Shown here one piece after another: positions 1 to 64,000 of a stretch of DNA of 64,000 nt. The number at the start of each line of letters is the position of its first letter. The first letter of the stretch is position 1. The notes under the pieces were generated by a model. It was not told the origin of the DNA and did no database searches. It worked only from the letters and a program-made list of their open reading frames with translations. The position numbers were made by a program, and so were the translations under genes. The stretch lies in the NCBI GenBank assembly GCA_905221125.1, contig CAJNBY010000006.1, positions 39,038 to 103,037 on the forward strand, in the 5' to 3' direction. Source of the DNA: a bacterium. Lineage in GTDB: Bacteria > Bacillota > Bacilli > Lactobacillales > Streptococcaceae.

Positions 1-1
1 A

Positions 2-1411
2 ATTCCAGGAACCAGTCTAGTAGTAGCCAAGGATACTGAAAAAGAAGTTACAACACAAGCTGCGCAAAATCCAGCTGTGGTGCCAGCAACTACAGAAGTT
101 GGAAATGCTCATAGCTTAACACCTGAGGAACAAGCTGCAGTAACAGCTAAAGTACAAGTAGCCAACCCAGCAGCGACAGATGTTAAGGTATCTAAAGATG
201 GAACAGCGACATTGACATACTCAGACGGTTCAGTAAATACAATTCCAGGAACAAGTCTAGTAGTTCAAAAAGAGGAAACTTCAACACAAGAGCAACCAAC
301 AATCGCAGAGAAGACAAAAGTAATCATCCCAGCTAAACCTACAAAAGTAGCAGAGGCTACAAGATTAACAGATGCAGAAAAAGAAGCTGTTAAAAAAGCT
401 GTAGTAGATGCAAATGGATTCGGAAGCGATGTTAAAGTTGAAGTAGCTGGAGATGGCACAGCGACAATCGTCTTTAAAGATGGTTCAGCTATTACAATTC
501 CAGGAAATCAATTGGTAGCACAAGATCCAAAAGCACAAGATAGCACTAAACCGACTGCTGAAAAATCAACTGTTAAAGCGCCTGCTCAAAGAGTAGATGT
601 AAAAGATATAACTCATTTAACAGATGAAGAAAAAGAAAAAGTTAAGGTTGCTATTTTACAAGCAAATGGTTCAGCATTAGACGGAGCGACAATCAATGTA
701 GCCGGAGATGGCACAGCGACAATCACATTCCCAGATGGTTCAGTAGTGACAATTCTAGGAAAAGATACAGTTCAACAATCTGCAAAAGGTGAATCTGTAA
801 CTCAAGAACAAAAACCAGAATATACTCCAGAATCAACACCAGGTGGAGATAACGGAGGCAATACTGGAAGCTCAGATGCTAATGCGAATGCAGGCGGTGG
901 TAGCCAGGCAGGCGGACAAGCTCACATAGGTTCACAAACCCCAGCTCAATCACAAGCTTCTAAGCAATTAGCAAATGCAAAGGAATCAGCTAAAAATGCC
1001 ATTGAAAAAGCTGCCAAGGACAAGCAGGATGAAATCAAAGGCGCACCGCTTTCCGATAAAGAAAAAGCAGAACTTTTAGCAAGAGTGGAAGCAGAAAAAC
1101 AAGCAGCTCTCAAAGAGATTGAAAATGCGAAAACTGTGGAAGATGTGAAGGAAGCAGAAACGATTGGAGTGCAAGCCATTGCCATGGTTACAGTTCCTAA
1201 GAGACCAGTGGCTCCTAATGCTGCTCCTCAGGCAACAAGTGCACCGCAAGCAACTGCAGGAACAATGCAAGATGTTACCTACCAGTCACCTGCTGGCAAA
1301 CAATTACCTAACACAGGTTCAGCATCAAGTGCAGCACTTGCTAGTCTTGGCCTAGTGGCGGCAACAAGTGGTTTTGCTTTGCTAGGAAGAAAGGCTAGAC
1401 GTAGAAAATAG
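2..1411 (+). CDS. LPXTG-anchored repeat surface protein, 5' end outside window
   Basis: The reading frame is open from base 2, so this is the C-terminal part of a larger cell-wall protein; the first in-frame ATG (77) lies inside a repeat linker and is not the real start. It shows three complete repeats of about 80 residues plus the tail of a fourth. Each repeat has a helical 'LTxEEK' segment followed by a 'GDGTATxxxxDGS' beta segment and 'TIPG'. A Gly/Ser/Asn-rich linker follows, then a Lys/Glu/Ala-rich helical segment (about 960-1190) resembling DUF1542-type domains. The sorting signal is complete: LPNTG at 1304-1318, a hydrophobic stretch and a RRK tail, so sortase A anchoring is expected. 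The repeats resemble those named SIALI-17 in S. mitis surface proteins, from memory. Ligand unknown; adhesion is only an inference. Confidence 0.9.
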   Translation: MPGTSLVVAKDTEKEVTTQAAQNPAVVPATTEVGNAHSLTPEEQAAVTAKVQVANPAATDVKVSKDGTATLTYSDGSVNTIPGTSLVVQKEETSTQEQPTIAEKTKVIIPAKPTKVAEATRLTDAEKEAVKKAVVDANGFGSDVKVEVAGDGTATIVFKDGSAITIPGNQLVAQDPKAQDSTKPTAEKSTVKAPAQRVDVKDITHLTDEEKEKVKVAILQANGSALDGATINVAGDGTATITFPDGSVVTILGKDTVQQSAKGESVTQEQKPEYTPESTPGGDNGGNTGSSDANANAGGGSQAGGQAHIGSQTPAQSQASKQLANAKESAKNAIEKAAKDKQDEIKGAPLSDKEKAELLARVEAEKQAALKEIENAKTVEDVKEAETIGVQAIAMVTVPKRPVAPNAAPQATSAPQATAGTMQDVTYQSPAGKQLPNTGSASSAALASLGLVAATSGFALLGRKARRRK

Positions 1412-1525
1412 GACAGCTAGAAAGTTATATTCTCTACTTAAAGTTAGATTATAAGGGGGATTTGGAGAAATCATCAATCCTAGTGATGAGTGAGAGAAGT
1501 GAGAACCCAAGATAATCACATACTT

Positions 1526-1632
1526 TATACTCAATGAAAATCAAAGAGCAAACTAGGAAACTAGCCGTAGGCTGTACTTGAGTACGGCAAGGCGACGTTG
1601 ACACGGTTTGAATTTGATTTTCGAAGAGTATT
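1526..1632 (-). repeat. BOX element, boxA-boxC form without boxB
   Basis: Read on the minus strand it begins with the boxA start (TACTCTTCGAAAATC-like) and ends with the boxC end (GCTCTTTGATTTTCATTGAG). Only about 107 bp separate the ends and no boxB unit (the CTCAAAACAGTGTTTTGA module seen in the other two copies here) is present. It lies between the surface protein and tatD. Confidence 0.85.
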
Positions 1633-1744
1633 AGATGAATAGGGATGTTCTATCAATATAGCCAGTCTCTTTCGTCTCTAACTTGCGGGACAGGAGATGG
1701 GCAATATTGAGCCAGAAAAGATAGCAGAATAGCTCTCTATGGAA

Positions 1745-1787
1745 GAGAGGAGGGAAACCGAAAAATTGGGTGCCCCTCCTCTTTTTT
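1745..1787 (+). terminator. Rho-independent terminator upstream of tatD
   Basis: AGAGGAGGG pairs with CCCTCCTCT across an 18-nt loop and is followed by a T run. It ends just before the tatD promoter and is over 330 bp from the surface-protein stop, so it may end that long transcript or an unannotated short RNA from 1634-1787. Confidence 0.75.
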
Positions 1788-1795
1788 GGTATAAT
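1787..1795 (+). promoter_or_regulatory. Extended -10 promoter of tatD operon
   Basis: TGGTATAAT (TGnTATAAT) directly after the terminator T run; predicted start near 1801, giving a leader of about 22 nt with a GAGG-type ribosome site before the tatD ATG. Confidence 0.7.
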
Positions 1796-1822
1796 AGAAG
1801 ATAGAAAACGAGGTTAGAAGAG

Positions 1823-2596
1823 ATGATTTTTGATACACATACACACTTGAATGTAGAAGAATTTGCAGGTCGTGAGGCAGAAGAAATTGCCTTGGCTGCT
1901 GAGATGGGTGTGACACAGATGAATATTGTTGGTTTTGATGAACCGACGATTGAGCGTGCTTTGGAGTTGGTGGATGAGTACGACCAACTTTACGCGACTA
2001 TTGGTTGGCATCCGACAGAAGCAGGGACTTACACAGAGGAAATTGAAGCCTACTTGCTTGACAAGCTCAAGCATCCAAAGGTGGTTGCCTTGGGTGAGAT
2101 TGGTTTGGATTATCATTGGATGACAGCGTCCAAAGAGGTGCAGGAGCAGGTTTTTCGTCGTCAGATTCAGCTGTCTAAGGACTTGGATTTGCCTTTTGTT
2201 GTCCATACCCGTGATGCACTGGAAGATACCTATGAGATTATCAAGAGCGAGGGCGTTGGTCCTCGTGGTGGTATCATGCATTCTTTCTCAGGAACTCTTG
2301 AATGGGCAGAGAAGTTTGTCGAGCTTGGTATGACTATTTCCTTTTCAGGAGTAGTGACTTTTAAGAAGGCAACCGATATCCAAGAAGCGGCTAGAGAACT
2401 TCCTTTGGACAAGATTTTGGTGGAAACGGATGCGCCTTATTTGGCTCCTGTTCCTAAACGGGGTCGCGAAAACAAAACAGCCTATACTCGCTATGTAGTA
2501 GATTTTATCGCGGATTTGCGTGGCATGACGACAGAAGAGCTAGCGGCGGCAACGACTGCAAATGCAGAGCGCATTTTTGGATTGGACAACAAGTAA
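1823..2596 (+). CDS. tatD: TatD family metal-dependent DNase
   Basis: 257 aa, the normal length of the family. The amidohydrolase-fold metal ligands are visible: H6 and H8 in DTHTHLN, E92 in LGEIGLDYH, H128, H153 and D203 in ETDAPYL. Family members are cytoplasmic 3'-5' exonucleases / DNases. The stop codon overlaps the start of rnmV by one base (TAATG), so the two are translationally coupled; in Firmicutes tatD, rnmV and ksgA are a usual trio. Its own extended -10 promoter lies at 1787-1795. Confidence 0.95.
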   Translation: MIFDTHTHLNVEEFAGREAEEIALAAEMGVTQMNIVGFDEPTIERALELVDEYDQLYATIGWHPTEAGTYTEEIEAYLLDKLKHPKVVALGEIGLDYHWMTASKEVQEQVFRRQIQLSKDLDLPFVVHTRDALEDTYEIIKSEGVGPRGGIMHSFSGTLEWAEKFVELGMTISFSGVVTFKKATDIQEAARELPLDKILVETDAPYLAPVPKRGRENKTAYTRYVVDFIADLRGMTTEELAAATTANAERIFGLDNK

Positions 2597-3162
2597 TGAA
2601 AGAAAGAATTTCCCAAGTCATCGTGGTTGAAGGTCGCGACGATACGGCCAATCTTAAACGTCATTTCGAGGTAGAGACTTATGAGACTCGAGGTTCTGCC
2701 ATTAATGACCAGGATATAGAGCGGATTCAGCGTCTACACCAACGACATGGAGTCATTGTCTTTACAGACCCGGATTTTAATGGGGAGCGGATTCGGCGCA
2801 TGATCATGACGGCCATTCCAACAGTCCAGCATGCCTTCCTCAAACGAGATGAAGCTGTTCCCAAGTCCAAGACCAAGGGGCGTTCTCTGGGAATTGAACA
2901 TGCTAGCTATGAAGACCTGAAAACGGCTCTAGCTCAGGTGACAGAACAATTTGAACATGAGAGCCAGTTTGACATCAGTCGTAGCGACTTGATTCGCCTT
3001 GGTTTTCTAGCAGGAGCAGATAGCCGTAAGCGACGAGAATATCTAGGAGAGGCTCTCCGAATTGGCTATTCCAACGGCAAGCAACTCCTCAAACGCCTAG
3101 AGTTGTTTGGAGTCACCTTGGCAGAAGTGGAAGAAGCTATGAAATCTTATGAGAACAGCTAG
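2596..3162 (+). CDS. rnmV: Ribonuclease M5 (5S rRNA maturation)
   Basis: 188 aa. The N-terminal Toprim domain is clear: E12 in VVEGRDD and the DxD pair D58/D60 in FTDPDFNGERIR, which bind the catalytic metal. The enzyme trims the 5S rRNA precursor at its double-stranded region, together with ribosomal protein L18. It starts on the last base of tatD and precedes ksgA, a common rRNA-maturation grouping in Firmicutes. Confidence 0.95.
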   Translation: MKERISQVIVVEGRDDTANLKRHFEVETYETRGSAINDQDIERIQRLHQRHGVIVFTDPDFNGERIRRMIMTAIPTVQHAFLKRDEAVPKSKTKGRSLGIEHASYEDLKTALAQVTEQFEHESQFDISRSDLIRLGFLAGADSRKRREYLGEALRIGYSNGKQLLKRLELFGVTLAEVEEAMKSYENS

Positions 3163-3227
3163 GCAGACCCCAAAATACAAGGGGAATGTGTTACAATAGT
3201 AGTAACAGATAATAGAAAAGAGAATAG

Positions 3228-4100
3228 ATGAGAATTGCAGATTATAGCGTGACCAAGGCAGTGCTGGAGCGTCACGGTTTTACCTTTAAAAAGTCCTTCG
3301 GGCAAAATTTCCTGACGGATACCAATATCCTTCAAAAAATCGTGGATACGGCTGAAATTGATGACCGGGTCAATGTAATCGAAATCGGGCCAGGGATTGG
3401 TGCCTTGACAGAATTTTTGGCTGAGCGTGCGGCTCAAGTCATGGCTTTTGAGATTGACCACCGTTTGGTACCGATTTTGGAAGATACCCTGCGTGATTTT
3501 GACAATGTGACCGTAGTCAACGAGGACATTCTCAAAGTCGATTTGGCCCAACATATCCAGAATTTCAAAAATCCTGACCTGCCAATCAAGGTAGTAGCTA
3601 ACTTGCCTTACTATATCACGACGCCTATTCTCATGCATTTGATCGAAAGTGGCATTCCTTTTAGTGAATTTGTGGTCATGATGCAAAAAGAAGTGGCGGA
3701 TCGTATCTCAGCCCAACCTAACACCAAGGCTTATGGTAGCTTGTCGATTGCGGTTCAGTACTACATGACAGCCAAGGTTGCCTTTATCGTGCCTCGTACA
3801 GTCTTTGTGCCAGCGCCAAATGTGGATTCAGCTATCTTGAAAATGGTACGTCGTCCAGAGCCGGCCGTAGCAGTAGAAGATGAGAACTTCTTCTTTAAGG
3901 TTTCCAAGGCAAGTTTCACCCATCGCCGTAAGACCTTGTGGAACAACTTGACAGGTTACTTTGGCAAAACTGAAGAAGTCAAGGAGAAATTGACCAAGGC
4001 CTTGGACCAAGCGGGTTTGTCACCAAGTGTGCGTGGGGAAGCTCTCAGTTTGGAAGAGTTTGCCAGTCTAGCAGACGCACTTAAAGGGCAAGGACTCTAA
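3228..4100 (+). CDS. rsmA: 16S rRNA dimethyladenosine transferase
   Basis: 290 aa (also called ksgA). SAM-binding motif [12 protein letters not shown] around residues 52-62 and the adenine N6-methylase motif NLPYY at 125-129 are present, as is the N-terminal GQNFLTD. It dimethylates two adjacent adenines in the 3' hairpin of 16S rRNA; loss gives kasugamycin resistance. A TGTTACAAT -10-like element near 3189-3197 could give it its own transcript. rsgA begins 1 nt after its stop, tying two small-subunit maturation factors together. Confidence 0.96.
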
Positions 4101-4101
4101 G

Positions 4102-4980
4102 ATGCAGGGACAAATCATTAAAGCCTTGGCAGGGTTCTACTATGTAGAAAGTGATGGCCAGATTTATCAGACGCGCGCGCGTGGGAATTTCCGTAAAAAA
4201 GGCCATACTCCTTATGTTGGGGACTGGGTAGATTTCTCTGCCGAGGAAAATTCAGAAGGTTATATCCTCAAAATTCACGAACGGAAAAACAGTCTGGTTC
4301 GTCCGCCTATTGTCAATATTGACCAAGCTGTGGTAATCATGTCCGTCAAGGAACCGGACTTCAACAGCAATTTGCTGGATCGTTTCTTGGTTCTTCTGGA
4401 GCACAAGGGTATCCACCCTATTGTTTATATTTCTAAAATGGATTTGTTGGAAGATAGAGGAGAATTGGATTTTTACCAACAAACCTATGGTACTATTGGC
4501 TACGATTTTGTGACTAGTAAAGAGGAACTCATGCCTTTGTTAACAGGAAAGGTTACGGTCTTTATGGGCCAGACGGGTGTTGGGAAATCAACACTTCTCA
4601 ATAAAATCGCACCGGACCTCAATCTTGAAACAGGAGAAATCTCAGACAGTCTTGGTCGTGGCCGTCATACCACTCGTGCGGTCAGTTTCTATAACCTCAA
4701 TGGGGGTAAAATTGCAGACACGCCAGGATTCTCATCGCTGGATTACGAAGTATCAACGGCTGAAGACCTCAATCAGGCTTTCCCAGAGATTGCTAGTGTC
4801 AGTCGAGACTGTAAGTTCCGTAGCTGTACCCATACTCATGAGCCGTCTTGTGCGGTCAAGCCAGCTGTAGAAGAAGGGACCATTGCCACCTTCCGTTTTG
4901 ACAACTACCTACAATTCCTCAGTGAAATTGAAAATCGCAGAGAAACTTATAAAAAAGTCAGCAAAAAAATTCCAAAATAA
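4102..4980 (+). CDS. rsgA: Ribosome small-subunit GTPase RsgA
   Basis: 292 aa circularly permuted GTPase. The order is an N-terminal OB fold, G4 (SKMD, 111-114), then G1 (GQTGVGKST, 156-164), then G3 (DTPG, 206-209), which is diagnostic. A zinc site follows with C237, C242, H244 and C250. It acts in late 30S assembly. It starts 1 nt after the rsmA stop, and rpe follows 10 nt after its own stop. Confidence 0.96.
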
Positions 4981-4990
4981 GGAGAAACCT

Positions 4991-5647
4991 ATGTCTCAAT
5001 ACAAGATTGCTCCGTCAATTCTGGCAGCAGATTATGCCAACTTTGAACGTGAAATCAAACGCCTAGAAGCAACTGGGGCAGAATATGCTCATATCGATAT
5101 TATGGACGGTCACTTTGTACCGCAAATCAGTTTTGGTGCAGGTGTGGTCGAGGCTCTTCGTCCCCATAGCAAGATGGTCTTTGATTGCCACTTGATGGTG
5201 TCAAACCCTGAGCATCATCTAGAAGACTTTGCGCGTGCAGGGGCGGACATCATTAGTATTCATGTAGAAGCAACGCCTCATATTCATGGAGCCCTTCAAA
5301 AGATTCGCTCTCTCGGTGTCAAACCTTCGGTTGTCATTAACCCTGGTACGCCTGTTGAGGCGATTAAGCACGTGCTTCACCTAGTTGATCAAGTCTTGGT
5401 CATGACAGTGAACCCTGGATTTGGCGGACAAGCTTTTCTACCTGAAACCATGGATAAGGTTCGTGAGTTGGTTGCCCTTCGTGAGGAAAAAGGCTTGCAC
5501 TTTGAAATAGAAGTGGATGGCGGGATTGATGATCAGACCATTGTTCAGGCTAAAGAAGCTGGTGCGACCGTTTTTGTAGCAGGTTCCTATGTCTTTAAGG
5601 GAGATGTTAATGAGCGAGTACAAACTCTCAGAAAACAACTGGACTAG
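4991..5647 (+). CDS. rpe: Ribulose-phosphate 3-epimerase
   Basis: 218 aa TIM barrel that interconverts ribulose 5-phosphate and xylulose 5-phosphate in the pentose phosphate pathway. Metal ligands H34, D36 (HIDIMDGH) and H67 are visible, as is the C-terminal EVDGGI strand. The start at 4991 is chosen because it follows a strong AAGGAG site (4979-4985) and matches the family N-terminus; an upstream in-frame ATG at 4883 would overlap rsgA. Its 3' end overlaps thiN by 38 nt. Confidence 0.96.
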   Translation: MSQYKIAPSILAADYANFEREIKRLEATGAEYAHIDIMDGHFVPQISFGAGVVEALRPHSKMVFDCHLMVSNPEHHLEDFARAGADIISIHVEATPHIHGALQKIRSLGVKPSVVINPGTPVEAIKHVLHLVDQVLVMTVNPGFGGQAFLPETMDKVRELVALREEKGLHFEIEVDGGIDDQTIVQAKEAGATVFVAGSYVFKGDVNERVQTLRKQLD

Positions 5648-6272
5648 GGTTGCCGTTTTTGCAGGTGGAGAACGCGGTCGCTACCGGACGGATTTTGATT
5701 GCTTTGTCGGTGTGGATCGAGGCTCGCTTTGGGTCTTGGAGGAAAAACTTCCTCTTGCTCTAGCAGTTGGGGATTTTGATTCTGTAACCGCAGATGAACG
5801 TCAGTTGATTCAAAAATGTGCCCAGCATTTTGTCCAAGCCCAGCCGGAAAAAGATGACACAGATCTGGAATTAGCTCTCTTAACCATCTTTGAGCAAAAT
5901 CCTCAGGCCCAGGTCACTATTTTCGGTGCTTTGGGTGGTCGTATCGACCATATGCTGGCCAATGTCTTTCTGCCTAGCAATCCCAAGTTGGCACCCTTTA
6001 TGCGTCAGATAGCGATTGAGGATGGGCAAAATTTGATTGCCTATTGTCCAGAAGGGACCAGTCAGCTTGAACCGCGTTCGGACTATGACTATCTAGCTTT
6101 TATGCCGGTTCGGGATAGCAAGCTGACCATTATCGGTGCCAAGTATGAGTTGACAGAGGAAAATTTTTTCTTTAAAAAAGTGTACGCTTCTAACGAATAT
6201 ATAGATAGGGAAGTGTCGGTGACTTGCCCAGATGGCTATGTGGTTGTCTTGCATAGCAAGGACAGGAGGTAG
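5610..6272 (+). CDS. thiN: Thiamine pyrophosphokinase
   Basis: 220 aa. Pyrophosphorylates thiamine to the coenzyme TPP using ATP. The family signature AVGDFDS and a later GALGGRIDHMLAN segment are present. The ATG at 5610 is preferred over ATGs at 5589 and 5604 because AAGGGAG (5597-5603) sits 6 nt upstream of it. It overlaps the end of rpe, which itself belongs to sugar-phosphate metabolism linked to TPP enzymes, and is followed by rmuC one base after its stop. Confidence 0.9.
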   Translation: MSEYKLSENNWTRVAVFAGGERGRYRTDFDCFVGVDRGSLWVLEEKLPLALAVGDFDSVTADERQLIQKCAQHFVQAQPEKDDTDLELALLTIFEQNPQAQVTIFGALGGRIDHMLANVFLPSNPKLAPFMRQIAIEDGQNLIAYCPEGTSQLEPRSDYDYLAFMPVRDSKLTIIGAKYELTEENFFFKKVYASNEYIDREVSVTCPDGYVVVLHSKDRR

Positions 6273-6273
6273 G

Positions 6274-7530
6274 ATGGAAAGTTTACTTGTTCTATTATTG
6301 ATTGCCAATCTAGCTGGGCTTTTTCTGATTTGGCAAAGACAGGATAAGCAGGAAAAACATCTTAGCAAGAGTTTGGAGGATCAGGCAGATCATTTATCAG
6401 ACCAGTTGGATTATCGTTTTGAACAAGCCAGACAAGCCAGCCAGTTGGATCAAAAAGATTTGGAAGTGGCTGTCAGCGACCGTTTGCAGGAAGTGCGAAT
6501 AGAATTGCACCAAGGTCTGACTCAGGTTCGTCAAGAAATGACAGATAATCTCTTGCAAACTAGAGACAAGACTGACCAACGCCTCCAAGCCTTGCAGGAA
6601 TCAAATGAGCAACGTTTGGAACAAATGCGCCAGACGGTCGAGGAAAAACTAGAAAAGACCTTGCAGACACGTTTACAGGCTTCCTTTGAGACAGTTTCCA
6701 AGCAACTGGAGTCGGTCAATCGTGGTCTGGGAGAAATGCAGACAGTTGCCCGCGATGTTGGTGCTCTCAATAAGGTTCTCTCTGGAACCAAGACGCGAGG
6801 GATTCTGGGCGAATTGCAACTGGGGCAAATCATCGAAGACATCATGACCCCTGCTCAGTATGAACGAGAATACGCAACGATTGAAAGCTCCAGTGAAAGA
6901 GTGGAGTACGCCATTAAGCTACCTGGCCAAGGCGATCAAGAATATGTCTACTTACCGATTGACTCCAAGTTTCCACTGGCGGATTATTACCGCTTGGAAG
7001 AAGCCTATGAAGCAGGTGATAAGGATGAAATCGAACGTTGCCGTAAGTCACTCCTAGCAAGCGTCAAGCGCTTTGCCAAGGATATCAAGAGTAAATATTT
7101 GGCGCCACCACGAACGACTAATTTTGGAGTCTTGTTTGTTCCGACAGAAGGTCTCTACTCAGAAATTGTCCGCAATCCTGTTTTCTTTGATGATTTGAGA
7201 CGGGAGGAGCAGATTATTGTCGCAGGTCCAAGTACCCTATCAGCCCTGCTTAACTCTTTATCAGTTGGCTTCAAGACCCTCAATATCCAGAAGAGTGCTG
7301 ACCATATCAGTAAGACCCTTGCTAGCGTCAAGACCGAGTTTGGCAAGTTTGGTGGCATTCTGGTCAAGGCACAAAAGCATCTCCAACATGCCTCTGGCAA
7401 TATTGATGAATTATTAAACCGTCGCACCACAGCTATCGAGCGGACGCTCCGTCACATTGAGTTATCAGAAGGTGAGCCTGCGCTTGATCTACTCCATTTC
7501 CAAGAAGATGAGGAAGAATATGAAGATTAG
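6274..7530 (+). CDS. rmuC: RmuC family DNA recombination protein
   Basis: 418 aa. One N-terminal membrane segment (about residues 4-20), a long Gln/Glu-rich coiled coil (about 25-140), then the conserved RmuC nuclease-like domain. The ATG at 6274 follows a near-perfect AGGAGGT (6264-6270); an upstream ATG at 6232 would sit inside thiN. RmuC proteins limit inversions between short repeats; the biochemistry is poorly known. The end overlaps yhaM by 11 nt. Confidence 0.92.
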   Translation: MESLLVLLLIANLAGLFLIWQRQDKQEKHLSKSLEDQADHLSDQLDYRFEQARQASQLDQKDLEVAVSDRLQEVRIELHQGLTQVRQEMTDNLLQTRDKTDQRLQALQESNEQRLEQMRQTVEEKLEKTLQTRLQASFETVSKQLESVNRGLGEMQTVARDVGALNKVLSGTKTRGILGELQLGQIIEDIMTPAQYEREYATIESSSERVEYAIKLPGQGDQEYVYLPIDSKFPLADYYRLEEAYEAGDKDEIERCRKSLLASVKRFAKDIKSKYLAPPRTTNFGVLFVPTEGLYSEIVRNPVFFDDLRREEQIIVAGPSTLSALLNSLSVGFKTLNIQKSADHISKTLASVKTEFGKFGGILVKAQKHLQHASGNIDELLNRRTTAIERTLRHIELSEGEPALDLLHFQEDEEEYED

Positions 7531-8461
7531 TCACATGAAAAAAGATGAGCTGTTTGAAGGCTTTTACCTAATCAAGTCAGCTGATTTGAGACAGACACGA
7601 GCTGGGAAAAACTACCTGGCCTTTACCTTCCAAGATGATAGTGGCGAGATTGAAGGGAAACTCTGGGATGCCCAACCACATAACGTTGAGGCCTTTACCG
7701 CAGGTAAGGTTGTCCATATGAAAGGGCGCCGAGAAGTTTATAACAATACCCCTCAGGTCAATCAAATCACCCTACGCTTGCCTCAACCTGGTGAACCCAA
7801 TGATCCAGCTGATTTCAAGGTCAAGTCACCAGTTGATGTCAAGGAAATTCGAGAGTATATGATTCAGATGGTTTTCAAAATCGAGAATCCTGTTTGGCAA
7901 CGAATTGTTCGAAATCTCTACACCAAGTACGATAAGGAATTCTATTCTTATCCAGCAGCAAAGACCAACCACCATGCCTTTGAAACGGGTTTGGCCTATC
8001 ATACGGCGACCATGGTGCGTTTGGCAGATGCCATTAGCGAGGTCTATCCTCAGCTCAATAAGAGCCTGCTCTATGCGGGGATTATGCTGCATGACTTGGC
8101 TAAAGTTATCGAGTTGACGGGACCAGACCAGACTGAGTATACAGTGCGAGGCAATCTCCTTGGTCATATTGCTCTAATTGATAGTGAAATTACTAAGACG
8201 GTTATGGAGCTCGGTATTGATGATACCAAGGAAGAAGTCGTTCTGCTCCGCCACGTTATCCTCAGTCACCACGGCTTATTAGAGTATGGAAGTCCGGTTC
8301 GTCCACGTATCATGGAGGCAGAGATTATCCATATGATTGATAATCTGGATGCTAGCATGATGATGATGTCAACCGCTCTGGCTTTGGTGGATAAGGGAGA
8401 GATGACCAATAAAATCTTCGCTATGGACAATCGTTCCTTCTATAAACCAGATTTAGATTAA
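7520..8461 (+). CDS. yhaM: 3'-5' exoribonuclease YhaM (HD domain)
   Basis: 313 aa. N-terminal OB-fold nucleic-acid-binding domain (about 1-90) followed by an HD metal-dependent hydrolase domain with the HH and HD motifs (FETGLAYHT, MLHDLAK). The start at 7520 gives the usual family length and N-terminus (MKISHMKKDELFEGF); the upstream ATG at 7457 would run through rmuC. Known in pneumococcus as Cbf1/CbfA, where it trims RNA 3' ends after Rho-independent terminators. Last gene of the block; a terminator follows. Confidence 0.94.
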   Translation: MKISHMKKDELFEGFYLIKSADLRQTRAGKNYLAFTFQDDSGEIEGKLWDAQPHNVEAFTAGKVVHMKGRREVYNNTPQVNQITLRLPQPGEPNDPADFKVKSPVDVKEIREYMIQMVFKIENPVWQRIVRNLYTKYDKEFYSYPAAKTNHHAFETGLAYHTATMVRLADAISEVYPQLNKSLLYAGIMLHDLAKVIELTGPDQTEYTVRGNLLGHIALIDSEITKTVMELGIDDTKEEVVLLRHVILSHHGLLEYGSPVRPRIMEAEIIHMIDNLDASMMMMSTALALVDKGEMTNKIFAMDNRSFYKPDLD

Positions 8462-8473
8462 TAATTTAAGAAA

Positions 8474-8510
8474 AATGAGCATTTTTTAGGATAAGAATGT
8501 TCGTTTTTTT
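8474..8510 (+). terminator. Rho-independent terminator after yhaM
   Basis: AATGAGCATT pairs with AATGTTCGTT (10 positions, with G-U pairs) followed by seven Ts. Confidence 0.65.
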
Positions 8511-8546
8511 ATGTGAATATGGTATAATAAGTAAAAGACAAAAATT

Positions 8547-8702
8547 AATACTCTTAGAAAATCTCTTCAAACTAGGGTAGCATCGCCTTGTCGTATGTAT
8601 ATATGTAGGTATATTACGGACTTTGTCAGTTCTATCGACAATCTCAAAACAGTGTTTTGAATTACCAGCGACCAGCTTTCTAGTTTGCTTTTTGATTTTT
8701 TG
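8547..8702 (+). repeat. BOX element (boxA-boxB-boxC), partly diverged
   Basis: Starts with TAATACTCTTAGAAAATC, has the boxB core CTCAAAACAGTGTTTTGA and ends with TTTGCTTTTTGATTTTT. About 156 bp, in plus orientation, ending some 25 bp before purR, so it is inside the purR promoter/leader region. Confidence 0.85.
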
Positions 8703-8727
8703 AAAAAAAATAGAATGGGAAATAGAA

Positions 8728-9555
8728 ATGAAATTAAGAAGAAGTGATCGGATGGTTGTCATTTCCAACTATTTGATTAATAATCCTTATAAACTAACTA
8801 GTCTCAATACGTTTGCTGAAAAGTATGAATCTGCTAAATCATCCATCTCAGAAGATATCGTGATTATCAAACGTGCCTTTGAGGAAATCGAAATCGGTCA
8901 CATCCAGACTGTAACTGGGGCTGGTGGGGGTGTCATCTTCACACCGTCAATTTCGAGTCAGGATGCCAAAGAAATGGTTGAGGACTTGCGTGCCAAGTTG
9001 TCAGAAAGTGACCGTATCTTGCCAGGTGGCTATATCTACTTGTCAGATTTGCTTAGCACACCAGCTATCTTGAAAAATATTGGTCGCATTATTGCCAAGA
9101 GCTTTATGGATCAAAAAATTGATGCAGTTATGACAGTAGCGACTAAGGGTGTGCCACTTGCAAATGCAGTTGCCAATGTCCTCAATGTTCCTTTTGTCAT
9201 TGTGCGCCGTGACTTGAAAATTACCGAAGGTTCAACTGTCAGCGTCAACTATGTTTCAGGTTCAAGTGGTGACCGTATCGAGAAAATGTTCCTTTCAAAA
9301 CGCAGTCTAAAGGCCGGCAGCCGTGTCTTGATTGTGGATGACTTCTTGAAAGGTGGCGGAACTGTCAATGGGATGATCAGCCTCTTGCGTGAGTTTGATT
9401 CAGAATTGGCTGGTGTCGCAGTCTTTGCGGACAATGCCCAAGAAGAACGTGAAAAGCAATTTGACTACAAGTCACTCTTGAAAGTAACCAATATTGATGT
9501 CAAGAACCAAACCATCGATGTTGAGGTTGGCAATATCTTTGACGAAGATAAATAA
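8728..9555 (+). CDS. purR: Purine operon repressor PurR
   Basis: 275 aa. An N-terminal winged-helix domain (1-74) is followed by a phosphoribosyltransferase-like domain with the PRPP-binding loop VLIVDDFLKGGGT at 200-212. In Gram-positives PurR binds PurBox operators and PRPP releases or modulates it. Weak ribosome site (GGGAAAT). A BOX element lies immediately upstream, so its expression may be affected by that repeat. A terminator-like hairpin follows the stop. Confidence 0.96.
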   Translation: MKLRRSDRMVVISNYLINNPYKLTSLNTFAEKYESAKSSISEDIVIIKRAFEEIEIGHIQTVTGAGGGVIFTPSISSQDAKEMVEDLRAKLSESDRILPGGYIYLSDLLSTPAILKNIGRIIAKSFMDQKIDAVMTVATKGVPLANAVANVLNVPFVIVRRDLKITEGSTVSVNYVSGSSGDRIEKMFLSKRSLKAGSRVLIVDDFLKGGGTVNGMISLLREFDSELAGVAVFADNAQEEREKQFDYKSLLKVTNIDVKNQTIDVEVGNIFDEDK

Positions 9556-9566
9556 GAGATAGAACT

Positions 9567-9600
9567 AAAGGTTGGAACGATTGTCCCAGCCTTTCTTTGC
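9567..9600 (+). terminator. Terminator-like hairpin after purR
   Basis: AAAGGTTGG pairs with CCAGCCTTT (9 positions, one G-U) but the T tract is short (CTTTGC). Confidence 0.5.
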
Positions 9601-9621
9601 AAATAGAATAGAAGGAAGCTT

Positions 9622-10872
9622 ATGAAAACACCATTTATTAATAGAGAAGAGTTAGAAGCGATTGTTGCTAAGTTCCCAACTCCCTTTCACTTGTATGATG
9701 AGAAGGGGATTCGTGAGAAGGCAAGAGCTGTCAACCAAGCCTTTTCTTGGAACAAGGGCTTTAAGGAATATTTTGCAGTTAAGGCTACTCCAACACCAGC
9801 TATCTTGAAAATCCTCCAAGAGGAAGGCTGCGGTGTGGACTGCTCTAGTTATGTAGAGCTCTTGATGAGCCATAAACTGGACTTTCCGGGTTCTGAGATT
9901 ATGTTCTCCTCTAACAACACGCCAGACAAGGAATATGCCTATGCGCGTGAATTAGGTGCGACCATTAACTTGGATGCTTTTGAAGATATTGAACATCTGG
10001 AGCGAGCGGCAGGCATTCCAGAAATCATCTCTTGTCGTTACAATCCTGGCGGTGTTTTTGAACTGGGAACAGATATTATGGACAATCCTGGAGAAGCCAA
10101 GTTTGGGATGACTAAGGACCAGCTCTTTGAAGCCTTTGCTATCTTGAAGGAAAAAGGAGCTAAGACCTTTGGGATTCACTCCTTCCTAGCATCCAATACC
10201 GTGACCCATCTCTATTATCCAGAGTTGGCGCGTCAGCTTTTTGAATTGGCTGTTGAAATCAAGGAAAATTTGGGAATTTCGCTAGACTTTATCAATCTTT
10301 CTGGCGGTATTGGTGTCAATTATCGTCCTGAGCAGGAACCAAATGATATTGCCTTGATTGGTGAGGGAGTTCGCAAGGTGTATGAAGAAGTTCTTACACC
10401 AGCAGGTCTTGGTCAGGTTAAGATTTTCACTGAATTGGGTCGTTTTATGCTAGCACCTCACGGTGCTCTCGTCACAAGAGTCACTCATAAGAAAAAAACT
10501 TACCGTACTTATCTAGGTGTGGATGCATCAGCAGTCAACCTCATGCGTCCTGCCATGTATGGAGCCTATCACCATATCACCAATTTGACTCACCCAGAAG
10601 GGCCAGCTGAAGTGGTAGATGTGGTCGGTTCACTCTGCGAAAACAATGATAAATTTGCAGTGAATCGGGAATTGCCTCATACAGAAATCGGTGATTTGCT
10701 GGTGATTCATGATACAGGTGCACATGGATTCTCCATGGGTTACCAGTACAATGCCAAACTTCGTTCTGCGGAAATCCTCTATACTGAAGAAGGTAAAGCC
10801 CGTCAAATCCGCCGTGCAGAGCGCCCTGAGGACTATTTTGCAACCTTGTATGGCTTTGATTTTGAAGAATAA
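9622..10872 (+). CDS. lysA: Diaminopimelate decarboxylase
   Basis: 416 aa fold-type III PLP enzyme making L-lysine from meso-diaminopimelate. The PLP lysine is K54 in YFAVKATPTP, the glycine-rich phosphate loop is LSGGIGVNY, and the catalytic cysteine motif is SLCENND. A good ribosome site (GAAGG) precedes the ATG. Related decarboxylases (e.g. carboxynorspermidine) share the fold, but the motif set and length favour LysA. Confidence 0.88.
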   Translation: MKTPFINREELEAIVAKFPTPFHLYDEKGIREKARAVNQAFSWNKGFKEYFAVKATPTPAILKILQEEGCGVDCSSYVELLMSHKLDFPGSEIMFSSNNTPDKEYAYARELGATINLDAFEDIEHLERAAGIPEIISCRYNPGGVFELGTDIMDNPGEAKFGMTKDQLFEAFAILKEKGAKTFGIHSFLASNTVTHLYYPELARQLFELAVEIKENLGISLDFINLSGGIGVNYRPEQEPNDIALIGEGVRKVYEEVLTPAGLGQVKIFTELGRFMLAPHGALVTRVTHKKKTYRTYLGVDASAVNLMRPAMYGAYHHITNLTHPEGPAEVVDVVGSLCENNDKFAVNRELPHTEIGDLLVIHDTGAHGFSMGYQYNAKLRSAEILYTEEGKARQIRRAERPEDYFATLYGFDFEE

Positions 10873-10935
10873 AATGATATTTAATTGAAAATGAAATTGA
10901 AAAACAGATTGCTTTCTAAAAAATAGGCAAAAATC

Positions 10936-10983
10936 TTGTTTTTCCTTCAAGTCGTGATATAATAAAACTATAAAACGTTTTCA
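10936..10983 (+). promoter_or_regulatory. pflA promoter with cre-like site
   Basis: TTGTTT (10936-10941), 16-bp spacer and extended -10 TGATATAAT (10955-10963). A near-palindromic TAAAACGTTTTCA (10971-10983) covers the predicted start and resembles a CcpA catabolite-responsive element, although one consensus position is missing. CcpA control of fermentation genes is known in streptococci; here it is inferred from the site. Confidence 0.5.
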
Positions 10984-10997
10984 AGGAAGGTAACGAT

Positions 10998-11792
10998 ATG
11001 TCTGAAGAAACAATTGATTATGGACAAGTGACAGGAATGGTGCATTCGACAGAAAGTTTTGGTTCGGTAGATGGGCCTGGTATTCGTTTTATTGTCTTTT
11101 TGCAAGGCTGTCACATGCGTTGCCAGTATTGCCATAACCCGGATACTTGGGCTATGGAGTCCAATAAATCACGTGAACGGACGGTAGATGATGTCTTGAC
11201 AGAGGCCTTGCGCTACCGCGGTTTCTGGGGAAATAAGGGTGGTATTACAGTCAGTGGGGGAGAAGCCCTCTTGCAGATTGATTTCTTGATTGCCCTCTTT
11301 ACCAAGGCCAAAGAACAAGGAATCCACTGTACCTTGGATACCTGTGCTCTTCCTTTCCGTAATAAACCACGTTACCTTGAAAAGTTTGACAAACTCATGG
11401 CTGTCACTGACTTGGTTCTCTTGGATATCAAGGAAATCAACGAAGAACAGCACAAGATTGTCACTAGCCAAACCAATAAAAATATCTTGGCCTGTGCCCA
11501 GTATCTATCAGATATTGGAAAACCTGTCTGGATTCGCCACGTGCTAGTTCCAGGATTGACAGATAGAGATGATGACTTGATTGAACTTGGTAAGTTCGTC
11601 AAGACCCTCAAAAATGTTGATAAGTTTGAAATCCTGCCTTATCACACCATGGGTGAGTTCAAATGGCGTGAACTGGGAATTCCATATTCCCTCGAAGGGG
11701 TCAAACCACCAACAGCAGACCGTGTGAAAAACGCTAAAAAACTCATGGATACCGAAAGTTATCAAGACTATATGAAACGTGTACATGGATAA
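10998..11792 (+). CDS. pflA: Pyruvate formate-lyase activating enzyme
   Basis: 264 aa radical-SAM enzyme. The cluster cysteines are C38, C42 and C45 in the CxxxCxxC motif (GCHMRCQYCH), followed by a GGITVSGGE SAM-contact motif. It installs the glycyl radical on pyruvate formate-lyase for anaerobic mixed-acid fermentation. Monocistronic here: own promoter and a strong terminator directly after the stop. Confidence 0.95.
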   Translation: MSEETIDYGQVTGMVHSTESFGSVDGPGIRFIVFLQGCHMRCQYCHNPDTWAMESNKSRERTVDDVLTEALRYRGFWGNKGGITVSGGEALLQIDFLIALFTKAKEQGIHCTLDTCALPFRNKPRYLEKFDKLMAVTDLVLLDIKEINEEQHKIVTSQTNKNILACAQYLSDIGKPVWIRHVLVPGLTDRDDDLIELGKFVKTLKNVDKFEILPYHTMGEFKWRELGIPYSLEGVKPPTADRVKNAKKLMDTESYQDYMKRVHG

Positions 11793-11797
11793 AAAAG

Positions 11798-11826
11798 AAG
11801 CCTGATGGAAACATCGGGCTTTTAAG
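11798..11826 (+). terminator. Rho-independent terminator after pflA
   Basis: AAGCCTGATG, GAAA loop, CATCGGGCTT, then TTT. Confidence 0.85.
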
Positions 11827-11862
11827 TTTACACAAATATATATAATTAAATAAAACAAAATT

Positions 11863-12016
11863 TTATACTCTTCGAAAATCTCTTCAAACCACGTCAGCGT
11901 CGCTTTGTCGTATATATGTGACTGACTTCGTCAGTTTTATCTACAACCTCAAAACAGTGTTTTGAGCAGCCCGCGGCTAGCTTCCTAGTTTGCTCTTTGA
12001 TTTTCATTGAGTATTA
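11863..12016 (+). repeat. Full BOX element (boxA-boxB-boxC)
   Basis: Close to the pneumococcal consensus: TATACTCTTCGAAAATC start, ACTGACTTCGTCAGT and CTCAAAACAGTGTTTTGA in boxB, and the end TTTTCATTGAGTATTA. It fills most of the 318-bp gap between pflA and the ABC transporter cluster; the rest holds the likely promoter of that cluster. Confidence 0.95.
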
Positions 12017-12110
12017 AATCTTTTGATTCTTGAAATTCTGAAAAAAATCCGAAAATGAATGTGTAAGATAAAATTACTTTCGGAAACATTAAATAGAATC
12101 GGAGAACATC

Positions 12111-12821
12111 ATGGAACAAAGTATTACCATTAAAAATTTATGTAAGTCGTATGGCCAAACTCAAATTTTAAAAGATATTTCTTTTGAAGCAAAAGTAGGT
12201 AGAGTGACTGCTTTCCTGGGTCCAAATGGAGCTGGTAAAAGTTCAACCTTACGTATTTTATTAGGATTAGACAAAGCAACATCTGGACTTACCAAAATTG
12301 GAGATCAAACTTATAAGGAATTAAAATTTCCTCTAAAGACTGTAGGAGCTTCATTTGACAGTGTAGGAGCTCCTGATGATCGGACTGTTTATCAACATTT
12401 GAAAATTGTTGCTGCTAGTAATGGGATATCCAGTCAGCGAATTGATCAAGTCTTGGATATGGTGGATATTAGCCATAAGAAAAAATCTAAAATTGGAAAA
12501 TTATCATTAGGCGAAGGACAACGCTTGGGAATTGCAACAGCTCTATTAGGAAATCCTCAGTATCTGATATTGGATGAACCGACAAATGGGTTGGATCCAA
12601 GAGGAATTCGGTGGTTTAGAGAGTTTATAAAAAAACAAGCTCAAGAAGGGAAGACCGTCTTACTGTCATCTCATATATTATCGGAAGTGGAAGCAGTAAC
12701 AGATGATGTAGTTATCATAAATAAAGGAAAAGTTCTTATAAAAGGGACTTTACAAGAAGTGATGAAAAATCTTTCTTCACTAGAGGAAGTCTTCTTTAGT
12801 TTAACAGAGGGAGGGAAGTGA
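12111..12821 (+). CDS. ABC transporter ATP-binding protein (BcrA/LanF-like)
   Basis: 236 aa. Walker A GPNGAGKSS, signature LSLGEGQR and Walker B YLILDEPTNGLDP are intact; the short C-terminus matches the bacitracin/lantibiotic immunity subfamily. The two following genes encode hydrophobic subunits and the next two a two-component system, the arrangement of LanFEG-LanRK self-protection and BceAB-like detoxification modules. Codon use is more AT-rich than in flanking housekeeping genes (many ATA, TTA, AAA codons), which suggests acquisition. Substrate unknown; a cell-envelope peptide antibiotic is the likeliest inference. Confidence 0.85.
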   Translation: MEQSITIKNLCKSYGQTQILKDISFEAKVGRVTAFLGPNGAGKSSTLRILLGLDKATSGLTKIGDQTYKELKFPLKTVGASFDSVGAPDDRTVYQHLKIVAASNGISSQRIDQVLDMVDISHKKKSKIGKLSLGEGQRLGIATALLGNPQYLILDEPTNGLDPRGIRWFREFIKKQAQEGKTVLLSSHILSEVEAVTDDVVIINKGKVLIKGTLQEVMKNLSSLEEVFFSLTEGGK

Positions 12822-12822
12822 C

Positions 12823-13608
12823 ATGGCACTTATTTACTCTCTTCATTCTGAAATATTGAAATTACTTTATAAGAGAGCTACTCATGTTGTACTATTCTTG
12901 ATACTGGTATTTCAAACTTTTTTAGCAAATATTGGTGCTTCTCAAATTGTTTCAGTTGGTATCCATGCTACACCAGAGACAAATCCAGAATTAGCAGAAG
13001 CTATACCTCCTATTGAATTTTTAGGTTTTGATGTCACTTTATTTGGTGTTTTTATTATGATTATCCTAGGCTCAATTTATGGAGCCGAGGAGTATAAAGG
13101 CTCGGCTATTCGTACAAGCCTTCTCTCTATTACAAATCGAAGTACTTTCCTAGTTTCAAAAACATTAGTTTGGCTTATATTTTCTTTCATCATTTCCTTT
13201 CTATCAATATTCTTGACGATTAACATGACACATTATGTTTTAGGACAAGATGGCTTATTGCTTTTTTCACTGAATGGAACAGTTTGGTTCTATATATTTT
13301 TAGCTAGTATAGCTTGGACCTTGTTGGGACTGTTGGCCTATATTATGGCTTTGACCTTTAAAACAGCCATTGTTCCTCTATTATTTTTGCTTCCTCAAGT
13401 CTATAATTTAGGAACATTCTTAGCAAACTATATATCGGTTGCAAAATTTCTTCCAGTTGCATTGGGGCAAGGATTGATTGCTACATCTCCTCAAATTTTA
13501 GAACATAATAGTTTACAAAATATTTTACTTTTACTTTGTTGGAACTTCTCATTCTTGGCTTTAGCAATTTACCGCTTACTTAAGTCAGATATCGGAGGAG
13601 GTGAATAA
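12823..13608 (+). CDS. ABC transporter permease, LanE/LanG-like
   Basis: 261 aa with about six hydrophobic segments and an early extracytoplasmic Pro/Glu-rich loop (ETNPELAEAIPP, about residues 50-63). Contains the 'GxEYKxxxIRTSLL' type segment typical of ABC-2/BcrB-like permeases. It begins 1 nt after the ATPase stop and presumably pairs with the next gene to form a hetero-permease. Confidence 0.8.
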   Translation: MALIYSLHSEILKLLYKRATHVVLFLILVFQTFLANIGASQIVSVGIHATPETNPELAEAIPPIEFLGFDVTLFGVFIMIILGSIYGAEEYKGSAIRTSLLSITNRSTFLVSKTLVWLIFSFIISFLSIFLTINMTHYVLGQDGLLLFSLNGTVWFYIFLASIAWTLLGLLAYIMALTFKTAIVPLLFLLPQVYNLGTFLANYISVAKFLPVALGQGLIATSPQILEHNSLQNILLLLCWNFSFLALAIYRLLKSDIGGGE

Positions 13609-13609
13609 G

Positions 13610-14329
13610 TTGAAAGAGCAACTTAAAAGTGAGTATCTTAAGTTTATGATGAATCCTTGGTACTGGTTGATTATAGGTGCTCTATTACTGTGTGTTCCAG
13701 CGTTAGTTATTTTTTTAAATAATAAGCCAGACCAGTTGACTCTACAGTTTGTTTTGGAACAGCTACTGCAAAGTCTCTATTTAGGACAGGCAGGTTTCGT
13801 TAGTCTAGCGGTTCTATTTATAGGTCAAGAATTTACAGGTTCTAGCCTTCGTACCAGTTTTCTTACCTGTCCAAATCGTTTAAAATTTATAATCTGTAAA
13901 CTAGCTATTCTATTATGTATTGAAATTATCCTATTAGTCTCTGTAATATCATTATGTATACTACTTGCCCAAGGATACTACAATATCAATCTTTTGAGCA
14001 ATATTAAAAATGTTCTGACAATCCTATTTCCAGCATGTATTTCTATTCTAACCTTCGCTCTTTTAAGTGGTATTTTTGTATTTATTTCCCAGTCTTTTAT
14101 CTTAATTCTCGGAATAAGTTTATCCCTTTTATTGGGGTTGGGACAAATGTTACTACAATTCAGTTCTTTTTTTAGAAATTTACCATTACTAGCTAGTATG
14201 AATTGTTTTTATATCCATCCCTTGTCGCTTTATTATCCAGTGTGGCAAGGCTTAGGGATACAAATAGTTTGGCTACTAATTGTTTTTATATTTGCTACAC
14301 TGATACTTATAGGAAGAAATGTAGGCTAA
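13610..14329 (+). CDS. ABC transporter permease, second LanE/LanG-like subunit
   Basis: About 239 aa, six predicted membrane segments, with the same 'GQEFTGSSLRTSFL' motif as its neighbour, indicating paralogous permease subunits. The start is set at TTG 13610: the GGAGG at 13594-13598 is only 2 nt from the alternative GTG at 13601 but a normal distance from 13610, which lies just after the upstream stop. The stop codon is built into the 5' arm edge of a strong terminator. Confidence 0.75.
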   Translation: MKEQLKSEYLKFMMNPWYWLIIGALLLCVPALVIFLNNKPDQLTLQFVLEQLLQSLYLGQAGFVSLAVLFIGQEFTGSSLRTSFLTCPNRLKFIICKLAILLCIEIILLVSVISLCILLAQGYYNINLLSNIKNVLTILFPACISILTFALLSGIFVFISQSFILILGISLSLLLGLGQMLLQFSSFFRNLPLLASMNCFYIHPLSLYYPVWQGLGIQIVWLLIVFIFATLILIGRNVG

Positions 14330-14354
14330 AGACAGGGGATATCCTGTCTTTTTC
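14328..14354 (+). terminator. Rho-independent terminator between ABC genes and TCS
   Basis: AAAGACAGG pairs with CCTGTCTTT (9 bp) followed by a T-rich tail. It overlaps the stop codon of the permease gene and separates the exporter from the regulator genes. Confidence 0.8.
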
Positions 14355-14362
14355 TCGGTTAG

Positions 14363-14371
14363 TGCTATAAT
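14363..14371 (+). promoter_or_regulatory. Extended -10 promoter of the two-component system
   Basis: TGCTATAAT just after the terminator; the predicted start near 14378 leaves a very short leader holding only the AGGAGGG ribosome site before the ATG at 14391. Confidence 0.65.
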
Positions 14372-14390
14372 ATAGTTAGGAGGGTGAGTT

Positions 14391-15077
14391 ATGACTTATA
14401 AAATTTTGGTGGTAGATGATGATCTTGCTATTCTTCGCCTAATAAAAAAAGTACTAGAATATGAAAAATATGAAGTAGTCATACGAAATAAGATAGAAGA
14501 GATTGATCTTTGTGATTTTACAGGATTTGACTTGATTTTATTAGATATTATGATGCCTGTTAGTGGTTTAGAAATCTGTCAGATGATTCGCGAGCAGATA
14601 ACTGTTCCTATCTGTTTTATAACTGCCAAGGATATGGATGAAGATTTAGTAGCTGGAATCAATGCAGGTGCTGATGATTATATTATGAAGCCCTTTAGTA
14701 TGCAAGAATTGTTAGCACGTGTTAAAATGCACTTACGTCGTGAAGAAAGGACTAAAGGAAATGTTCATCAAATAAAGATTGGGAAGCTTATACTATATAC
14801 GGATAGTAAGGAACTATTTGTAAACGATGATAAGATTGCCCTGACAAGGAGGGAATTTGACATAGTGAATCTTTTGGCAAGCAACCCAAGTAAAATATAT
14901 TCTATTGAGGAAATTTATAATTATCTATATCCACAAAGTTCAGAAGCGCTTTTACGTTCGGTTTCAGAGTACATTTATCAAATTCGTCAAAAGCTGAAAC
15001 CTTATCAATTAAATCCAATTAAAACCTTGTACGGTGGAGGATATCAATGGGTAGAATCAAAAGTTTTAGACAATTAA
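14391..15077 (+). CDS. OmpR/PhoB-type response regulator
   Basis: 228 aa. Receiver domain with the acidic pair D10/D11, phospho-acceptor D52 in LLDIMMP and the conserved lysine in YIMKPFS, then a winged-helix DNA-binding domain ending in the KTLYGGGYQW segment. It is co-encoded with the histidine kinase (31-nt overlap). By position it likely controls the adjacent LanFEG-like transporter in response to the transported compound. Confidence 0.92.
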   Translation: MTYKILVVDDDLAILRLIKKVLEYEKYEVVIRNKIEEIDLCDFTGFDLILLDIMMPVSGLEICQMIREQITVPICFITAKDMDEDLVAGINAGADDYIMKPFSMQELLARVKMHLRREERTKGNVHQIKIGKLILYTDSKELFVNDDKIALTRREFDIVNLLASNPSKIYSIEEIYNYLYPQSSEALLRSVSEYIYQIRQKLKPYQLNPIKTLYGGGYQWVESKVLDN

Positions 15078-16135
15078 TTCGAGAAACCTGTTGGAGAATT
15101 ATTTGGCAGTTTAGTCTTGGCTTACTAATGGCCTATATTACTCCCTTAGCTTCAGTATCTATACAAATAAATGAAGACGGGAAACCTCTAAAAAATAGTG
15201 GTGTTCTATCAATTTTTTTCAATGTGTCATCATGGATATATATTTGTGTTTTATTGATTGTTCTAATAAGTTATCACATTGGAAAATTGTTGAAAAAACT
15301 GAGTTATGAAATGACTTTGATTTATGAAAATAGTATGTGGTTGGAGAGGGAATGTACAGAAAGTTTAACGGTTAAAGAATTTCGTGAGACAGGAAATCGG
15401 ATTATTGTGATGCAAGATAGAATTCGACAATTAATAGTTGATGAGAAACAGCAGAAGGAAGATTTAATGTTTCAGGTTTCAGCAGCTTCTCATGATTTAA
15501 AAACTCCCTTAACCATTATTAGGGGAAATGTGGAATTTTTGCAGACGATAACTGAAAACGACCAATCTCAAGAATGCTTAGCAGATATAGAAAGAGCTAG
15601 TCAACAGTTACTAGATTATTTCAATCAATTGATTCACTATTCTAAAACCTATTATGATGATGAGACAGGTTGGACGGAGTATTCCTCTTCAGATTTTATC
15701 AATGAATTAGAGAAAGAAGTCTCTTTTTTGATAAAAAATCAGATGAAGTTTTCTTTTGAACAAAATGTGAAAGGAACTGAAAACTATTATATAAATCCAT
15801 CTCTTCTGATTCGTGCCATACAAAATATTTTAACAAATGCTTTGGAATACGCCGATAAACAGAACCCTAAAATTAAAATTAGAGTAGAGCAAGAGGGGAA
15901 GGAATTGAAAATAGGTATATGGAATAATGGTTCGGAATTTCCAGAGGAAGTTTTAACTAATTTTGGAAAGCTCTTTTATCGTATGGATAAAGCTAGATCG
16001 GTTAAAGAGCAACATTATGGTATTGGACTTAGTTTTGTATGTAGAGTTGCAAAACTACACAAAGGCCGAGTTGAGCTTAGAAATAGAGACGAGGGAGCAG
16101 AAGTTTTAATGACTCTCAATGGTATTAAATCATAG
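15047..16135 (+). CDS. Sensor histidine kinase
   Basis: 362 aa. Two membrane segments (about 14-37 and 57-79) flank a short extracytoplasmic loop of some 20 residues, then a cytoplasmic helix, the H box with H149 in AASHDLKTPL, the N box NILTNALEYA and a G box GIGLSF. The tiny sensor loop fits the intramembrane-sensing kinases that work with ABC exporters. The ATG lies inside the response-regulator gene. A bidirectional hairpin follows at 16219-16271. Confidence 0.9.
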   Translation: MGRIKSFRQLIRETCWRIIWQFSLGLLMAYITPLASVSIQINEDGKPLKNSGVLSIFFNVSSWIYICVLLIVLISYHIGKLLKKLSYEMTLIYENSMWLERECTESLTVKEFRETGNRIIVMQDRIRQLIVDEKQQKEDLMFQVSAASHDLKTPLTIIRGNVEFLQTITENDQSQECLADIERASQQLLDYFNQLIHYSKTYYDDETGWTEYSSSDFINELEKEVSFLIKNQMKFSFEQNVKGTENYYINPSLLIRAIQNILTNALEYADKQNPKIKIRVEQEGKELKIGIWNNGSEFPEEVLTNFGKLFYRMDKARSVKEQHYGIGLSFVCRVAKLHKGRVELRNRDEGAEVLMTLNGIKS

Positions 16136-16218
16136 CGATTTACTTGTTAATTTATGATTGAATCGTTTTTAGAATATTTAACTTTTTCGATTAGTATAGG
16201 ATGTAACAGTAGATAATA

Positions 16219-16272
16219 AAAACGAATGATGATATCTAGTTGATGAAAACTATTTATCATTCATTCGTTTTT
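16219..16272. terminator. Bidirectional terminator between the kinase gene and yidC
   Basis: AAAACGAATGATGATA pairs with TATCATTCATTCGTTTT with a single bulge, with A/T runs on both sides. It serves the convergent genes. Confidence 0.75.
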
Positions 16273-16297
16273 TAATTATTGGATAATTTACGTAGCT

Positions 16298-17224
16298 TTA
16301 TCTCGAACGTTGTTTTCCAGCGTTGCGATTTTTGTGTTTTTTCTTGCTTGTGATAGCAGTTGGTTGTTCAGGGGTAACGTCTTTACGTCCACTTGGTGTA
16401 GAGAAAGCACTTGCTTTTGGAGGGTTCTTTGCCAGTTCTTCGCGGACTTTTTTGCGAAGTTTTGGACGAACGATATAGTTGACGATAAACTGTTGGAGAA
16501 TCATCATGAAACCACCGACAACCCAGTAAAGTGTGACACTGGCTGGTGAAATGAGGGAGAAGACGACAATCGTGATTGGGCTCACGTAAGCCATTTTCTT
16601 GATTTGTTCTCTTTGCGTCTCGTCTTCTACTCCGTGAAGTGAAAGAAGCGATTGAAGATAGTAAAGGACACCTGCGCAGGCAACCAAAATCATACTTGGA
16701 GAACCTAGAGGAATTCCTAGGTAGCTTGCTTGAGCAACCCCTTCAGTATGTTGGGCAGCAAAGTAAATTGCAGAGAAGAAAGGCATTTGAAGGAGGATAG
16801 GGAAGCATCCTACACCACCAAACATGCTGATGCCGTGTTCTTTTTGAGCGGCAAAGAGAGCTTGTTGGGCTTCGAGTTTTTCTTCTTGGGTAGTCGCTTC
16901 CTTGAGACGAGTTTGATGTGGCTCAAGGACGTGCTTGAGGGCGTTCATCTTTTCAGAGTGAAGCGTTGCCTTCCATGATTGGTAGATACCAAGTGGCAAG
17001 ATAATCAAGCGCACGATAATGGTTACGATAATGATAGCGACACCAAAGTCTAGACCTTTATCAGTAGCGAAGTACTTGATAGCTTCTCCCATTGGAGCGC
17101 CCAAGAAATCCCAAACGGGACCAATTGGCTTACCTGTTGCTTTATCGATCTGAACGCAACCTGCCAAGACTAATAGCATAGCCACTCCCATAGCCGAGAG
17201 TGCAAAACGTTTAATAGATTTCAC
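16298..17224 (-). CDS. yidC: Membrane protein insertase YidC/OxaA
   Basis: 308 aa. Signal peptide with lipobox ending LAGC (C23), then the five-helix insertase core with the internal cytoplasmic hairpin and a basic C-terminal tail rich in Lys/Arg, as in Gram-positive YidC2/YidC1 proteins. It inserts membrane proteins alone or with SecYEG. Streptococci carry two paralogues; with the long basic tail either is possible. It is transcribed away from the convergent kinase gene, downstream of acyP. Confidence 0.93.
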   Translation of the reverse strand: MKSIKRFALSAMGVAMLLVLAGCVQIDKATGKPIGPVWDFLGAPMGEAIKYFATDKGLDFGVAIIIVTIIVRLIILPLGIYQSWKATLHSEKMNALKHVLEPHQTRLKEATTQEEKLEAQQALFAAQKEHGISMFGGVGCFPILLQMPFFSAIYFAAQHTEGVAQASYLGIPLGSPSMILVACAGVLYYLQSLLSLHGVEDETQREQIKKMAYVSPITIVVFSLISPASVTLYWVVGGFMMILQQFIVNYIVRPKLRKKVREELAKNPPKASAFSTPSGRKDVTPEQPTAITSKKKHKNRNAGKQRSR

Positions 17225-17301
17225 TGTTTTTATTCCTTCTTTAAAAATTATACCTTTCTATTCTACTGTTTTTTTACAAAATATACAATAGTTCTAGAGA
17301 C

Positions 17302-17580
17302 CTAATTTGCGATTTTGAAGTCAGGGTAAGGAGGAAAGTTACTCAATTGGACATCTAAGTAGCTGACTTTTGAAAAAGGTGTGGGTCCTTTTCGTATTTC
17401 TTGGATAAATTTCTCCATGATAGCAGATGAGTCTGCTTGGGCTAAAATCTCCACTGTGCCATCGTCATTATTCCATACTCGGCCTGTGATGCCACCAATT
17501 TCAAGTGCTAAGCTGTAAACACCCCAACGAAAGCCGACTCCCTGTACCCTACCTTGGGCAATCATTCTAACCTTTTGCAT
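17302..17580 (-). CDS. acyP: Acylphosphatase
   Basis: 92 aa, the normal size. The substrate-binding RVQGVGFRWG (R18) and the catalytic Asn in VWNNDDGTVEI (N37) are present. It hydrolyses acyl phosphates such as acetyl or carbamoyl phosphate. In many Firmicutes acyP lies between yidC and a divergent TrmH-type methylase, as here; the two divergent starts are only 33 bp apart. Confidence 0.93.
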   Translation of the reverse strand: MQKVRMIAQGRVQGVGFRWGVYSLALEIGGITGRVWNNDDGTVEILAQADSSAIMEKFIQEIRKGPTPFSKVSYLDVQLSNFPPYPDFKIAN

Positions 17581-17598
17581 ACCAAACCCCTTTGATTG

Positions 17599-17607
17599 TG
17601 TTATAAT
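17599..17607 (+). promoter_or_regulatory. Extended -10 promoter giving a predicted leaderless mRNA
   Basis: TGTTATAAT; the ATG of the methyltransferase begins 7 nt after this box, so the predicted transcription start coincides with the start codon and no ribosome-binding site is present. Confidence 0.65.
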
Positions 17608-17613
17608 ATTTCT

Positions 17614-18354
17614 ATGACTATTATAACCTCAAAAGCCAATTCTGTGGTAAAAAATGCCAAGAAATTACACCAAAAAAAATACCGCAAGTCTGCCTATTTG
17701 ATTGAAGGCTGGCACTTGTTTGAAGAAGCTGTTCAAGCTGGAGTGACGATTGAGAAAATCTTTGCCCTAGAAACTTACCGAGATCAGTTAGCTGCTTTTC
17801 CGCAAACTGTCTGGGTGTCAGAGGATATTTTGCTGGATTTGGCGGATTCTCAGACTCCACAGGGAATTGTTGCCGTCGTTCAAAAAGAAGAAGTAGGGCA
17901 GTCTGATTTGAGTCAAGGCAAGTTCTTGTTTTTGGAAGATGTGCAAGATCCTGGTAATGTGGGAACTATCATTCGGACTGCGGATGCAGCAGGCTTTACA
18001 GGAGTGATTGTTTCAGATAAGTCGGCAGACATCTATAGTCTTAAGACCTTGCGTTCTATGCAAGGCAGTCATTTCCATCTGCCCATTTACCGGATGTCGA
18101 GCCAAGCGCTTCTCGATGAAGCTAAAAAGGCAGGTATCCCTGTGCTAGCAACCACACTTTCCAAGGATTCTAAAGACTATCGTGACGTGCCACATTTAGA
18201 TCAGTTTGTCTTGGTCATGGGAAATGAGGGTCAAGGAATTAGTCCCCTCATGGCTGAAAGTGCAGACCAGTTGGTTCACATTAGCATGAAGGGTCAGGCA
18301 GAGAGTCTGAACGTTGCAGTTGCAGCAGGTATTTTGATTTTCCATTTAAGCTAA
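17614..18354 (+). CDS. TrmH/SpoU family RNA 2'-O-methyltransferase
   Basis: 246 aa. An N-terminal substrate-binding domain precedes the knotted SPOUT domain, whose motifs are visible: QDPGNVGTIIRTADAAGF, VLVMGNEGQGIS and the C-terminal SLNVAVAAGILIF. It methylates a ribose 2'-OH in rRNA or tRNA; the exact site is unknown. The start is placed at 17614, which matches the family N-terminus (MTIITSKAN); the ATG at 17596 would lie inside the promoter. No Shine-Dalgarno is visible, suggesting leaderless translation. Confidence 0.9.
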   Translation: MTIITSKANSVVKNAKKLHQKKYRKSAYLIEGWHLFEEAVQAGVTIEKIFALETYRDQLAAFPQTVWVSEDILLDLADSQTPQGIVAVVQKEEVGQSDLSQGKFLFLEDVQDPGNVGTIIRTADAAGFTGVIVSDKSADIYSLKTLRSMQGSHFHLPIYRMSSQALLDEAKKAGIPVLATTLSKDSKDYRDVPHLDQFVLVMGNEGQGISPLMAESADQLVHISMKGQAESLNVAVAAGILIFHLS

Positions 18355-18408
18355 TTTTAACTTTCTTTGTTATAATCAAGGAAAGACATTCATAGAAAAG
18401 GAGAAAAG

Positions 18409-19092
18409 ATGAATCATACTATTATACAAGACCGTACTGGTATCAACCAATTTTACGCTAAGGTCTATGCCTTTGTTGGATTAGGCATCGGTCTATCCGC
18501 CTTGGTATCTGGCCTCATGTTGACTGTTTTTCAGTCTCAGTTGGTTTACTTTTTGATGCAGGGACGTCTCTGGTTGACCATTGCAACCCTTGCGGAGCTA
18601 GCACTAGTCTTCGTTGCCAGCAGTATGGCTTCAAAGAATAGTCCAGCTGCTCTTCCAGTATTTTTGCTTTACTCTGTTTTAAACGGCTTTACCCTCAGTT
18701 TTGTGGTGGCCTTCTATACTCCAGGTACAGTTTTATCAGCCTTTGTGTCGAGCGCCCTCCTCTTCTTTGTTATGGCGGCAGTTGGTATGTTCACCAAGAA
18801 AGACTTGAGTGGACTTGGTCGGGCAATGATGGCGGCTCTTATCGGTTTGATTATTGCTATGGTAGTCAATATTTTCTTGGCTAGCGGTTTCTTTGATTAT
18901 ATGATTAGCGTAGCCATGGTCTTGGTTTTCTCTGGGCTGATTGCTTGGGACAACCAAAGAATTCGCTATGCTTATGAACAATCGCAAGGTCGTGTAGCGA
19001 CAGGGTGGGTTGTGTCAATGGCTCTCAGTATTTATCTTGATTTTATCAATCTTTTCCTAAGTATTCTACGTATCTTCGGGCGAAATGACTAG
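18409..19092 (+). CDS. Bax inhibitor-1 / YccA family membrane protein
   Basis: 227 aa with seven hydrophobic segments and the family's Asp-containing last helices (WDNQRIRYAYEQ, YLDFINLFLSILR). Bacterial BI-1 proteins are pH-sensitive calcium-leak or protease-modulator proteins; function in streptococci is not established. Monocistronic: GGAG ribosome site, own stop and a terminator at 19105-19133. Confidence 0.9.
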   Translation: MNHTIIQDRTGINQFYAKVYAFVGLGIGLSALVSGLMLTVFQSQLVYFLMQGRLWLTIATLAELALVFVASSMASKNSPAALPVFLLYSVLNGFTLSFVVAFYTPGTVLSAFVSSALLFFVMAAVGMFTKKDLSGLGRAMMAALIGLIIAMVVNIFLASGFFDYMISVAMVLVFSGLIAWDNQRIRYAYEQSQGRVATGWVVSMALSIYLDFINLFLSILRIFGRND

Positions 19093-19104
19093 AAGGTCCC
19101 TAAC

Positions 19105-19133
19105 ATCAGTGTTCCAAGGAGCACTGATTTTTT
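19105..19133 (+). terminator. Rho-independent terminator after BI-1 gene
   Basis: ATCAGTG pairs with CACTGAT, followed by seven Ts. Confidence 0.8.
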
Positions 19134-19202
19134 TAAATTTTCTCTTTTCTTTTCTTGGAAATAGGTGTATAATGCTTTTAATTAATTTTTGAGGAGTAGC
19201 CT

Positions 19203-20195
19203 ATGAAGAAAAGTTTTATCCATCAACAAGAAGAAATTTCCTTTGTCAAAAACACTTTTACCCAGTATTTGAAAGATAAGCTAGAAGTTGTCGAAGTTCA
19301 AGGCCCTATCTTGAGCAAGGTCGGTGACGGGATGCAGGATAACCTGTCTGGTGTGGAAAATCCAGTATCTGTTAAAGTTTTGCAGATTCCTGATGAAACC
19401 TATGAAGTGGTGCACTCACTTGCTAAATGGAAACGCCATACTTTGGCTCGTTTTGGTTTCGGTGAGGGTGAAGGTCTTTTCGTCCACATGAAGGCCCTTC
19501 GTCCAGACGAAGACTCGCTGGATGCAACCCACTCTGTCTTTGTGGATCAGTGGGACTGGGAAAAGGTCATTCCAAATGGTCAACGCAACATTGCTTACCT
19601 AAAAGAAACTGTTGAGAAGATTTACAAGGCCATTCGCTTGACTGAGCTTGCTGTTGAAGCCCGCTATGACATCGAATCTATCTTGCCAAAACAAATCACC
19701 TTTATCCATACAGAAGAGTTGGTGGAACGCTACCCAGACTTGACACCGAAAGAACGTGAAAATGCGATCTGTAAAGAATTCGGAGCAGTTTTCTTGATTG
19801 GTATCGGTGGCGAGTTGCCAGATGGTAAACCGCACGATGGACGTGCACCAGACTACGATGACTGGACAAGTGAGTCTGAGAACGGCTACAAGGGTCTTAA
19901 TGGAGATATTCTTGTTTGGAATGAAGCTCTAGGTGGAGCTTTTGAGTTGTCTTCTATGGGGATTCGTGTAGATGAAGAAACCCTTCGTCGTCAGGTAGAA
20001 ATCACCGGCGATGAAGACCGTTTGGAATTGGAATGGCACAAGGCTTTGTTGAATGGCCTATTCCCATTGACAATCGGTGGAGGAATTGGACAATCTCGTA
20101 TGGCCATGTTCTTACTTCGCAAGAAACATATCGGAGAAGTGCAAACAAGTGTCTGGCCTCAAGAAGTCCGCGATACTTACGAAAATATTTTGTAG
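19203..20195 (+). CDS. asnA: Aspartate-ammonia ligase
   Basis: 330 aa, the usual length. An ATP-dependent asparagine synthetase that uses free ammonia and is built on a class II aminoacyl-tRNA synthetase fold. The C-terminal [16 protein letters not shown] segment corresponds to the motif 3 ATP site, and [13 protein letters not shown] near the N-terminus to the substrate region. GAGGAG lies before the ATG and a terminator directly after the stop. Confidence 0.95.
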
Positions 20196-20197
20196 AG

Positions 20198-20225
20198 AAT
20201 CGAACCGCAAGGTTCGGTTTTCTTT
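20198..20225 (+). terminator. Rho-independent terminator after asnA
   Basis: CGAACC, GCAA loop, GGTTCG, with flanking A/T pairs and a T-rich tail. Confidence 0.8.
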
Positions 20226-20243
20226 CTCTTTTTGCCTATAATT

Positions 20244-20252
20244 TGGTATAAT
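20244..20252 (+). promoter_or_regulatory. Extended -10 promoter giving a predicted leaderless mRNA (rsmD)
   Basis: TGGTATAAT; the rsmD ATG begins 8 nt after the box and there is no ribosome-binding site between them. Confidence 0.65.
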
Positions 20253-20259
20253 AAACGGT

Positions 20260-20799
20260 ATGAAAATCGTATCAGGAATCTATGGGGGACGTCCCCTCAA
20301 GACACTAGAAGGCAAGACGACAAGACCTACTTCGGATAAGGTTAGGGGAGCTATTTTTAACATGATTGGTCCCTACTTTGAAGGGGGACGGGTCTTGGAC
20401 CTTTATGCAGGTAGTGGTGGATTATCTATCGAAGCAGTATCGCGTGGCATGGCTAGTGCTGTTTTGGTGGAGCGAGACCGTAAGGCTCAGGCTATTGTGG
20501 CCGAAAATATCCAGATGACCAAGGAAGTTGGAAAATTTCAACTTCTCAAGATGGATGCGGAAAGAGCCTTGGAGCAGCTATCAGGTGCCTTCGACCTCAT
20601 TTTCTTAGACCCTCCCTATGCCAAGGAACAAATCGTAGCAGATATTGAAAAAATGGCTGAGAGAGAGCTTTTGTCTGAGGATGTCATGGTCGTGTGTGAA
20701 ACGGATAAGGCCGTTGAACTTCCAGAAGAAATTGCCTGCCTGGGCATCTGGAAGGAAAAAATTTATGGAATTAGTAAGGTGACAGTCTATGTCAGATAA
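20260..20799 (+). CDS. rsmD: 16S rRNA guanine-N2 methyltransferase RsmD
   Basis: 179 aa. SAM motif [14 protein letters not shown] and catalytic FLDPPY are clear; the N-terminal [18 protein letters not shown] is typical. It methylates G966 (E. coli numbering) in 16S rRNA. It overlaps coaD by 11 nt, the standard Firmicute pairing. The ATG appears to be at or next to the transcript 5' end. Confidence 0.95.
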
Positions 20800-21277
20800 G
20801 ATTGGCTTATTCACAGGCTCATTTGATCCGATGACAAATGGGCATCTGGATATGATTGAACGGGCTAGCAAACTCTTTGATAAGCTCTATGTGGGTATTT
20901 TTTTTAATCCCCACAAACAAGGATTTCTCCCTATCGAAAATCGTAAACGGGGGCTGGAAAAGGCTTTGGAGCATTTGGAAAATGTTGCAGTCGTGTCTTC
21001 TCATGATGAATTGGTGGTCGATGTCGCAAAAAGACTGGGTGCTACTTGCCTAGTGCGGGGCTTGAGAAATGCGGCGGATTTGCAATATGAAGCTAGTTTT
21101 GATTACTACAATCATCAGCTGTCTCCTGATATAGAGACCATTTATTTACATAGCCGACCGGAACATCTCTATATCAGTTCATCAGGTGTTCGAGAGCTAT
21201 TGAAATTTGGTCAGGATGTTGCTTGCTATGTTCCTGAGAGTATTTTGGAGGAAATAAGAAATGAAAAAAAAGATTAG
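20789..21277 (+). CDS. coaD: Phosphopantetheine adenylyltransferase
   Basis: 162 aa. The nucleotidyltransferase T/HxGH motif is TNGHLD in [10 protein letters not shown], and the C-terminal YISSSGVRE loop is conserved. Catalyses the penultimate step of coenzyme A synthesis. Sandwiched by overlaps with rsmD (11 nt) and sepM (17 nt). Confidence 0.96.
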
Positions 21278-22298
21278 ATGGCCCTTATACGTCATTGCGG
21301 CCTTGATTGCAACTTTCTTGGCATTTGTAGTGCCCTTACCCTACTATATAGAGGTTCCAGGTGGTTCGGAAGATATTCGCCAAGTCCTCAAAGTCAATGA
21401 TACAGAAGATAAGGAAGCTGGTGCCTACCACTTCGTTACGGTTGGTGTTCAGCATGCTACTTTAGCCCATATGATTTATGCTTGGTTGACGCCTTTTACA
21501 GATATTCGTAGTGCCCAGGAGACTACAGGTGGATCTTCCGATGTTGAATTTATGCGGATCAATCAATTCTACATGCAAACATCGCAAAATATGGCCAAAT
21601 ATCAAGGACTGAAAACAGCTGGTAAGGATATTGAACTTAAATATCTTGGGGTTTATGTCTTGACTGTGACGGATAATTCGACATTTAAAGGGATTCTCAA
21701 CATCTCTGATACAGTCACAGCAGTCAATGATCAGACCTTTGATAGTTCCAAAGATTTGATTGATTACGTCAATTCTCAAAAATTAGGGGACTCCGTCAAG
21801 GTTACCTATGAAGAGGATGGGCAAACCAAGTCTGCAGAAGGAAAGATTATCACCTTGGAAAATGGAAAAAATGGGATTGGAATCGGTTTGATTGACCGTA
21901 CAGAAGTAACCAGTGATGTCCCAATTCGTTTTTCAACAGCTGGTATCGGCGGTCCAAGTGCTGGTCTCATGTTTAGTCTGGCTATCTATACTCAAATAGC
22001 TGACCCAGGCCTTCGTAATGGCCGTATCGTTGCCGGCACAGGAACCATTGACCGCGATGGTAATGTGGGGGACATTGGAGGTATTGATAAGAAAGTTGTA
22101 GCTTCAGCTAGAGAAGGTGCCGCGATTTTCTTTGCCCCTGATAACCCTGTTAGCGAAGAAGAACAAAAAGCGCATCCAGATGCGAAAAATAACTACCAAA
22201 CAGCCCTAGAAGCAGCCAAAACAATCAAGACAGATATGAAAATCGTGCCAGTAAAAACCCTACAAGATGCAATTGATTACTTGAAAAACAATTCCTAG
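21261..22298 (+). CDS. sepM: Membrane-anchored PDZ-Lon-type serine protease (SepM-like)
   Basis: 345 aa. One N-terminal membrane segment (about 8-28), a PDZ domain (about 125-200) and a Lon-type S16 protease domain with catalytic Ser233 in GGPSAG and Lys278 in GGIDKK. In S. mutans the orthologue SepM trims the competence-stimulating peptide outside the cell; a similar extracytoplasmic processing role is inferred. The start overlaps coaD. Confidence 0.9.
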
Positions 22299-22340
22299 TT
22301 TTTAAGTGAAGTTTCCAAACTAGCGCACAAACAGAGAAGA

Positions 22341-22349
22341 TGGTATAAT
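22341..22349 (+). promoter_or_regulatory. Extended -10 promoter giving a predicted leaderless mRNA (DUF1146 gene)
   Basis: TGGTATAAT ends 7 nt before the ATG at 22356; no ribosome site fits in the interval. Confidence 0.65.
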
Positions 22350-22355
22350 AGTCAA

Positions 22356-22586
22356 ATGGTTCAATTATTATTCACTCTAAGCAGTCACATGCTCTTTATT
22401 TATGTGAGTTTTTACCTTTTAAAGAATCTTGTTAGATGGGAAAAGGTTTTAAAAGTTACAGCTGAGAACACTGGTAAAGTTCGTTTATTGGTAGCTTTTT
22501 TCAGCATTGTCATGGGCTACATCATGAGTTCTTTCTTTATCAGCCTATATCAGTTGTGGCAAGAAGCGTTTAGAGGATTATTATAA
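22356..22586 (+). CDS. DUF1146 family small membrane protein (YwzB-like)
   Basis: 76 aa with two hydrophobic helices separated by a basic stretch ([12 protein letters not shown]). Members lie next to murA in many Firmicutes; function unknown. It is followed by murA 23 nt downstream, so it is probably the first gene of the murA transcript and would be translated without a leader. Confidence 0.85.
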
Positions 22587-22609
22587 AATCAAATGTAAAG
22601 GAAATAAGT

Positions 22610-23885
22610 ATGGAAAAAATTGTGGTTCAAGGTGGCGATAATCGTCTGGTAGGAAGTGTTACGATCGAAGGAGCAAAAAATGCAGTCTTGCCTTTGTTAG
22701 CAGCGACTATTCTAGCCAGTGAAGGGAAGACCGTCTTACAGAATGTTCCTATCTTGTCAGATGTTTTCACTATGAATCAGGTGGTTCGTGGTTTAAATGC
22801 CAAGGTGGATTTTGATGAAGAAGCCCATCTTGTAGAGGTGGATGCGACTGGTGATATCACTGAGGAAGCTCCTTACAAGTATGTTAGCAAGATGCGCGCA
22901 TCCATCGTTGTCTTGGGGCCAATTCTTGCTCGTGTAGGTCATGCCAAGGTATCCATGCCAGGAGGTTGTACGATTGGTAGCCGCCCTATTGATCTTCATT
23001 TGAAAGGTCTGGAAGCTATGGGTGCAAAAATTAGTCAGACAGCTGGTTACATCGAAGCCAAGGCTGATCGCTTACATGGCGCTCATATCTATATGGACTT
23101 CCCAAGTGTTGGTGCTACGCAGAACTTGATGATGGCGGCGACTCTGGCTGATGGGGTGACAGTAATTGAAAATGCTGCGCGTGAGCCTGAGATTGTGGAC
23201 CTAGCCATTCTCTTAAATGAAATGGGAGCCAAGGTCAAAGGTGCTGGTACAGAGACCATTACCATTACTGGTGTGGAGAAACTTCACGGTACGACTCACA
23301 ATGTGGTACAAGACCGTATCGAAGCTGGAACCTTTATGGTGGCTGCTGCCATGACTGGTGGTGATGTCTTGATTAAAGACGCTGTTTGGGAGCACAATCG
23401 TCCCTTGATTGCCAAATTGCTTGAAATGGGAGTGGAAGTGACGGAGGAGACTGAAGGAATTCGCGTTCGCTCTCAACTAGAAAATCTAAAAGCTGTTCAT
23501 GTGAAAACCTTGCCCCACCCAGGATTTCCAACAGATATGCAGGCTCAATTTACAGCCTTGATGACCGTCGCAAAAGGCGAATCAACTATGGTGGAGACAG
23601 TTTTTGAAAATCGTTTCCAACATCTAGAAGAAATGCGCCGCATGGGCTTGCACTCTGAGATTATCCGTGACACAGCCCGTATTGTTGGTGGACAGTCTTT
23701 GCAGGGAGCAGAAGTTCTTTCAACTGACCTTCGTGCCAGTGCAGCCTTGATTTTGACAGCTTTGGTAGCACAAGGAGAAACTGTGGTTGGTAAATTGGTT
23801 CACTTGGATAGAGGTTACTACCGTTTTCATGAGAAGTTAGCGCAGCTGGGCGCTAAGATTCAGCGGATTGAGGCAAGTGATGAAG

Positions 23886-23893
<8 letters not shown>
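22610..23893 (+). CDS. murA: UDP-N-acetylglucosamine 1-carboxyvinyltransferase
   Basis: 427 aa. First committed step of peptidoglycan synthesis. K23 in GAKNAVLP and the PEP-reactive, fosfomycin-sensitive C120 in [11 protein letters not shown] are present. AAGGAAA ribosome site. Streptococci have two MurA paralogues; the epuA-endA neighbourhood marks this as the murA1-type locus. Confidence 0.96.
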
Positions 23894-24937
<1,044 letters not shown>

Positions 24938-24948
24938 AAGATAAGATA

Positions 24949-24987
24949 AACTCCTATGTCACTAGCGGCTGTAGGAGTTCTTTTTTG
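24949..24987 (+). terminator. Rho-independent terminator after endA
   Basis: AACTCCTA pairs with TAGGAGTT, then CTTTTTT. Confidence 0.8.
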
Positions 24988-25091
24988 GACCATTTAAGTA
25001 GGGCTAGAATAGACATTGAGAAAAAATAATATGTACTGGATTAAATTTTGTGATATAATAAAGGATAAGATACTATTTTAGGAGAAGAACT

Positions 25092-26423
25092 ATGGAAGAC
25101 CCAAGTAGTCAGAATTTGTTGCTACAACTTGTTTTATTGTTTATCTTGACGGTATTAAATGCCTTTTTCTCAGCCACAGAAATGGCCATGGTGTCACTAA
25201 ATCGTGCGCGGGTTGAACAAAAGGCAGAAGAAGGAGATAGACGCTATATCCGTCTGCTGAAGGTACTAGAAAATCCTAACCACTTTTTATCAACTATTCA
25301 AGTAGGGATTACCCTGATTACGATTTTGTCAGGGGCGAGTTTGGCAGAAACTCTGGGACGAGAAATTGCATCTTGGCTTGGAAATGGCGAAACAGCTTAT
25401 GCCATTGCAAGTTTTCTATCTTTAGCATTTTTGACTTATATTTCCATCGTTTTTGGGGAATTGTATCCTAAGAGAATCGCTCTTAATCTAAAGGATGCTT
25501 TAGCGATTCGTACAGCGCCAGTTATTATTGGCCTGGGGAAACTAGTTAGTCCCTTTGTCTGGCTCTTGTCTGCGTCTACCAATCTTTTGAGTCGTTTGAC
25601 TCCAATGACCTTTGACGATGCTGATGAAAAAATGACTCGTGATGAAATTGAGTACATGCTGACAAATAGCGAAGAAACACTAGATGCTGACGAAATTGAG
25701 ATGCTACAGGGGATCTTTTCACTGGACGAATTGATGGCCAGAGAAGTCATGGTTCCTCGGACGGATGCCTTTATGGTCGATATTCAGGATGACAATCAGG
25801 CTATTATTGAAAGTATTTTAAAGCAAAATTATTCTCGTATCCCTGTCTATGATGGAGACAAGGATAATGTAATCGGCTTGATTCATACCAAGCGCCTGCT
25901 CAATGCAGCCTTTGTGGATGGCTTTGATAATATTGTTTGGAGACGTATTTTACAAACACCGCTTTTTGTACCAGAGACGATTTTTGTGGATGATCTCTTG
26001 AAAGCTCTTCGCAATACGCAAAATCAAATGGCAATCTTGCTAGATGAATACGGTGGGATGGCTGGTTTGGTAACCCTAGAAGACCTCTTAGAGGAAATTG
26101 TTGGGGAAATCGATGACGAAACAGATAAGGCTGAAATCGAAGTTCATAAAATTGGAGAAGACACCTATATCGTTCAAGGTACCATGAATCTAAATGACTT
26201 CAATGACTACTTTGATGTTGAACTGGAAAGTGATGACGTTGATACCATCGCCGGTTATTATTTGACAGGAGTTGGTACCATTCCAACGACTGAGAAACTC
26301 AGCTATGAATTGGTCAGCCAAAACAAACAGCTTATCTTAACCAATGATAAAGTGAAAAATGGACGTGTTACCAAGGTAAAAGTCCAAATTACCGAAGTTG
26401 AAATAGAAGAAGAAACAGAGTAA
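25092..26423 (+). CDS. CorC/HlyC (CNNM-DUF21) family transporter-like protein
   Basis: 443 aa. A DUF21 membrane domain with about four helices (6-160), a CBS pair (about 205-330, with the LLDEYGGMAGLVTLEDLLEEIVGEI signature) and a C-terminal CorC_HlyC domain. Relatives are magnesium exporters/regulators rather than haemolysins. Own extended -10 promoter TGATATAAT (25051-25059), AGGAG ribosome site and terminator, so monocistronic. Confidence 0.9.
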   Translation: MEDPSSQNLLLQLVLLFILTVLNAFFSATEMAMVSLNRARVEQKAEEGDRRYIRLLKVLENPNHFLSTIQVGITLITILSGASLAETLGREIASWLGNGETAYAIASFLSLAFLTYISIVFGELYPKRIALNLKDALAIRTAPVIIGLGKLVSPFVWLLSASTNLLSRLTPMTFDDADEKMTRDEIEYMLTNSEETLDADEIEMLQGIFSLDELMAREVMVPRTDAFMVDIQDDNQAIIESILKQNYSRIPVYDGDKDNVIGLIHTKRLLNAAFVDGFDNIVWRRILQTPLFVPETIFVDDLLKALRNTQNQMAILLDEYGGMAGLVTLEDLLEEIVGEIDDETDKAEIEVHKIGEDTYIVQGTMNLNDFNDYFDVELESDDVDTIAGYYLTGVGTIPTTEKLSYELVSQNKQLILTNDKVKNGRVTKVKVQITEVEIEEETE

Positions 26424-26428
26424 ACTAG

Positions 26429-26462
26429 AGGCTTTTGTCACCAGGCGTGACGAAGCTTTTTT
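26429..26462 (+). terminator. Rho-independent terminator after CorC/HlyC gene
   Basis: GCTTTTGTCAC pairs with GTGACGAAGC, one bulge, followed by six Ts. Confidence 0.8.
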
Positions 26463-26562
26463 CAGTTGATGTCAAAAGGGAATTGTACCCTCGAAAAACT
26501 CAGCCCCAATTCGCCCCAAAAGTTTTTGTAAGTGATCCTTATTGATCCAAAGAAAAATAAAA

Positions 26563-26590
26563 AAAGCCCTTCAAATTGGGCTTTCTGTTC
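26563..26590 (-). terminator. Terminator of the tRNA-Cys transcript
   Basis: AAAGCCC pairs with GGGCTTT around TTCAAATT; on the minus strand it is followed by a T-rich run. It lies 34 nt beyond the tRNA 3' end. Confidence 0.75.
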
Positions 26591-26619
26591 ATTTGAAACC
26601 TGATAAATCAAGTTATAGA

Positions 26620-26690
26620 AGGCGGTAGACGGATTTGAACCGACGATCAAGCTTTTGCAGAGCCGTGCCTTACCACTTGGCTATACCGCC
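26620..26690 (-). tRNA. tRNA-Cys (GCA)
   Basis: 71 nt on the minus strand. Acceptor stem GGCGGTA/TACCGCC, D-arm GCCAAGTGGTAAGGC, anticodon loop CTGCAAA giving anticodon GCA, and T-loop TTCAAAT. The CCA end is not encoded. A consensus promoter and a terminator flank it, so it is a single-tRNA transcription unit. Confidence 0.95.
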
Positions 26691-26702
26691 TTAACGTTTA
26701 TT

Positions 26703-26731
26703 ATTATACCTTGAAAATGATTTTCAGTCAA
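26703..26731 (-). promoter_or_regulatory. Promoter of tRNA-Cys
   Basis: On the minus strand TTGACT (26726-26731), a 17-bp spacer and TATAAT (26703-26708), about 12 bp upstream of the tRNA. Confidence 0.8.
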
Positions 26732-26847
26732 TAGCTTTTTCAGATTTTTTGTGTCAATAAGCCTAAATATTCTGAAAATTCGTTTACTTTTCTTGAAATT
26801 TATGGTATAATTGGTGATAACCTATACTTTATAAGAGGAGTAAAGAA

Positions 26848-28836
26848 ATGAAAAAAAGTCAAGTGCTTGCTGTAGCAGGAGCTACCTTATTAGCGTCAGG
26901 AGTTCTAGCTGCGTGTTCAAACACTAGTTCAAATAATGCTAAACTAGCAAAAGATTACCAATATGTTTATCAAACAGATCCAGAAACCTTGGATTATATC
27001 GTTAGCAATATTGATTCAACATCTTTCATCACAACAAATGCTGTAGATGGTTTGTTGGCTAATGATAAATATGGTAATCTAGTTCCTTCTATTGCTGAAT
27101 CATGGACAGTTTCAAAAGATGGTTTGACTTATACCTATAAAATCCGTAAGGATGCTAAATGGGTAACTGCAGAGGGAGAGGAATACGCTCCTGTCACTGC
27201 TAAAGACTTCGTTACTGGTTTGAAACATGCTGTAGATGGAAAATCAAAAGGACTTTCAATCGTTAGCTCTTCTATTAAAGGATTAGAAGCATACATCAAG
27301 GGTGAAACAAGCGATTTTTCAACCGTTGGAGTAAAAGCAGTTGATGATCAAACACTAGAGTATACCTTGAACCAGCCAGAAACTTTCTGGAATGATAAGA
27401 CAACTAGTGGTGTTTTGATGCCAGTTAATGAAGAATTCTTAGCTTCAAAAGGGGAAGGTTTTGGTGCCCCAACAGATGCAAACTCTATTCTTTATAACGG
27501 TCCATTTGTCTTGAAAGCTGTAACTCCTAAATCATCTATCGAGATGGCTAAAAATGACGCTTACTGGGATAAAGAAAATGTAAAAATTGAGAACGTTAAG
27601 TTCACTTTCTGGGATGGTAAGGATCAAGATGTAATTGCCAAAGGTTTTTCTGATGGTCAATATAGCAAAGCTCGTATCTTCCCTACAAGTTCGACATATG
27701 AAAAATATGCAGCTGATTTCAAAGATAACATTTACTTTAACGAACCAGGTGCGGGTGTTGCAACTGTCAGCTTGAACTATGGTCGTACGACTTATAACCA
27801 CACTGCCAAAACAAGTGATGCTCAAAAGACATCTACTAAGAAAGCCTTGTTGAACAAGGAATTCCGTCAAGCCTTGAACTTTGCGGTAGATCGCAGTTCT
27901 TATTCAGCTCAAACAAATGGTACTGATGGAGCTGCAGTAGCCATCCGTAATACATTTGCACCATATAATCTTCAAGTTGGTAAGAAAACATTTGGTGAAT
28001 TGGTACAAGATAGCTTGGCTAAGACAAATTCTTCTACTTGGTCAAACGTATCTCTAGCAGATTCTCAAAATGGCCTTTACAATGAAGAAAAAGCGAAAGA
28101 AGTCTTTGCTAAAGCTAAATCAAGCCTACAAGCTGAAGGTGTTGAATTCCCAATCCATTTGGATGCCTTGGTTATCCAAGAATCAACAGCGGTTGTAAAC
28201 CGTGTGCAATCATTGAAGCAATCAATTGAAAAAGTATTGGGTTCAGATAATGTTGTTGTAGACTTGCAACAAATGACTCAAGCAGAAGCTTTACCAATTT
28301 CATTTAGTGCTCCAACAGCTAAAGAGCAAGACTGGGATATCCATACCTTGCTAGGATGGAACCCTGACTATCAAGATCCTTCTACTTTCTTGGATCAGTT
28401 CGTCCTTAAGGGAGGAAGTACTCGTCTTTACCTTGGTATTGACCAAAACACAGATGCATCAGTATTAAGCAAACTTGGTTTAGCTGACTATGGAAAATTA
28501 CTTGATGACGCAAACAGCGAAAACCAAGATGTTCAAAAACGTTATGAAAAATACGCAGTAGCACAAGCTTGGTTGACTGACAATGCTTTGACAATTCCGG
28601 TAATGGCTTCTCCTAAAGAAACAGCCGTTTCATATGTTTCAAAAGTTCTACCATTTAGCTCATCATATTCTGAATCTGGCCTTAAAGGTGAAAATGCAGG
28701 ATACTTGAAGTATACTGAAGTTGGTGAAAAAGCAATCACCAAAGAAGAGTATGAAAAAGCTCGTGAAAAATGGTTGAAAGAAAAGACTGAGTCAAACGAG
28801 AAAGCTCAAAAAGAATTGGCAAGTCATGTGAAGTAA
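26848..28836 (+). CDS. amiA: Oligopeptide-binding lipoprotein, AmiA position
   Basis: 662 aa SBP family 5 protein. Lipobox LAAC with C23, then the DPETLDY segment and a full-length peptide-binding fold ending in a Lys/Glu-rich helix. It heads the amiCDEF genes, so it is assigned as AmiA by position. The C-terminal KEEYEKAREKWLKEK...ASHVK tail is the AmiA type, while the middle diverges from pneumococcal AmiA and looks no closer to it than to AliA/AliB; an AliA/AmiA-like mosaic is possible. Binds extracellular oligopeptides for nutrition and signalling. An extended -10 (TGGTATAAT) lies upstream and an attenuating hairpin follows. Confidence 0.88.
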   Translation: MKKSQVLAVAGATLLASGVLAACSNTSSNNAKLAKDYQYVYQTDPETLDYIVSNIDSTSFITTNAVDGLLANDKYGNLVPSIAESWTVSKDGLTYTYKIRKDAKWVTAEGEEYAPVTAKDFVTGLKHAVDGKSKGLSIVSSSIKGLEAYIKGETSDFSTVGVKAVDDQTLEYTLNQPETFWNDKTTSGVLMPVNEEFLASKGEGFGAPTDANSILYNGPFVLKAVTPKSSIEMAKNDAYWDKENVKIENVKFTFWDGKDQDVIAKGFSDGQYSKARIFPTSSTYEKYAADFKDNIYFNEPGAGVATVSLNYGRTTYNHTAKTSDAQKTSTKKALLNKEFRQALNFAVDRSSYSAQTNGTDGAAVAIRNTFAPYNLQVGKKTFGELVQDSLAKTNSSTWSNVSLADSQNGLYNEEKAKEVFAKAKSSLQAEGVEFPIHLDALVIQESTAVVNRVQSLKQSIEKVLGSDNVVVDLQQMTQAEALPISFSAPTAKEQDWDIHTLLGWNPDYQDPSTFLDQFVLKGGSTRLYLGIDQNTDASVLSKLGLADYGKLLDDANSENQDVQKRYEKYAVAQAWLTDNALTIPVMASPKETAVSYVSKVLPFSSSYSESGLKGENAGYLKYTEVGEKAITKEEYEKAREKWLKEKTESNEKAQKELASHVK

Positions 28837-28848
28837 ATAATTTCCAAT

Positions 28849-28885
28849 AGAACTTTCTCTCCATGAGGAGAAGGTTCTTTTGGGA
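28849..28885 (+). terminator. Intercistronic hairpin between amiA and amiC
   Basis: A 12-bp stem (AGAACTTTCTCT with GGAGAAGGTTCT) and a 6-nt loop followed by TTTTGGG. A partial terminator would give more binding protein than permease, a usual pattern for ABC importers. Confidence 0.65.
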
Positions 28886-28902
28886 TTTTTAAAGGAAATG
28901 AT

Positions 28903-30399
28903 ATGAAAAAATATATTTTTATGCGTGTTTTGCGGTCATTGGTTTCTATTTTCTTAGTAACAACCTTGACTTACACGATTATCTATACAATGGTTCCTCG
29001 AAAATTGATTTTCAAACAGGATACCAACTATAACAAGATTGCGACAACGGCTGATAAACGTGATAACTATGAGAACACTGTTTATGAGCGTATGGGCTAT
29101 ATCGAGTACTACGATACCAAAGAGTTGCAGGAAAAAGCTAGCCAGATGGATGCTTCTGTAACAGTTGAAGCTAATGATACCAACAAGGCTATCTATGAAA
29201 AATACATCAAACAAATCGGTCATGGTTGGACCTTGGGAGAATTTACTGAAAGTGGCCAATTCTACGCTACTCGTGAAATCCCAATTTTTGAACGTGTTTT
29301 CAAATTCTATGCTAACTTGATTGACATTGACCATACTAATAAAATTCAAGACCCTGAAAACCCAGACTTGAAACGTTACCTTCGTTTTGAAAATGATCCA
29401 GCTATCGGATGGTCATTGGTCGGTTCAGGAACTAAACACAAATATCTCTTGTACTTCAACAGTCAGTTCCCATTTGTGCATCAAAACTTTGTGAACATCA
29501 ATTTAGGTGACTCTTATCCAACCTATGCTAATAGCCCTGTTTTACAGGTTATTACTCAGGGACAAGGACAAACAAAAACTGCTCAAGTTCAGTTCCCAAC
29601 AGGTAAGAAAACTTCTTCTGTAAATATTTACTCAAGAACCTACAAATCACCTAGTCAGGCTGACTCTCGTGAAGTAGCCAACTACGGAAAAGATGATCCT
29701 TATACAGCTACTGAAAGCAACTACCAATATCCTTCTATGATTGCCAGCTCTGCAGTCGTTGGATTGATTGGTTTGGTAATTTCTTATGCGATTGCTGTGC
29801 CGCTTGGTTCAGCTATGGCTCGCTTCAAGAATACTTGGATTGATAGTTTTTCAACAGGGGCTTTGACCTTCTTGATGGCTCTTCCAACAATTGCCTTGGT
29901 TTATATCGTTCGTTTGGCTGGTTCTTCAATCGGATTGCCAGATTCATTCCCTATCTTGGGGGCTGGTGATTGGCGTTCATATGTTTTACCAGCGGTTATC
30001 CTTGGTTTGTTGGGGGCTCCTGGTACAGCTATTTGGATTCGTCGTTATATGATTGACTTGCAATCACAAGATTTTGTACGTTTTGCTCGTGCAAAAGGTT
30101 TGTCTGAAAAAGAAATTTCAAACAAACACATCTTTAAAAATGCCATGGTTCCTTTGGTTTCCGGAATTCCTGGTGCTGTTATCGGAGTTATCGGTGGTGC
30201 AACCCTTACTGAAACAGTCTTCGCCTTCCCAGGTATGGGTAAAATGTTGATTGACTCTGTAAAAGCATCTAATAACTCTATGGTCGTTGGTCTTGTCTTC
30301 ATCTTCACATGTATTTCTATCTTCTCACTTCTTTTGGGAGATATTTGGATGACCATTATTGACCCACGTATTAAATTGACTGAGAAAGGAGGCAAATAA
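28903..30399 (+). CDS. amiC: Oligopeptide ABC permease AmiC
   Basis: 498 aa OppB-type permease. It is longer than ordinary OppB because of a large extracytoplasmic insertion (about residues 35-280) after the first helix, a hallmark of streptococcal AmiC. The C-terminal half has the membrane helices and the EAA loop ([16 protein letters not shown]) that contacts the ATPases. The stop codon overlaps the amiD start by one base. Confidence 0.93.
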
Positions 30400-31325
30400 T
30401 GTCTACAATCGATAAAGAAAAATTTCAGTTCGTAAAACGTGACGATTTTGCCTCTGAAGCCATTGATGCGCCAGCATATTCTTACTGGGGCTCAGTGTTT
30501 AGACAATTTATGAAGAAAAAATCAACTGTAGTCATGTTGGGAATCCTGGTAGCCATCATTTTGATGAGTTTCATCTACCCAATGTTTTCAAAGTTTGATT
30601 TTAATGATGTCAGCAAGGTAAACGACTTTAGTGCTCGTTATATCAAGCCAAATGCTGAGCATTGGTTCGGTACTGACAGTAACGGTAAATCTCTCTTTGA
30701 CGGTGTCTGGTTTGGAGCTCGTAACTCTATCCTCATTTCTGTGATTGCGACAGTGATTAACTTGGTTATCGGTGTCTTTGTCGGAGGTATTTGGGGAATT
30801 TCAAAATCAGTTGACCGTGTCATGATGGAAGTTTATAACGTCATCTCAAACATCCCATCTCTTTTGATTGTCATTGTCTTGACTTACTCAATCGGAGCTG
30901 GATTCTGGAATCTGATTTTTGCCATGAGTGTGACAACATGGATCGGAATTGCTTTCATGATCCGTGTGCAAATCTTGCGTTACCGTGATTTGGAATACAA
31001 CTTGGCGTCACGTACTTTGGGAACACCAACATTGAAGATTGTTGCCAAAAACATTATGCCACAATTGGTATCTGTTATTGTGACAACGATGACTCAGATG
31101 CTTCCAAGCTTTATCTCATATGAAGCCTTCTTGTCATTCTTCGGTCTTGGATTACCGATTACAGTACCAAGTTTGGGTCGTTTGATTTCGGATTATTCAC
31201 AAAACGTAACAACCAATGCTTACTTGTTCTGGATTCCATTGACAACTCTTGTCTTGGTATCCTTGTCCCTTTTCGTAGTTGGTCAAAACTTAGCGGATGC
31301 TAGTGATCCACGTACACATAGATAG
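30399..31325 (+). CDS. amiD: Oligopeptide ABC permease AmiD
   Basis: 308 aa OppC-type permease with about six helices, the extracellular [17 protein letters not shown] segment and the EAA loop ([15 protein letters not shown]). Forms the heterodimeric pore with AmiC. One-base overlap with amiC; amiE follows 8 nt downstream after a GGAG site. Confidence 0.94.
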
Positions 31326-31333
31326 GAGTAGAA

Positions 31334-32401
31334 ATGACAAAAGAAAAAAATGTAATTTTGACTGCTCGCGATATTGTCGTGGAATTTGACGTTCGTGACA
31401 AAGTATTGACAGCCATTCGCGGCGTTTCCCTTGAACTAGTTGAAGGTGAAGTATTGGCCTTGGTAGGTGAGTCAGGATCAGGTAAATCTGTTTTGACAAA
31501 GACCTTCACAGGTATGCTCGAAGAAAATGGTCGCATTGCCCAAGGTAGCATTGACTACCGTGGTCAAGATTTGACAGCTTTATCTTCTCACAAGGATTGG
31601 GAACAAATTCGTGGTGCTAAGATTGCGACTATCTTCCAGGACCCAATGACTAGTTTGGACCCAATTAAAACAATTGGTAGTCAGATTACAGAAGTAATTG
31701 TAAAACACCAAGGAAAAACAGCTAAGGAAGCAAAAGAATTGGCTATTGACTACATGAATAAGGTTGGGATTCCAGACGCAGATAGACGATTTGATGAATA
31801 CCCATTCCAATATTCTGGAGGAATGCGTCAACGTATCGTTATTGCTATTGCCCTTGCCTGCCGACCGGATGTCTTGATCTGTGATGAGCCAACAACTGCC
31901 TTGGATGTGACCATTCAAGCACAGATTATTGATTTGCTCAAATCCTTGCAAAACGAGTACCATTTCACAACAATCTTTATCACTCACGATCTTGGTGTGG
32001 TAGCAAGTATTGCGGATAAGGTAGCGGTTATGTATGCAGGAGAAATCGTTGAATATGGAACTGTTGAGGAAGTCTTCTATGACCCTCGCCATCCATATAC
32101 ATGGAGTCTCTTGTCTAGCTTGCCTCAGCTCGCTGATGACAAAGGGGATCTTTACTCAATCCCAGGAACACCTCCGTCACTTTATACTGACCTGAAAGGG
32201 GATGCCTTTGCCTTGCGTTCAGACTATGCAATGCAAATTGACTTCGAACAAAAAGCTCCTCAATTCTCAGTATCAGAGACACATTGGGCTAAAACTTGGC
32301 TACTTCATGAGGATGCTCCAAAAGTAGAAAAACCAGCTGTGATTGCAAATCTCCACGATAAGATCCGTGAAAAAATGGGATTTGCCCATCTGGCAGACTA
32401 G
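31334..32401 (+). CDS. amiE: Oligopeptide ABC transporter ATPase AmiE
   Basis: 355 aa OppD-type ATPase. Walker A GESGSGKS at 45-52, signature YSGGMRQR, Walker [13 protein letters not shown] and a C-terminal extension of the OppD type. Together with AmiF it powers peptide import, including signalling peptides sensed by Rgg-type regulators. Confidence 0.95.
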
Positions 32402-32411
32402 GAGGAAGGAA

Positions 32412-33338
32412 ATGTCTGAAAAATTAGTAGAAATCAAAGATTTAGAAATTTCCTTCGGTGAAGGAAGTAAGAAGTTTGTCGCGGTTAAAAATGCTAACTT
32501 CTTTATCAACAAGGGAGAAACTTTCTCGCTTGTAGGTGAGTCAGGTAGTGGGAAAACAACTATTGGTCGTGCCATCATTGGTCTAAATGACACAAGTAAT
32601 GGTGATATCATTTTTGATGGTCAAAAGATTAATGGTAAGAAATCGCGCGAACAAGCTGCGGAATTGATTCGTCGTATCCAGATGATTTTCCAAGACCCTG
32701 CAGCAAGTTTGAATGAACGTGCTACTGTTGATTATATTATTTCTGAAGGTCTTTACAATCACCGTCTATTTAAGGATGAAGAAGAACGTAAAGAGAAAGT
32801 TAAAAATATTATCCGTGAAGTGGGTCTTCTTGCTGAGCACTTGACTCGTTATCCTCATGAGTTTTCAGGTGGTCAACGCCAACGTATCGGTATTGCCCGT
32901 GCCTTGGTCATGCAACCAGACTTTGTTATTGCGGATGAGCCAATTTCAGCCTTGGACGTTTCTGTGCGTGCCCAAGTCTTGAACTTGCTCAAGAAATTCC
33001 AAAAAGAACTCGGTTTGACCTATCTCTTTATCGCCCATGATTTGTCGGTCGTTCGCTTTATTTCAGATCGAATCGCCGTTATTTACAAGGGTGTTATTGT
33101 AGAGGTTGCTGAAACAGAAGAATTGTTTAACAATCCAATTCACCCATATACTCAAGCCTTGCTTTCGGCGGTACCAATTCCAGATCCAATCTTGGAACGT
33201 AAGAAGGTCTTGAAGGTTTACGACCCAAGCCAACATGATTATGAGACTGATAAGCCATCCATGGTTGAAATCCGTCCAGGTCACTATGTTTGGGCTAACC
33301 AAGCCGAATTGGCACGTTACCAACAAGGATTAAACTAA
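32412..33338 (+). CDS. amiF: Oligopeptide ABC transporter ATPase AmiF
   Basis: 308 aa OppF-type ATPase. Walker A GESGSGKT at 42-49, signature FSGGQRQR, Walker [12 protein letters not shown]. The ATG at 32412 follows AGGAGGAAGG and matches the family start; the in-frame ATG at 32343 lies inside amiE. A long hairpin terminator ends the ami operon. Confidence 0.95.
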
Positions 33339-33342
33339 TAAT

Positions 33343-33391
33343 GGTTTTATAATTTCCATGTCAACTTTTATGGAAATTATAAACCTTTTTT
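33343..33391 (+). terminator. Rho-independent terminator of the ami operon
   Basis: GGTTTTATAATTTCCAT pairs with ATGGAAATTATAAACC (16 bp, one bulge) followed by seven Ts. Confidence 0.9.
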
Positions 33392-33457
33392 TGTTGGACT
33401 GATTTGAAAAAACTTTGAAAGAATTTTCGAAAAATTTTAAAAAATTCTGAAATATTC

Positions 33458-33486
33458 TTGACAGCTGATGAAAAAGGTGGTAAGAT
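33458..33486 (+). promoter_or_regulatory. Promoter of the trpXYZ leader
   Basis: TTGACA (33458-33463), 17-bp spacer, TAAGAT (33481-33486). The predicted start is near 33493, about 26 nt before the leader peptide and 288 nt before trpX. Confidence 0.8.
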
Positions 33487-33518
33487 AGGAAACATCAAAA
33501 AAGAAAGCAGAAAAAGAA

Positions 33519-33578
33519 ATGAATAAAAGACAAGCTGTAACAATGAATCAAAACTTTTACTTTAGCTACTTTAGATAG
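33519..33578 (+). CDS. Predicted attenuator leader peptide rich in Phe/Tyr
   Basis: Nineteen codons, M-N-K-R-Q-A-V-T-M-N-Q-N-F-Y-F-S-Y-F-R, with TTT at 33555, 33561 and 33570 and TAC at 33558 and 33567. Five of the last seven codons specify Phe or Tyr. The ribosome site is weak (AGAAAGCAG). The ORF lies between a good promoter and a chain of mutually exclusive RNA hairpins that ends in a terminator, the classic layout of amino-acid leader peptides. An internal ATG at 33543 would give an 11-codon version with the same end. No homologue is recalled; the call rests on the layout. Confidence 0.72.
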   Translation: MNKRQAVTMNQNFYFSYFR

Positions 33579-33750
33579 TGTTTGTAGACATGTCACCATG
33601 GATGCAAACAGTTCAAGCAATTTGTTTGTATCTATGTGGCTAAGATTTTTGATTGTGGTCCATATAGATGAATATCTAAATGGACTAGCTAAGTTATAAC
33701 TTGTTAGATTATTTCAAGCATCCGTTTAGATAGTATCTAGGCGGTTTTTT
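33579..33750 (+). promoter_or_regulatory. Seven-segment attenuator / antiterminator relay upstream of trpX
   Basis: Segments: 1 = 33579-33592, 2 = 33597-33610, 3 = 33623-33639, 4 = 33660-33669, 5 = 33674-33683, 6 = 33722-33731, 7 = 33735-33744 plus TTTTTT. Read by eye, 1:2 gives 12 pairs with a tandem G-A mismatch, 2:3 gives 14 pairs, 3:4 10 pairs, 4:5 9 of 10 pairs, 5:6 10 pairs and 6:7 a 10-bp terminator with a 3-nt loop. Neighbouring pairings exclude each other, so 1:2/3:4/5:6 is antiterminated and 2:3/4:5/6:7 is terminated. No T-box sequence (GGTACCGCG) is present. Confidence 0.78.
33722..33750 (+). terminator. Attenuator terminator (segments 6:7)
   Basis: CCGTTTAGAT pairs with ATCTAGGCGG (10 pairs, two G-U), loop AGT, then TTTTTTG; it lies 30 nt before trpX. 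Confidence 0.85.
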
Positions 33751-33780
33751 GTTTTATCTTTTCTGAGAAGGAGTTTCATT

Positions 33781-34758
33781 ATGAAAATTGTTCGAAAATT
33801 ACTAGCCCCCCTCTTGGTAGTGGGGATCCTCTTGACCTCTCTGATCAGTTTGCATCAGTTGAAGGCAGACAAGAAAAAAGATGTTTTTCGTATCGGTATT
33901 TCGCAGTTTATTACCCACCAATCCCTAGATGCTACTAGAGAAGGATTTGTGGATGAGCTGGCCAAGCAAGGCTATGTTGAGGGGAAAAATATTGAGATTG
34001 ATTTGCAAAATGCACAGGGAGAACAAAGAAATCTAAAAACCATTTCCCAGCAACTAGCAGAATCTAGTGATGTCGTTCTAGCAATCGCAACGCCTTCTGC
34101 TCAGAGCTTGGCCAATACAACACAAACGACACCGGTTATCTTTTCAGCTGTAACAGACCCTGTCAGTGCCAAGCTGGTTGAGTCAAGAGAACATCCTGGA
34201 GGAAATGTGACTGGGACAAGCGACCAGTCATCAGATGCCATTTCAACCCAAATCAATTTGATAAAGAAAGTGTTGCCAAAGGCTAAAACAATTGGAATCC
34301 TCTATACTCAGAGCGAGCCAAACTCAGTTGTCCAAAAGGATGAAGCTAAGCGTCTTCTGGAAGAAAAAGGCTTTACCGTTGTTGAAAAAACAATCTTGGA
34401 CAGTAACAACGTCAAGGCGGCAGCAGAGAGCTTGATGGCAGAAGTGGATATGGTTTTTGTACCAACGGACAATATCATTTCGTCAACCATGGAAACAGTT
34501 AAGCAGGTTTCTATTAAACACAAGGTTCCAGTATTCGGTGGTTCAACAGAAATGATTGCGGTTGGTGGTTTGTATAACTACGGAACCAATTATGAAGAAT
34601 TGGGACGGCAGACAGCCCGCATGTTGATTCGTGTTTTAAAAGGTGAGAAGCCAGAAAATATAGCAGTTGAGTTGCCTGAAAAACTGGAATTGCATACCAA
34701 TAAAGAAATGGCAGATGCATTGGGAATTGATATTAGTAAGTTAGAAAGCAAGGAATAG
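33781..34758 (+). CDS. trpX: ABC transporter substrate-binding protein, TrpX family
   Basis: 325 aa. An N-terminal signal/anchor helix (about 6-25, no lipobox cysteine) is followed by the two-lobed ABC_sub_bind domain: FRIGISQF, LATPSAQSLANTT-like and VFSAVTDPVSAKLV segments. The pneumococcal relative has been crystallised with bound L-tryptophan, from memory, and the family is predicted to import aromatic amino acids. The upstream leader, rich in Phe/Tyr but lacking Trp codons, hints that Phe and Tyr are substrates here. First gene of trpXYZ; AAGGAG ribosome site. Confidence 0.85.
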   Translation: MKIVRKLLAPLLVVGILLTSLISLHQLKADKKKDVFRIGISQFITHQSLDATREGFVDELAKQGYVEGKNIEIDLQNAQGEQRNLKTISQQLAESSDVVLAIATPSAQSLANTTQTTPVIFSAVTDPVSAKLVESREHPGGNVTGTSDQSSDAISTQINLIKKVLPKAKTIGILYTQSEPNSVVQKDEAKRLLEEKGFTVVEKTILDSNNVKAAAESLMAEVDMVFVPTDNIISSTMETVKQVSIKHKVPVFGGSTEMIAVGGLYNYGTNYEELGRQTARMLIRVLKGEKPENIAVELPEKLELHTNKEMADALGIDISKLESKE

Positions 34759-34768
34759 GAGGTTTAAG

Positions 34769-35662
34769 ATGAGTTTTGTATTATCTAGTTTATCAGAAGG
34801 TTTGTTATGGTCGATTATGGCCATTGGAGTTTACTTGACTTTCCGTATTTTGGATATTGCGGATATGACTGCTGAAGGAGCCTTTCCTTTGGGCGCAGCT
34901 GTCGTCGTATCGCAGATACAGGCAGGGACAAATCCTTGGATTGCGACTTTACTTGCTTTGCTAGCAGGTATGGTAGCAGGTCTAGTATCAGGAATGCTCC
35001 ACACCAAGATGAAAATCCCAGCTCTCTTGACAGGGATTGTGACCTTGACAGGTCTTTATTCAATCAATATTAAAATCATGGGAAGTGTGCCCAATCTTTC
35101 CTTGGGAGATTCTTCAACTGTCTTTAAACAATTGGCGAGCTTGGGACTGACAAATGAAGAAGCTGTTTTCACGCTCAGCTTGGTTTGTCTCTTACTTGTT
35201 TGTTTGGTCTTGACTCTTTTGATGAAAACGGAGATTGGATTAGTCTTGCGTTCGACTGGGGACAATATTCCTATGAGTGAGGCCAATGGGGTCAATGTAG
35301 ACACCATGAAGATTGTTGGTTATATGATTTCAAATGGTTTGATTGCCCTATGTGGTTCCTTATTTGCCCAAAATGATGGATTTTCAGATGTGACTTCTGG
35401 GACAGGAACCATCGTTGTTGGTTTGAGTGCAGTCATTATTGCGGAAGTCTTGATACACGACTTGACCATTGGAGGACGTTTGTTATCCATCGGAATCGGT
35501 GCTATTGTTTACCGTTTGATTATTTTAAATATCTATGAAATTCCAAATCTAGATCAGAACCTGGTTCGTCTCTTTAATGCAATCTTGTTAGCCTTGGTTC
35601 TATTCGCACCAGAATTACAAAAGAGACTAAAGATTCGTGGTTTAAAACTGAGAAATGAATAG
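34769..35662 (+). CDS. trpY: ABC transporter permease, TrpY family
   Basis: 297 aa, eight or more hydrophobic segments, related to branched-chain amino acid/ribose-type permeases (ADMTAEGAFPLGAA, ANGVNVDTMKIVGYMISNGLIAL). It lies 10 nt after trpX and 12 nt before the ATPase, each with a good ribosome site, so one transcript controlled by the leader attenuator is expected. Confidence 0.87.
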   Translation: MSFVLSSLSEGLLWSIMAIGVYLTFRILDIADMTAEGAFPLGAAVVVSQIQAGTNPWIATLLALLAGMVAGLVSGMLHTKMKIPALLTGIVTLTGLYSINIKIMGSVPNLSLGDSSTVFKQLASLGLTNEEAVFTLSLVCLLLVCLVLTLLMKTEIGLVLRSTGDNIPMSEANGVNVDTMKIVGYMISNGLIALCGSLFAQNDGFSDVTSGTGTIVVGLSAVIIAEVLIHDLTIGGRLLSIGIGAIVYRLIILNIYEIPNLDQNLVRLFNAILLALVLFAPELQKRLKIRGLKLRNE

Positions 35663-35674
35663 GAGGAGAAAGTT

Positions 35675-36478
35675 ATGGCAAGTTTGTTAACACTTGAAAA
35701 TATTCACAAAACATTTGAAGCAGGGACGGTCAATGAAAACCATGTCCTTAAAGGATTAGATTTAGAAGTTGAAGAGGGAGATTTTATCTCTGTGATTGGT
35801 GGAAATGGCGCAGGGAAATCCACTTTGATGAACATCTTGGCTGGCAATCTATCTGTGGACGAAGGGGACCTTTTATTGGAAGGGAAATCCATTAAAAATC
35901 TGAGTGTACGAAAGAGAGCCAAGGATATTGCCCGTGTTTTTCAAGATCCTAAGATGGGGACAGCTTCTCGTTTGACGATTGAGGAGAATATGGCTATTGC
36001 CTTGAGACGTGGACAAAAGAGAGGACTTGGCTGGGGAGTGAAGGAAAAGGACAGAATCCAGTTCCAAGAGGCCTTGAAAGAGTTGAATATCGGTCTTGAA
36101 AATCGCTTGAAAGTGGATACTCAATACCTTTCAGGAGGACAAAGACAGGCCTTGACCCTAGTTATGGCAGCCTTGGTAAAACCTAAACTCTTGTTGTTGG
36201 ATGAACACACTGCGGCACTTGACCCGAAAACTAGTCAAATGGTGATGGACTTGACGCAAAAGATTGTGGAACACCATCAGTTGACTACTCTGATGATTAC
36301 CCACGATATGAACCATGCGATTGAGTACGGAAATCGTCTCATTATGCTCTATCAAGGCAAGATAGTGGTGGATGTCAAAGGAGAAGAGAAAAAGCATCTG
36401 ACAGTTGAAGATCTCATGCATCTCTTCCAGAAAAATAGTGGCCAAAGTCTAGTCAGTGATGAATTGGTTTTGGGATAA
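35675..36478 (+). CDS. trpZ: ABC transporter ATPase, TrpZ family
   Basis: 267 aa. Walker A GGNGAGKST, signature LSGGQRQAL, and a Walker B LLLLDEHTAALDP that has His in place of the usual Pro of 'DEPT', as in this subfamily. It energises the TrpXY importer. A terminator follows 8 nt after the stop, and mobile-element debris begins about 40 nt after it. Confidence 0.88.
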   Translation: MASLLTLENIHKTFEAGTVNENHVLKGLDLEVEEGDFISVIGGNGAGKSTLMNILAGNLSVDEGDLLLEGKSIKNLSVRKRAKDIARVFQDPKMGTASRLTIEENMAIALRRGQKRGLGWGVKEKDRIQFQEALKELNIGLENRLKVDTQYLSGGQRQALTLVMAALVKPKLLLLDEHTAALDPKTSQMVMDLTQKIVEHHQLTTLMITHDMNHAIEYGNRLIMLYQGKIVVDVKGEEKKHLTVEDLMHLFQKNSGQSLVSDELVLG

Positions 36479-36485
36479 AGAAAAA

Positions 36486-36512
36486 GGCTGAAATCTAGTG
36501 TTTCAGTCTTTT
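36486..36512 (+). terminator. Rho-independent terminator after trpZ
   Basis: GGCTGAAA pairs with TTTCAGTC (one G-U), loop TCTAGTG, then TTTTATT. Confidence 0.75.
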
Positions 36513-36517
36513 ATTAG

Positions 36518-36690
36518 GTACGACGGGCATGTTGTGCATCTGAGGTGTAAGTCCTCCGTGGGCACCCGCTACCGGTAACCCAATAGCGACTCTCAAGCCT
36601 GACGCTGGAAATAATAATCGTCAGAGGAAGGGATAGAAAAATCGTGCCTATACGAACAGAAGTGTGATAGTAAGGCATATATAGTGTATA
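36518..36690 (+). mobile_element. 5' fragment of a group II intron (domain I), no maturase
   Basis: Begins GTACGACGGGCATG, close to the GTGYG start of bacterial group II introns, and contains GAGGTGTAAGTCCTCC, a conserved domain I hairpin-type segment, then CCCGCTACCGG and GCGACTCTCAAGCCTGACG. No reverse transcriptase/maturase ORF and no domain V is seen, so it is a remnant. The 3' limit is uncertain. Confidence 0.6.
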
Positions 36691-36775
36691 AGGTGTCTCA
36701 GAAATCTAAAGTATTTGAACGTTTTCGTAGTAGTGATGAAGATTATGTAACGATAACGTGGGAAAGAAATGTTCA

Positions 36776-36849
36776 TATTAAGCGAAAATCAAAGAACAAA
36801 TTAGAAAGTTTGACTCCTATATCCTAAAATACTGATTTGTGAAGAGTAT
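36776..36849 (-). repeat. Degenerate BOX remnant
   Basis: On the minus strand a boxA-like start (ATACTCTTCACAAATC) and a boxC-like end (TTCTAATTTGTTCTTTGATTTTCG) flank a shortened centre. Confidence 0.5.
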
Positions 36850-36862
36850 CAAAACTAGAAAG

Positions 36863-36893
36863 GATAAGATCTGAATCAGACCTTATCTTTTTT
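36863..36893 (+). terminator. Orphan hairpin terminator
   Basis: GATAAGATCTGA pairs with TCAGACCTTATC (one mismatch) followed by six Ts. No gene ends here; it may be the terminator of a lost gene or part of the element debris. Confidence 0.6.
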
Positions 36894-36897
36894 GTTA

Positions 36898-37004
36898 TAT
36901 AGTGGATTGGAATAAAATATGAGCAAATCAATTAGGAAAGGAATATTAATTTATAGAAACATTTTAGCAGTCATATCGTACTGTTCTAGTTTCAATACGC
37001 TATA
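36898..37004. mobile_element. RUP-like 107-bp miniature element
   Basis: Imperfect terminal inverted repeats ATATAGTGGATTGGAA and (complement of the right end) ATATAGCGTATTGAAA match at 13 of 16 positions; the ends sit on TA dinucleotides about 107 bp apart. Size, ends and TA target fit RUP, the pneumococcal repeat thought to be moved by the IS630-Spn1 transposase. Confidence 0.6.
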
Positions 37005-37014
37005 TCTAAAGGCG

Positions 37015-37066
37015 TTTCAACAAAAAATTATATTTTTTTATAAAAAAATATAATTTTTTGTTGAAA
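37015..37066. repeat. 52-bp perfect AT-rich palindrome
   Basis: Left arm 37015-37040 is the exact reverse complement of 37041-37066, with no mismatch. The last six bases of the right arm (TTGAAA) are the -35 box of the following promoter. It is a candidate operator, cruciform or miniature-element product. Confidence 0.9.
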
Positions 37067-37089
37067 ACGGATTCTTTTTGTTGTATAAT
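37061..37089 (+). promoter_or_regulatory. Promoter of the gamma-glutamyl hydrolase operon
   Basis: TTGAAA (37061-37066), 17-bp spacer, TATAAT (37084-37089). The start near 37096 gives a leader of about 60 nt with AAAGGGGG before the ATG at 37157. Confidence 0.8.
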
Positions 37090-37156
37090 GAAATTGTAAA
37101 CAAGTTATAAAATTTTATAATAAAATAAAAAATATTTTCAAAAGGGGGTCTATCTT

Positions 37157-37912
37157 ATGGTAAATAAGATGCCGATAGTTGGAATCTCAGGTAGTGTCAT
37201 GATTGATCAGGGTGGGATGTTTCCTGGTTATCATAGAAGCTATGTCAATGAAGATTATGTTAATTCTGTAATTCAAAATGGTGGAATACCTGTGATTATA
37301 CCTGTATCAGATGTTACTGAAGTTTTAGATAGTTATATTGATAAAATTGATGCATTGATTTTATCTGGAGGTCACGATGTTTGTTCTATGAATTATAACG
37401 AAGAACCTTGCCCTAAGATGGGAGATATATTCCCAGAAAGAGATAAGTTTGATTTTGCATTGTTAGAACGTGCAGAAAAAAAACGGATCCCTATTCTTGG
37501 TATTTGTCGTGGAGCACAGGTTATTAATGTTTATCATGGTGGGTCTCTTTATCAAGATGTCTCAATGTGTGATACAGCAGCTGTAAAACATTGGCAAGGC
37601 CACTTCCCGGAACAAGTTACTCATTCAGTAGATATTGTTGATGATTCACTATTGCATAGGATTGTAAAAGTAAACAGAGTGATGGTTAACTCATTTCATC
37701 ATCAAATTATGAAAAATGTAGCACCTGATTTTAATGTTGTGGCTAGAGCCGCGGATGGTGTTGTAGAAGCAATTGAACATAAGGATTACCCAATGTTAAT
37801 TGGGGTACAATGGCATCCTGAAATGATGCACAAGAAATCAATGCAAATGAACTTGTTATTTAATGCATTGATTAATAATGCACGTAAAGATTGTCAAATG
37901 TGTGAAATTTAA
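37157..37912 (+). CDS. Class I glutamine amidotransferase-like gamma-glutamyl hydrolase (peptidase C26)
   Basis: 251 aa. Nucleophile C117 in GICRGAQ and the His/Glu pair in GVQWHPE complete the triad, and SGGHDV near residue 70 is the oxyanion region. It belongs to the PuuD-type family that cleaves gamma-glutamyl amide bonds (e.g. gamma-glutamyl-GABA, other gamma-glutamyl conjugates). First gene of an AT-rich operon with an amino acid permease, RidA and a Cys/Met PLP enzyme. The true substrate is unknown; a gamma-glutamyl amino acid is inferred. Confidence 0.88.
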   Translation: MVNKMPIVGISGSVMIDQGGMFPGYHRSYVNEDYVNSVIQNGGIPVIIPVSDVTEVLDSYIDKIDALILSGGHDVCSMNYNEEPCPKMGDIFPERDKFDFALLERAEKKRIPILGICRGAQVINVYHGGSLYQDVSMCDTAAVKHWQGHFPEQVTHSVDIVDDSLLHRIVKVNRVMVNSFHHQIMKNVAPDFNVVARAADGVVEAIEHKDYPMLIGVQWHPEMMHKKSMQMNLLFNALINNARKDCQMCEI

Positions 37913-37925
37913 TAGGAGAAAAATA

Positions 37926-39314
37926 ATGAAAAAAAAGCTAGGATTTTATTCGATTGTCCTTCTGACAATTAACTCTATTATTGGTACGGGAATTTTCCTT
38001 TCTCCTGGTGGTGTTGTTGCCAAAGCAGGAGATAAGGCGCTTATCATTTATATTATGGCAGCGGTATTTGCATCTGTTTTAGCAGTAACATTCGCATCAG
38101 CGGCTAAGTATGTTTCCAAAGGTGGAGCTTCTTATGCTTATTCTAAAGCTGCATTTGGAGATAACATCGGGTTCTATGTAGGGATTACTCGCTACATTGC
38201 AGCAAGTATTGCGTGGGGTGTAATGGGAACTGCGGTAGTTAAAACAGTTCTTAATATGTTTGGGTTTGATAATGGCAACTTGACCTACGTTACAATTGGG
38301 TTCGTTATTCTAATGGGAATTCTTCTTGTAATCAATTTATTGGGAACACGTTTGTTTGAGCTTATCAATAACTTGTCTACTATTGGTAAAGTAGGAGCTC
38401 TTGTTACAACCATTCTCGTAGGATTAGCAATTGTGTTATTTACTGGTGTAAATGAATTTGATACAATTAAAAATCTGACTGATAGCACGGGGGCTAAGTT
38501 GGGCGAAAATATGGATATTTCAGCTTACGTAATGGCAGTTATTGCAGCATTTTATGCCTTCACTGGTTTTGAAAGTGTAGCCTGTGGTGCTCAAGATATG
38601 GAAGAACCAGAGAAAAATCTTCCAAAGGCAATTCCGTTGGCAATTGGGATAATAGCTGTCATCTATCTAGGTATTGTTGGGACAGCTATGATGATTAATC
38701 CATCTGCTATTGTGACGACAAAAGAAGTAGTAGCACTTGCAGCAGTATTCTCAAATCCAATTATTCGTACAATCATTCTTGTAGGTGCTTTGGTTTCTAT
38801 GTTTGGTATAAACGTAGCTGCATCATTCCACACTCCACGTATCTTGGAAGCAATGGCAATGCAAAATCAAGTTCCAGAATGGTTTAAAGTTAGAACTAGC
38901 AAAGATTTTCCGCTTCGTGCATTTTTAGTGACGATTGGAGCAGCAATCTTACTTCCTATGGCATTCCAATATAATATGACTAGTATTATTGTTCTAAGTT
39001 CAATTTCACGTTTTATCCAATTTATCATAGTTCCTCTGGCTGTTATGGTATTCTACTTTGGAAAACAAAAAGAAGAAATTGTTGCAACTGCTAAGAAGAG
39101 CTTTGTATTTGATGTTATCGTTCCATTCTTTGGATGTATTTTAACAGTAATTTTATTATATAAATTTAACTGGGCATCACAATTTACAATCGTAAGTAAA
39201 TCAGGAGATGTATCATTGAATACATTTGCTATCGTAGCAATGATTATTGGTTACCTTGTTTTACCAGTAGGATTGATGATTTGGAGAAATGTAAAAGAAA
39301 GAAAAGAGGCATAA
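37926..39314 (+). CDS. APC family amino acid permease
   Basis: 462 aa, about twelve membrane helices. The helix 1 motif NSIIGTGIFLSPGG and the FYAFTGFESVACGAQDMEEPEKNLPKAIP segment are typical of APC transporters (glutamate/GABA or L-type exchangers). The ATG at 37926 follows AGGAG; the upstream ATG at 37878 overlaps the preceding gene. Probably brings in the amino acid or conjugate used by the operon. One base separates its stop from the RidA start. Confidence 0.9.
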   Translation: MKKKLGFYSIVLLTINSIIGTGIFLSPGGVVAKAGDKALIIYIMAAVFASVLAVTFASAAKYVSKGGASYAYSKAAFGDNIGFYVGITRYIAASIAWGVMGTAVVKTVLNMFGFDNGNLTYVTIGFVILMGILLVINLLGTRLFELINNLSTIGKVGALVTTILVGLAIVLFTGVNEFDTIKNLTDSTGAKLGENMDISAYVMAVIAAFYAFTGFESVACGAQDMEEPEKNLPKAIPLAIGIIAVIYLGIVGTAMMINPSAIVTTKEVVALAAVFSNPIIRTIILVGALVSMFGINVAASFHTPRILEAMAMQNQVPEWFKVRTSKDFPLRAFLVTIGAAILLPMAFQYNMTSIIVLSSISRFIQFIIVPLAVMVFYFGKQKEEIVATAKKSFVFDVIVPFFGCILTVILLYKFNWASQFTIVSKSGDVSLNTFAIVAMIIGYLVLPVGLMIWRNVKERKEA

Positions 39315-39315
39315 A

Positions 39316-39696
39316 ATGAAACGATTAAGTAGTGAAAAAATTCCAGCAGCAGTAGGTAGTTATTCCCCAGCAACACTTGTAGGTAACCTTATTTTTACAT
39401 CAGGTCAACTACCAATTAACCGTTCAACGGGGAAAATCGATGAAGATACTATTGAATGGCAAGTAAGTCAATCTCTTAACAATATCAAATCGATTTTAGA
39501 AGATAATCATTCCTCTATGGATAAGATTGTCAAAACAACTGTTTATTTGAGTAATATTACTGATTTTAAAGCGTTCAATGAGGTTTATCAAGGTTTCTTT
39601 AACGGAGATTATCCAGCGCGTACAGCGTTCCAAGTTGGAGCTCTTCCAATGGGGGCTTTGGTAGAAATTGAAGCAATTGCGGAGGTAGATGAATGA
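39316..39696 (+). CDS. RidA/YjgF enamine-imine deaminase
   Basis: 126 aa. Conserved R102 in ARTAFQVGALP and E119 in LVEIEAIAEV match the active-site residues of RidA. It hydrolyses reactive 2-aminoacrylate or 2-aminocrotonate released by PLP enzymes. The 4-nt overlap with the Cys/Met PLP gene strongly suggests it clears that enzyme's enamine product. Confidence 0.92.
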   Translation: MKRLSSEKIPAAVGSYSPATLVGNLIFTSGQLPINRSTGKIDEDTIEWQVSQSLNNIKSILEDNHSSMDKIVKTTVYLSNITDFKAFNEVYQGFFNGDYPARTAFQVGALPMGALVEIEAIAEVDE

Positions 39697-40832
39697 GAGA
39701 GAATACCAAACTATTACATGGCTATAAAGTATTAGATACTTATACTGGTGCTGCCTCTATTCCTATCTACCAAACATCAACTTTTCATAACAAACATCTC
39801 TATGACGATAGTCAAGAATATTTGTACACTCGTTTTTCAAATCCAACAGTAGACGCACTTGAAGATGGGTTTAGAAGTCTAGAGGATTCAAAATATGCCC
39901 TTAGTTTTTCATCAGGCATGGCTGCAATCTCGAATGTATTAATGTTACTTAATGCTGGAGAGCATGTTATCTTACCTAAAGAAGTATACGGGGGTACATG
40001 TCAGTTTGTAAATAATCTCCTGCCAAAATACAAGATTGAATACACTTTTGTAGATATGGCTGACATAGAGTCAGTAGAAAAAGCAATACGTGAGAATACT
40101 CGTATGATATATCTTGAAACTCCATCAAATCCACTTTTAAAAGTTTGCGATATTAAAAAGATTGTGGCATTAGCTAAGGAGCATGATTTGGTTACTGTGG
40201 CTGATAATACCTTTATGACATCTTTAGCGCAAGAACCTCTAAAACTCGGAGTTGATATAGTAGTTGAAAGTGTTACTAAATTTATAAATGGACATAGTGA
40301 TGTCATTGCAGGTCTTGTTGCTACTAATTGTGAAACATACTATCAAGAATTAAAATTGTTCCAAAAGAACTTTGGGGGAATCCTTGGAGTTGAAGATGCT
40401 TGGTTAATCATGCGTGGTATGAAAACAATGGGAATACGTATGGATCATGCAGTTAAGAATGCCCAAAAATTGGCTGAATTCTTGCAAAATCATCCAAGGG
40501 TGAAACATGTTTACTATCCTGGATTAAAGGAACATCCGAATCATGAAGTACATATGGGTCAATCAAAAAATGGTGGAGCAGTACTATCGTTTGAATTGTC
40601 TTCAAAAGAAGAATTGATTGCTTTTACTGAAAAAATTCGTATTCCTATCTTAGCGGTTAGCCTTGGTGGAGTTGAATCTATCCTTTCTCATCCAGCAACA
40701 ATGTCTCATGCCTGCCTTAGTCCAGAAGAAAGATTGGAGCAAGGTGTAGTGGATGGCTTATTAAGACTCTCTTGTGGTATTGAAAATATCGAGGATTTAA
40801 TCGAAGATTTCAAACAAGCATTGGAAAGCTAA
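39693..40832 (+). CDS. Cys/Met metabolism PLP enzyme (cystathionine gamma-synthase/lyase family)
   Basis: 379 aa fold-type I PLP enzyme. PLP lysine K196 in VESVTKFINGHSDV, the YTRFSNPT N-terminal motif and SSGMAAI phosphate-binding loop are present. Such enzymes perform gamma-synthase, gamma-lyase or beta-lyase reactions on cystathionine, methionine or S-conjugates, and sequence reading cannot separate them. The RidA partner favours a lyase that releases enamines. A 16-bp hairpin terminator ends this part of the operon. Confidence 0.88.
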   Translation: MRENTKLLHGYKVLDTYTGAASIPIYQTSTFHNKHLYDDSQEYLYTRFSNPTVDALEDGFRSLEDSKYALSFSSGMAAISNVLMLLNAGEHVILPKEVYGGTCQFVNNLLPKYKIEYTFVDMADIESVEKAIRENTRMIYLETPSNPLLKVCDIKKIVALAKEHDLVTVADNTFMTSLAQEPLKLGVDIVVESVTKFINGHSDVIAGLVATNCETYYQELKLFQKNFGGILGVEDAWLIMRGMKTMGIRMDHAVKNAQKLAEFLQNHPRVKHVYYPGLKEHPNHEVHMGQSKNGGAVLSFELSSKEELIAFTEKIRIPILAVSLGGVESILSHPATMSHACLSPEERLEQGVVDGLLRLSCGIENIEDLIEDFKQALES

Positions 40833-40838
40833 AGATCT

Positions 40839-40893
40839 AACACAAAATTTTACAATATCATTTGTATTGAATCTGTAAAATTTTGTGTTTTTC
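40839..40893 (+). terminator. Rho-independent terminator after the PLP enzyme gene
   Basis: AACACAAAATTTTACA is the exact complement of the right arm TGTAAAATTTTGTGTT, with a 19-nt loop and a T-rich tail. Confidence 0.85.
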
Positions 40894-40915
40894 TTTTAAT
40901 TATGGAGGTGTAAAG

Positions 40916-42316
40916 ATGGAAACTATTAATTGGAAAAATGTAGTGGAAGATAGAAAAGAAGATCTTCTAAATGATATTGAACGCTTGCTTCGTATCAATT
41001 CGGTAAAAGGTGATCCGGTAGATGGTGCCCCACTTGGAGAAGGACCCAAACAAGCGATTGATGAAATCAAAAAAATGGGTTCTGAAGCCGGTTTTAAGGT
41101 AAATGATTACGGACCACTTGTTACTCGTATTGACTGGGGAGAAACTGGTGAGCCTTTTGGAGTTTTAGGTCATGTAGATGTGGTTCCTGTCGGAACTGGT
41201 TGGGATAGTAATCCATTTGAACCTACCTATAAGGACGGTAAATTAATTGCTCGAGGTAGTTTGGATGATAAAGGCCCTCTAGTTTGTGCTTTTTTTGCTA
41301 TGAAGTTGTTGAAGGAACGTGGTTATCTTCCCAAAAGGAAACTACAACTGATTGTAGGCAGTGATGAGGAAACAAATTGGGAATGTTTGAATTATTATAA
41401 AACTATTGAAAAACTTCCAAGGGAAGGTTTCGTTCCAGATGCTTACTTTCCAGTGGTTAATGGAGAAAAAGGTATAATTCACTTTACGATAGAAGAGGGG
41501 AAAGATGACTCTCAAACTGGGACTTATTTTTTAGTAGAATTTAAGAGTGGAACTAAAGAAAATATGGTTCCAGGTCTAGCGGAAGCCCGTCTAAAAGGGG
41601 GATCTAAATCAGATATTACCGATAGCTTCCAAAGATTTTTAGTAGAGCACCCAAATGTATCTGGGCAAGTAGATCAGAATGATGAAGAGCTAAAGATTAC
41701 TCTATATGGTAAATCTGCTCATGGTTCAACGCCAAGTAAAGGTGTAAATGCTGCGACTTATTTAGCAAAGTTTTTAAGTCAGCATCCTGTTAAAAATGGG
41801 AAGTCTTTTTTAAATCATATGGGAGAATCTTTTCATGAAACAACTGATGGTAAAAATTTAGGTATTAACCATCAATCAGAAATAGGTGAATTGACTTTTA
41901 ATGTGGGAATTGCAAATTATGATTGTAGTTTAGGAGGGAGAATAGTTACTGACATCCGCTTTCCATTTAGTCAGTCATCTAGTGAAATTAAATCGCATTT
42001 AGAAAAGTATTTTGAAGATGAGGTTTTGAGTATTGTTGTTAAGAAAGATCCACATTTTGTATCTTCAGATACTAAGTTGGTAAAAACTCTTTTAAAAATT
42101 TATGAAAGTCAAACAGGTGATAAAGGATATACAAAAGTTATAGGTGGATCAACGTATGCAAGTTTGTTGTCAGAAGGAGTTGCATTCGGAGCATTATTTC
42201 CTAGTACAGAAGATACAATGCATCAAGCTAATGAGTTTATTCTGGTTAATGATTTAGTATTGATTACAGCTATCTATGCTCAAGCATTATTCGAACTAAT
42301 TTGTAAGGCTGAATAA
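40916..42316 (+). CDS. pepV: M20 family dipeptidase, PepV type
   Basis: 466 aa. Metal-binding motifs GHVDVVPVG, ARGSLDDKGP, GSDEETNW and a late EDTMHQANE are those of PepV/carnosinase-like dipeptidases. It removes an amino acid from unusual dipeptides after uptake. The ATG at 40916 follows GGAGG (40904-40908); an upstream ATG at 40883 has no ribosome site and sits in the terminator. Its place after the C26 hydrolase and PLP genes suggests it supplies substrate amino acids or conjugates to them. Confidence 0.88.
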   Translation: METINWKNVVEDRKEDLLNDIERLLRINSVKGDPVDGAPLGEGPKQAIDEIKKMGSEAGFKVNDYGPLVTRIDWGETGEPFGVLGHVDVVPVGTGWDSNPFEPTYKDGKLIARGSLDDKGPLVCAFFAMKLLKERGYLPKRKLQLIVGSDEETNWECLNYYKTIEKLPREGFVPDAYFPVVNGEKGIIHFTIEEGKDDSQTGTYFLVEFKSGTKENMVPGLAEARLKGGSKSDITDSFQRFLVEHPNVSGQVDQNDEELKITLYGKSAHGSTPSKGVNAATYLAKFLSQHPVKNGKSFLNHMGESFHETTDGKNLGINHQSEIGELTFNVGIANYDCSLGGRIVTDIRFPFSQSSSEIKSHLEKYFEDEVLSIVVKKDPHFVSSDTKLVKTLLKIYESQTGDKGYTKVIGGSTYASLLSEGVAFGALFPSTEDTMHQANEFILVNDLVLITAIYAQALFELICKAE

Positions 42317-42394
42317 GCGTTTCAAATATTTGTAAAATTAATTCTAATATGATAGACTTTACGAAAAATGCATTAGATAGAGATAGGAAATATA

Positions 42395-43072
42395 ATGAAT
42401 AAGGATCTAAAAATATATATCCCTTTAATCAATTTTTTGGCAACTGTTCTAGGAAAAGATACAGAAGTTGTTCTACAAGATTTTACGAATGGTTTTGATC
42501 ATTCCTTAGTCTATATTAAAAATAATTTATCAAATAGGGAAATAGGATCACCTGCAACTGATTTTGTTTTAGATATTGTCAGAAATAAAATTTACATTGA
42601 GAGTGATTATTTAGTAAATTATCGGAGTAGAACTCATTCAGGTAAAAATCTATATTCTTCAAGCTACTTTATTAAAGATGAACTCAATGAATTGGTTGGG
42701 ATGATTTGTATAAATAGTGATAAATCCAAAATGATATCTCTAAAAAAATTGTTTGAATCAGGAATATCTATCATTGATGAAAATCTACTCGGTGATGGTG
42801 ATAATGATAAAACATCTGCAGATGAAACTATAGTAGAAAACTTTAATCACTCAGTTGATTCTTTAATAGATGATTTGATTTTTAAAGAAACAAATGGGAA
42901 AGACTTATCGCAATATAAATTAAGTAAATCTGAAAAAATTTCAATAGTTCAAGTACTAGATACAAAAGGTTTTTTTGAATTTAAAGATTCTATTTCAAAA
43001 GTTGCTTCTATATTTCAAATGTCAGAAGTTAGTATATATAAATACCTTCAAGAAGTCAGAAAGGGTGAATAA
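42395..43072 (+). CDS. YheO-type transcriptional regulator (PAS_6 + HTH_22)
   Basis: 225 aa. An N-terminal YheO-like PAS domain (about 1-115, LGKDTEVVLQDF start) and a C-terminal helix-turn-helix (about 165-223, FEFKDSISKVASIFQMSEVSIYKYL). Family members include DauR, a regulator of D-amino acid catabolism; ligands of others are mostly unknown. Very AT-rich. It is likely the local regulator of the hydrolase-permease-RidA-PLP operon and may act at the palindrome at 37015-37066. Confidence 0.82.
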   Translation: MNKDLKIYIPLINFLATVLGKDTEVVLQDFTNGFDHSLVYIKNNLSNREIGSPATDFVLDIVRNKIYIESDYLVNYRSRTHSGKNLYSSSYFIKDELNELVGMICINSDKSKMISLKKLFESGISIIDENLLGDGDNDKTSADETIVENFNHSVDSLIDDLIFKETNGKDLSQYKLSKSEKISIVQVLDTKGFFEFKDSISKVASIFQMSEVSIYKYLQEVRKGE

Positions 43073-43090
43073 AATAATTGAGGAGTAAAA

Positions 43091-43744
43091 ATGGATTTTG
43101 ACCTATTCCTTTTAGTATGTAATTATATTGGAACAATTGCATTTGCAGCATCTGGTGCTATAAAAGGTTTTGATAAACATCTGGATATTTTTGGGATTAG
43201 TTTGTTGGCTATTGTCACAGCTGTCGGAGGCGGTATTTTACGTGATTCGATAATAAGTAGATTTCCTTCGGCACTTTTTGATCCCAGTTCGATTTATCTT
43301 GCGATATTTGTTGCAATTATAATGTATATTTTTGTTGTTTTAAATCGTTCAAATTATGGCTATAATTCAGAAACATATAGATGGTTACGCGAAGCCTACT
43401 TAATCTTTGACTCGATTGGCTTAATTATATTTTCTTTAATTGGACCGACAGTTTTAATTGAAGCTAAACTCAATTTAATGTCAGCTGGATTATTGGCATG
43501 TTTGACTGGAGCTGGTGGGGGTATAATAAGAGATTTATTAATTAATGAGGTTCCTAGTGTCTTGAAAGAGGATATCTATGCATTATTATCTTTTGCTGTA
43601 GGACTTTCGTACTATGGTTTGACCCATTTTATAGGTTTTTCTAGAATTTCGACGTTTATAATAATCTTCATTTTAGGTTTTATTATTAGGATGATTATTA
43701 TTCGATTTAGATTATCTTTACCAAATATGGAGAATAGAGGATAA
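43091..43744 (+). CDS. UPF0126 / TRIC-type membrane protein (YadS/YicG-like)
   Basis: 217 aa, seven hydrophobic segments arranged as two homologous halves, each with a GGGxxRD motif (GGGILRDS and GGGIIRDL). Relatives form TRIC-like cation channels and YicG is a glycine transporter. It follows the YheO-type regulator by 18 nt and AT content matches the island. It may export or import a product of the neighbouring catabolic genes, but this is only inference from position. Confidence 0.82.
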   Translation: MDFDLFLLVCNYIGTIAFAASGAIKGFDKHLDIFGISLLAIVTAVGGGILRDSIISRFPSALFDPSSIYLAIFVAIIMYIFVVLNRSNYGYNSETYRWLREAYLIFDSIGLIIFSLIGPTVLIEAKLNLMSAGLLACLTGAGGGIIRDLLINEVPSVLKEDIYALLSFAVGLSYYGLTHFIGFSRISTFIIIFILGFIIRMIIIRFRLSLPNMENRG

Positions 43745-43820
43745 AGTTAAGTACCCAAGTGCTCTTTTGTGTAGAGTTTATTATGTTTGACCTTCTTTAG
43801 TATTAATTGTTGTCTTATTA

Positions 43821-43983
43821 GACTTGTTCGATAACTATTTGAAGCAAGATTAGCTGTTTAGAAATTGAATTTTTAATGTTCCAACTAGCCATTAGTTTTT
43901 ACATATTTAAATTAGTTGGAATAATCTATAATAACACCTATAGATTGTAGTTGAAAAGATTCAACAAGATACCGAACAAGTCC
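43821..43983. repeat. Inverted-repeat pair, possible miniature element or IS relic
   Basis: 43821-43836 and the complement of 43968-43983 match at 14 of 16 positions (GACTTGTTCGATAACT versus GACTTGTTCGGTATCT). Inside lies a second perfect 9-bp pair TTCCAACTA (43879-43887) / TAGTTGGAA (43913-43921). Confidence 0.5.
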
Positions 43984-44273
43984 ATTCTAGTTGACTTAAT
44001 TTGATGAATGAATTTTAAACACCTATAATTATCAGTGTTATTTATCATTTATGTAATTGCAATGGATAATAAGTTTTCTTATTCTAAACGAAAGTTTAAT
44101 GAGTTAGATGCTAGCCAAGGAAATAATTTTCTTCTCTTTTGTTTTATCATTCCTATATTAATTTTATGGAACGCATTTATTTGATTTTAAATAACAAGAC
44201 AAGAGAAGTGTCTGAAAAAATTCTGCTCAAACCTTATCAAACACTGGCTATTTATGTAAATTAAACGTAGCAA

Positions 44274-44312
44274 GGAGCCCTCTTTTGCAGAAAAGCAGGG
44301 TTCTTTTTGCTG
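44274..44312 (+). terminator. Terminator-like hairpin upstream of yneF
   Basis: GAGCCCT pairs with AGGGTTC and an inner CTTTT pairs with AAAAG, followed by TTTTT. Confidence 0.65.
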
Positions 44313-44405
44313 TCTATTCCATCCTCGAAAGTGTAGAACAAACTGGTCAGGGTGGCTAGTTTATGGTATAATGAAAGGGACTCAAAAAGAAACAGGAGAA
44401 ATATA

Positions 44406-44654
44406 ATGGATTTACTATTAGCAATTGTATTGATTGTGCTAGCTTTTCTAGGAGGAGCTCTTGGAGGAATGTACTTGGTTCGTAAGCAAATTGAAAAAGA
44501 GTTCGCTGACAACCCACGTTTGAATGCTGAAGCGGTTCGTACTCTTTTGAGTGCAAATGGTCAAAAACCAAGCGAAGCCAAGGTACAACAAGTTTACCAC
44601 CAAATCATCCGCCAACAAAAGGCAGCCCTTGCTAACAATAAAAAGAAAAAATAA
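44406..44654 (+). CDS. yneF: UPF0154 / YneF family membrane-anchored protein
   Basis: 82 aa. One N-terminal membrane helix (about 3-22) and a conserved cytoplasmic part ([32 protein letters not shown]). Function unknown. The ATG at 44406 follows AGGAGAAAT; the ATG at 44352 would precede the predicted promoter (TGGTATAAT, 44364-44372). A hairpin at 44663-44688 follows. Confidence 0.9.
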
Positions 44655-44662
44655 ATAAGGAA

Positions 44663-44690
44663 AAGTCTGGGATGAAAGTTCCAGACTTCT
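44663..44690 (+). terminator. Hairpin after yneF
   Basis: AAGTCTGG pairs with CCAGACTT (8 bp); the T tract is weak. Confidence 0.55.
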
Positions 44691-44853
44691 CACTATGTTG
44701 GCTATGGTTTAGGGATAAGACTTTTTCCTTGCATTCTATTGATATTTGATTATGATTAAGAGAGATAGTTGTTGATGAGGTTTTTCTTCAGTTCTTAAAG
44801 ACAAGTAATCATAATGAACTATCAATCAGAAAAAAGACTAGAAAGAAGACTGT

Positions 44854-45648
44854 ATGGATAATCGACCAATTGGTTTTTTAGATTCGGGTGTTGGGGGCTT
44901 GACCGTTGTGCGTGAGCTCATGCGCCAGCTTCCCCATGAAGAAATCGTCTATATTGGAGATTCGGCGCGGGCGCCTTATGGTCCCCGTCCTGCTGAGCAA
45001 ATTCGGGAATATACTTGGCAGTTGGTCAACTTTCTTTTGACCAAGGATGTTAAGATGATTGTCATTGCTTGTAATACTGCGACTGCGGTCGTCTGGGAAG
45101 AAATCAAGGCTCGACTAGACATTCCTGTTCTAGGTGTGATTTTGCCAGGAGCTTCAGCAGCCATCAAGTCCAGCCAAGGTGGGAAAATCGGAGTGATTGG
45201 AACGCCTATGACGGTACAATCAGATATCTACCGCCAGAAAATTCATGATCTGGATCCAGACTTACAGGTGGAGAGTTTGGCCTGTCCCAAGTTTGCCCCC
45301 TTGGTGGAGTCAGGTGCCCTGTCAACCAGTGTTACCAAGAAAGTGGTCTATGAAACCCTGCGTCCCTTGGTTGGAAAGGTGGATAGCCTGATTTTAGGCT
45401 GTACCCATTATCCACTCCTTCGCCCTATCATCCAAAATGTCATGGGACCAAAGGTTCAGCTCATTGATAGTGGGGCAGAGTGTGTACGGGACATTTCAGT
45501 CTTACTCAATTATTTTGAAATCAATCGTGGTCGCGATGCCGGGCCACTCCAACACCGTTTTTACACAACAGCTAGCAGCCAAAGTTTTGCCCAAATAGGT
45601 GAAGAATGGCTGGAAAAAGAAATTCATGTGGAGCATGTAGAATTATGA
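44854..45648 (+). CDS. murI: Glutamate racemase
   Basis: 264 aa. The two catalytic cysteines are visible in ACNTAT ([11 protein letters not shown]) and LGCTHYPLL, and the N-terminal [15 protein letters not shown] is standard. It makes D-glutamate for peptidoglycan. First gene of a nine-gene overlapping operon: its TGA overlaps the rdgB ATG (ATGA). Confidence 0.95.
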
Positions 45649-46616
45649 CAAATAAAATTTATGAATACAAGGATGACCAGGACTGGTATGTCGGGTCCTA
45701 TAGTATTTTTGGTGGCGTCCGGACGTTGACTGATGAAGACTTGGATTTCCCTCTGGTTGGATTGGCCAAAATCTTTCGAGACGAGGAACGAGGTTTTCCT
45801 ATTTCGGTTGCTGTTTTGCGCTATGGTTCTCGCTACCGTTTATTGTCCTTTGTGGTAGATATCCTTAACCAAGAAGCAGGTCGCAATCTAGAAGTCATCC
45901 AACGTCAGGGAGCTTTGCTTTTGGTTGAAAATAGCCAACTCTTGTATGTGGAATTGCCCAAAGAAGGGGTCAATGTTCATGATTTCTTTGAGACAAACAA
46001 GGTTAGAGAAACCTTGTTGATTGCGACTCGTAACGAGGGCAAGACCAAGGAATTTCGAGCTATCTTTGACAAGTTAGGATACGATGTGGAAAATCTTAAT
46101 GACTATCCTGACCTACCTGAAGTAGCAGAAACAGGTATGACCTTTGAAGAAAATGCCCGCCTCAAGGCAGAAACCATTTCCCAATTAACGGGCAAGATGG
46201 TTTTGGCAGATGATTCTGGTCTCAAAGTTGATATCCTTGGTGGCTTGCCAGGCGTCTGGTCAGCTCGTTTCGCAGGTGTGGGAGCAACTGACCGTGAAAA
46301 CAATGCTAAACTCTTGCACGAATTGGCCATGGTCTTTGAACTCAAGGACCGCTCGGCTCAATTCCACACAACCCTAGTCGTAGCCAGTCCAAACAAGGAA
46401 AGTTTGGTTGTCGAAGCAGACTGGCCTGGCTACATTAACTTTGAACCTAAGGGTGAAAATGGATTTGGCTATGATCCTCTCTTCCTAGTGGGAGAGACAG
46501 GCAAATCATCAGCAGAATTAACCCTTGAAGAAAAAAATAGTCAATCTCACCGTGCCTTAGCCGTTAAGAAACTTTTGGAGGTATTTCCATCATGGCAAAG
46601 CAAACCATCATTGTAA
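45645..46616 (+). CDS. rdgB: RdgB/HAM1 nucleotide triphosphatase with streptococcal N-terminal domain
   Basis: 323 aa, much longer than the roughly 200-aa core family. Residues about 124-318 are the HAM1 domain ([44 protein letters not shown]) that hydrolyses ITP/dITP/XTP. Residues 1-120 form an extra domain of unknown role. The ATG at 45645 overlaps the murI stop; yfcE starts inside its 3' end (25-nt overlap). Confidence 0.92.
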
Positions 46617-47113
46617 TGAGCGATTCCCATGGCGATAGCTTGATTGTGGAAGAAATCCGTGATCGCTATGTGGGCAAAGTTGACGCCGTTTTTCATAACG
46701 GAGATTCTGAACTGCGTCCCGATTCTCCACTTTGGGAAGGAATCCGTGTTGTTAAAGGGAATATGGACTTCTATGCAGGCTACCCAGAACGTTTGGTGAC
46801 TGAGCTTGGTTCGACCAAGATTATCCAAACTCATGGACATTTGTTTGACATTAATTTCAACTTTCAAAAGTTGGACTACTGGGCTCAGGAAGAAGAAGCC
46901 GATATCTGCCTCTACGGTCACTTACATGTGCCAAGTGCTTGGATGGAGGACAAAACCCTCTTTCTAAATCCAGGTTCAATCAGTCAACCACGTGGGACTA
47001 TCAGAGAATGTCTCTATGCACGTGTGGAGATTGATGACAGTTATTTCAAAGTGGACTTTTTGACACGAAACCACGAGGTGTATCCAGGCTTGTCCAAGGA
47101 GTTTAGCCGATGA
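46592..47113 (+). CDS. YfcE/MJ0936 family metallophosphoesterase
   Basis: 173 aa. Calcineurin-like metal motifs: SDSHGD (N-terminus), HNGDSE, GNMDF, and GHLHVPS near the C-terminus. A cytoplasmic phosphodiesterase of unknown natural substrate. It overlaps rdgB by 25 nt and the CBS gene by 4 nt (ATGA). Confidence 0.92.
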
Positions 47114-47571
47114 TTGCCAAGGAGTTTGAGACTTTCTTGTTGGGTCAAGAGGAAACTTTTTTGACTCCTGCTGAAAATCTAGCTGTGTTGATTGATACCC
47201 ACAATGCGGATCATGCGACCCTCTTGCTCAGTCAGATGACCTATACCCGTGTTCCCGTTGTGACAGATGAAAAGCAGTTTGTTGGAACTATTGGGCTCAG
47301 AGATATTATGGCTTATCAGATGGAGCATGATTTGAGCCCAGAAATCATGGCGGATACGGATATCGTTCATATGACGAAAAGGGACGTAGCGGTTGTTTCG
47401 CCTGATTTTACCATTACAGAGGTCTTGCACAAGCTGGTAGATGAGTCTTTCTTACCGGTTGTGAACGCAGAGGGTATTTTCCAAGGGATTATCACGCGCA
47501 AATCTATCCTTAAGGCTGTCAATGCTCTCTTGCATGACTTTAGTAAGGAATATGAGATTCGATGCAAATGA
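47110..47571 (+). CDS. cbpB: CBS-domain protein, c-di-AMP-binding CbpB/DarB type
   Basis: 153 aa consisting essentially of two CBS motifs (about 15-75 and 85-145). By length and synteny it matches CbpB, a Firmicute c-di-AMP-binding protein that in Bacillus influences the stringent factor Rel. The role here is inferred. ATGA overlaps with both neighbours. Confidence 0.82.
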   Translation: MIAKEFETFLLGQEETFLTPAENLAVLIDTHNADHATLLLSQMTYTRVPVVTDEKQFVGTIGLRDIMAYQMEHDLSPEIMADTDIVHMTKRDVAVVSPDFTITEVLHKLVDESFLPVVNAEGIFQGIITRKSILKAVNALLHDFSKEYEIRCK

Positions 47572-48302
47572 GAGACAGGATTTCAGCCTTTTTAGAGGAA
47601 AAGCAGGGCTTGTCTGCCAATTCCAAGCAATCTTATAAGTATGATTTGGAGCAATTTTTAGACATTGTGGGTGAGCGGATTTCTGAGACCAGTCTCAAGA
47701 TTTACCAAGCCCAGCTAGCCAATCTAAAAATCAGCGCCCAGAAGCGAAAGATTTCGGCCTGTAACCAATTTCTCTACTTCCTCTATCAAAAAGGAGAGGT
47801 GGACAGCTTTTACCGCTTGGAATTAGCTAAACAGGTTGAAAAGAAGATTGGAAAGCCAGAACTGTTAGACCTAGACTCTTTTTGGCAGGAAAGCGACTAT
47901 CCAGAGGGACGGTTACTGGCGCTTCTTATTTTGGAAATAGGGCTCTTGCCGAGTGAGATTTTAGCTCTCAAGGTTGCAGATATCAATCTGGATTTTCAGG
48001 TGCTGCGAATTAACAAGGCTTCCCAACAGAGGATTATCACCATTCCCACAACCTTGCTTTCAGAGCTAGAACCCTTGATGGGGCAGACCTATCTTTTTGA
48101 AAGGGCAGGAAAAGCCTATTCTCGTCAGTGGGCCTTCCGTCAGTTGGAGTCCTTTGTCAAGGAGAAAGGTTTCCCAACCTTATCAGCCCAAGCCTTGCGG
48201 GAACAGTTCATTCTACGACAAATTGAAAACAAGGTCGATTTGTACGAAATTGCAAAAAAATTAGGATTAAAAACAGTCCTGACCATAGAAAAATATAGAT
48301 AA
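47568..48302 (+). CDS. XerD-like tyrosine recombinase homologue, catalytic residues missing
   Basis: 244 aa. A SAM-like N-terminal core-binding domain (1-90) and a C-terminal catalytic-fold domain. The first catalytic arginine is replaced (EIGLLPSE instead of xxGLRxSE) and the HxxR box reads LREQF, while the final tyrosine of the EKYR end remains. Streptococci resolve dimers with XerS, so this conserved XerD-like protein in the scpAB operon is probably not an active recombinase. ATGA overlap with cbpB, one-base overlap with scpA. Confidence 0.9.
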
Positions 48303-49030
48303 TGGATATTAAATTAAAAGATTTTGAAGGGCCGCTGGACTTGCTCTTGCACCTGGTTTCTAAGTACCAGATGGATATCTACGATGTGCCCATTACGGAA
48401 GTCATCGAACAGTACTTAGCCTATGTCTCAACCCTGCAGGCCATGCGTCTGGAAGTGACGGGTGAGTACATGGTCATGGCCAGTCAACTCATGCTGATCA
48501 AGAGCCGCAAGCTTCTTCCAAAGGTAGCAGAAGTGACAGATTCGGAAGATGACCTGGAGCAGGATCTTCTCTCTCAAATCGAAGAATACCGCAAGTTCAA
48601 GCTCTTGGGGGAGCACTTGGAAGCCAAGCACCAAGAACGGGCCCAGTACTATTCCAAAGCACCGACAGAGTTGATTTACGAAGATGCGGAGCTTGTGCAT
48701 GACAGGACGACCATTGACCTCTTTTTGGCTTTTTCAAATATCTTAGCCAAGAAAAAAGAGGAGTTTGCACAGAATCACACGTCTATCTTGCGGGATGAGT
48801 ATAAGATTGAAGACATGATGGTCATCGTAAAAGACTCCTTGGTTGGACGAGATCAGTTGCGCTTGCAGGATTTGTTCAAGGAAGCCCAGAATGTCCAAGA
48901 GGTCATTACCCTCTTTTTGGCAACCTTGGAGTTAATCAAAACCCAGGAGCTAGTCCTAGTGCAAGAGGAGAGTTTCGGAGATATCTATCTCATGGAAAAG
49001 AAGGGAGAAAGTCAAGTGGCACAAAGCTAA
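48302..49030 (+). CDS. scpA: Segregation and condensation protein A
   Basis: 242 aa kleisin. The N-terminal [12 protein letters not shown] helix binds the SMC neck and the C-terminal winged helix binds the SMC head. With ScpB and SMC it forms the chromosome condensin. A one-base overlap with the XerD-like gene and an 18-nt gap to scpB. Confidence 0.95.
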
Positions 49031-49048
49031 ACTTGATAGAGAGGAAAG

Positions 49049-49618
49049 ATGAGTACTTTAGCAAAAATAGAAGCGCTCTTGTTTGTAGCGGGTGAAGATG
49101 GGATTAGGGTCCGCCAGTTAGCTGAACTCCTCTCTCTACCACCGACAGGTATCCAACAGAGTTTAGAAAAATTAGCCCAGAAGTATGAAAAGGACCCAGA
49201 TTCCAGTTTGGCTCTGATTGAGACAGGTGGGGCTTATAGATTAGTGACCAAGCCTCAGTTTTCAGAGATTTTGAAGGAATACTCTAAGGCACCTATCAAC
49301 CAGAGTTTATCTCGGGCTGCCCTTGAGACCTTGTCCATCATTGCCTACAAACAACCCATCACACGGATAGAGATTGATGCTATTCGTGGGGTCAACTCGA
49401 GTGGGGCCTTGGCAAAGTTGCAGGCTTTTGACCTGATAAAGGAAGACGGGAAAAAAGAAGTGTTGGGTCGCCCCAACCTCTATGTGACTACAGATTATTT
49501 CCTAGATTACATGGGAATTAACCATTTGGAAGAATTACCAGTGATTGATGAGCTTGAGATTCAAGCCCAAGAAAGCCAATTATTTGGTGAAAGGATAGAA
49601 GAAGATGAGAATCAATAA
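49049..49618 (+). CDS. scpB: Segregation and condensation protein B
   Basis: 189 aa with two winged-helix domains ([37 protein letters not shown]). It binds ScpA as a dimer to regulate SMC. It overlaps rluB by 14 nt. Confidence 0.95.
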
Positions 49619-50327
49619 GTATATTGCCCACGCAGGTGTGGCCAGTAGGAGAAAAGCAGAAGAGTTGATCAAGCAGGGCTTGGTGACGGTCAATGGCCAA
49701 GTGGTGCGTGAACTCGCAACGACCATTAAGTCAGGTGATAAGGTCGAAGTGGAAGGCCAACCAATCTACAACGAAGAAAAGGTCTATTATCTACTTAACA
49801 AACCACGCGGTGTGATTTCCAGTGTGACAGATGACAAGGGCCGCAAGACGGTTGTCGACCTCTTGCCCAACGTGAAGGAGCGTATCTACCCTGTAGGTCG
49901 TTTGGACTGGGATACATCAGGAGTCTTGATTTTGACCAATGACGGGGATTTTACAGATGAGATGATTCACCCTCGTAATGAGATTGACAAGGTCTATGTC
50001 GCGCGTGTTAAAGGTGTGGCCAATAAGGACAACCTCCGTCCCTTGACCCGCGGACTTGAGATTGATGGTAAGAAAACCAAGCCAGCTGTTTATGAAATTC
50101 TCAAAGTGGATCCAGTCAAAAATCGCTCTGTGGTACAGTTGACCATCCATGAAGGGCGTAACCATCAGGTTAAAAAGATGTTTGAAGCTGTTGGTCTCCA
50201 AGTGGACAAGTTGTCTCGGACACGTTTCGGACATCTAGATTTGACAGGTCTCCGTCCAGGTGAATCGCGTCGTCTTAACAAAAAAGAAATCAGCCAACTA
50301 CACACCATGGCTGTAACCAAGAAATAA
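49605..50327 (+). CDS. rluB: Ribosomal large subunit pseudouridine synthase B family
   Basis: 240 aa. An N-terminal S4 RNA-binding domain ([20 protein letters not shown]) precedes the RsuA/RluB catalytic domain with the catalytic Asp in [11 protein letters not shown]. It converts a uridine in 23S rRNA helix 89 region to pseudouridine. The stop/start with yidD overlaps by one base. Confidence 0.94.
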
Positions 50328-50569
50328 TGAAGCGAATTTTAATAGCGCCTGTGCGCTTTTACCAACGTTTTATCTCGCCAGCCTTTCCACCTTCTTGTCG
50401 CTTTGAGCCGACTTGTTCAAATTACATGCTTCAAGCTATTGAAAAACATGGCTTCAAGGGTGTCTTGATGGGGGTGGCTCGGATTTTACGTTGTCATCCC
50501 TGGTCGAAAACAGGCAAGGACCCCGTCCCAGAACACTTTTCCCTCAAACGCAATCAAGAAGGGGAATGA
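50327..50569 (+). CDS. yidD: Membrane protein insertion efficiency factor YidD
   Basis: 80 aa. The conserved core [31 protein letters not shown] with its cysteines and the RCHPW motif identify the family. It aids YidC-dependent insertion at the membrane. In most bacteria yidD is next to yidC; here it ends the scpAB-rluB operon and yidC is elsewhere in the window. Confidence 0.94.
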
Positions 50570-50597
50570 GGCCGGATAAACAGGTTTCAAAATGATA

Positions 50598-50643
50598 AAA
50601 ACGCATCCTATCAGGTTTGAGTGAGCTTGATAGGATGCGTTTT
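50598..50643. terminator. Bidirectional terminator between yidD and piuA
   Basis: AAAACGCATCCTATCA is the exact complement of TGATAGGATGCGTTTT (16 bp) with a 14-nt loop. It serves the convergent operons. Confidence 0.9.
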
Positions 50644-50682
50644 AGAATGTCAAAATTTTACTTAAATTGAGTTTGAAACAGC

Positions 50683-51648
50683 TTATTTCAAAGCTTTTTG
50701 AGCGTCTTCAATCATGAGTTTAGTTGATTCAAGCCCGCCACCGCTTAGATACCAGAGGTCTGGTGTTAGTTGGATAATCTTACCATTTTTAGCGGCAGGA
50801 GTTTCAGCGATAAGGGCATTTTCTAGGACACCGTCGTTGCTGGAGTTGTCCCCACCGATGGCAAGGGTACGGTTGATAACAAAGAGGATGTCAGGATTGA
50901 TTTCTTTGACACTTTCAAAGCTGACTTCCTGTCCGTGGCGAGAGTCTTCAAATTGAGTATCTGTTGGCTTGAATTTCAAGGTTTGGTACAAGAAAGAGAA
51001 ACGAGATTGGGCACCAAAGGCTGCCATTTTTCCTTCATTGAGGAGGATAGCAAGGGCTTTTTTGTCAGAACTTTCGTTTTTAGTTGCGACTTCTTGGATG
51101 CTCTTGTCTAGCTTGGCCAATTCTTCTTTGGCTTTCTGTGTACCAGTTTCACCAAAGGCGCTTGCTAAGGATTCGATATTAGTCTTGGTAGAAGTCCAGT
51201 AGTCATCTTTGCCTGCTTGGAAGAGAACAGTCGGAGCGATTTCGTTGAACTTATCTACGAATTTTTGGGTACGTGGTGAAGCGATAATTAGGTCTGGTTC
51301 AAGAGCAGCAAGGGCTTCTAGGTCTGGCTCAACCATAGAACCAACATTTTTAACTTTTCCAGCTAGGTCTTTAAGATAAGTCGGAACAGTTTTTGTAGGC
51401 ATTCCGACGATATTCTTTTCAAAACCTAAAGCGCGAATAGTATCCGCAGCACCGAGGTCAAAGGTCACAATCTTTTCAGGGACTTTTGAAAGTGTGACTA
51501 CACCTAGTGAACTTTTAATGGTTACCTCTGTTGGAGCAGAGCTACTTGACTCCGTCTTACTAGTGCTTGAGTTTGTACTACATGCACCAAGTAGGAGCAA
51601 GAAGCTGGCCGCTAGGGCAGTGAGATAAAGTTTAAGGGATGTTTTCAT
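50683..51648 (-). CDS. piuA: Iron-complex-binding lipoprotein PiuA
   Basis: 321 aa. Lipobox LLGAC with C23, Ser/Thr-rich linker, then a FepB/BtuF-type periplasmic-binding fold (KIVTFDLGAADTIRALG, EPDLIIASPRTQKF). Nearly the same as pneumococcal PiuA, a receptor reported for haem and catechol-type iron complexes and studied as a vaccine antigen. It is the last gene of piuBCDA, 94 nt after the ATPase, with its own AGGAG ribosome site. Confidence 0.93.
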   Translation of the reverse strand: MKTSLKLYLTALAASFLLLLGACSTNSSTSKTESSSSAPTEVTIKSSLGVVTLSKVPEKIVTFDLGAADTIRALGFEKNIVGMPTKTVPTYLKDLAGKVKNVGSMVEPDLEALAALEPDLIIASPRTQKFVDKFNEIAPTVLFQAGKDDYWTSTKTNIESLASAFGETGTQKAKEELAKLDKSIQEVATKNESSDKKALAILLNEGKMAAFGAQSRFSFLYQTLKFKPTDTQFEDSRHGQEVSFESVKEINPDILFVINRTLAIGGDNSSNDGVLENALIAETPAAKNGKIIQLTPDLWYLSGGGLESTKLMIEDAQKALK

Positions 51649-51742
51649 GATTTCTCCTTTTTAAAATGTGATAACGATGTAGGGAGTCTCTTAGTGATGT
51701 TTATTAAGAGACAGAGTTTTCTCTAACAGGGGCTCAGAATGG

Positions 51743-52495
51743 CTAGCTATAGATACAGATTTTTTTGCCATTGATATCAGCCAGCGTGATGGGAATCTCA
51801 TAGAGTTGACTGAGCAGGTCAGCCTGCATGATTTGATCTGTCCTTCCCTTGCAAAAGACTTGACCGTCCTTGAAGGCGACAATTTCATCCGCATACTGAC
51901 TGGCCATGTTAATATCGTGGAGGACAATGATAATGGTCTTACCTAGTTCTTCCACCAGTCGCCGAAGAATCTGCATCATGCTGACGCTTTGCTTGATATC
52001 GAGATTGTTAAGCGGTTCGTCCAGCAAGATAAAATCTGTATCCTGGGCCAGTACCATGGCGATAAAGACACGTTGGAGCTGTCCACCAGACAGACTATCG
52101 ATGTAGCGGTCTTTTAAGTTGGTCAGTTCCAGATAGTCCAGAGTTTCTCGGATTTTTGCCCAATCCTCTGTTCTCAGTCGACCTCGACTGTAGGGAAAAC
52201 GTCCAAAGCTGACCAGTTCTTCAACAGTCAATTTGGCTTGGTAATTGATCTTCTGCTTTAGGATAGTCAGTTCTTTGGCCAGTTCTTGCGAATTCCAACT
52301 TTCGATTTCACGACCTTTGATACTGAGAATTCCCTGATCCTTCTTGGTCAGTCTGCTCATGATGGAGAGGATAGTCGATTTTCCAGCACCATTTGGGCCA
52401 ATAAAGGCTGTCAGTTTTTGAGGACTGACTTCAAGGGAAATGTCTTGCAAAATATCCTGTTTTTGAATGGATTTGTCAATGTTTTTCAGTTTCAC
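51743..52495 (-). CDS. piuD: Iron-complex ABC transporter ATPase PiuD
   Basis: 250 aa FecE/FhuC-type ATPase: Walker A GPNGAGKST, signature LSGGQLQR, Walker B FILLDEPLNNLD. The start overlaps the piuC stop by 4 nt. Drives import of the iron complex bound by PiuA. Confidence 0.93.
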   Translation of the reverse strand: MKLKNIDKSIQKQDILQDISLEVSPQKLTAFIGPNGAGKSTILSIMSRLTKKDQGILSIKGREIESWNSQELAKELTILKQKINYQAKLTVEELVSFGRFPYSRGRLRTEDWAKIRETLDYLELTNLKDRYIDSLSGGQLQRVFIAMVLAQDTDFILLDEPLNNLDIKQSVSMMQILRRLVEELGKTIIIVLHDINMASQYADEIVAFKDGQVFCKGRTDQIMQADLLSQLYEIPITLADINGKKICIYS

Positions 52496-53448
52496 CGACG
52501 TGCCCTCCTGTATAGTAAGATAAAGAATAGGAGTCCCCCTACACTCTCGATAATCATGCTGATGCGAATTTCTAGTGCAAAGACTCGTTCGATAAGGGCT
52601 TGCCCCAAGGTCAAACTAATAAATCCAATCAGAATGGCTACGATAAAGAGCAACTTGTGCCGATAATCTTTGACAATCAGGTAGGTGAGATTGGCCAGCA
52701 TAAAGCCGAAGAAGGCCATAGGCCCTACCAAGGCAGTGGCCGTTGAGGTCAAAAGCACGATGCCCCAGAGGAGTTCTCTCTGTTCTTTTTCAACATCGAG
52801 TCCCAATATCTGAGCCGTTTCTCTTTGCAGGTGCAAGACATCCAGAATGACTGCTTTTCGAAAGAAAAAGATTGTCAAGACGAGGATAATCAGAGAACCG
52901 ATGGCTAGGATGGAAGTGTTGAGATGTTGAAATGAGGCAAAGAGACTGTTTTGCAGTTTATCGTATTCGTTTGGATCCATCAGGACCTGGAGGAAGGTAC
53001 TGATATTTCGAAAGAGACTTCCGAGGGCTAGACAGATCAGTAGAATGAAGACCAGATCTTGCTTCATCAGCGTCTTCAAGTAGCCTTGTAAGGCGAGAAA
53101 GAAGAGGGATTGAAGCAGAAGCAAGACTAGAAATTCTAAGATAGGAGACTTCCCAAGTTGAAGAAATTTGCTTTCAAAAACTAGTAGTAGGGTTTGTAGC
53201 AAGACATAGAAGGATTCAATTCCTAAAATACTAGGTGTCAGGAAGCGATTTTCCGTCAGGGTTTGAAAACTAATGGTCGAAATCCCTGTCGCGATGGCTA
53301 CCAAGAGATAAACGATGATTTTTTGGGAACGCAACTTCCAGGCAAAGGTAGACAGCTGGGTGATGGGCCAAAAGTAGAGAAGACAAGCTCCGATGGCCAG
53401 AATAATGAGAAGGCAGAAGAGTTTGCTATGTTTGCTTTTAAACTGCAT
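52492..53448 (-). CDS. piuC: Iron-complex ABC permease PiuC
   Basis: 318 aa FecCD-type permease with about nine hydrophobic segments. The coupling region near ILGLDVEKEQRELLWGIVLL contacts the ATPase. The first 11 nt overlap the end of piuB, so the two permease subunits are coupled. Confidence 0.92.
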   Translation of the reverse strand: MQFKSKHSKLFCLLIILAIGACLLYFWPITQLSTFAWKLRSQKIIVYLLVAIATGISTISFQTLTENRFLTPSILGIESFYVLLQTLLLVFESKFLQLGKSPILEFLVLLLLQSLFFLALQGYLKTLMKQDLVFILLICLALGSLFRNISTFLQVLMDPNEYDKLQNSLFASFQHLNTSILAIGSLIILVLTIFFFRKAVILDVLHLQRETAQILGLDVEKEQRELLWGIVLLTSTATALVGPMAFFGFMLANLTYLIVKDYRHKLLFIVAILIGFISLTLGQALIERVFALEIRISMIIESVGGLLFFILLYRRARR

Positions 53449-54397
53449 CTTTTCGTCCCCCTCTCCAAAGAAGTAGGATGAAGACGAGGCTGCCGATGAT
53501 TCCTAGCAAGAGACTGACAGACAGCTCATAGGGCCGAATCAGAACTCGAGAGAGGATATCGCAGGCCAAAACCAGATTGGCACCAACCAGTACGACCATG
53601 AGTTTGGTTTGACTCAAATTATCTCCGTAGCGCTTGCGAACAAGATTGGGAACGATAACTCCGAGAAATGGCAAGCCACCCACGGTAATCATGGTGACAC
53701 TGGTCGTTAGCGCGACCAGAAAGAGTGCCAGTTTTTCAAGTAGGGAGTAAGAAATCCCCAAACTCTCGCTGGTTTCCTTACCCAGATTCATGATGGTAAA
53801 GGTTTGGGACAATTTCCAAACGGCAATCAGGATAATGATACCTAAGAAGAGCCACTCATACTGATGGGTCTGAATCATGGAGAAGGAGCCCTGAGTCCAA
53901 GCGGTCATACTCTGAACCAGATTGAACCGATAGGCGATAACTTCTGTCACAGAACCGATAATCCCACTATAAATGATCCCAATCAAGGGCAACATCCACC
54001 TTTCCTTTACGGTAAAAATGGTCATAAAGGAAAGGAAGAAGAGGGTAAATACGATGGATGAAACAAAAGCAAAGAGCATCTTTTGGGTCAGACTAGCCGA
54101 TGGAAAGACAAAGAGACTCAGTACCATTCCTAGTTTGGCGGCTTCAGTGGTCCCAACTGTACTCGGAGCAGCAAACTGATTTTGAGTGATGGTCTGCATG
54201 AGAAGGCCTGCCATACTCATACTAGAGGCTGTCAGGAGAATACTAATCGTCCTAGGAAGACGCGACTCTTGAAAGAGGAGCCAAGTTTCATGATCCAGAG
54301 CAAAGAGTTTTCCCCATGAAAAATCACTGGTCCCAATGCTAATAGAGAGAAAGACTAGGAGTAGAAGTAAGCCAATTAAATAATGAGAAAGTTTCAT
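53438..54397 (-). CDS. piuB: Iron-complex ABC permease PiuB
   Basis: 319 aa FecCD-type permease (FAAPSTVGTTEAAKLG, GGLPFLGVIVPNLVRKRYG). The start is set at 54397 because an AGGA lies 7 nt upstream, while the in-frame ATG at 54412 has no ribosome site. First gene of piuBCDA. In pneumococcus the orphan regulator RitR represses this operon; the promoter here carries a short hairpin after the predicted start. Confidence 0.9.
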   Translation of the reverse strand: MKLSHYLIGLLLLLVFLSISIGTSDFSWGKLFALDHETWLLFQESRLPRTISILLTASSMSMAGLLMQTITQNQFAAPSTVGTTEAAKLGMVLSLFVFPSASLTQKMLFAFVSSIVFTLFFLSFMTIFTVKERWMLPLIGIIYSGIIGSVTEVIAYRFNLVQSMTAWTQGSFSMIQTHQYEWLFLGIIILIAVWKLSQTFTIMNLGKETSESLGISYSLLEKLALFLVALTTSVTMITVGGLPFLGVIVPNLVRKRYGDNLSQTKLMVVLVGANLVLACDILSRVLIRPYELSVSLLLGIIGSLVFILLLWRGGRKDAV

Positions 54398-54420
54398 ACC
54401 CTGTCCTTTCATGTAGATTT

Positions 54421-54436
54421 GGTATCGAAAGATACC
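54421..54436 (-). promoter_or_regulatory. 5'-leader hairpin of the piu mRNA
   Basis: GGTATC, TTTC loop, GATACC, a perfect 6-bp stem a few nt into the predicted transcript and about 24 nt before the start codon. Could be an operator half-site pair or an mRNA end structure. Confidence 0.5.
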
Positions 54437-54446
54437 TGCGGGTATT

Positions 54447-54475
54447 ACTGTAACACGATTTATTTAATCTGTCAA
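54447..54475 (-). promoter_or_regulatory. piuBCDA promoter
   Basis: On the minus strand TTGACA (54470-54475), 17-bp spacer, TACAGT (54447-54452). Confidence 0.75.
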
Positions 54476-54500
54476 TAAATTTTCTGACAATTTAATGAAT

Positions 54501-54539
54501 AAAACAAGGAGAGAGCACTAGGACTTTCTCCTCTGTTTT
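54501..54539 (-). terminator. Terminator after galE
   Basis: AAAACAAGGAGA pairs with TCTCCTCTGTTTT (one bulge). On the minus strand it directly follows the galE stop. Confidence 0.7.
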
Positions 54540-54540
54540 C

Positions 54541-55539
54541 TTATTCCAAAATGTTTTTCCCCTCTTTAACTCGCCAACGATAATCAGATAAAATAATATC
54601 TTCGAGGGAGTAGCTAGCCTGCCAATCAAGATATTTTTTAGCTTTTGATGCGTCTGCTAGGACGCTAGCTGGGTCACCAGCACGACGAGCAACAATCTCG
54701 TGTGGGATTTTTTGATCCAGTAATTCTTCAGCGGTTTTAAAGATTTCTTTGACAGTATAGCCTTTTTCAGTTCCTAGGTTAAAGATTTGAGAAGAACTGT
54801 TTTCTTGAAAGAGGTAATTCATCCCTTTAACGTGGGCTTGTGCAAGGTCTAAGACATGAATGTAATCCCGAATACATGAACCGTCACGTGTATCGTAGTC
54901 ATCTCCAAATATTTTTAAGCTATCATTTTGTCCCAATGCGGTCTTGTTGATGTTGGGAATGATGTGAGTTGGATTTTTCACACGCAGCCCGTTTGAAGCA
55001 TCCATTTCAGCCCCAGCTACATTAAAGTAACGGAAAATGACATATTTCCAGTCGTAGCGATTGGCCATCCAGTAAATCATTCGTTCACCCATCAGTTTGG
55101 TCTCTGCATAAGGGTTGACAGGGTCGAGCAGGGTATCTTCAGTTGCAGGCTTGTCAATACAGTTATTACCATAGAGAGATGCAGTTGAAGAGAACATGAT
55201 TTTTTGAATGCCAATTTCAGATAAGACTTTGAGAACTTGGTTCATACCAGCAACATTGGCTGTGAAGTATTTGCTTGGGTTTTCAATACTTTCGCTCACA
55301 ACAATTTCACCTGCACAATGCAGAACAGCATCAATCTTATTTTCTTCTAAGTAAGCTTTTAGAGTACTAGCATCATAAACATCTAGTTGTTTAAAGCTAG
55401 CACGACTATCCACAGCCGAACGATTTCCTGTAGAGAGATTATCGAGGACATGCACCTGGTAGCCAGCATTTAAAAGAGCTTTAACGGTATGGGAGCCAAT
55501 ATAGCCAGCTCCACCTGTAACAAGAATTGTTTTGGTCAT
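54541..55539 (-). CDS. galE: UDP-glucose 4-epimerase
   Basis: 332 aa. NAD-binding GGAGYIGSH at the N-terminus and the catalytic YxxxK in PYAETKLMGE (with the preceding Ser/Thr in SSTASLYG). Interconverts UDP-glucose and UDP-galactose for galactose use and surface polysaccharide precursors. It stands alone with its own promoter and terminator, not in a Leloir operon. Confidence 0.95.
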   Translation of the reverse strand: MTKTILVTGGAGYIGSHTVKALLNAGYQVHVLDNLSTGNRSAVDSRASFKQLDVYDASTLKAYLEENKIDAVLHCAGEIVVSESIENPSKYFTANVAGMNQVLKVLSEIGIQKIMFSSTASLYGNNCIDKPATEDTLLDPVNPYAETKLMGERMIYWMANRYDWKYVIFRYFNVAGAEMDASNGLRVKNPTHIIPNINKTALGQNDSLKIFGDDYDTRDGSCIRDYIHVLDLAQAHVKGMNYLFQENSSSQIFNLGTEKGYTVKEIFKTAEELLDQKIPHEIVARRAGDPASVLADASKAKKYLDWQASYSLEDIILSDYRWRVKEGKNILE

Positions 55540-55567
55540 GATTTTTTCCTTTTCCTAGTTTTGTACT

Positions 55568-55596
55568 ATTTTAAAGAAAGAGGAAGGAAAAGTCAA
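55568..55596 (-). promoter_or_regulatory. galE promoter
   Basis: On the minus strand TTGACT (55591-55596), 17-bp spacer, TAAAAT (55568-55573). The remainder of the 291-bp galE-pepA divergent gap shows only the pepA promoter. Confidence 0.75.
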
Positions 55597-55797
55597 CTAT
55601 TTTCTGTAAATTTCATGAAAAACGGAACAAATATAGCATTGAATTGTTTTTTGTTTGGAAATTAATGATTTTGTTGGTCTTGGAATAGTTCTTAGATTTT
55701 ACCTCACATGCAGAGAATACGATTTTTTCTAAGACACAGTAAGACTAAGATACTAATTTAGAAATCCACCTTCCCGCTATCCTTCTCCTATAAAAAG

Positions 55798-55806
55798 TGG
55801 TAAAAT
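55798..55806 (+). promoter_or_regulatory. Extended -10 promoter of pepA
   Basis: TGGTAAAAT, 24 nt before the pepA ATG, with GAAGGAAC as ribosome site. Confidence 0.6.
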
Positions 55807-55830
55807 GGATGAAAGAAAGAAGGAACTGAA

Positions 55831-56895
55831 ATGACAACATTATTTTCAAAAATCAAAGAAGTAACAGAACTTGCTGCGATCTCAGGTCATGAAGCACCTG
55901 TCCGTGCCTATCTTCGTGAAAAGTTGACACCGCATGTGGATGAAGTGGTGACAGATGGCTTGGGTGGTATTTTTGGTATCAAGCATTCAGAAGTTGCCAA
56001 TGCACCGCGCGTCTTGGTCGCATCTCACATGGACGAAGTTGGTTTTATGGTCAGCGAAATCAAGCCAGACGGTACCTTCCGTGTCGTAGAAATCGGTGGT
56101 TGGAATCCTATGGTAGTCAGCAGCCAACGTTTCAAACTCTTGACTCGTGATGGTCGTGAAATTCCAGTGATTTCAGGCTCTGTTCCTCCACATTTGACTC
56201 GTGGAAAGGGTGGGCCAACCATGCCAGCCATTGCCGATATCGTTTTTGATGGTGGTTTTGCGGACAAGGCTGAGGCAGAAAGCTTTGGCATCCGTCCTGG
56301 TGATACCATTGTTCCTGATAGCTCTGCTATCTTGACAGCCAATGAAAAAAATATCATCTCAAAAGCTTGGGACAATCGCTACGGGGTTCTCATGGTTAGC
56401 GAGCTAGCTGAAGCCTTGTCAGGTCAAAAACTTGGCAATGAACTCTATCTTGGCTCTAACGTCCAAGAAGAAGTTGGTCTGCGTGGTGCTCATACTTCCA
56501 CAACCAAGTTTGATCCAGAAGTCTTCCTCGCAGTTGATTGCTCACCAGCAGGTGATGTCTATGGTGGTCAAGGCAAGATTGGAGATGGAACCTTGATTCG
56601 TTTCTACGACCCAGGTCACTTGCTTCTCCCAGGAATGAAGGACTTCCTTTTGACAACTGCTGAAGAAGCTGGTATCAAGTACCAATACTACTGTGGAAAA
56701 GGTGGAACAGACGCTGGTGCAGCTCATCTGAAAAATGGTGGTGTCCCATCCACAACAATCGGTGTCTGCGCTCGTTATATCCACTCTCACCAAACCCTCT
56801 ACGCTATGGATGACTTCCTAGAAGCTCAAGCTTTCTTGCAAGCCTTGGTGAAAAAATTGGATCGTTCAACGGTTGATTTGATTAAAAATTATTAA
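55831..56895 (+). CDS. pepA: Glutamyl aminopeptidase (M42 family)
   Basis: 354 aa. Cobalt/zinc-dependent M42 peptidase: metal motifs ASHMDEVGFMV, AWDNRYG, VQEEVGLRGA and the final YIHSHQTLY. It removes N-terminal Glu/Asp and completes the breakdown of peptides imported by systems such as Ami. A small immunity gene follows 19 nt after the stop, probably on the same transcript. Confidence 0.95.
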   Translation: MTTLFSKIKEVTELAAISGHEAPVRAYLREKLTPHVDEVVTDGLGGIFGIKHSEVANAPRVLVASHMDEVGFMVSEIKPDGTFRVVEIGGWNPMVVSSQRFKLLTRDGREIPVISGSVPPHLTRGKGGPTMPAIADIVFDGGFADKAEAESFGIRPGDTIVPDSSAILTANEKNIISKAWDNRYGVLMVSELAEALSGQKLGNELYLGSNVQEEVGLRGAHTSTTKFDPEVFLAVDCSPAGDVYGGQGKIGDGTLIRFYDPGHLLLPGMKDFLLTTAEEAGIKYQYYCGKGGTDAGAAHLKNGGVPSTTIGVCARYIHSHQTLYAMDDFLEAQAFLQALVKKLDRSTVDLIKNY

Positions 56896-56914
56896 ACATA
56901 AGGAGGTGGTAGGG

Positions 56915-57211
56915 ATGGTGGAACCAAACCTAGAAAGCCTTATAAAAGATCTTTACAATCATGCTCGCCATGATTTGAGTGAAGATTTAGTTGCTGCTCT
57001 CCTAGAGACTGCTAAAAAACTGCCTGCTACAAATGAGCAATTGCTGGCAGTCCGTCTCTCAGGGCTGGCCAATCGTGAATTACTCAAGAATCCCAGACAT
57101 CCGGCACCTGAGTTGCTCAACTTGGCTCGCTTTATCAAAAGAGAAGAAGCCAAGTACAGAGGAACTGCAGCTTCTGCGCTTATGTATGGGGAGCTCTTTA
57201 AAATGCTTTGA
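56915..57211 (+). CDS. Bacteriocin immunity protein (enterocin A immunity-like)
   Basis: 98 aa, all-helical, no signal peptide, with the EntA_Immun family pattern (four-helix bundle: LIKDLYNHARHD, LVAALLETAKKL, LLAVRLSGLANREL, LARFIKREEAKYRG). Family members give the cell immunity to pediocin-like class II bacteriocins from the inside. The ATG at 56915 fits the AGGAGG at 56901-56906; the GTG at 56906 is too close. No bacteriocin gene is adjacent, so it is an orphan immunity gene attached to pepA. Its stop lies within the terminator stem. Confidence 0.82.
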   Translation: MVEPNLESLIKDLYNHARHDLSEDLVAALLETAKKLPATNEQLLAVRLSGLANRELLKNPRHPAPELLNLARFIKREEAKYRGTAASALMYGELFKML

Positions 57212-57236
57212 TTCCATTGTGAATCAAAGCATTTTT
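57204..57236 (+). terminator. Terminator of the pepA-immunity transcript
   Basis: GCTTTGATTC pairs perfectly with GAATCAAAGC around CATTGT, followed by ATTTTT; the TGA stop codon is inside the left arm. Confidence 0.85.
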
Positions 57237-57272
57237 CTATATGGTGGGAAAACCATTCTTGATAGGAGAAGA

Positions 57273-57298
57273 AAAAAGCCATCCCATTCAGGATAGCT
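57273..57298 (-). terminator. Terminator of the Na/Pi cotransporter gene
   Basis: On the minus strand AGCTATCC pairs with GGATGGCT (one G-U), then TTTTTTC. Confidence 0.7.
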
Positions 57299-57307
57299 TC
57301 TTGGTTC

Positions 57308-58939
57308 TTAGATTTGTTCAGCGATGACCTTTTCAGCTAAATTCCTAGCGTGGTCAGACACACGAGTGTAGTGGGAAACAATGTCGATAAAGTTGACTCC
57401 AGCTTGTGTAGAACACTCACCCTTGTTAAGGCGTTTGATGTGGGTCTTTCTGAGAACGCGTTCCATATTGTTGATTTCTTTATGGCGTTCAATCAGACTT
57501 TGAGCTTTTTCGATATCATTGTTTTCCACGCTGTCAAGGGCATCCTTGATAAAGCCAGTGGTTTTTTGATAGATATCAGCCAATTCTTGTAAAGCAGCTT
57601 CAGAGAACTCAACATTTTTACGTTGAAGATAGTCAGTCAGATTGATTAGCGCTTCTGCGTGGTCCCCAATCCGTTCCAAATCACGGGATGAATCCAGGAT
57701 ATTGGTGAGCACTTCACTTTCTTTCTGGCTAAGGGCTTCACTTGAAAGAGTAATGAGATAACGAGTCAATTTTTCATCAATGGTATTGATGGCTTCTTCT
57801 GTCTTGTGGCCTTTTTCAGCAACCTTTTCATTGAGGTTAATGATGTAGTTGTATGAAAGATCAAAAGCTTTAGAAGCATAATTTCCTAAGTGAAGGAGTT
57901 CTTTTTTCGCATTTCCGAGAGCGATTGATGGAGCTTGCTTAATCAAATGCTCATCAAGGTAAAGCGGCTCGTACTTGACAACCTCGTCTTCACCAGGAAT
58001 GAGCTTGGTTACAAAGAAAGCCAAGGCTCCGATGAATGGAAATTGTACAATGGTGTTACTTACGTTAAAGGCACCGTGCGAGAAAGCGATGGTCATCTCA
58101 GGTGAGAGGTGAAGGAGTGCTTGGAAGTACTCAATCATTGCAGTGAAGGGGCCTAATAAGATTAAGCAAAGAATAGTTCCTAAAACGTTAAAGGTAACGT
58201 GGGTTGCAGCAACGCGTTTAGCAGAGACATTGGCTCCAGCTGCCGCAATGATAACTGTTAAAGTTGTCCCGATATTATCCCCGAAGAGAACTGGTAGAGA
58301 ACCTTTAAGGTCAAGGAAGCCGCCTGCATAGAGCCCTTGTAAAATCCCGATTGTCGCAGAAGAGGCCTGGATGAGAACGGTAATCACCGCACCCGCAAAA
58401 ACTCCCAACACAGGATTTTGTCCCAAGGTTACCATGTATTCCTTGAATTGTGGTAAATCTTTAAGCGGACTCATACCGGCACTGATGAGGTTGAGGGCGT
58501 AGAAGATTCCCCCTACACCAAACAGGATGCGCCCAATATTGTTTGCTGTTCTGTTTTTTGTAAAGAAGAGGAACATGGTTCCAAGGAAAATCAGGGGTAA
58601 AGCATATTCGCCAAGCTTGAAACCGATGATAAAGGAAGTAACGGTGGTTCCGATATTGGCTCCCATGATAATTCCGATAGCCTGCCTAAGAGTGAGAAGA
58701 CTAGCGCTGACCAGTCCAACCGTTATAACTGTAACCCCTGTACTTGACTGAATCAGGGCAGTCACGACAATTCCGACTAGAACACCTAAAAAGGGATTGC
58801 TAGTGTACTTGTCAATGTAAAAACGAAGGCGATCTCCAGCAGCTTGTTGCAAACCGTCTCCCATGGTCTTGATACTATATAAGAATAGTCCCAGACCACC
58901 TAAAAAGTGAAATAAAATTTCCTGCCAATTAATGGACAT
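57308..58939 (-). CDS. Na/phosphate cotransporter family protein (NptA/PhoU-like)
   Basis: 543 aa. The membrane part (1-310) contains two inverted Na_Pi_cotrans repeats with QSSTG and QASSA motifs that line the transport site. The C-terminal cytoplasmic part (about 345-540) is PhoU-like helical. Imports phosphate with sodium, or acts in phosphate/c-di-AMP-linked balance. Single gene with a terminator downstream and a consensus promoter upstream. Confidence 0.9.
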   Translation of the reverse strand: MSINWQEILFHFLGGLGLFLYSIKTMGDGLQQAAGDRLRFYIDKYTSNPFLGVLVGIVVTALIQSSTGVTVITVGLVSASLLTLRQAIGIIMGANIGTTVTSFIIGFKLGEYALPLIFLGTMFLFFTKNRTANNIGRILFGVGGIFYALNLISAGMSPLKDLPQFKEYMVTLGQNPVLGVFAGAVITVLIQASSATIGILQGLYAGGFLDLKGSLPVLFGDNIGTTLTVIIAAAGANVSAKRVAATHVTFNVLGTILCLILLGPFTAMIEYFQALLHLSPEMTIAFSHGAFNVSNTIVQFPFIGALAFFVTKLIPGEDEVVKYEPLYLDEHLIKQAPSIALGNAKKELLHLGNYASKAFDLSYNYIINLNEKVAEKGHKTEEAINTIDEKLTRYLITLSSEALSQKESEVLTNILDSSRDLERIGDHAEALINLTDYLQRKNVEFSEAALQELADIYQKTTGFIKDALDSVENNDIEKAQSLIERHKEINNMERVLRKTHIKRLNKGECSTQAGVNFIDIVSHYTRVSDHARNLAEKVIAEQI

Positions 58940-58982
58940 TTCTTTTTCCTCCGAAAAATAATAACGGAATTTCTCCTATTCT

Positions 58983-59011
58983 ATTTTAAAGGATAAAAGT
59001 AAATCTAACAA
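58983..59011 (-). promoter_or_regulatory. Promoter of the Na/Pi cotransporter gene
   Basis: On the minus strand TTGTTA (59006-59011), 17-bp spacer, TAAAAT (58983-58988). Confidence 0.6.
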
Positions 59012-59133
59012 GTGTTAAGCTAAGATTTTAGAAAGAAAATTCGTCAGAAAAAGAAAAAATAATATACTCTAACATGACATGAAGATTAAATATCGAAAAA
59101 TCTTGTGAAATCTTTCCTTATATTTCCAAAGTG

Positions 59134-59142
59134 TGATATAAT
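59134..59142 (+). promoter_or_regulatory. Extended -10 promoter of pgk
   Basis: TGATATAAT, with a leader of about 30 nt and AAAGGGG as ribosome site before the ATG at 59179. Confidence 0.7.
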
Positions 59143-59178
59143 AGTTTCGAATAAAATAAATAAAGGGGTTTTTGTAAC

Positions 59179-60375
59179 ATGGCAAAACTTACTGTTAAAG
59201 ACGTTGACTTGAAAGGTAAAAAAGTCCTCGTTCGTGTTGACTTCAACGTACCATTGAAAGATGGCGTAATCACTAACGACAACCGTATCACAGCAGCTCT
59301 TCCAACTATTAAGTACATCATCGAACAAGGTGGACGTGCAATTCTTTTCTCTCACCTTGGACGTGTGAAAGAAGAAGCTGATAAAGCTGGTAAATCACTT
59401 GCTCCTGTAGCGGCAGACTTGGCAGCAAAACTTGGTCAAGATGTTGTTTTCCCAGGTGTAACTCGTGGGGCTGAATTGGAAGCAGCTATCAACGCTCTTG
59501 AAGATGGACAAGTTCTTTTGGTTGAAAACACTCGTTACGAAGATGTTGACGGCAAGAAAGAATCTAAAAACGATCCTGAACTTGGTAAATACTGGGCATC
59601 ACTTGGAGATGGTATCTTCGTAAATGATGCATTCGGTACAGCTCACCGTGCACACGCATCTAACGTTGGTATCTCAGCAAACGTTGAAAAAGCAGTTGCT
59701 GGTTTCCTTCTTGAAAACGAAATTGCCTACATCCAAGAAGCAGTTGAAACTCCAGAACGTCCATTCGTAGCGATCCTTGGTGGTTCAAAAGTTTCAGACA
59801 AGATCGGTGTTATCGAAAACTTGCTTGAAAAAGCTGATAAAGTCCTTATCGGTGGTGGTATGACTTACACATTCTACAAAGCACAAGGTATCGAAATCGG
59901 TAACTCACTTGTAGAAGAAGACAAATTGGATGTTGCGAAAGCTCTTCTTGAAAAAGCAAACGGTAAATTGATCTTGCCAGTTGATTCTAAAGAAGCTAAC
60001 GCATTTGCTGGTTACACTGAAGTGCGTGACACTGAAGGTGAAGCAGTTTCTGAAGGCTTCCTTGGTCTTGACATCGGTCCAAAATCTATCGCTAAATTTG
60101 ACGAAGCTTTGACTGGTGCCAAAACAGTTGTATGGAACGGACCTATGGGTGTATTTGAAAACCCAGACTTCCAAGCTGGTACAATCGGTGTGATGGACGC
60201 TATCGTGAAACAACCAGGCGTTAAATCAATCATCGGTGGTGGTGACTCAGCTGCCGCAGCCATCAACCTTGGACGTGCAGACAAATTCTCATGGATCTCT
60301 ACTGGTGGTGGAGCATCAATGGAACTTCTTGAAGGTAAGGTTCTTCCAGGACTTGCAGCCTTGACAGAAAAATAA
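59179..60375 (+). CDS. pgk: Phosphoglycerate kinase
   Basis: 398 aa glycolytic kinase that makes ATP from 1,3-bisphosphoglycerate. The signature [12 protein letters not shown] near the N-terminus, the SHLGR substrate-binding segment and the GGGDSAAA nucleotide loop are present. Codon use is strongly biased (AAC, GAA, GGT, CTT), as expected for a very highly expressed gene. Monocistronic with a strong terminator. Confidence 0.98.
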
Positions 60376-60392
60376 GATTTACTAAATGAATC

Positions 60393-60430
60393 AAAGAAGA
60401 GAGGGATGAAAGTTCCTCTTTTCTTTTACT
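60393..60430 (+). terminator. Rho-independent terminator after pgk
   Basis: AAAGAAGAGAGG pairs with CCTCTTTTCTTT (12 positions, one G-U), loop GATGAAAGTT. Confidence 0.8.
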
Positions 60431-60510
60431 GAAAATAAAAACGCTTCCTCTCAACTATTGCTCATAAAATCACCCAAATTATGATAAAATGGAAATAGAA
60501 AGTTGAGATT

Positions 60511-61038
60511 ATGAGTTATTTTAAAAAATATAAATTCGATAAATCCCAGTTCAAACTTGGTATGCGAACCTTTAAAACAGGTATTGCTGTTTTTCTAGTT
60601 CTCTTGATTTTTGGCTTTTTTGGCTGGAAAGGTCTTCAAATCGGTGCTTTGACAGCCGTGTTTAGCCTGAGGGAAAGTTTTGATAAGAGTGTCCATTTTG
60701 GGACTTCTCGTATTTTAGGAAATAGTATCGGTGGTCTCTATGCCCTCCTCTTCTTCTTATTAAATACCTTTTTCCACGAAGCTTTTTGGGTGACCTTGGT
60801 TGTTGTTCCCATCTGCACCATGTTAACCATTATGACAAATGTAGCCATGAATAATAAAGCGGGTGTTATTGGTGGTGTAGCGGCTATGTTAATCATTACC
60901 CTATCGATTCCGAGTGGTGAGACAATTTTGTACGTGTTTGCGCGTGTATCAGAAACTTTTATGGGAGTTTTTGTCGCAATTCTTGTAAATTACGATATTG
61001 ACCGTATTCGTCTCTTTTTAGAGAAAAAAGAAAAATAA
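60511..61038 (+). CDS. Aromatic acid exporter-like membrane protein (DUF939/FUSC-type)
   Basis: 175 aa, four or more hydrophobic segments in the first 150 residues (FKTGIAVFLVLLIFGFFGW start) followed by a short charged cytoplasmic tail. It resembles the N-terminal half of aromatic acid exporter family 1 proteins and is a usual neighbour of glnR in streptococci. TGATAAAAT (60482-60490) is a probable -10. Substrate unknown. Confidence 0.8.
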   Translation: MSYFKKYKFDKSQFKLGMRTFKTGIAVFLVLLIFGFFGWKGLQIGALTAVFSLRESFDKSVHFGTSRILGNSIGGLYALLFFLLNTFFHEAFWVTLVVVPICTMLTIMTNVAMNNKAGVIGGVAAMLIITLSIPSGETILYVFARVSETFMGVFVAILVNYDIDRIRLFLEKKEK

Positions 61039-61091
61039 TGTTACATTTTATGACATTATCAATTGACGTTTGTCTTTTTTTAGACTATAAT
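61039..61091 (+). promoter_or_regulatory. glnRA promoter with GlnR box
   Basis: 61039-61056 reads TGTTACATTTTATGACAT, an exact fit to the GlnR consensus TGTNA-N7-TNACAT. It lies just upstream of TTGACG (61063-61068), a 17-bp spacer and TATAAT (61086-61091). Autorepression of glnRA by GlnR with glutamine synthetase is established in streptococci. Confidence 0.88.
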
Positions 61092-61114
61092 AGACAGAAA
61101 GAAGGAAATTGTAA

Positions 61115-61471
61115 ATGAAGGAAAAAGAATTTCGCCGAAATATGGCTGTTTTTCCTATCGGCAGTGTTATGAAGTTGACCGATCTATCGGCGCGTCAGAT
61201 TCGTTATTATGAAGATCAAGAGTTGATTAAACCTGATCGAAACGAAGGAAATCGTCGCATGTATTCCTTGAATGACATGGATCGTCTGCTTGAAATCAAA
61301 GATTATATCTCTGAAGGTTATAATATCGCTGCCATTAAGAAAAAATATGCTGAACGTGAAGCGAAATCCAAGAAAGCGGTGAGTCAGACTGAGGTGCGTC
61401 GTGCACTTCACAATGAACTCCTCCAACAGGGTCGCTTTGCTTCAGTACGGTCACCTTTTGGTCGCGGTTAG
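61115..61471 (+). CDS. glnR: Nitrogen regulator GlnR (MerR family)
   Basis: 118 aa. MerR-type winged helix-turn-helix (MKLTDLSARQIRYYEDQELIKPDRNEGNRRMYS) with a short C-terminal tail that senses feedback-inhibited glutamine synthetase. It represses glutamine/glutamate uptake and assimilation genes. In operon with glnA, 36 nt apart, behind a GlnR box. Confidence 0.96.
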   Translation: MKEKEFRRNMAVFPIGSVMKLTDLSARQIRYYEDQELIKPDRNEGNRRMYSLNDMDRLLEIKDYISEGYNIAAIKKKYAEREAKSKKAVSQTEVRRALHNELLQQGRFASVRSPFGRG

Positions 61472-61507
61472 GTAACCGCAAGTAGTCATACATTAAGGAG
61501 AAAACTC

Positions 61508-62854
61508 ATGCCAATCACAGCTGCAGATATTCGTCGTGAAGTCAAGGAAAAAAATGTTACCTTTATTCGTCTTATGTTCTCAGATATTTTGGGAACCATG
61601 AAAAACGTCGAAATTCCTGCTACAGATGAACAGTTAGATAAAGTCTTGTCAAACAAGGCTATGTTTGATGGATCTTCTATTGAAGGTTTTGTACGTATCA
61701 ATGAGTCAGATATGTACTTGTACCCAGACTTGGATACATGGACAGTCTTCCCTTGGGGAGATGAAAATGGAAGTGTTGCAGGTTTGATCTGTGATGTCTA
61801 TACAACAGAAGGTGAACCATTTGCGGGTGACCCTCGTGGCAATTTGAAACGAGCTCTTCGTCACATGGAAGAAGTCGGATTCAAATCTTTCAACCTTGGT
61901 CCAGAGCCAGAATTCTTCCTATTTAAGTTGGATGAAAATGGAGACCCAACACTTGAAGTAAATGACAAGGGTGGCTACTTTGATTTGGCGCCTACTGACC
62001 TTGCGGACAATACGCGTCGTGAGATTGTGAATGTCTTGACCAAAATGGGATTTGAAGTAGAAGCGAGTCACCACGAGGTTGCGGTTGGACAACACGAAAT
62101 TGACTTCAAGTACGATGAAGTTCTCCGTGCCTGCGATAAGATTCAAATCTTTAAGCTAGTTGTTAAAACCATTGCTCGCAAACATGGCCTTTACGCAACC
62201 TTTATGGCTAAACCAAAATTTGGTATTGCTGGATCAGGTATGCACTGTAATATGTCCTTGTTTGATGCAGAAGGAAATAACGCCTTCTTTGATCCAAATG
62301 ATCCAAAAGGGATGCAGTTGTCAGAAACAGCCTACCATTTCCTTGGTGGTTTGATCAAGCATGCTTACAACTATACTGCCATCATGAACCCAACGGTTAA
62401 CTCATACAAACGTTTGGTTCCAGGTTATGAAGCGCCTGTTTACATTGCTTGGGCTGGTCGTAACCGTTCGCCACTTGTGCGCGTGCCTGCTTCACGTGGT
62501 ATGGGAACTCGTCTTGAGTTGCGTTCAGTGGATCCAATGGCGAACCCTTACATCGCTATGGCTGTTCTTTTGGAAGTTGGTTTGCATGGTATTGAAAACA
62601 AAATCGAAGCACCAGCTCCTATCGAAGAAAATATCTACATCATGACAGCAGAAGAGCGTAAGGAAGCTGGTATTACGGATCTTCCATCAACCCTTCATAA
62701 CGCTTTGAAAGCTTTGACAGAAGATGAAGTTGTCAGAGCGGCTCTTGGAGAACATATCTATACTAGTTTCCTTGAAGCCAAACGAATCGAATGGGCAAGT
62801 TATGCAACCTTCGTTTCACAATGGGAAATTGATAATTATTTAGACCTTTACTAA
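61508..62854 (+). CDS. glnA: Glutamine synthetase type I
   Basis: 448 aa GSI-alpha enzyme, lacking the adenylylation-type C-terminal features of GSI-beta. Conserved FDGSSIEGF, metal motif [11 protein letters not shown] region [12 protein letters not shown] and [17 protein letters not shown]. It makes glutamine from glutamate and ammonia and also acts with GlnR in regulation. Ends in a terminator. Confidence 0.97.
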
Positions 62855-62863
62855 TATAGAAGA

Positions 62864-62892
62864 AAGATTGCCTGAGGGTGATCTTTTTTTTG
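62864..62892 (+). terminator. Rho-independent terminator after glnA
   Basis: AAGATTGCC pairs with GGTGATCTT (two G-U), loop TGAG, then a T run of eight. Confidence 0.85.
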
Positions 62893-62902
62893 ATTTTTAT
62901 AT

Positions 62903-62943
62903 CGAGGTGTGATATGGTTTATATAACGAGATGCGATATATCG
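62903..62943 (+). promoter_or_regulatory. Direct-repeat operator candidate upstream of the PadR gene
   Basis: CGAGGTGTGATAT (62903-62915) and CGAGATGCGATAT (62927-62939) match at 11 of 13 positions, 24 bp apart; ATATC/GATAT half-sites and a CGATATATCG palindrome (62934-62943) overlap them. PadR regulators usually repress their own operon, so this is the probable operator. Confidence 0.6.
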
Positions 62944-62965
62944 AACTGAATAGGAGGTGGAATAA

Positions 62966-63286
62966 ATGGAATTAACGGATAAGATTCGTCGAGTTTATCT
63001 TCCAATGACGGAAACGGGCTTTTATATCTTGTTCTGTCTGCAAAAGGAACGTCATGGTTATAGTATTACGCAAAAGGTCAAGGAGATGACAGATTCGCAA
63101 GTTTCGATTAGTCCTGGAACTATGTATGGAACCTTGTCAAAAATGGAAAAGGATGGCTTGATTTCCTTTGTTCGCGAAGAGGAAAAACGTAAAATCTATC
63201 AGATCACAGACTTGGGACGAAAAGTTTTAGATATTGAATTGAAGCGTATTGAACGGCTCTATAGAAACAGTCGGGAGGAAGGATGA
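62966..63286 (+). CDS. PadR family transcriptional regulator
   Basis: 106 aa. Winged helix with the PadR pattern (FYILFCLQKERHGYSITQKV, ISPGTMYGTLSKMEKDGLI, RKIYQITDLGRKVL) and a short C-terminal dimer helix, the small s-PadR subtype. Strong AGGAGGTGG ribosome site. It overlaps the DUF2812 gene by 4 nt (ATGA-type), a standard pairing. Confidence 0.92.
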   Translation: MELTDKIRRVYLPMTETGFYILFCLQKERHGYSITQKVKEMTDSQVSISPGTMYGTLSKMEKDGLISFVREEEKRKIYQITDLGRKVLDIELKRIERLYRNSREEG

Positions 63287-63861
63287 TGGAAAAGAAAATT
63301 GTTTATCGGATTTTTACAATTGCGGATTATGAGAGGGAGGCTCTATACTTTAGAGAAATGCATGCTAAGGGATGGAAACTTAGGGAAGTAAGCTACTCTA
63401 TCTTATTGTTTGCAGTTAAGTATACCTTTGAAAAGTGTCAGCCTGAGCAAGTGTCTTATCAGTTGGATTTTTACCCAATGGAAAAATCAGAGAGATCCTC
63501 CTATTTACAACTATTTAAAGACTGTGGCTGGGAGCATATTACAGACTTTAATAGTTTTTCCTATTTTAGAAAAGCGCATTCTGAAATTGAATCGGATGCA
63601 GAATTTGAAATCTATAATGACGCTGCTGGGAAGTTAGCTATGGTTAATCGCATTTTAAGACTGCGATTAGTACCTGTTTTACTTTTGCTAGCCATACATA
63701 TACCATTCTTACTTAAATTGCTCAATAGGAGTAATGCGTATGGTCTATGGAGTTTTCTTGCGGTCGGGCTAGATGTTTTCTTGTCTTTAATCCTTTTGTT
63801 AATAGTTGCCTATATTAGCTGGAAGTTATGGCATAAAAAGAAGGAATTGTCAGATTTATGA
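63283..63861 (+). CDS. DUF2812 domain membrane protein
   Basis: 192 aa. The N-terminal cytoplasmic DUF2812 domain (1-115; YEREALYFREMHAKGWKLREV, CGWEHITDFNSFSYFRK) is followed by two membrane helices (about 126-150 and 153-180). Such proteins are encoded beside PadR regulators and are thought to be regulated membrane partners of unknown role. The next gene downstream is interrupted. Confidence 0.85.
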   Translation: MMEKKIVYRIFTIADYEREALYFREMHAKGWKLREVSYSILLFAVKYTFEKCQPEQVSYQLDFYPMEKSERSSYLQLFKDCGWEHITDFNSFSYFRKAHSEIESDAEFEIYNDAAGKLAMVNRILRLRLVPVLLLLAIHIPFLLKLLNRSNAYGLWSFLAVGLDVFLSLILLLIVAYISWKLWHKKKELSDL

Positions 63862-63895
63862 TAGGGTAGGTATGCTCAAAATTGGAGGGAAAGTC

Positions 63896-63931
63896 ATGAT
63901 AAATAAAAAGCAATTTCGGATTTTGTACTGA
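63896..63931 (+). pseudogene. Start of a third PadR-operon gene cut by an insertion sequence
   Basis: GGAGGGA then ATG at 63896 reads M-I-N-K-K-Q-F-R-I-L before entering the IS end at about 63924, where a TAC-TGA contributed by the IS ends translation after 11 codons. The rest of the gene, if it exists, lies beyond the window. Confidence 0.65.
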
Positions 63932-64000
63932 CCCCAAAAAGTTAGACAATTAATTTATCCGAAGGATTTAGTTCTGTATTGCACAGGACTGAGTCCTTTT
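63924..64000 (-). mobile_element. End of an IS3-family (IS150-group-like) insertion sequence
   Basis: TGTACTGACCCCAAAAAGTTAGACA is the kind of terminal repeat seen in streptococcal IS150-type elements (TG at the end), and the following sequence read on the minus strand (AAAAGGACTCAGTCCTGTGC and on) resembles the 3' part of such elements. The transposase would be on the minus strand or outside. The element runs out of the window. Confidence 0.7.

Follow-up and report, generated by a model that had tools for sequence, protein, structure and literature searches.

A conserved Phe/Tyr leader with a three-partner hub points to ribosome-mediated attenuation of an ABC importer in streptococci, with a Trp-codon sister class in Lactobacillales

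The leader studied here has an ABC transporter operon upstream and a three-gene ABC importer downstream, and lies within a 64,000-nt stretch of a Streptococcaceae genome that we call the window (contig CAJNBY010000006.1; Table 1). The window belongs to the S. mitis group, with S. pseudopneumoniae and S. mitis loci nearest (98-99% protein identity). The original prediction had described a promoter, a short ORF, and competing helices in a row, the last of them a terminator, and our analysis confirmed that observation: the promoter TTGACA-N17-TAAGAT is present, together with the 19-codon ORF and its F-Y-F-S-Y-F-R end, and segment 1 starts at the base right after the stop codon. The consensus scan returned 3 promoter-like sites against a shuffle mean of 2.1 and by itself is no proof of a promoter; both hexamers were retained and the spacer diverged in the streptococcal alignment rows extending that far. 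The terminator scan found 1 terminator-like site vs. 0.3 expected. The region 33493-33780 folded at -82.3 kcal/mol, compared to -55.5 +/- 4.45 for dinucleotide shuffles (z -6.03), and 0 of 200 shuffles folded as low.

Table 1. Leader features and importer genes in the window (position 1 is its first base).
Feature	Positions	Strand	Basis
Sigma-70 type promoter TTGACA-17-TAAGAT	33458..33486	+	Sequence and consensus scan
Predicted leader peptide ORF, 19 codons, MNKRQAVTMNQNFYFSYFR*, ends F-Y-F-S-Y-F-R	33519..33578	+	ORF call
Sensor codons Phe-Tyr-Phe-Ser-Tyr-Phe	33555..33572	+	Sequence and codon conservation
Segment 0, inside the ORF, partner of segment 3	33562..33577	+	97.5 and 98.8% of cells paired (57 leaders); outer helix of RF02863
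Segment 1	33579..33592	+	Stem scan; 1:2 paired in 96.8% of cells
Segment 2	33597..33611	+	Stem scan; 2:3 paired in 85.5% of cells
Segment 3, hub for 0, 2 or 4, core nearly invariant	33622..33643	+	Stem scan and alignment
Segment 4	33656..33670	+	Stem scan; 3:4 paired in 91.3% of cells
Segment 5	33673..33687	+	4:5 paired in 92.5% over 10 pairs; basal 3 pairs 58.6%
Segment 6, terminator left arm and segment 5 partner	33721..33732	+	5:6 paired in 93.0% over 11 pairs; outermost pair 35.4%
Segment 7 and T6 tail, intrinsic terminator	33735..33750	+	6:7 paired in 91.3% of cells
Substrate-binding protein of the ABC importer, PF04392, with Ser255 and Tyr271 and a predicted Phe/Tyr type; "trpX" in the original prediction	33781..34758	+	Pfam, pocket residues
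ABC permease, PF02653	34769..35662	+	Pfam
ABC ATPase, PF00005	35675..36478	+	Pfam

The stem scan recovered the proposed chain of seven segments pairing with their neighbours, with slightly different pair counts in three helices: 2:3 (33597-33611/33622-33636; 15 pairs, previously 14), 3:4 (33629-33639/33660-33670; 11, previously 10), and 5:6 (33673-33684/33721-33732; 12, previously 10). Helix 1:2 was found at 33579-33586/33603-33610, and four further pairs read from the sequence (33589-33592/33597-33600) bring it to the 12 counted before; helix 4:5 lies at 33656-33663/33680-33687. There was also agreement on the terminator helix 6:7 (33722-33731/33735-33744), with 10 pairs followed by six Ts. 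The scheme was incomplete with segments 1-7, and what it missed is segment 0: codon bases of the leader itself (33562-33568 and 33572-33577) pair with segment 3 (33637-33643 and 33629-33634, respectively).

Two Rfam families matched the window leader under their gathering cut-offs: RF02863 (55.2 bits, E 1.7e-8; cut-off 61) and RF04312 (30.0 bits; cut-off 59). The sole above-cut-off Rfam match within the 64 kb was a tRNA gene on the minus strand (26620-26690). RF02863 is named "Enterococcus sRNA 2410"; its consensus starts with codons for (F)SYFR* and its outer helix is 0:3. It matched 158 of 295 Lactobacillales genomes, in 47 of 74 genera, and 0 of 14 controls; matches were over the cut-off in 71 genomes, and these relatives have the same anatomy as the window leader. 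We examined 90 Lactobacillales loci, picked by score and diversity and not at random, and all 90 had an aromatic leader peptide directly at the RNA start, mostly [FY][FY]FSYFR*. Codons were counted in 123 leaders, 89 of them distinct. Among the distinct ones, the residue was aromatic in 73 at position -7, 88 at -6, 89 at -5, 89 at -3, and 88 at -2, and exchanges between F and Y were seen at all five positions. Codons -7 and -6 lie outside the RF02863 search model, so their conservation is not circular for the Lactobacillales loci, whereas conservation at codons -5 to -1, within the model, is partly ascertained. At codon -6, the 88 aromatic residues are all F or Y.

Within streptococci, the C-terminal NQNFYFSYFR is common to the leaders of S. 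mitis, S. oralis, S. rubneri, S. australis, and S. xiaochunlingii. From AATCAAAAC through segment 5, the sequence is near-identical, synonymous sites included, from S. mitis to S. oralis and on to S. australis, S. rubneri, and S. xiaochunlingii; in the same streptococci where this block holds, the flanks and the promoter spacer diverge.

Pairing and covariation were assessed in an alignment of 57 diverse leaders, with the percentages of paired cells given in Table 1 and slid-partner controls pairing in 31-47% of cells. For each of the three structures, the covariation score was matched by 0 of 500 shuffles. Phe/Tyr codons and alternative pairings, which the original prediction had proposed to compare in other streptococci, hold across relatives: the codons also at positions -7 and -6, outside the search model, and the pairings by being conserved and covarying. 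The weakly kept pairs were the basal three of 4:5, the outermost of 5:6, and the loop-side pairs of 2:3. Covariation was strongest in segments 5, 6, and 7; helices 0:3 and 3:4 showed little of it because the hub is invariant. The core of segment 3 barely varies, as expected if it needs to pair with 0, 2, and 4.

We folded the full window transcript with the ribosome at each codon, assuming an overhang that puts its edge 14 nt past the first base of the A-site codon. The untranslated transcript folded to the terminator (P 0.96-0.97), and for no ribosome or A-site codons 1-10 the terminator had P 0.88-0.97. With A-site codons 11-13 the antiterminator 5:6 dominated (0.55-0.80, depending on transcript end and position), and with codons 14-20 the terminator had P of at least 0.89, so stalls at codons 14-18 fold OFF. 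A shorter assumed overhang shifts the ON range to codons 12-15. For most other leaders, equilibrium folding with the complete terminator predicted termination at all ribosome positions, and the ON state would therefore rest on the capture of segment 6 before segment 7 is made.

A second folding set used transcripts cut after the terminator left arm and scored the probability that this arm is sequestered, in 92 of 95 leaders; three were excluded, two with hairpin 4:5 taken as the terminator (L106, L119) and one with no terminator found (L139). Mean sequestering with no ribosome was 0.48, not near zero. By position of the ribosome edge relative to the stop, it was 0.40-0.48 at -60 to -16, 0.61-0.72 at -12 to +2, 0.50-0.53 at +8 to +16, and up again to 0.69-0.79 once the edge reached +22 or beyond, with segment 2 then also under the ribosome. 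The 368 shuffled leaders were flat (0.41-0.44), with a difference between ON and stop states of 0.003 vs. 0.196 in real leaders, and ON was above both flanks in 62% of real leaders vs. 13% of shuffles. In the individual profiles, ON (edge on the F/Y codons) exceeded both flanks by a 0.05 margin in 55 and neither in 15; it was above the early state in 75 and the reverse in 2, above the stop state in 57 and the reverse in 7. Compared with the untranslated leader, the F/Y-stalled one sequestered more in 64, less in 10, and within 0.05 in 18. For the window, values were 0.32 untranslated, 0.43 early, 0.78 ON, and 0.52 at the stop. As a trend over the 92 leaders, the folding models favour OFF when untranslated, ON when a ribosome occupies the F/Y codons, and OFF when it stands at the stop.

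Taken together, the leader is very likely a ribosome-mediated transcription attenuator that would sense charged tRNA-Phe and tRNA-Tyr, with segment 3 as a three-partner hub. The ORF, the helices, their conservation, and the gene context are observed and the three states computed, whereas the link to tRNA charging, which way the switch responds, and what is imported are inferred. Ribosome-mediated sensing of Phe/Tyr had been predicted before and is now strongly supported by the conserved aromatic codons, the covarying pairings, and the ON band set against flat shuffles. In attenuators of the E. coli trp/phe type, a short ORF holds the regulatory codons and the ribosome position decides between terminator and antiterminator. 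The leader here has a predicted ORF with codons for the regulated amino acids, a mutually exclusive and conserved terminator and antiterminator, and downstream genes that fit by homology and pocket residue, and ribosome position would make the same choice. What sets it apart from the E. coli type is the triple choice of segment 3, with the codons themselves among its partners, and, in the F/Y class, two extra segments between the hub and the terminator.

The proposed mechanism would work through three mutually exclusive partners of segment 3, namely 0, 2, and 4. In an untranslated transcript, the codons of segment 0 would hold segment 3, and 1:2, 4:5, and the terminator 6:7 would form (OFF). 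A ribosome stalled on the F/Y codons would cover segment 0 and leave segment 1 free, so that 1:2 and 3:4 would form and segment 5 would capture segment 6; with 5:6 formed, RNA polymerase would read through into the Phe/Tyr ABC importer (ON). Finally, a ribosome at the stop would cover segment 1, and 2:3, 4:5, and 6:7 would form (OFF).

Of the 90 Lactobacillales loci, 64 are followed by a gene for a TrpX-like binding protein, 24 by aroE, one by pheA (prephenate dehydratase), and one by a gene for a family-3 solute-binding protein (L142); the first three classes reflect similarity to one reference each, with Pfam backing the aroE and pheA references. For such binding proteins, the specificity residue has been described as Gln284 in SP1069, which binds Trp, and as Tyr in both CD0873, which binds Tyr, and VC_1101, which binds Phe, with a second pocket position that is Glu in CD0873 and Ala in SP1069 and VC_1101 (PMC6816091). 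The window protein has Tyr271 where SP1069 has its Gln, the mark of TrpX of the SP1069 type, and we rejected a Trp importer at this locus on that ground. Since the second position holds Ser255, Phe and Tyr are not distinguished for this importer. Judging from its sequence, the transporter first named trpXYZ is probably a Phe/Tyr importer, and that name is probably wrong. Of 73 binding proteins at F/Y-leader loci, 72 have Tyr in the pocket and one has Phe, with near-identical rows not collapsed.

A T-box had been expected for a trpXYZ operon. None was found: RF00230 gave no match in the window leader at E up to 5 in the Rfam search, and a T-box at this locus was rejected. Two close S. mitis relatives (G001, G060) have both systems, an F/Y leader with the gene found in the window and a T-box with its Trp-type paralogue. 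A Trp T-box is reported for trpX of S. suis and S. pneumoniae; it controls the Trp-type paralogue of the window transporter and binds tRNA directly (PMC9382623).

RF04312 ("trpB motif") matched 136 of 246 Lactobacillales genomes and 1 of 14 controls (Lactococcus lactis). All of the 30 best-scoring loci had a Trp-codon ORF upstream, usually ending WQNWRR* or WQSWRR*, with two Trp codons in 27 and one in 3. This ORF falls outside the RF04312 model, which covers the 3' part of the Trp leaders. Trp occupies position -6 in 30/30 and -3 in 27/30, and the F/Y leaders mostly have Tyr at both. Among lower-scoring matches, at least 7 are F/Y loci, so the model lumps both classes. The binding-protein pocket at Trp-leader loci has Gln in 24 of 24. 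These leaders bear on a refutation named in advance, leaders that lose the F/Y codons and keep the hairpins: such leaders do exist, but they carry Trp codons and face Trp-type transporters.

The hub recurs in the Trp leaders, which paired in 92.9% of cells for 0:3, 96.2% for 1:2, 95.1% for 2:3, 78.3% for 3:4, and 85.6% for the terminator, and segment 4 is the terminator left arm in most of them, which suggests an F/Y class made of a Trp-like core and two further segments. Folding gave an ON band here as well: sequestering was 0.31 with no ribosome, 0.49-0.58 at edges -10 to 0, and 0.32 at +12 to +16, with 28 of the 30 leaders scored and many of these with a hairpin picked too far downstream (offsets of ~130-165 and not 90-100).

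We also looked at 20 paralogous binding-protein loci of relatives, all with the pocket Gln (20/20). Rfam found a T-box at 9, RF04312 at 8, and RF02863 at none; three (L202, L206, L207) had neither T-box nor RF04312. The leaders of the eight RF04312 loci have two Trp codons in seven cases and one in the eighth. In streptococci, the Trp-type paralogues carry a T-box (L198, L199, L204, L205, L211, L212, L214-L216) at the place of the Trp leader seen in relatives. In the binding-protein tree, one branch with support 100/99 splits 70 F/Y rows from 41, with one change; because this is a single branch, the match of codons and pocket counts as one ancient event that was well kept, not as many repeats. 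The T-box group lies within the Trp clade (15-row node 100/100; T-box group 94/33, with long-branch warnings), and the Trp leader seems to have been replaced by a T-box in streptococci. Moreover, RF04312 and RF02863 matches lie ~3 kb apart on the same strand in seven places (G233:C2, G090:C2, G187:C1, G012:C1, G121:C24, G067:C12, and G145:C1), which would fit a Trp importer operon with an aro operon under F/Y control behind it.

Overall, it is likely that these leaders form one modular family of ribosome-reading switches, in F/Y and Trp versions, that takes in one Rfam sRNA and riboswitch candidates from the literature, and whose Trp version was exchanged for a T-box in streptococci.

Other explanations were weighed against this attenuator. 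One is the relay originally predicted, ribosome-mediated but without segment 0, in which an untranslated leader would be ON by default. Segments 1-7 are indeed as it described them, and the untranslated state sequestered more than the F/Y-stalled one in 10 of 92 leaders and about equally in 18. However, 0:3 is paired in 97.5-98.8% of cells over 57 leaders, and the untranslated window transcript does not fold for read-through but to the terminator (P 0.96-0.97). Over the 92 leaders, the untranslated state sequestered less than the stalled one in 64, and an upstream edge sequestered less than an F/Y edge in 75 (more in 2). We regard the relay without segment 0 as unlikely. Nascent-peptide arrest, modelled on TnaC, would have QLNN-FYFSYFR and free Phe or Tyr arrest the ribosome at the stop and hold the terminator conformation. 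An Arg at -1 that is invariant in 89 of 89 distinct leaders would suit it, as would a Leu-Asn ahead of the aromatic block that many leaders keep as residues through changes of the Leu codon (Leu at -10 in 51/89, Asn at -9 in 58/89). Yet pairing with segment 3 accounts for the Arg and Ser codons, and F and Y are interchangeable; besides, 9 of the 89 leaders have no stop after Arg and read three residues further, Arg is missing at three loci outside Lactobacillales (L150-L152), and QLN is absent from the streptococcal alignment rows. We regard an arrest peptide as very unlikely.

A riboswitch with an aromatic amino acid as its ligand has been proposed for S. agalactiae elements (PMC4448216) and for the trpB motif (PMC11109978), and the primary sequence is highly conserved, but pairing accounts for much of this conservation. 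In all 90 F/Y loci an aromatic ORF runs up to the start of the RNA, and a Trp ORF lies upstream in 30 of the 30 best RF04312 loci; the conserved codon -6 is outside the RNA models, and it is at the same codon positions that the Trp and F/Y versions differ. A riboswitch is thus highly improbable. The filing of RF02863 in Rfam would make the element a trans-acting small RNA, and E. faecium sRNA_2410 was seen as a 195-nt transcript with two Northern bands (PMC5593968). Against this stand the aromatic amino-acid or transport genes that follow the loci examined, their conserved ORF, and the terminator-antiterminator pair at their end. We find a dedicated small RNA extremely improbable; a terminated leader could still act in trans as a by-product.

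Turning to what is known, a 2015 study very probably already described the element, as a candidate riboswitch (PMC4448216). In S. agalactiae, two elements (those of gbs2033 and gbs1262; one is 195 nt and the other 270 nt long) precede paralogous ABC operons, and RNA-seq gave a short terminated and a long transcript from one TSS. They were called riboswitches for aromatic amino acids, conserved in Lactobacillales, and elements of this type were also placed upstream of E. faecium aroFBC-tyrA and F. nucleatum trpB (PMC4448216). Their gene context is like that of our leaders, from which, and not by sequence, they would be the W and F/Y classes. The difference is that they were proposed as riboswitches, in a main text where the word "peptide" is absent. 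The E. faecium sRNA_2410 of RF02863 has a related sequence and outer helix and is filed as an sRNA; the passages of PMC5593968 on it make no mention of a leader or attenuation. The trpB motif (SRC-39-1, RF04312), from 2024, was put forward as a strong riboswitch candidate with a classic attenuator left open (PMC11109978); like our Trp leaders, it lies upstream of ABC transporters and trpB, and its model leaves the Trp ORF outside.

Histidine leader peptides exist in Bacilli and are likewise peptide leaders of Firmicutes, for another amino acid and with no three-way hub described in the text concerned (PMC2965389). The window element is not among the uORF motifs in the text of PMC8632094. The leader strings FYFSYFR, YYFSYFR, YFSYFR, WQNWRR, and WQSWRR were absent from the main texts of the open-access journal papers searched. 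What appears to be new is the mechanism, the hub, the union of both classes, and the substrate assignment, and not the element as such.

If the attenuator reading holds, this family would control both the import and the synthesis of aromatic amino acids, throughout Lactobacillales and in some further Bacilli, making peptide-leader attenuation central to aromatic amino-acid control in an order where T-boxes are expected. The hub would tell three translation states (none, stalled, finished) and pass on "stalled" alone as ON; as a design principle, a missing ribosome would mean OFF and a stalled one would be required for ON. Tyr/Phe or Trp sensing would be set by codons at the same two positions and matched by the transporter pocket, and leader codons with pocket residues could predict the substrates of many unassigned importers. 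It would also give orphan riboswitch candidates (the trpB motif and probably gbs1262 and gbs2033) and an sRNA a testable mechanism, and ligand searches for the trpB motif, gbs1262, and gbs2033 elements may be misdirected.

In the class Bacilli, RF02863 was found in 27 of 299 genomes, 5 of them outside Lactobacillales with eight loci. Downstream lay DAHP synthase at three of these loci, prephenate dehydratase at two, and, at one each, a TrpX-like binding protein, a sodium:neurotransmitter symporter family gene, and transketolase, with Pfam run on L150, L153, L154, and L157. Two of these leaders have Trp among the aromatic codons: L153, NIWYSYRR*, before the symporter family gene, and L157, YYYFGWFS*, before transketolase. 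Those of L150-L152 end RFYFSYF*, without the final Arg, upstream of the DAHP synthase gene.

Leader ends and terminators varied too. The stop is moved three codons downstream into segment 1 at nine loci (L108, L117, L118, L138, L139, L141, L142, L144, and L145). Some aroE-type leaders (L100, L103, L106, L119, L127, and L129) show a T-rich stretch after hairpin 4:5, where the mean best count was 5.0 T of 8 in 14 aroE-type F/Y leaders vs. 2.4 in 43 others; this suggests tandem terminators in aroE-type leaders, with 4:5 as the first.

Finally, many S. mitis loci had seemed to be without the leader, which proved to be an artefact of a fixed 340-nt upstream cut. The cause was an insert of ~105-155 nt between the leader terminator and the binding-protein gene, present in 16 of 33 aligned streptococcal loci (L003, L005-L008, L012, L014, L016-L021, L023, L025, and L031), which may be a small mobile repeat.
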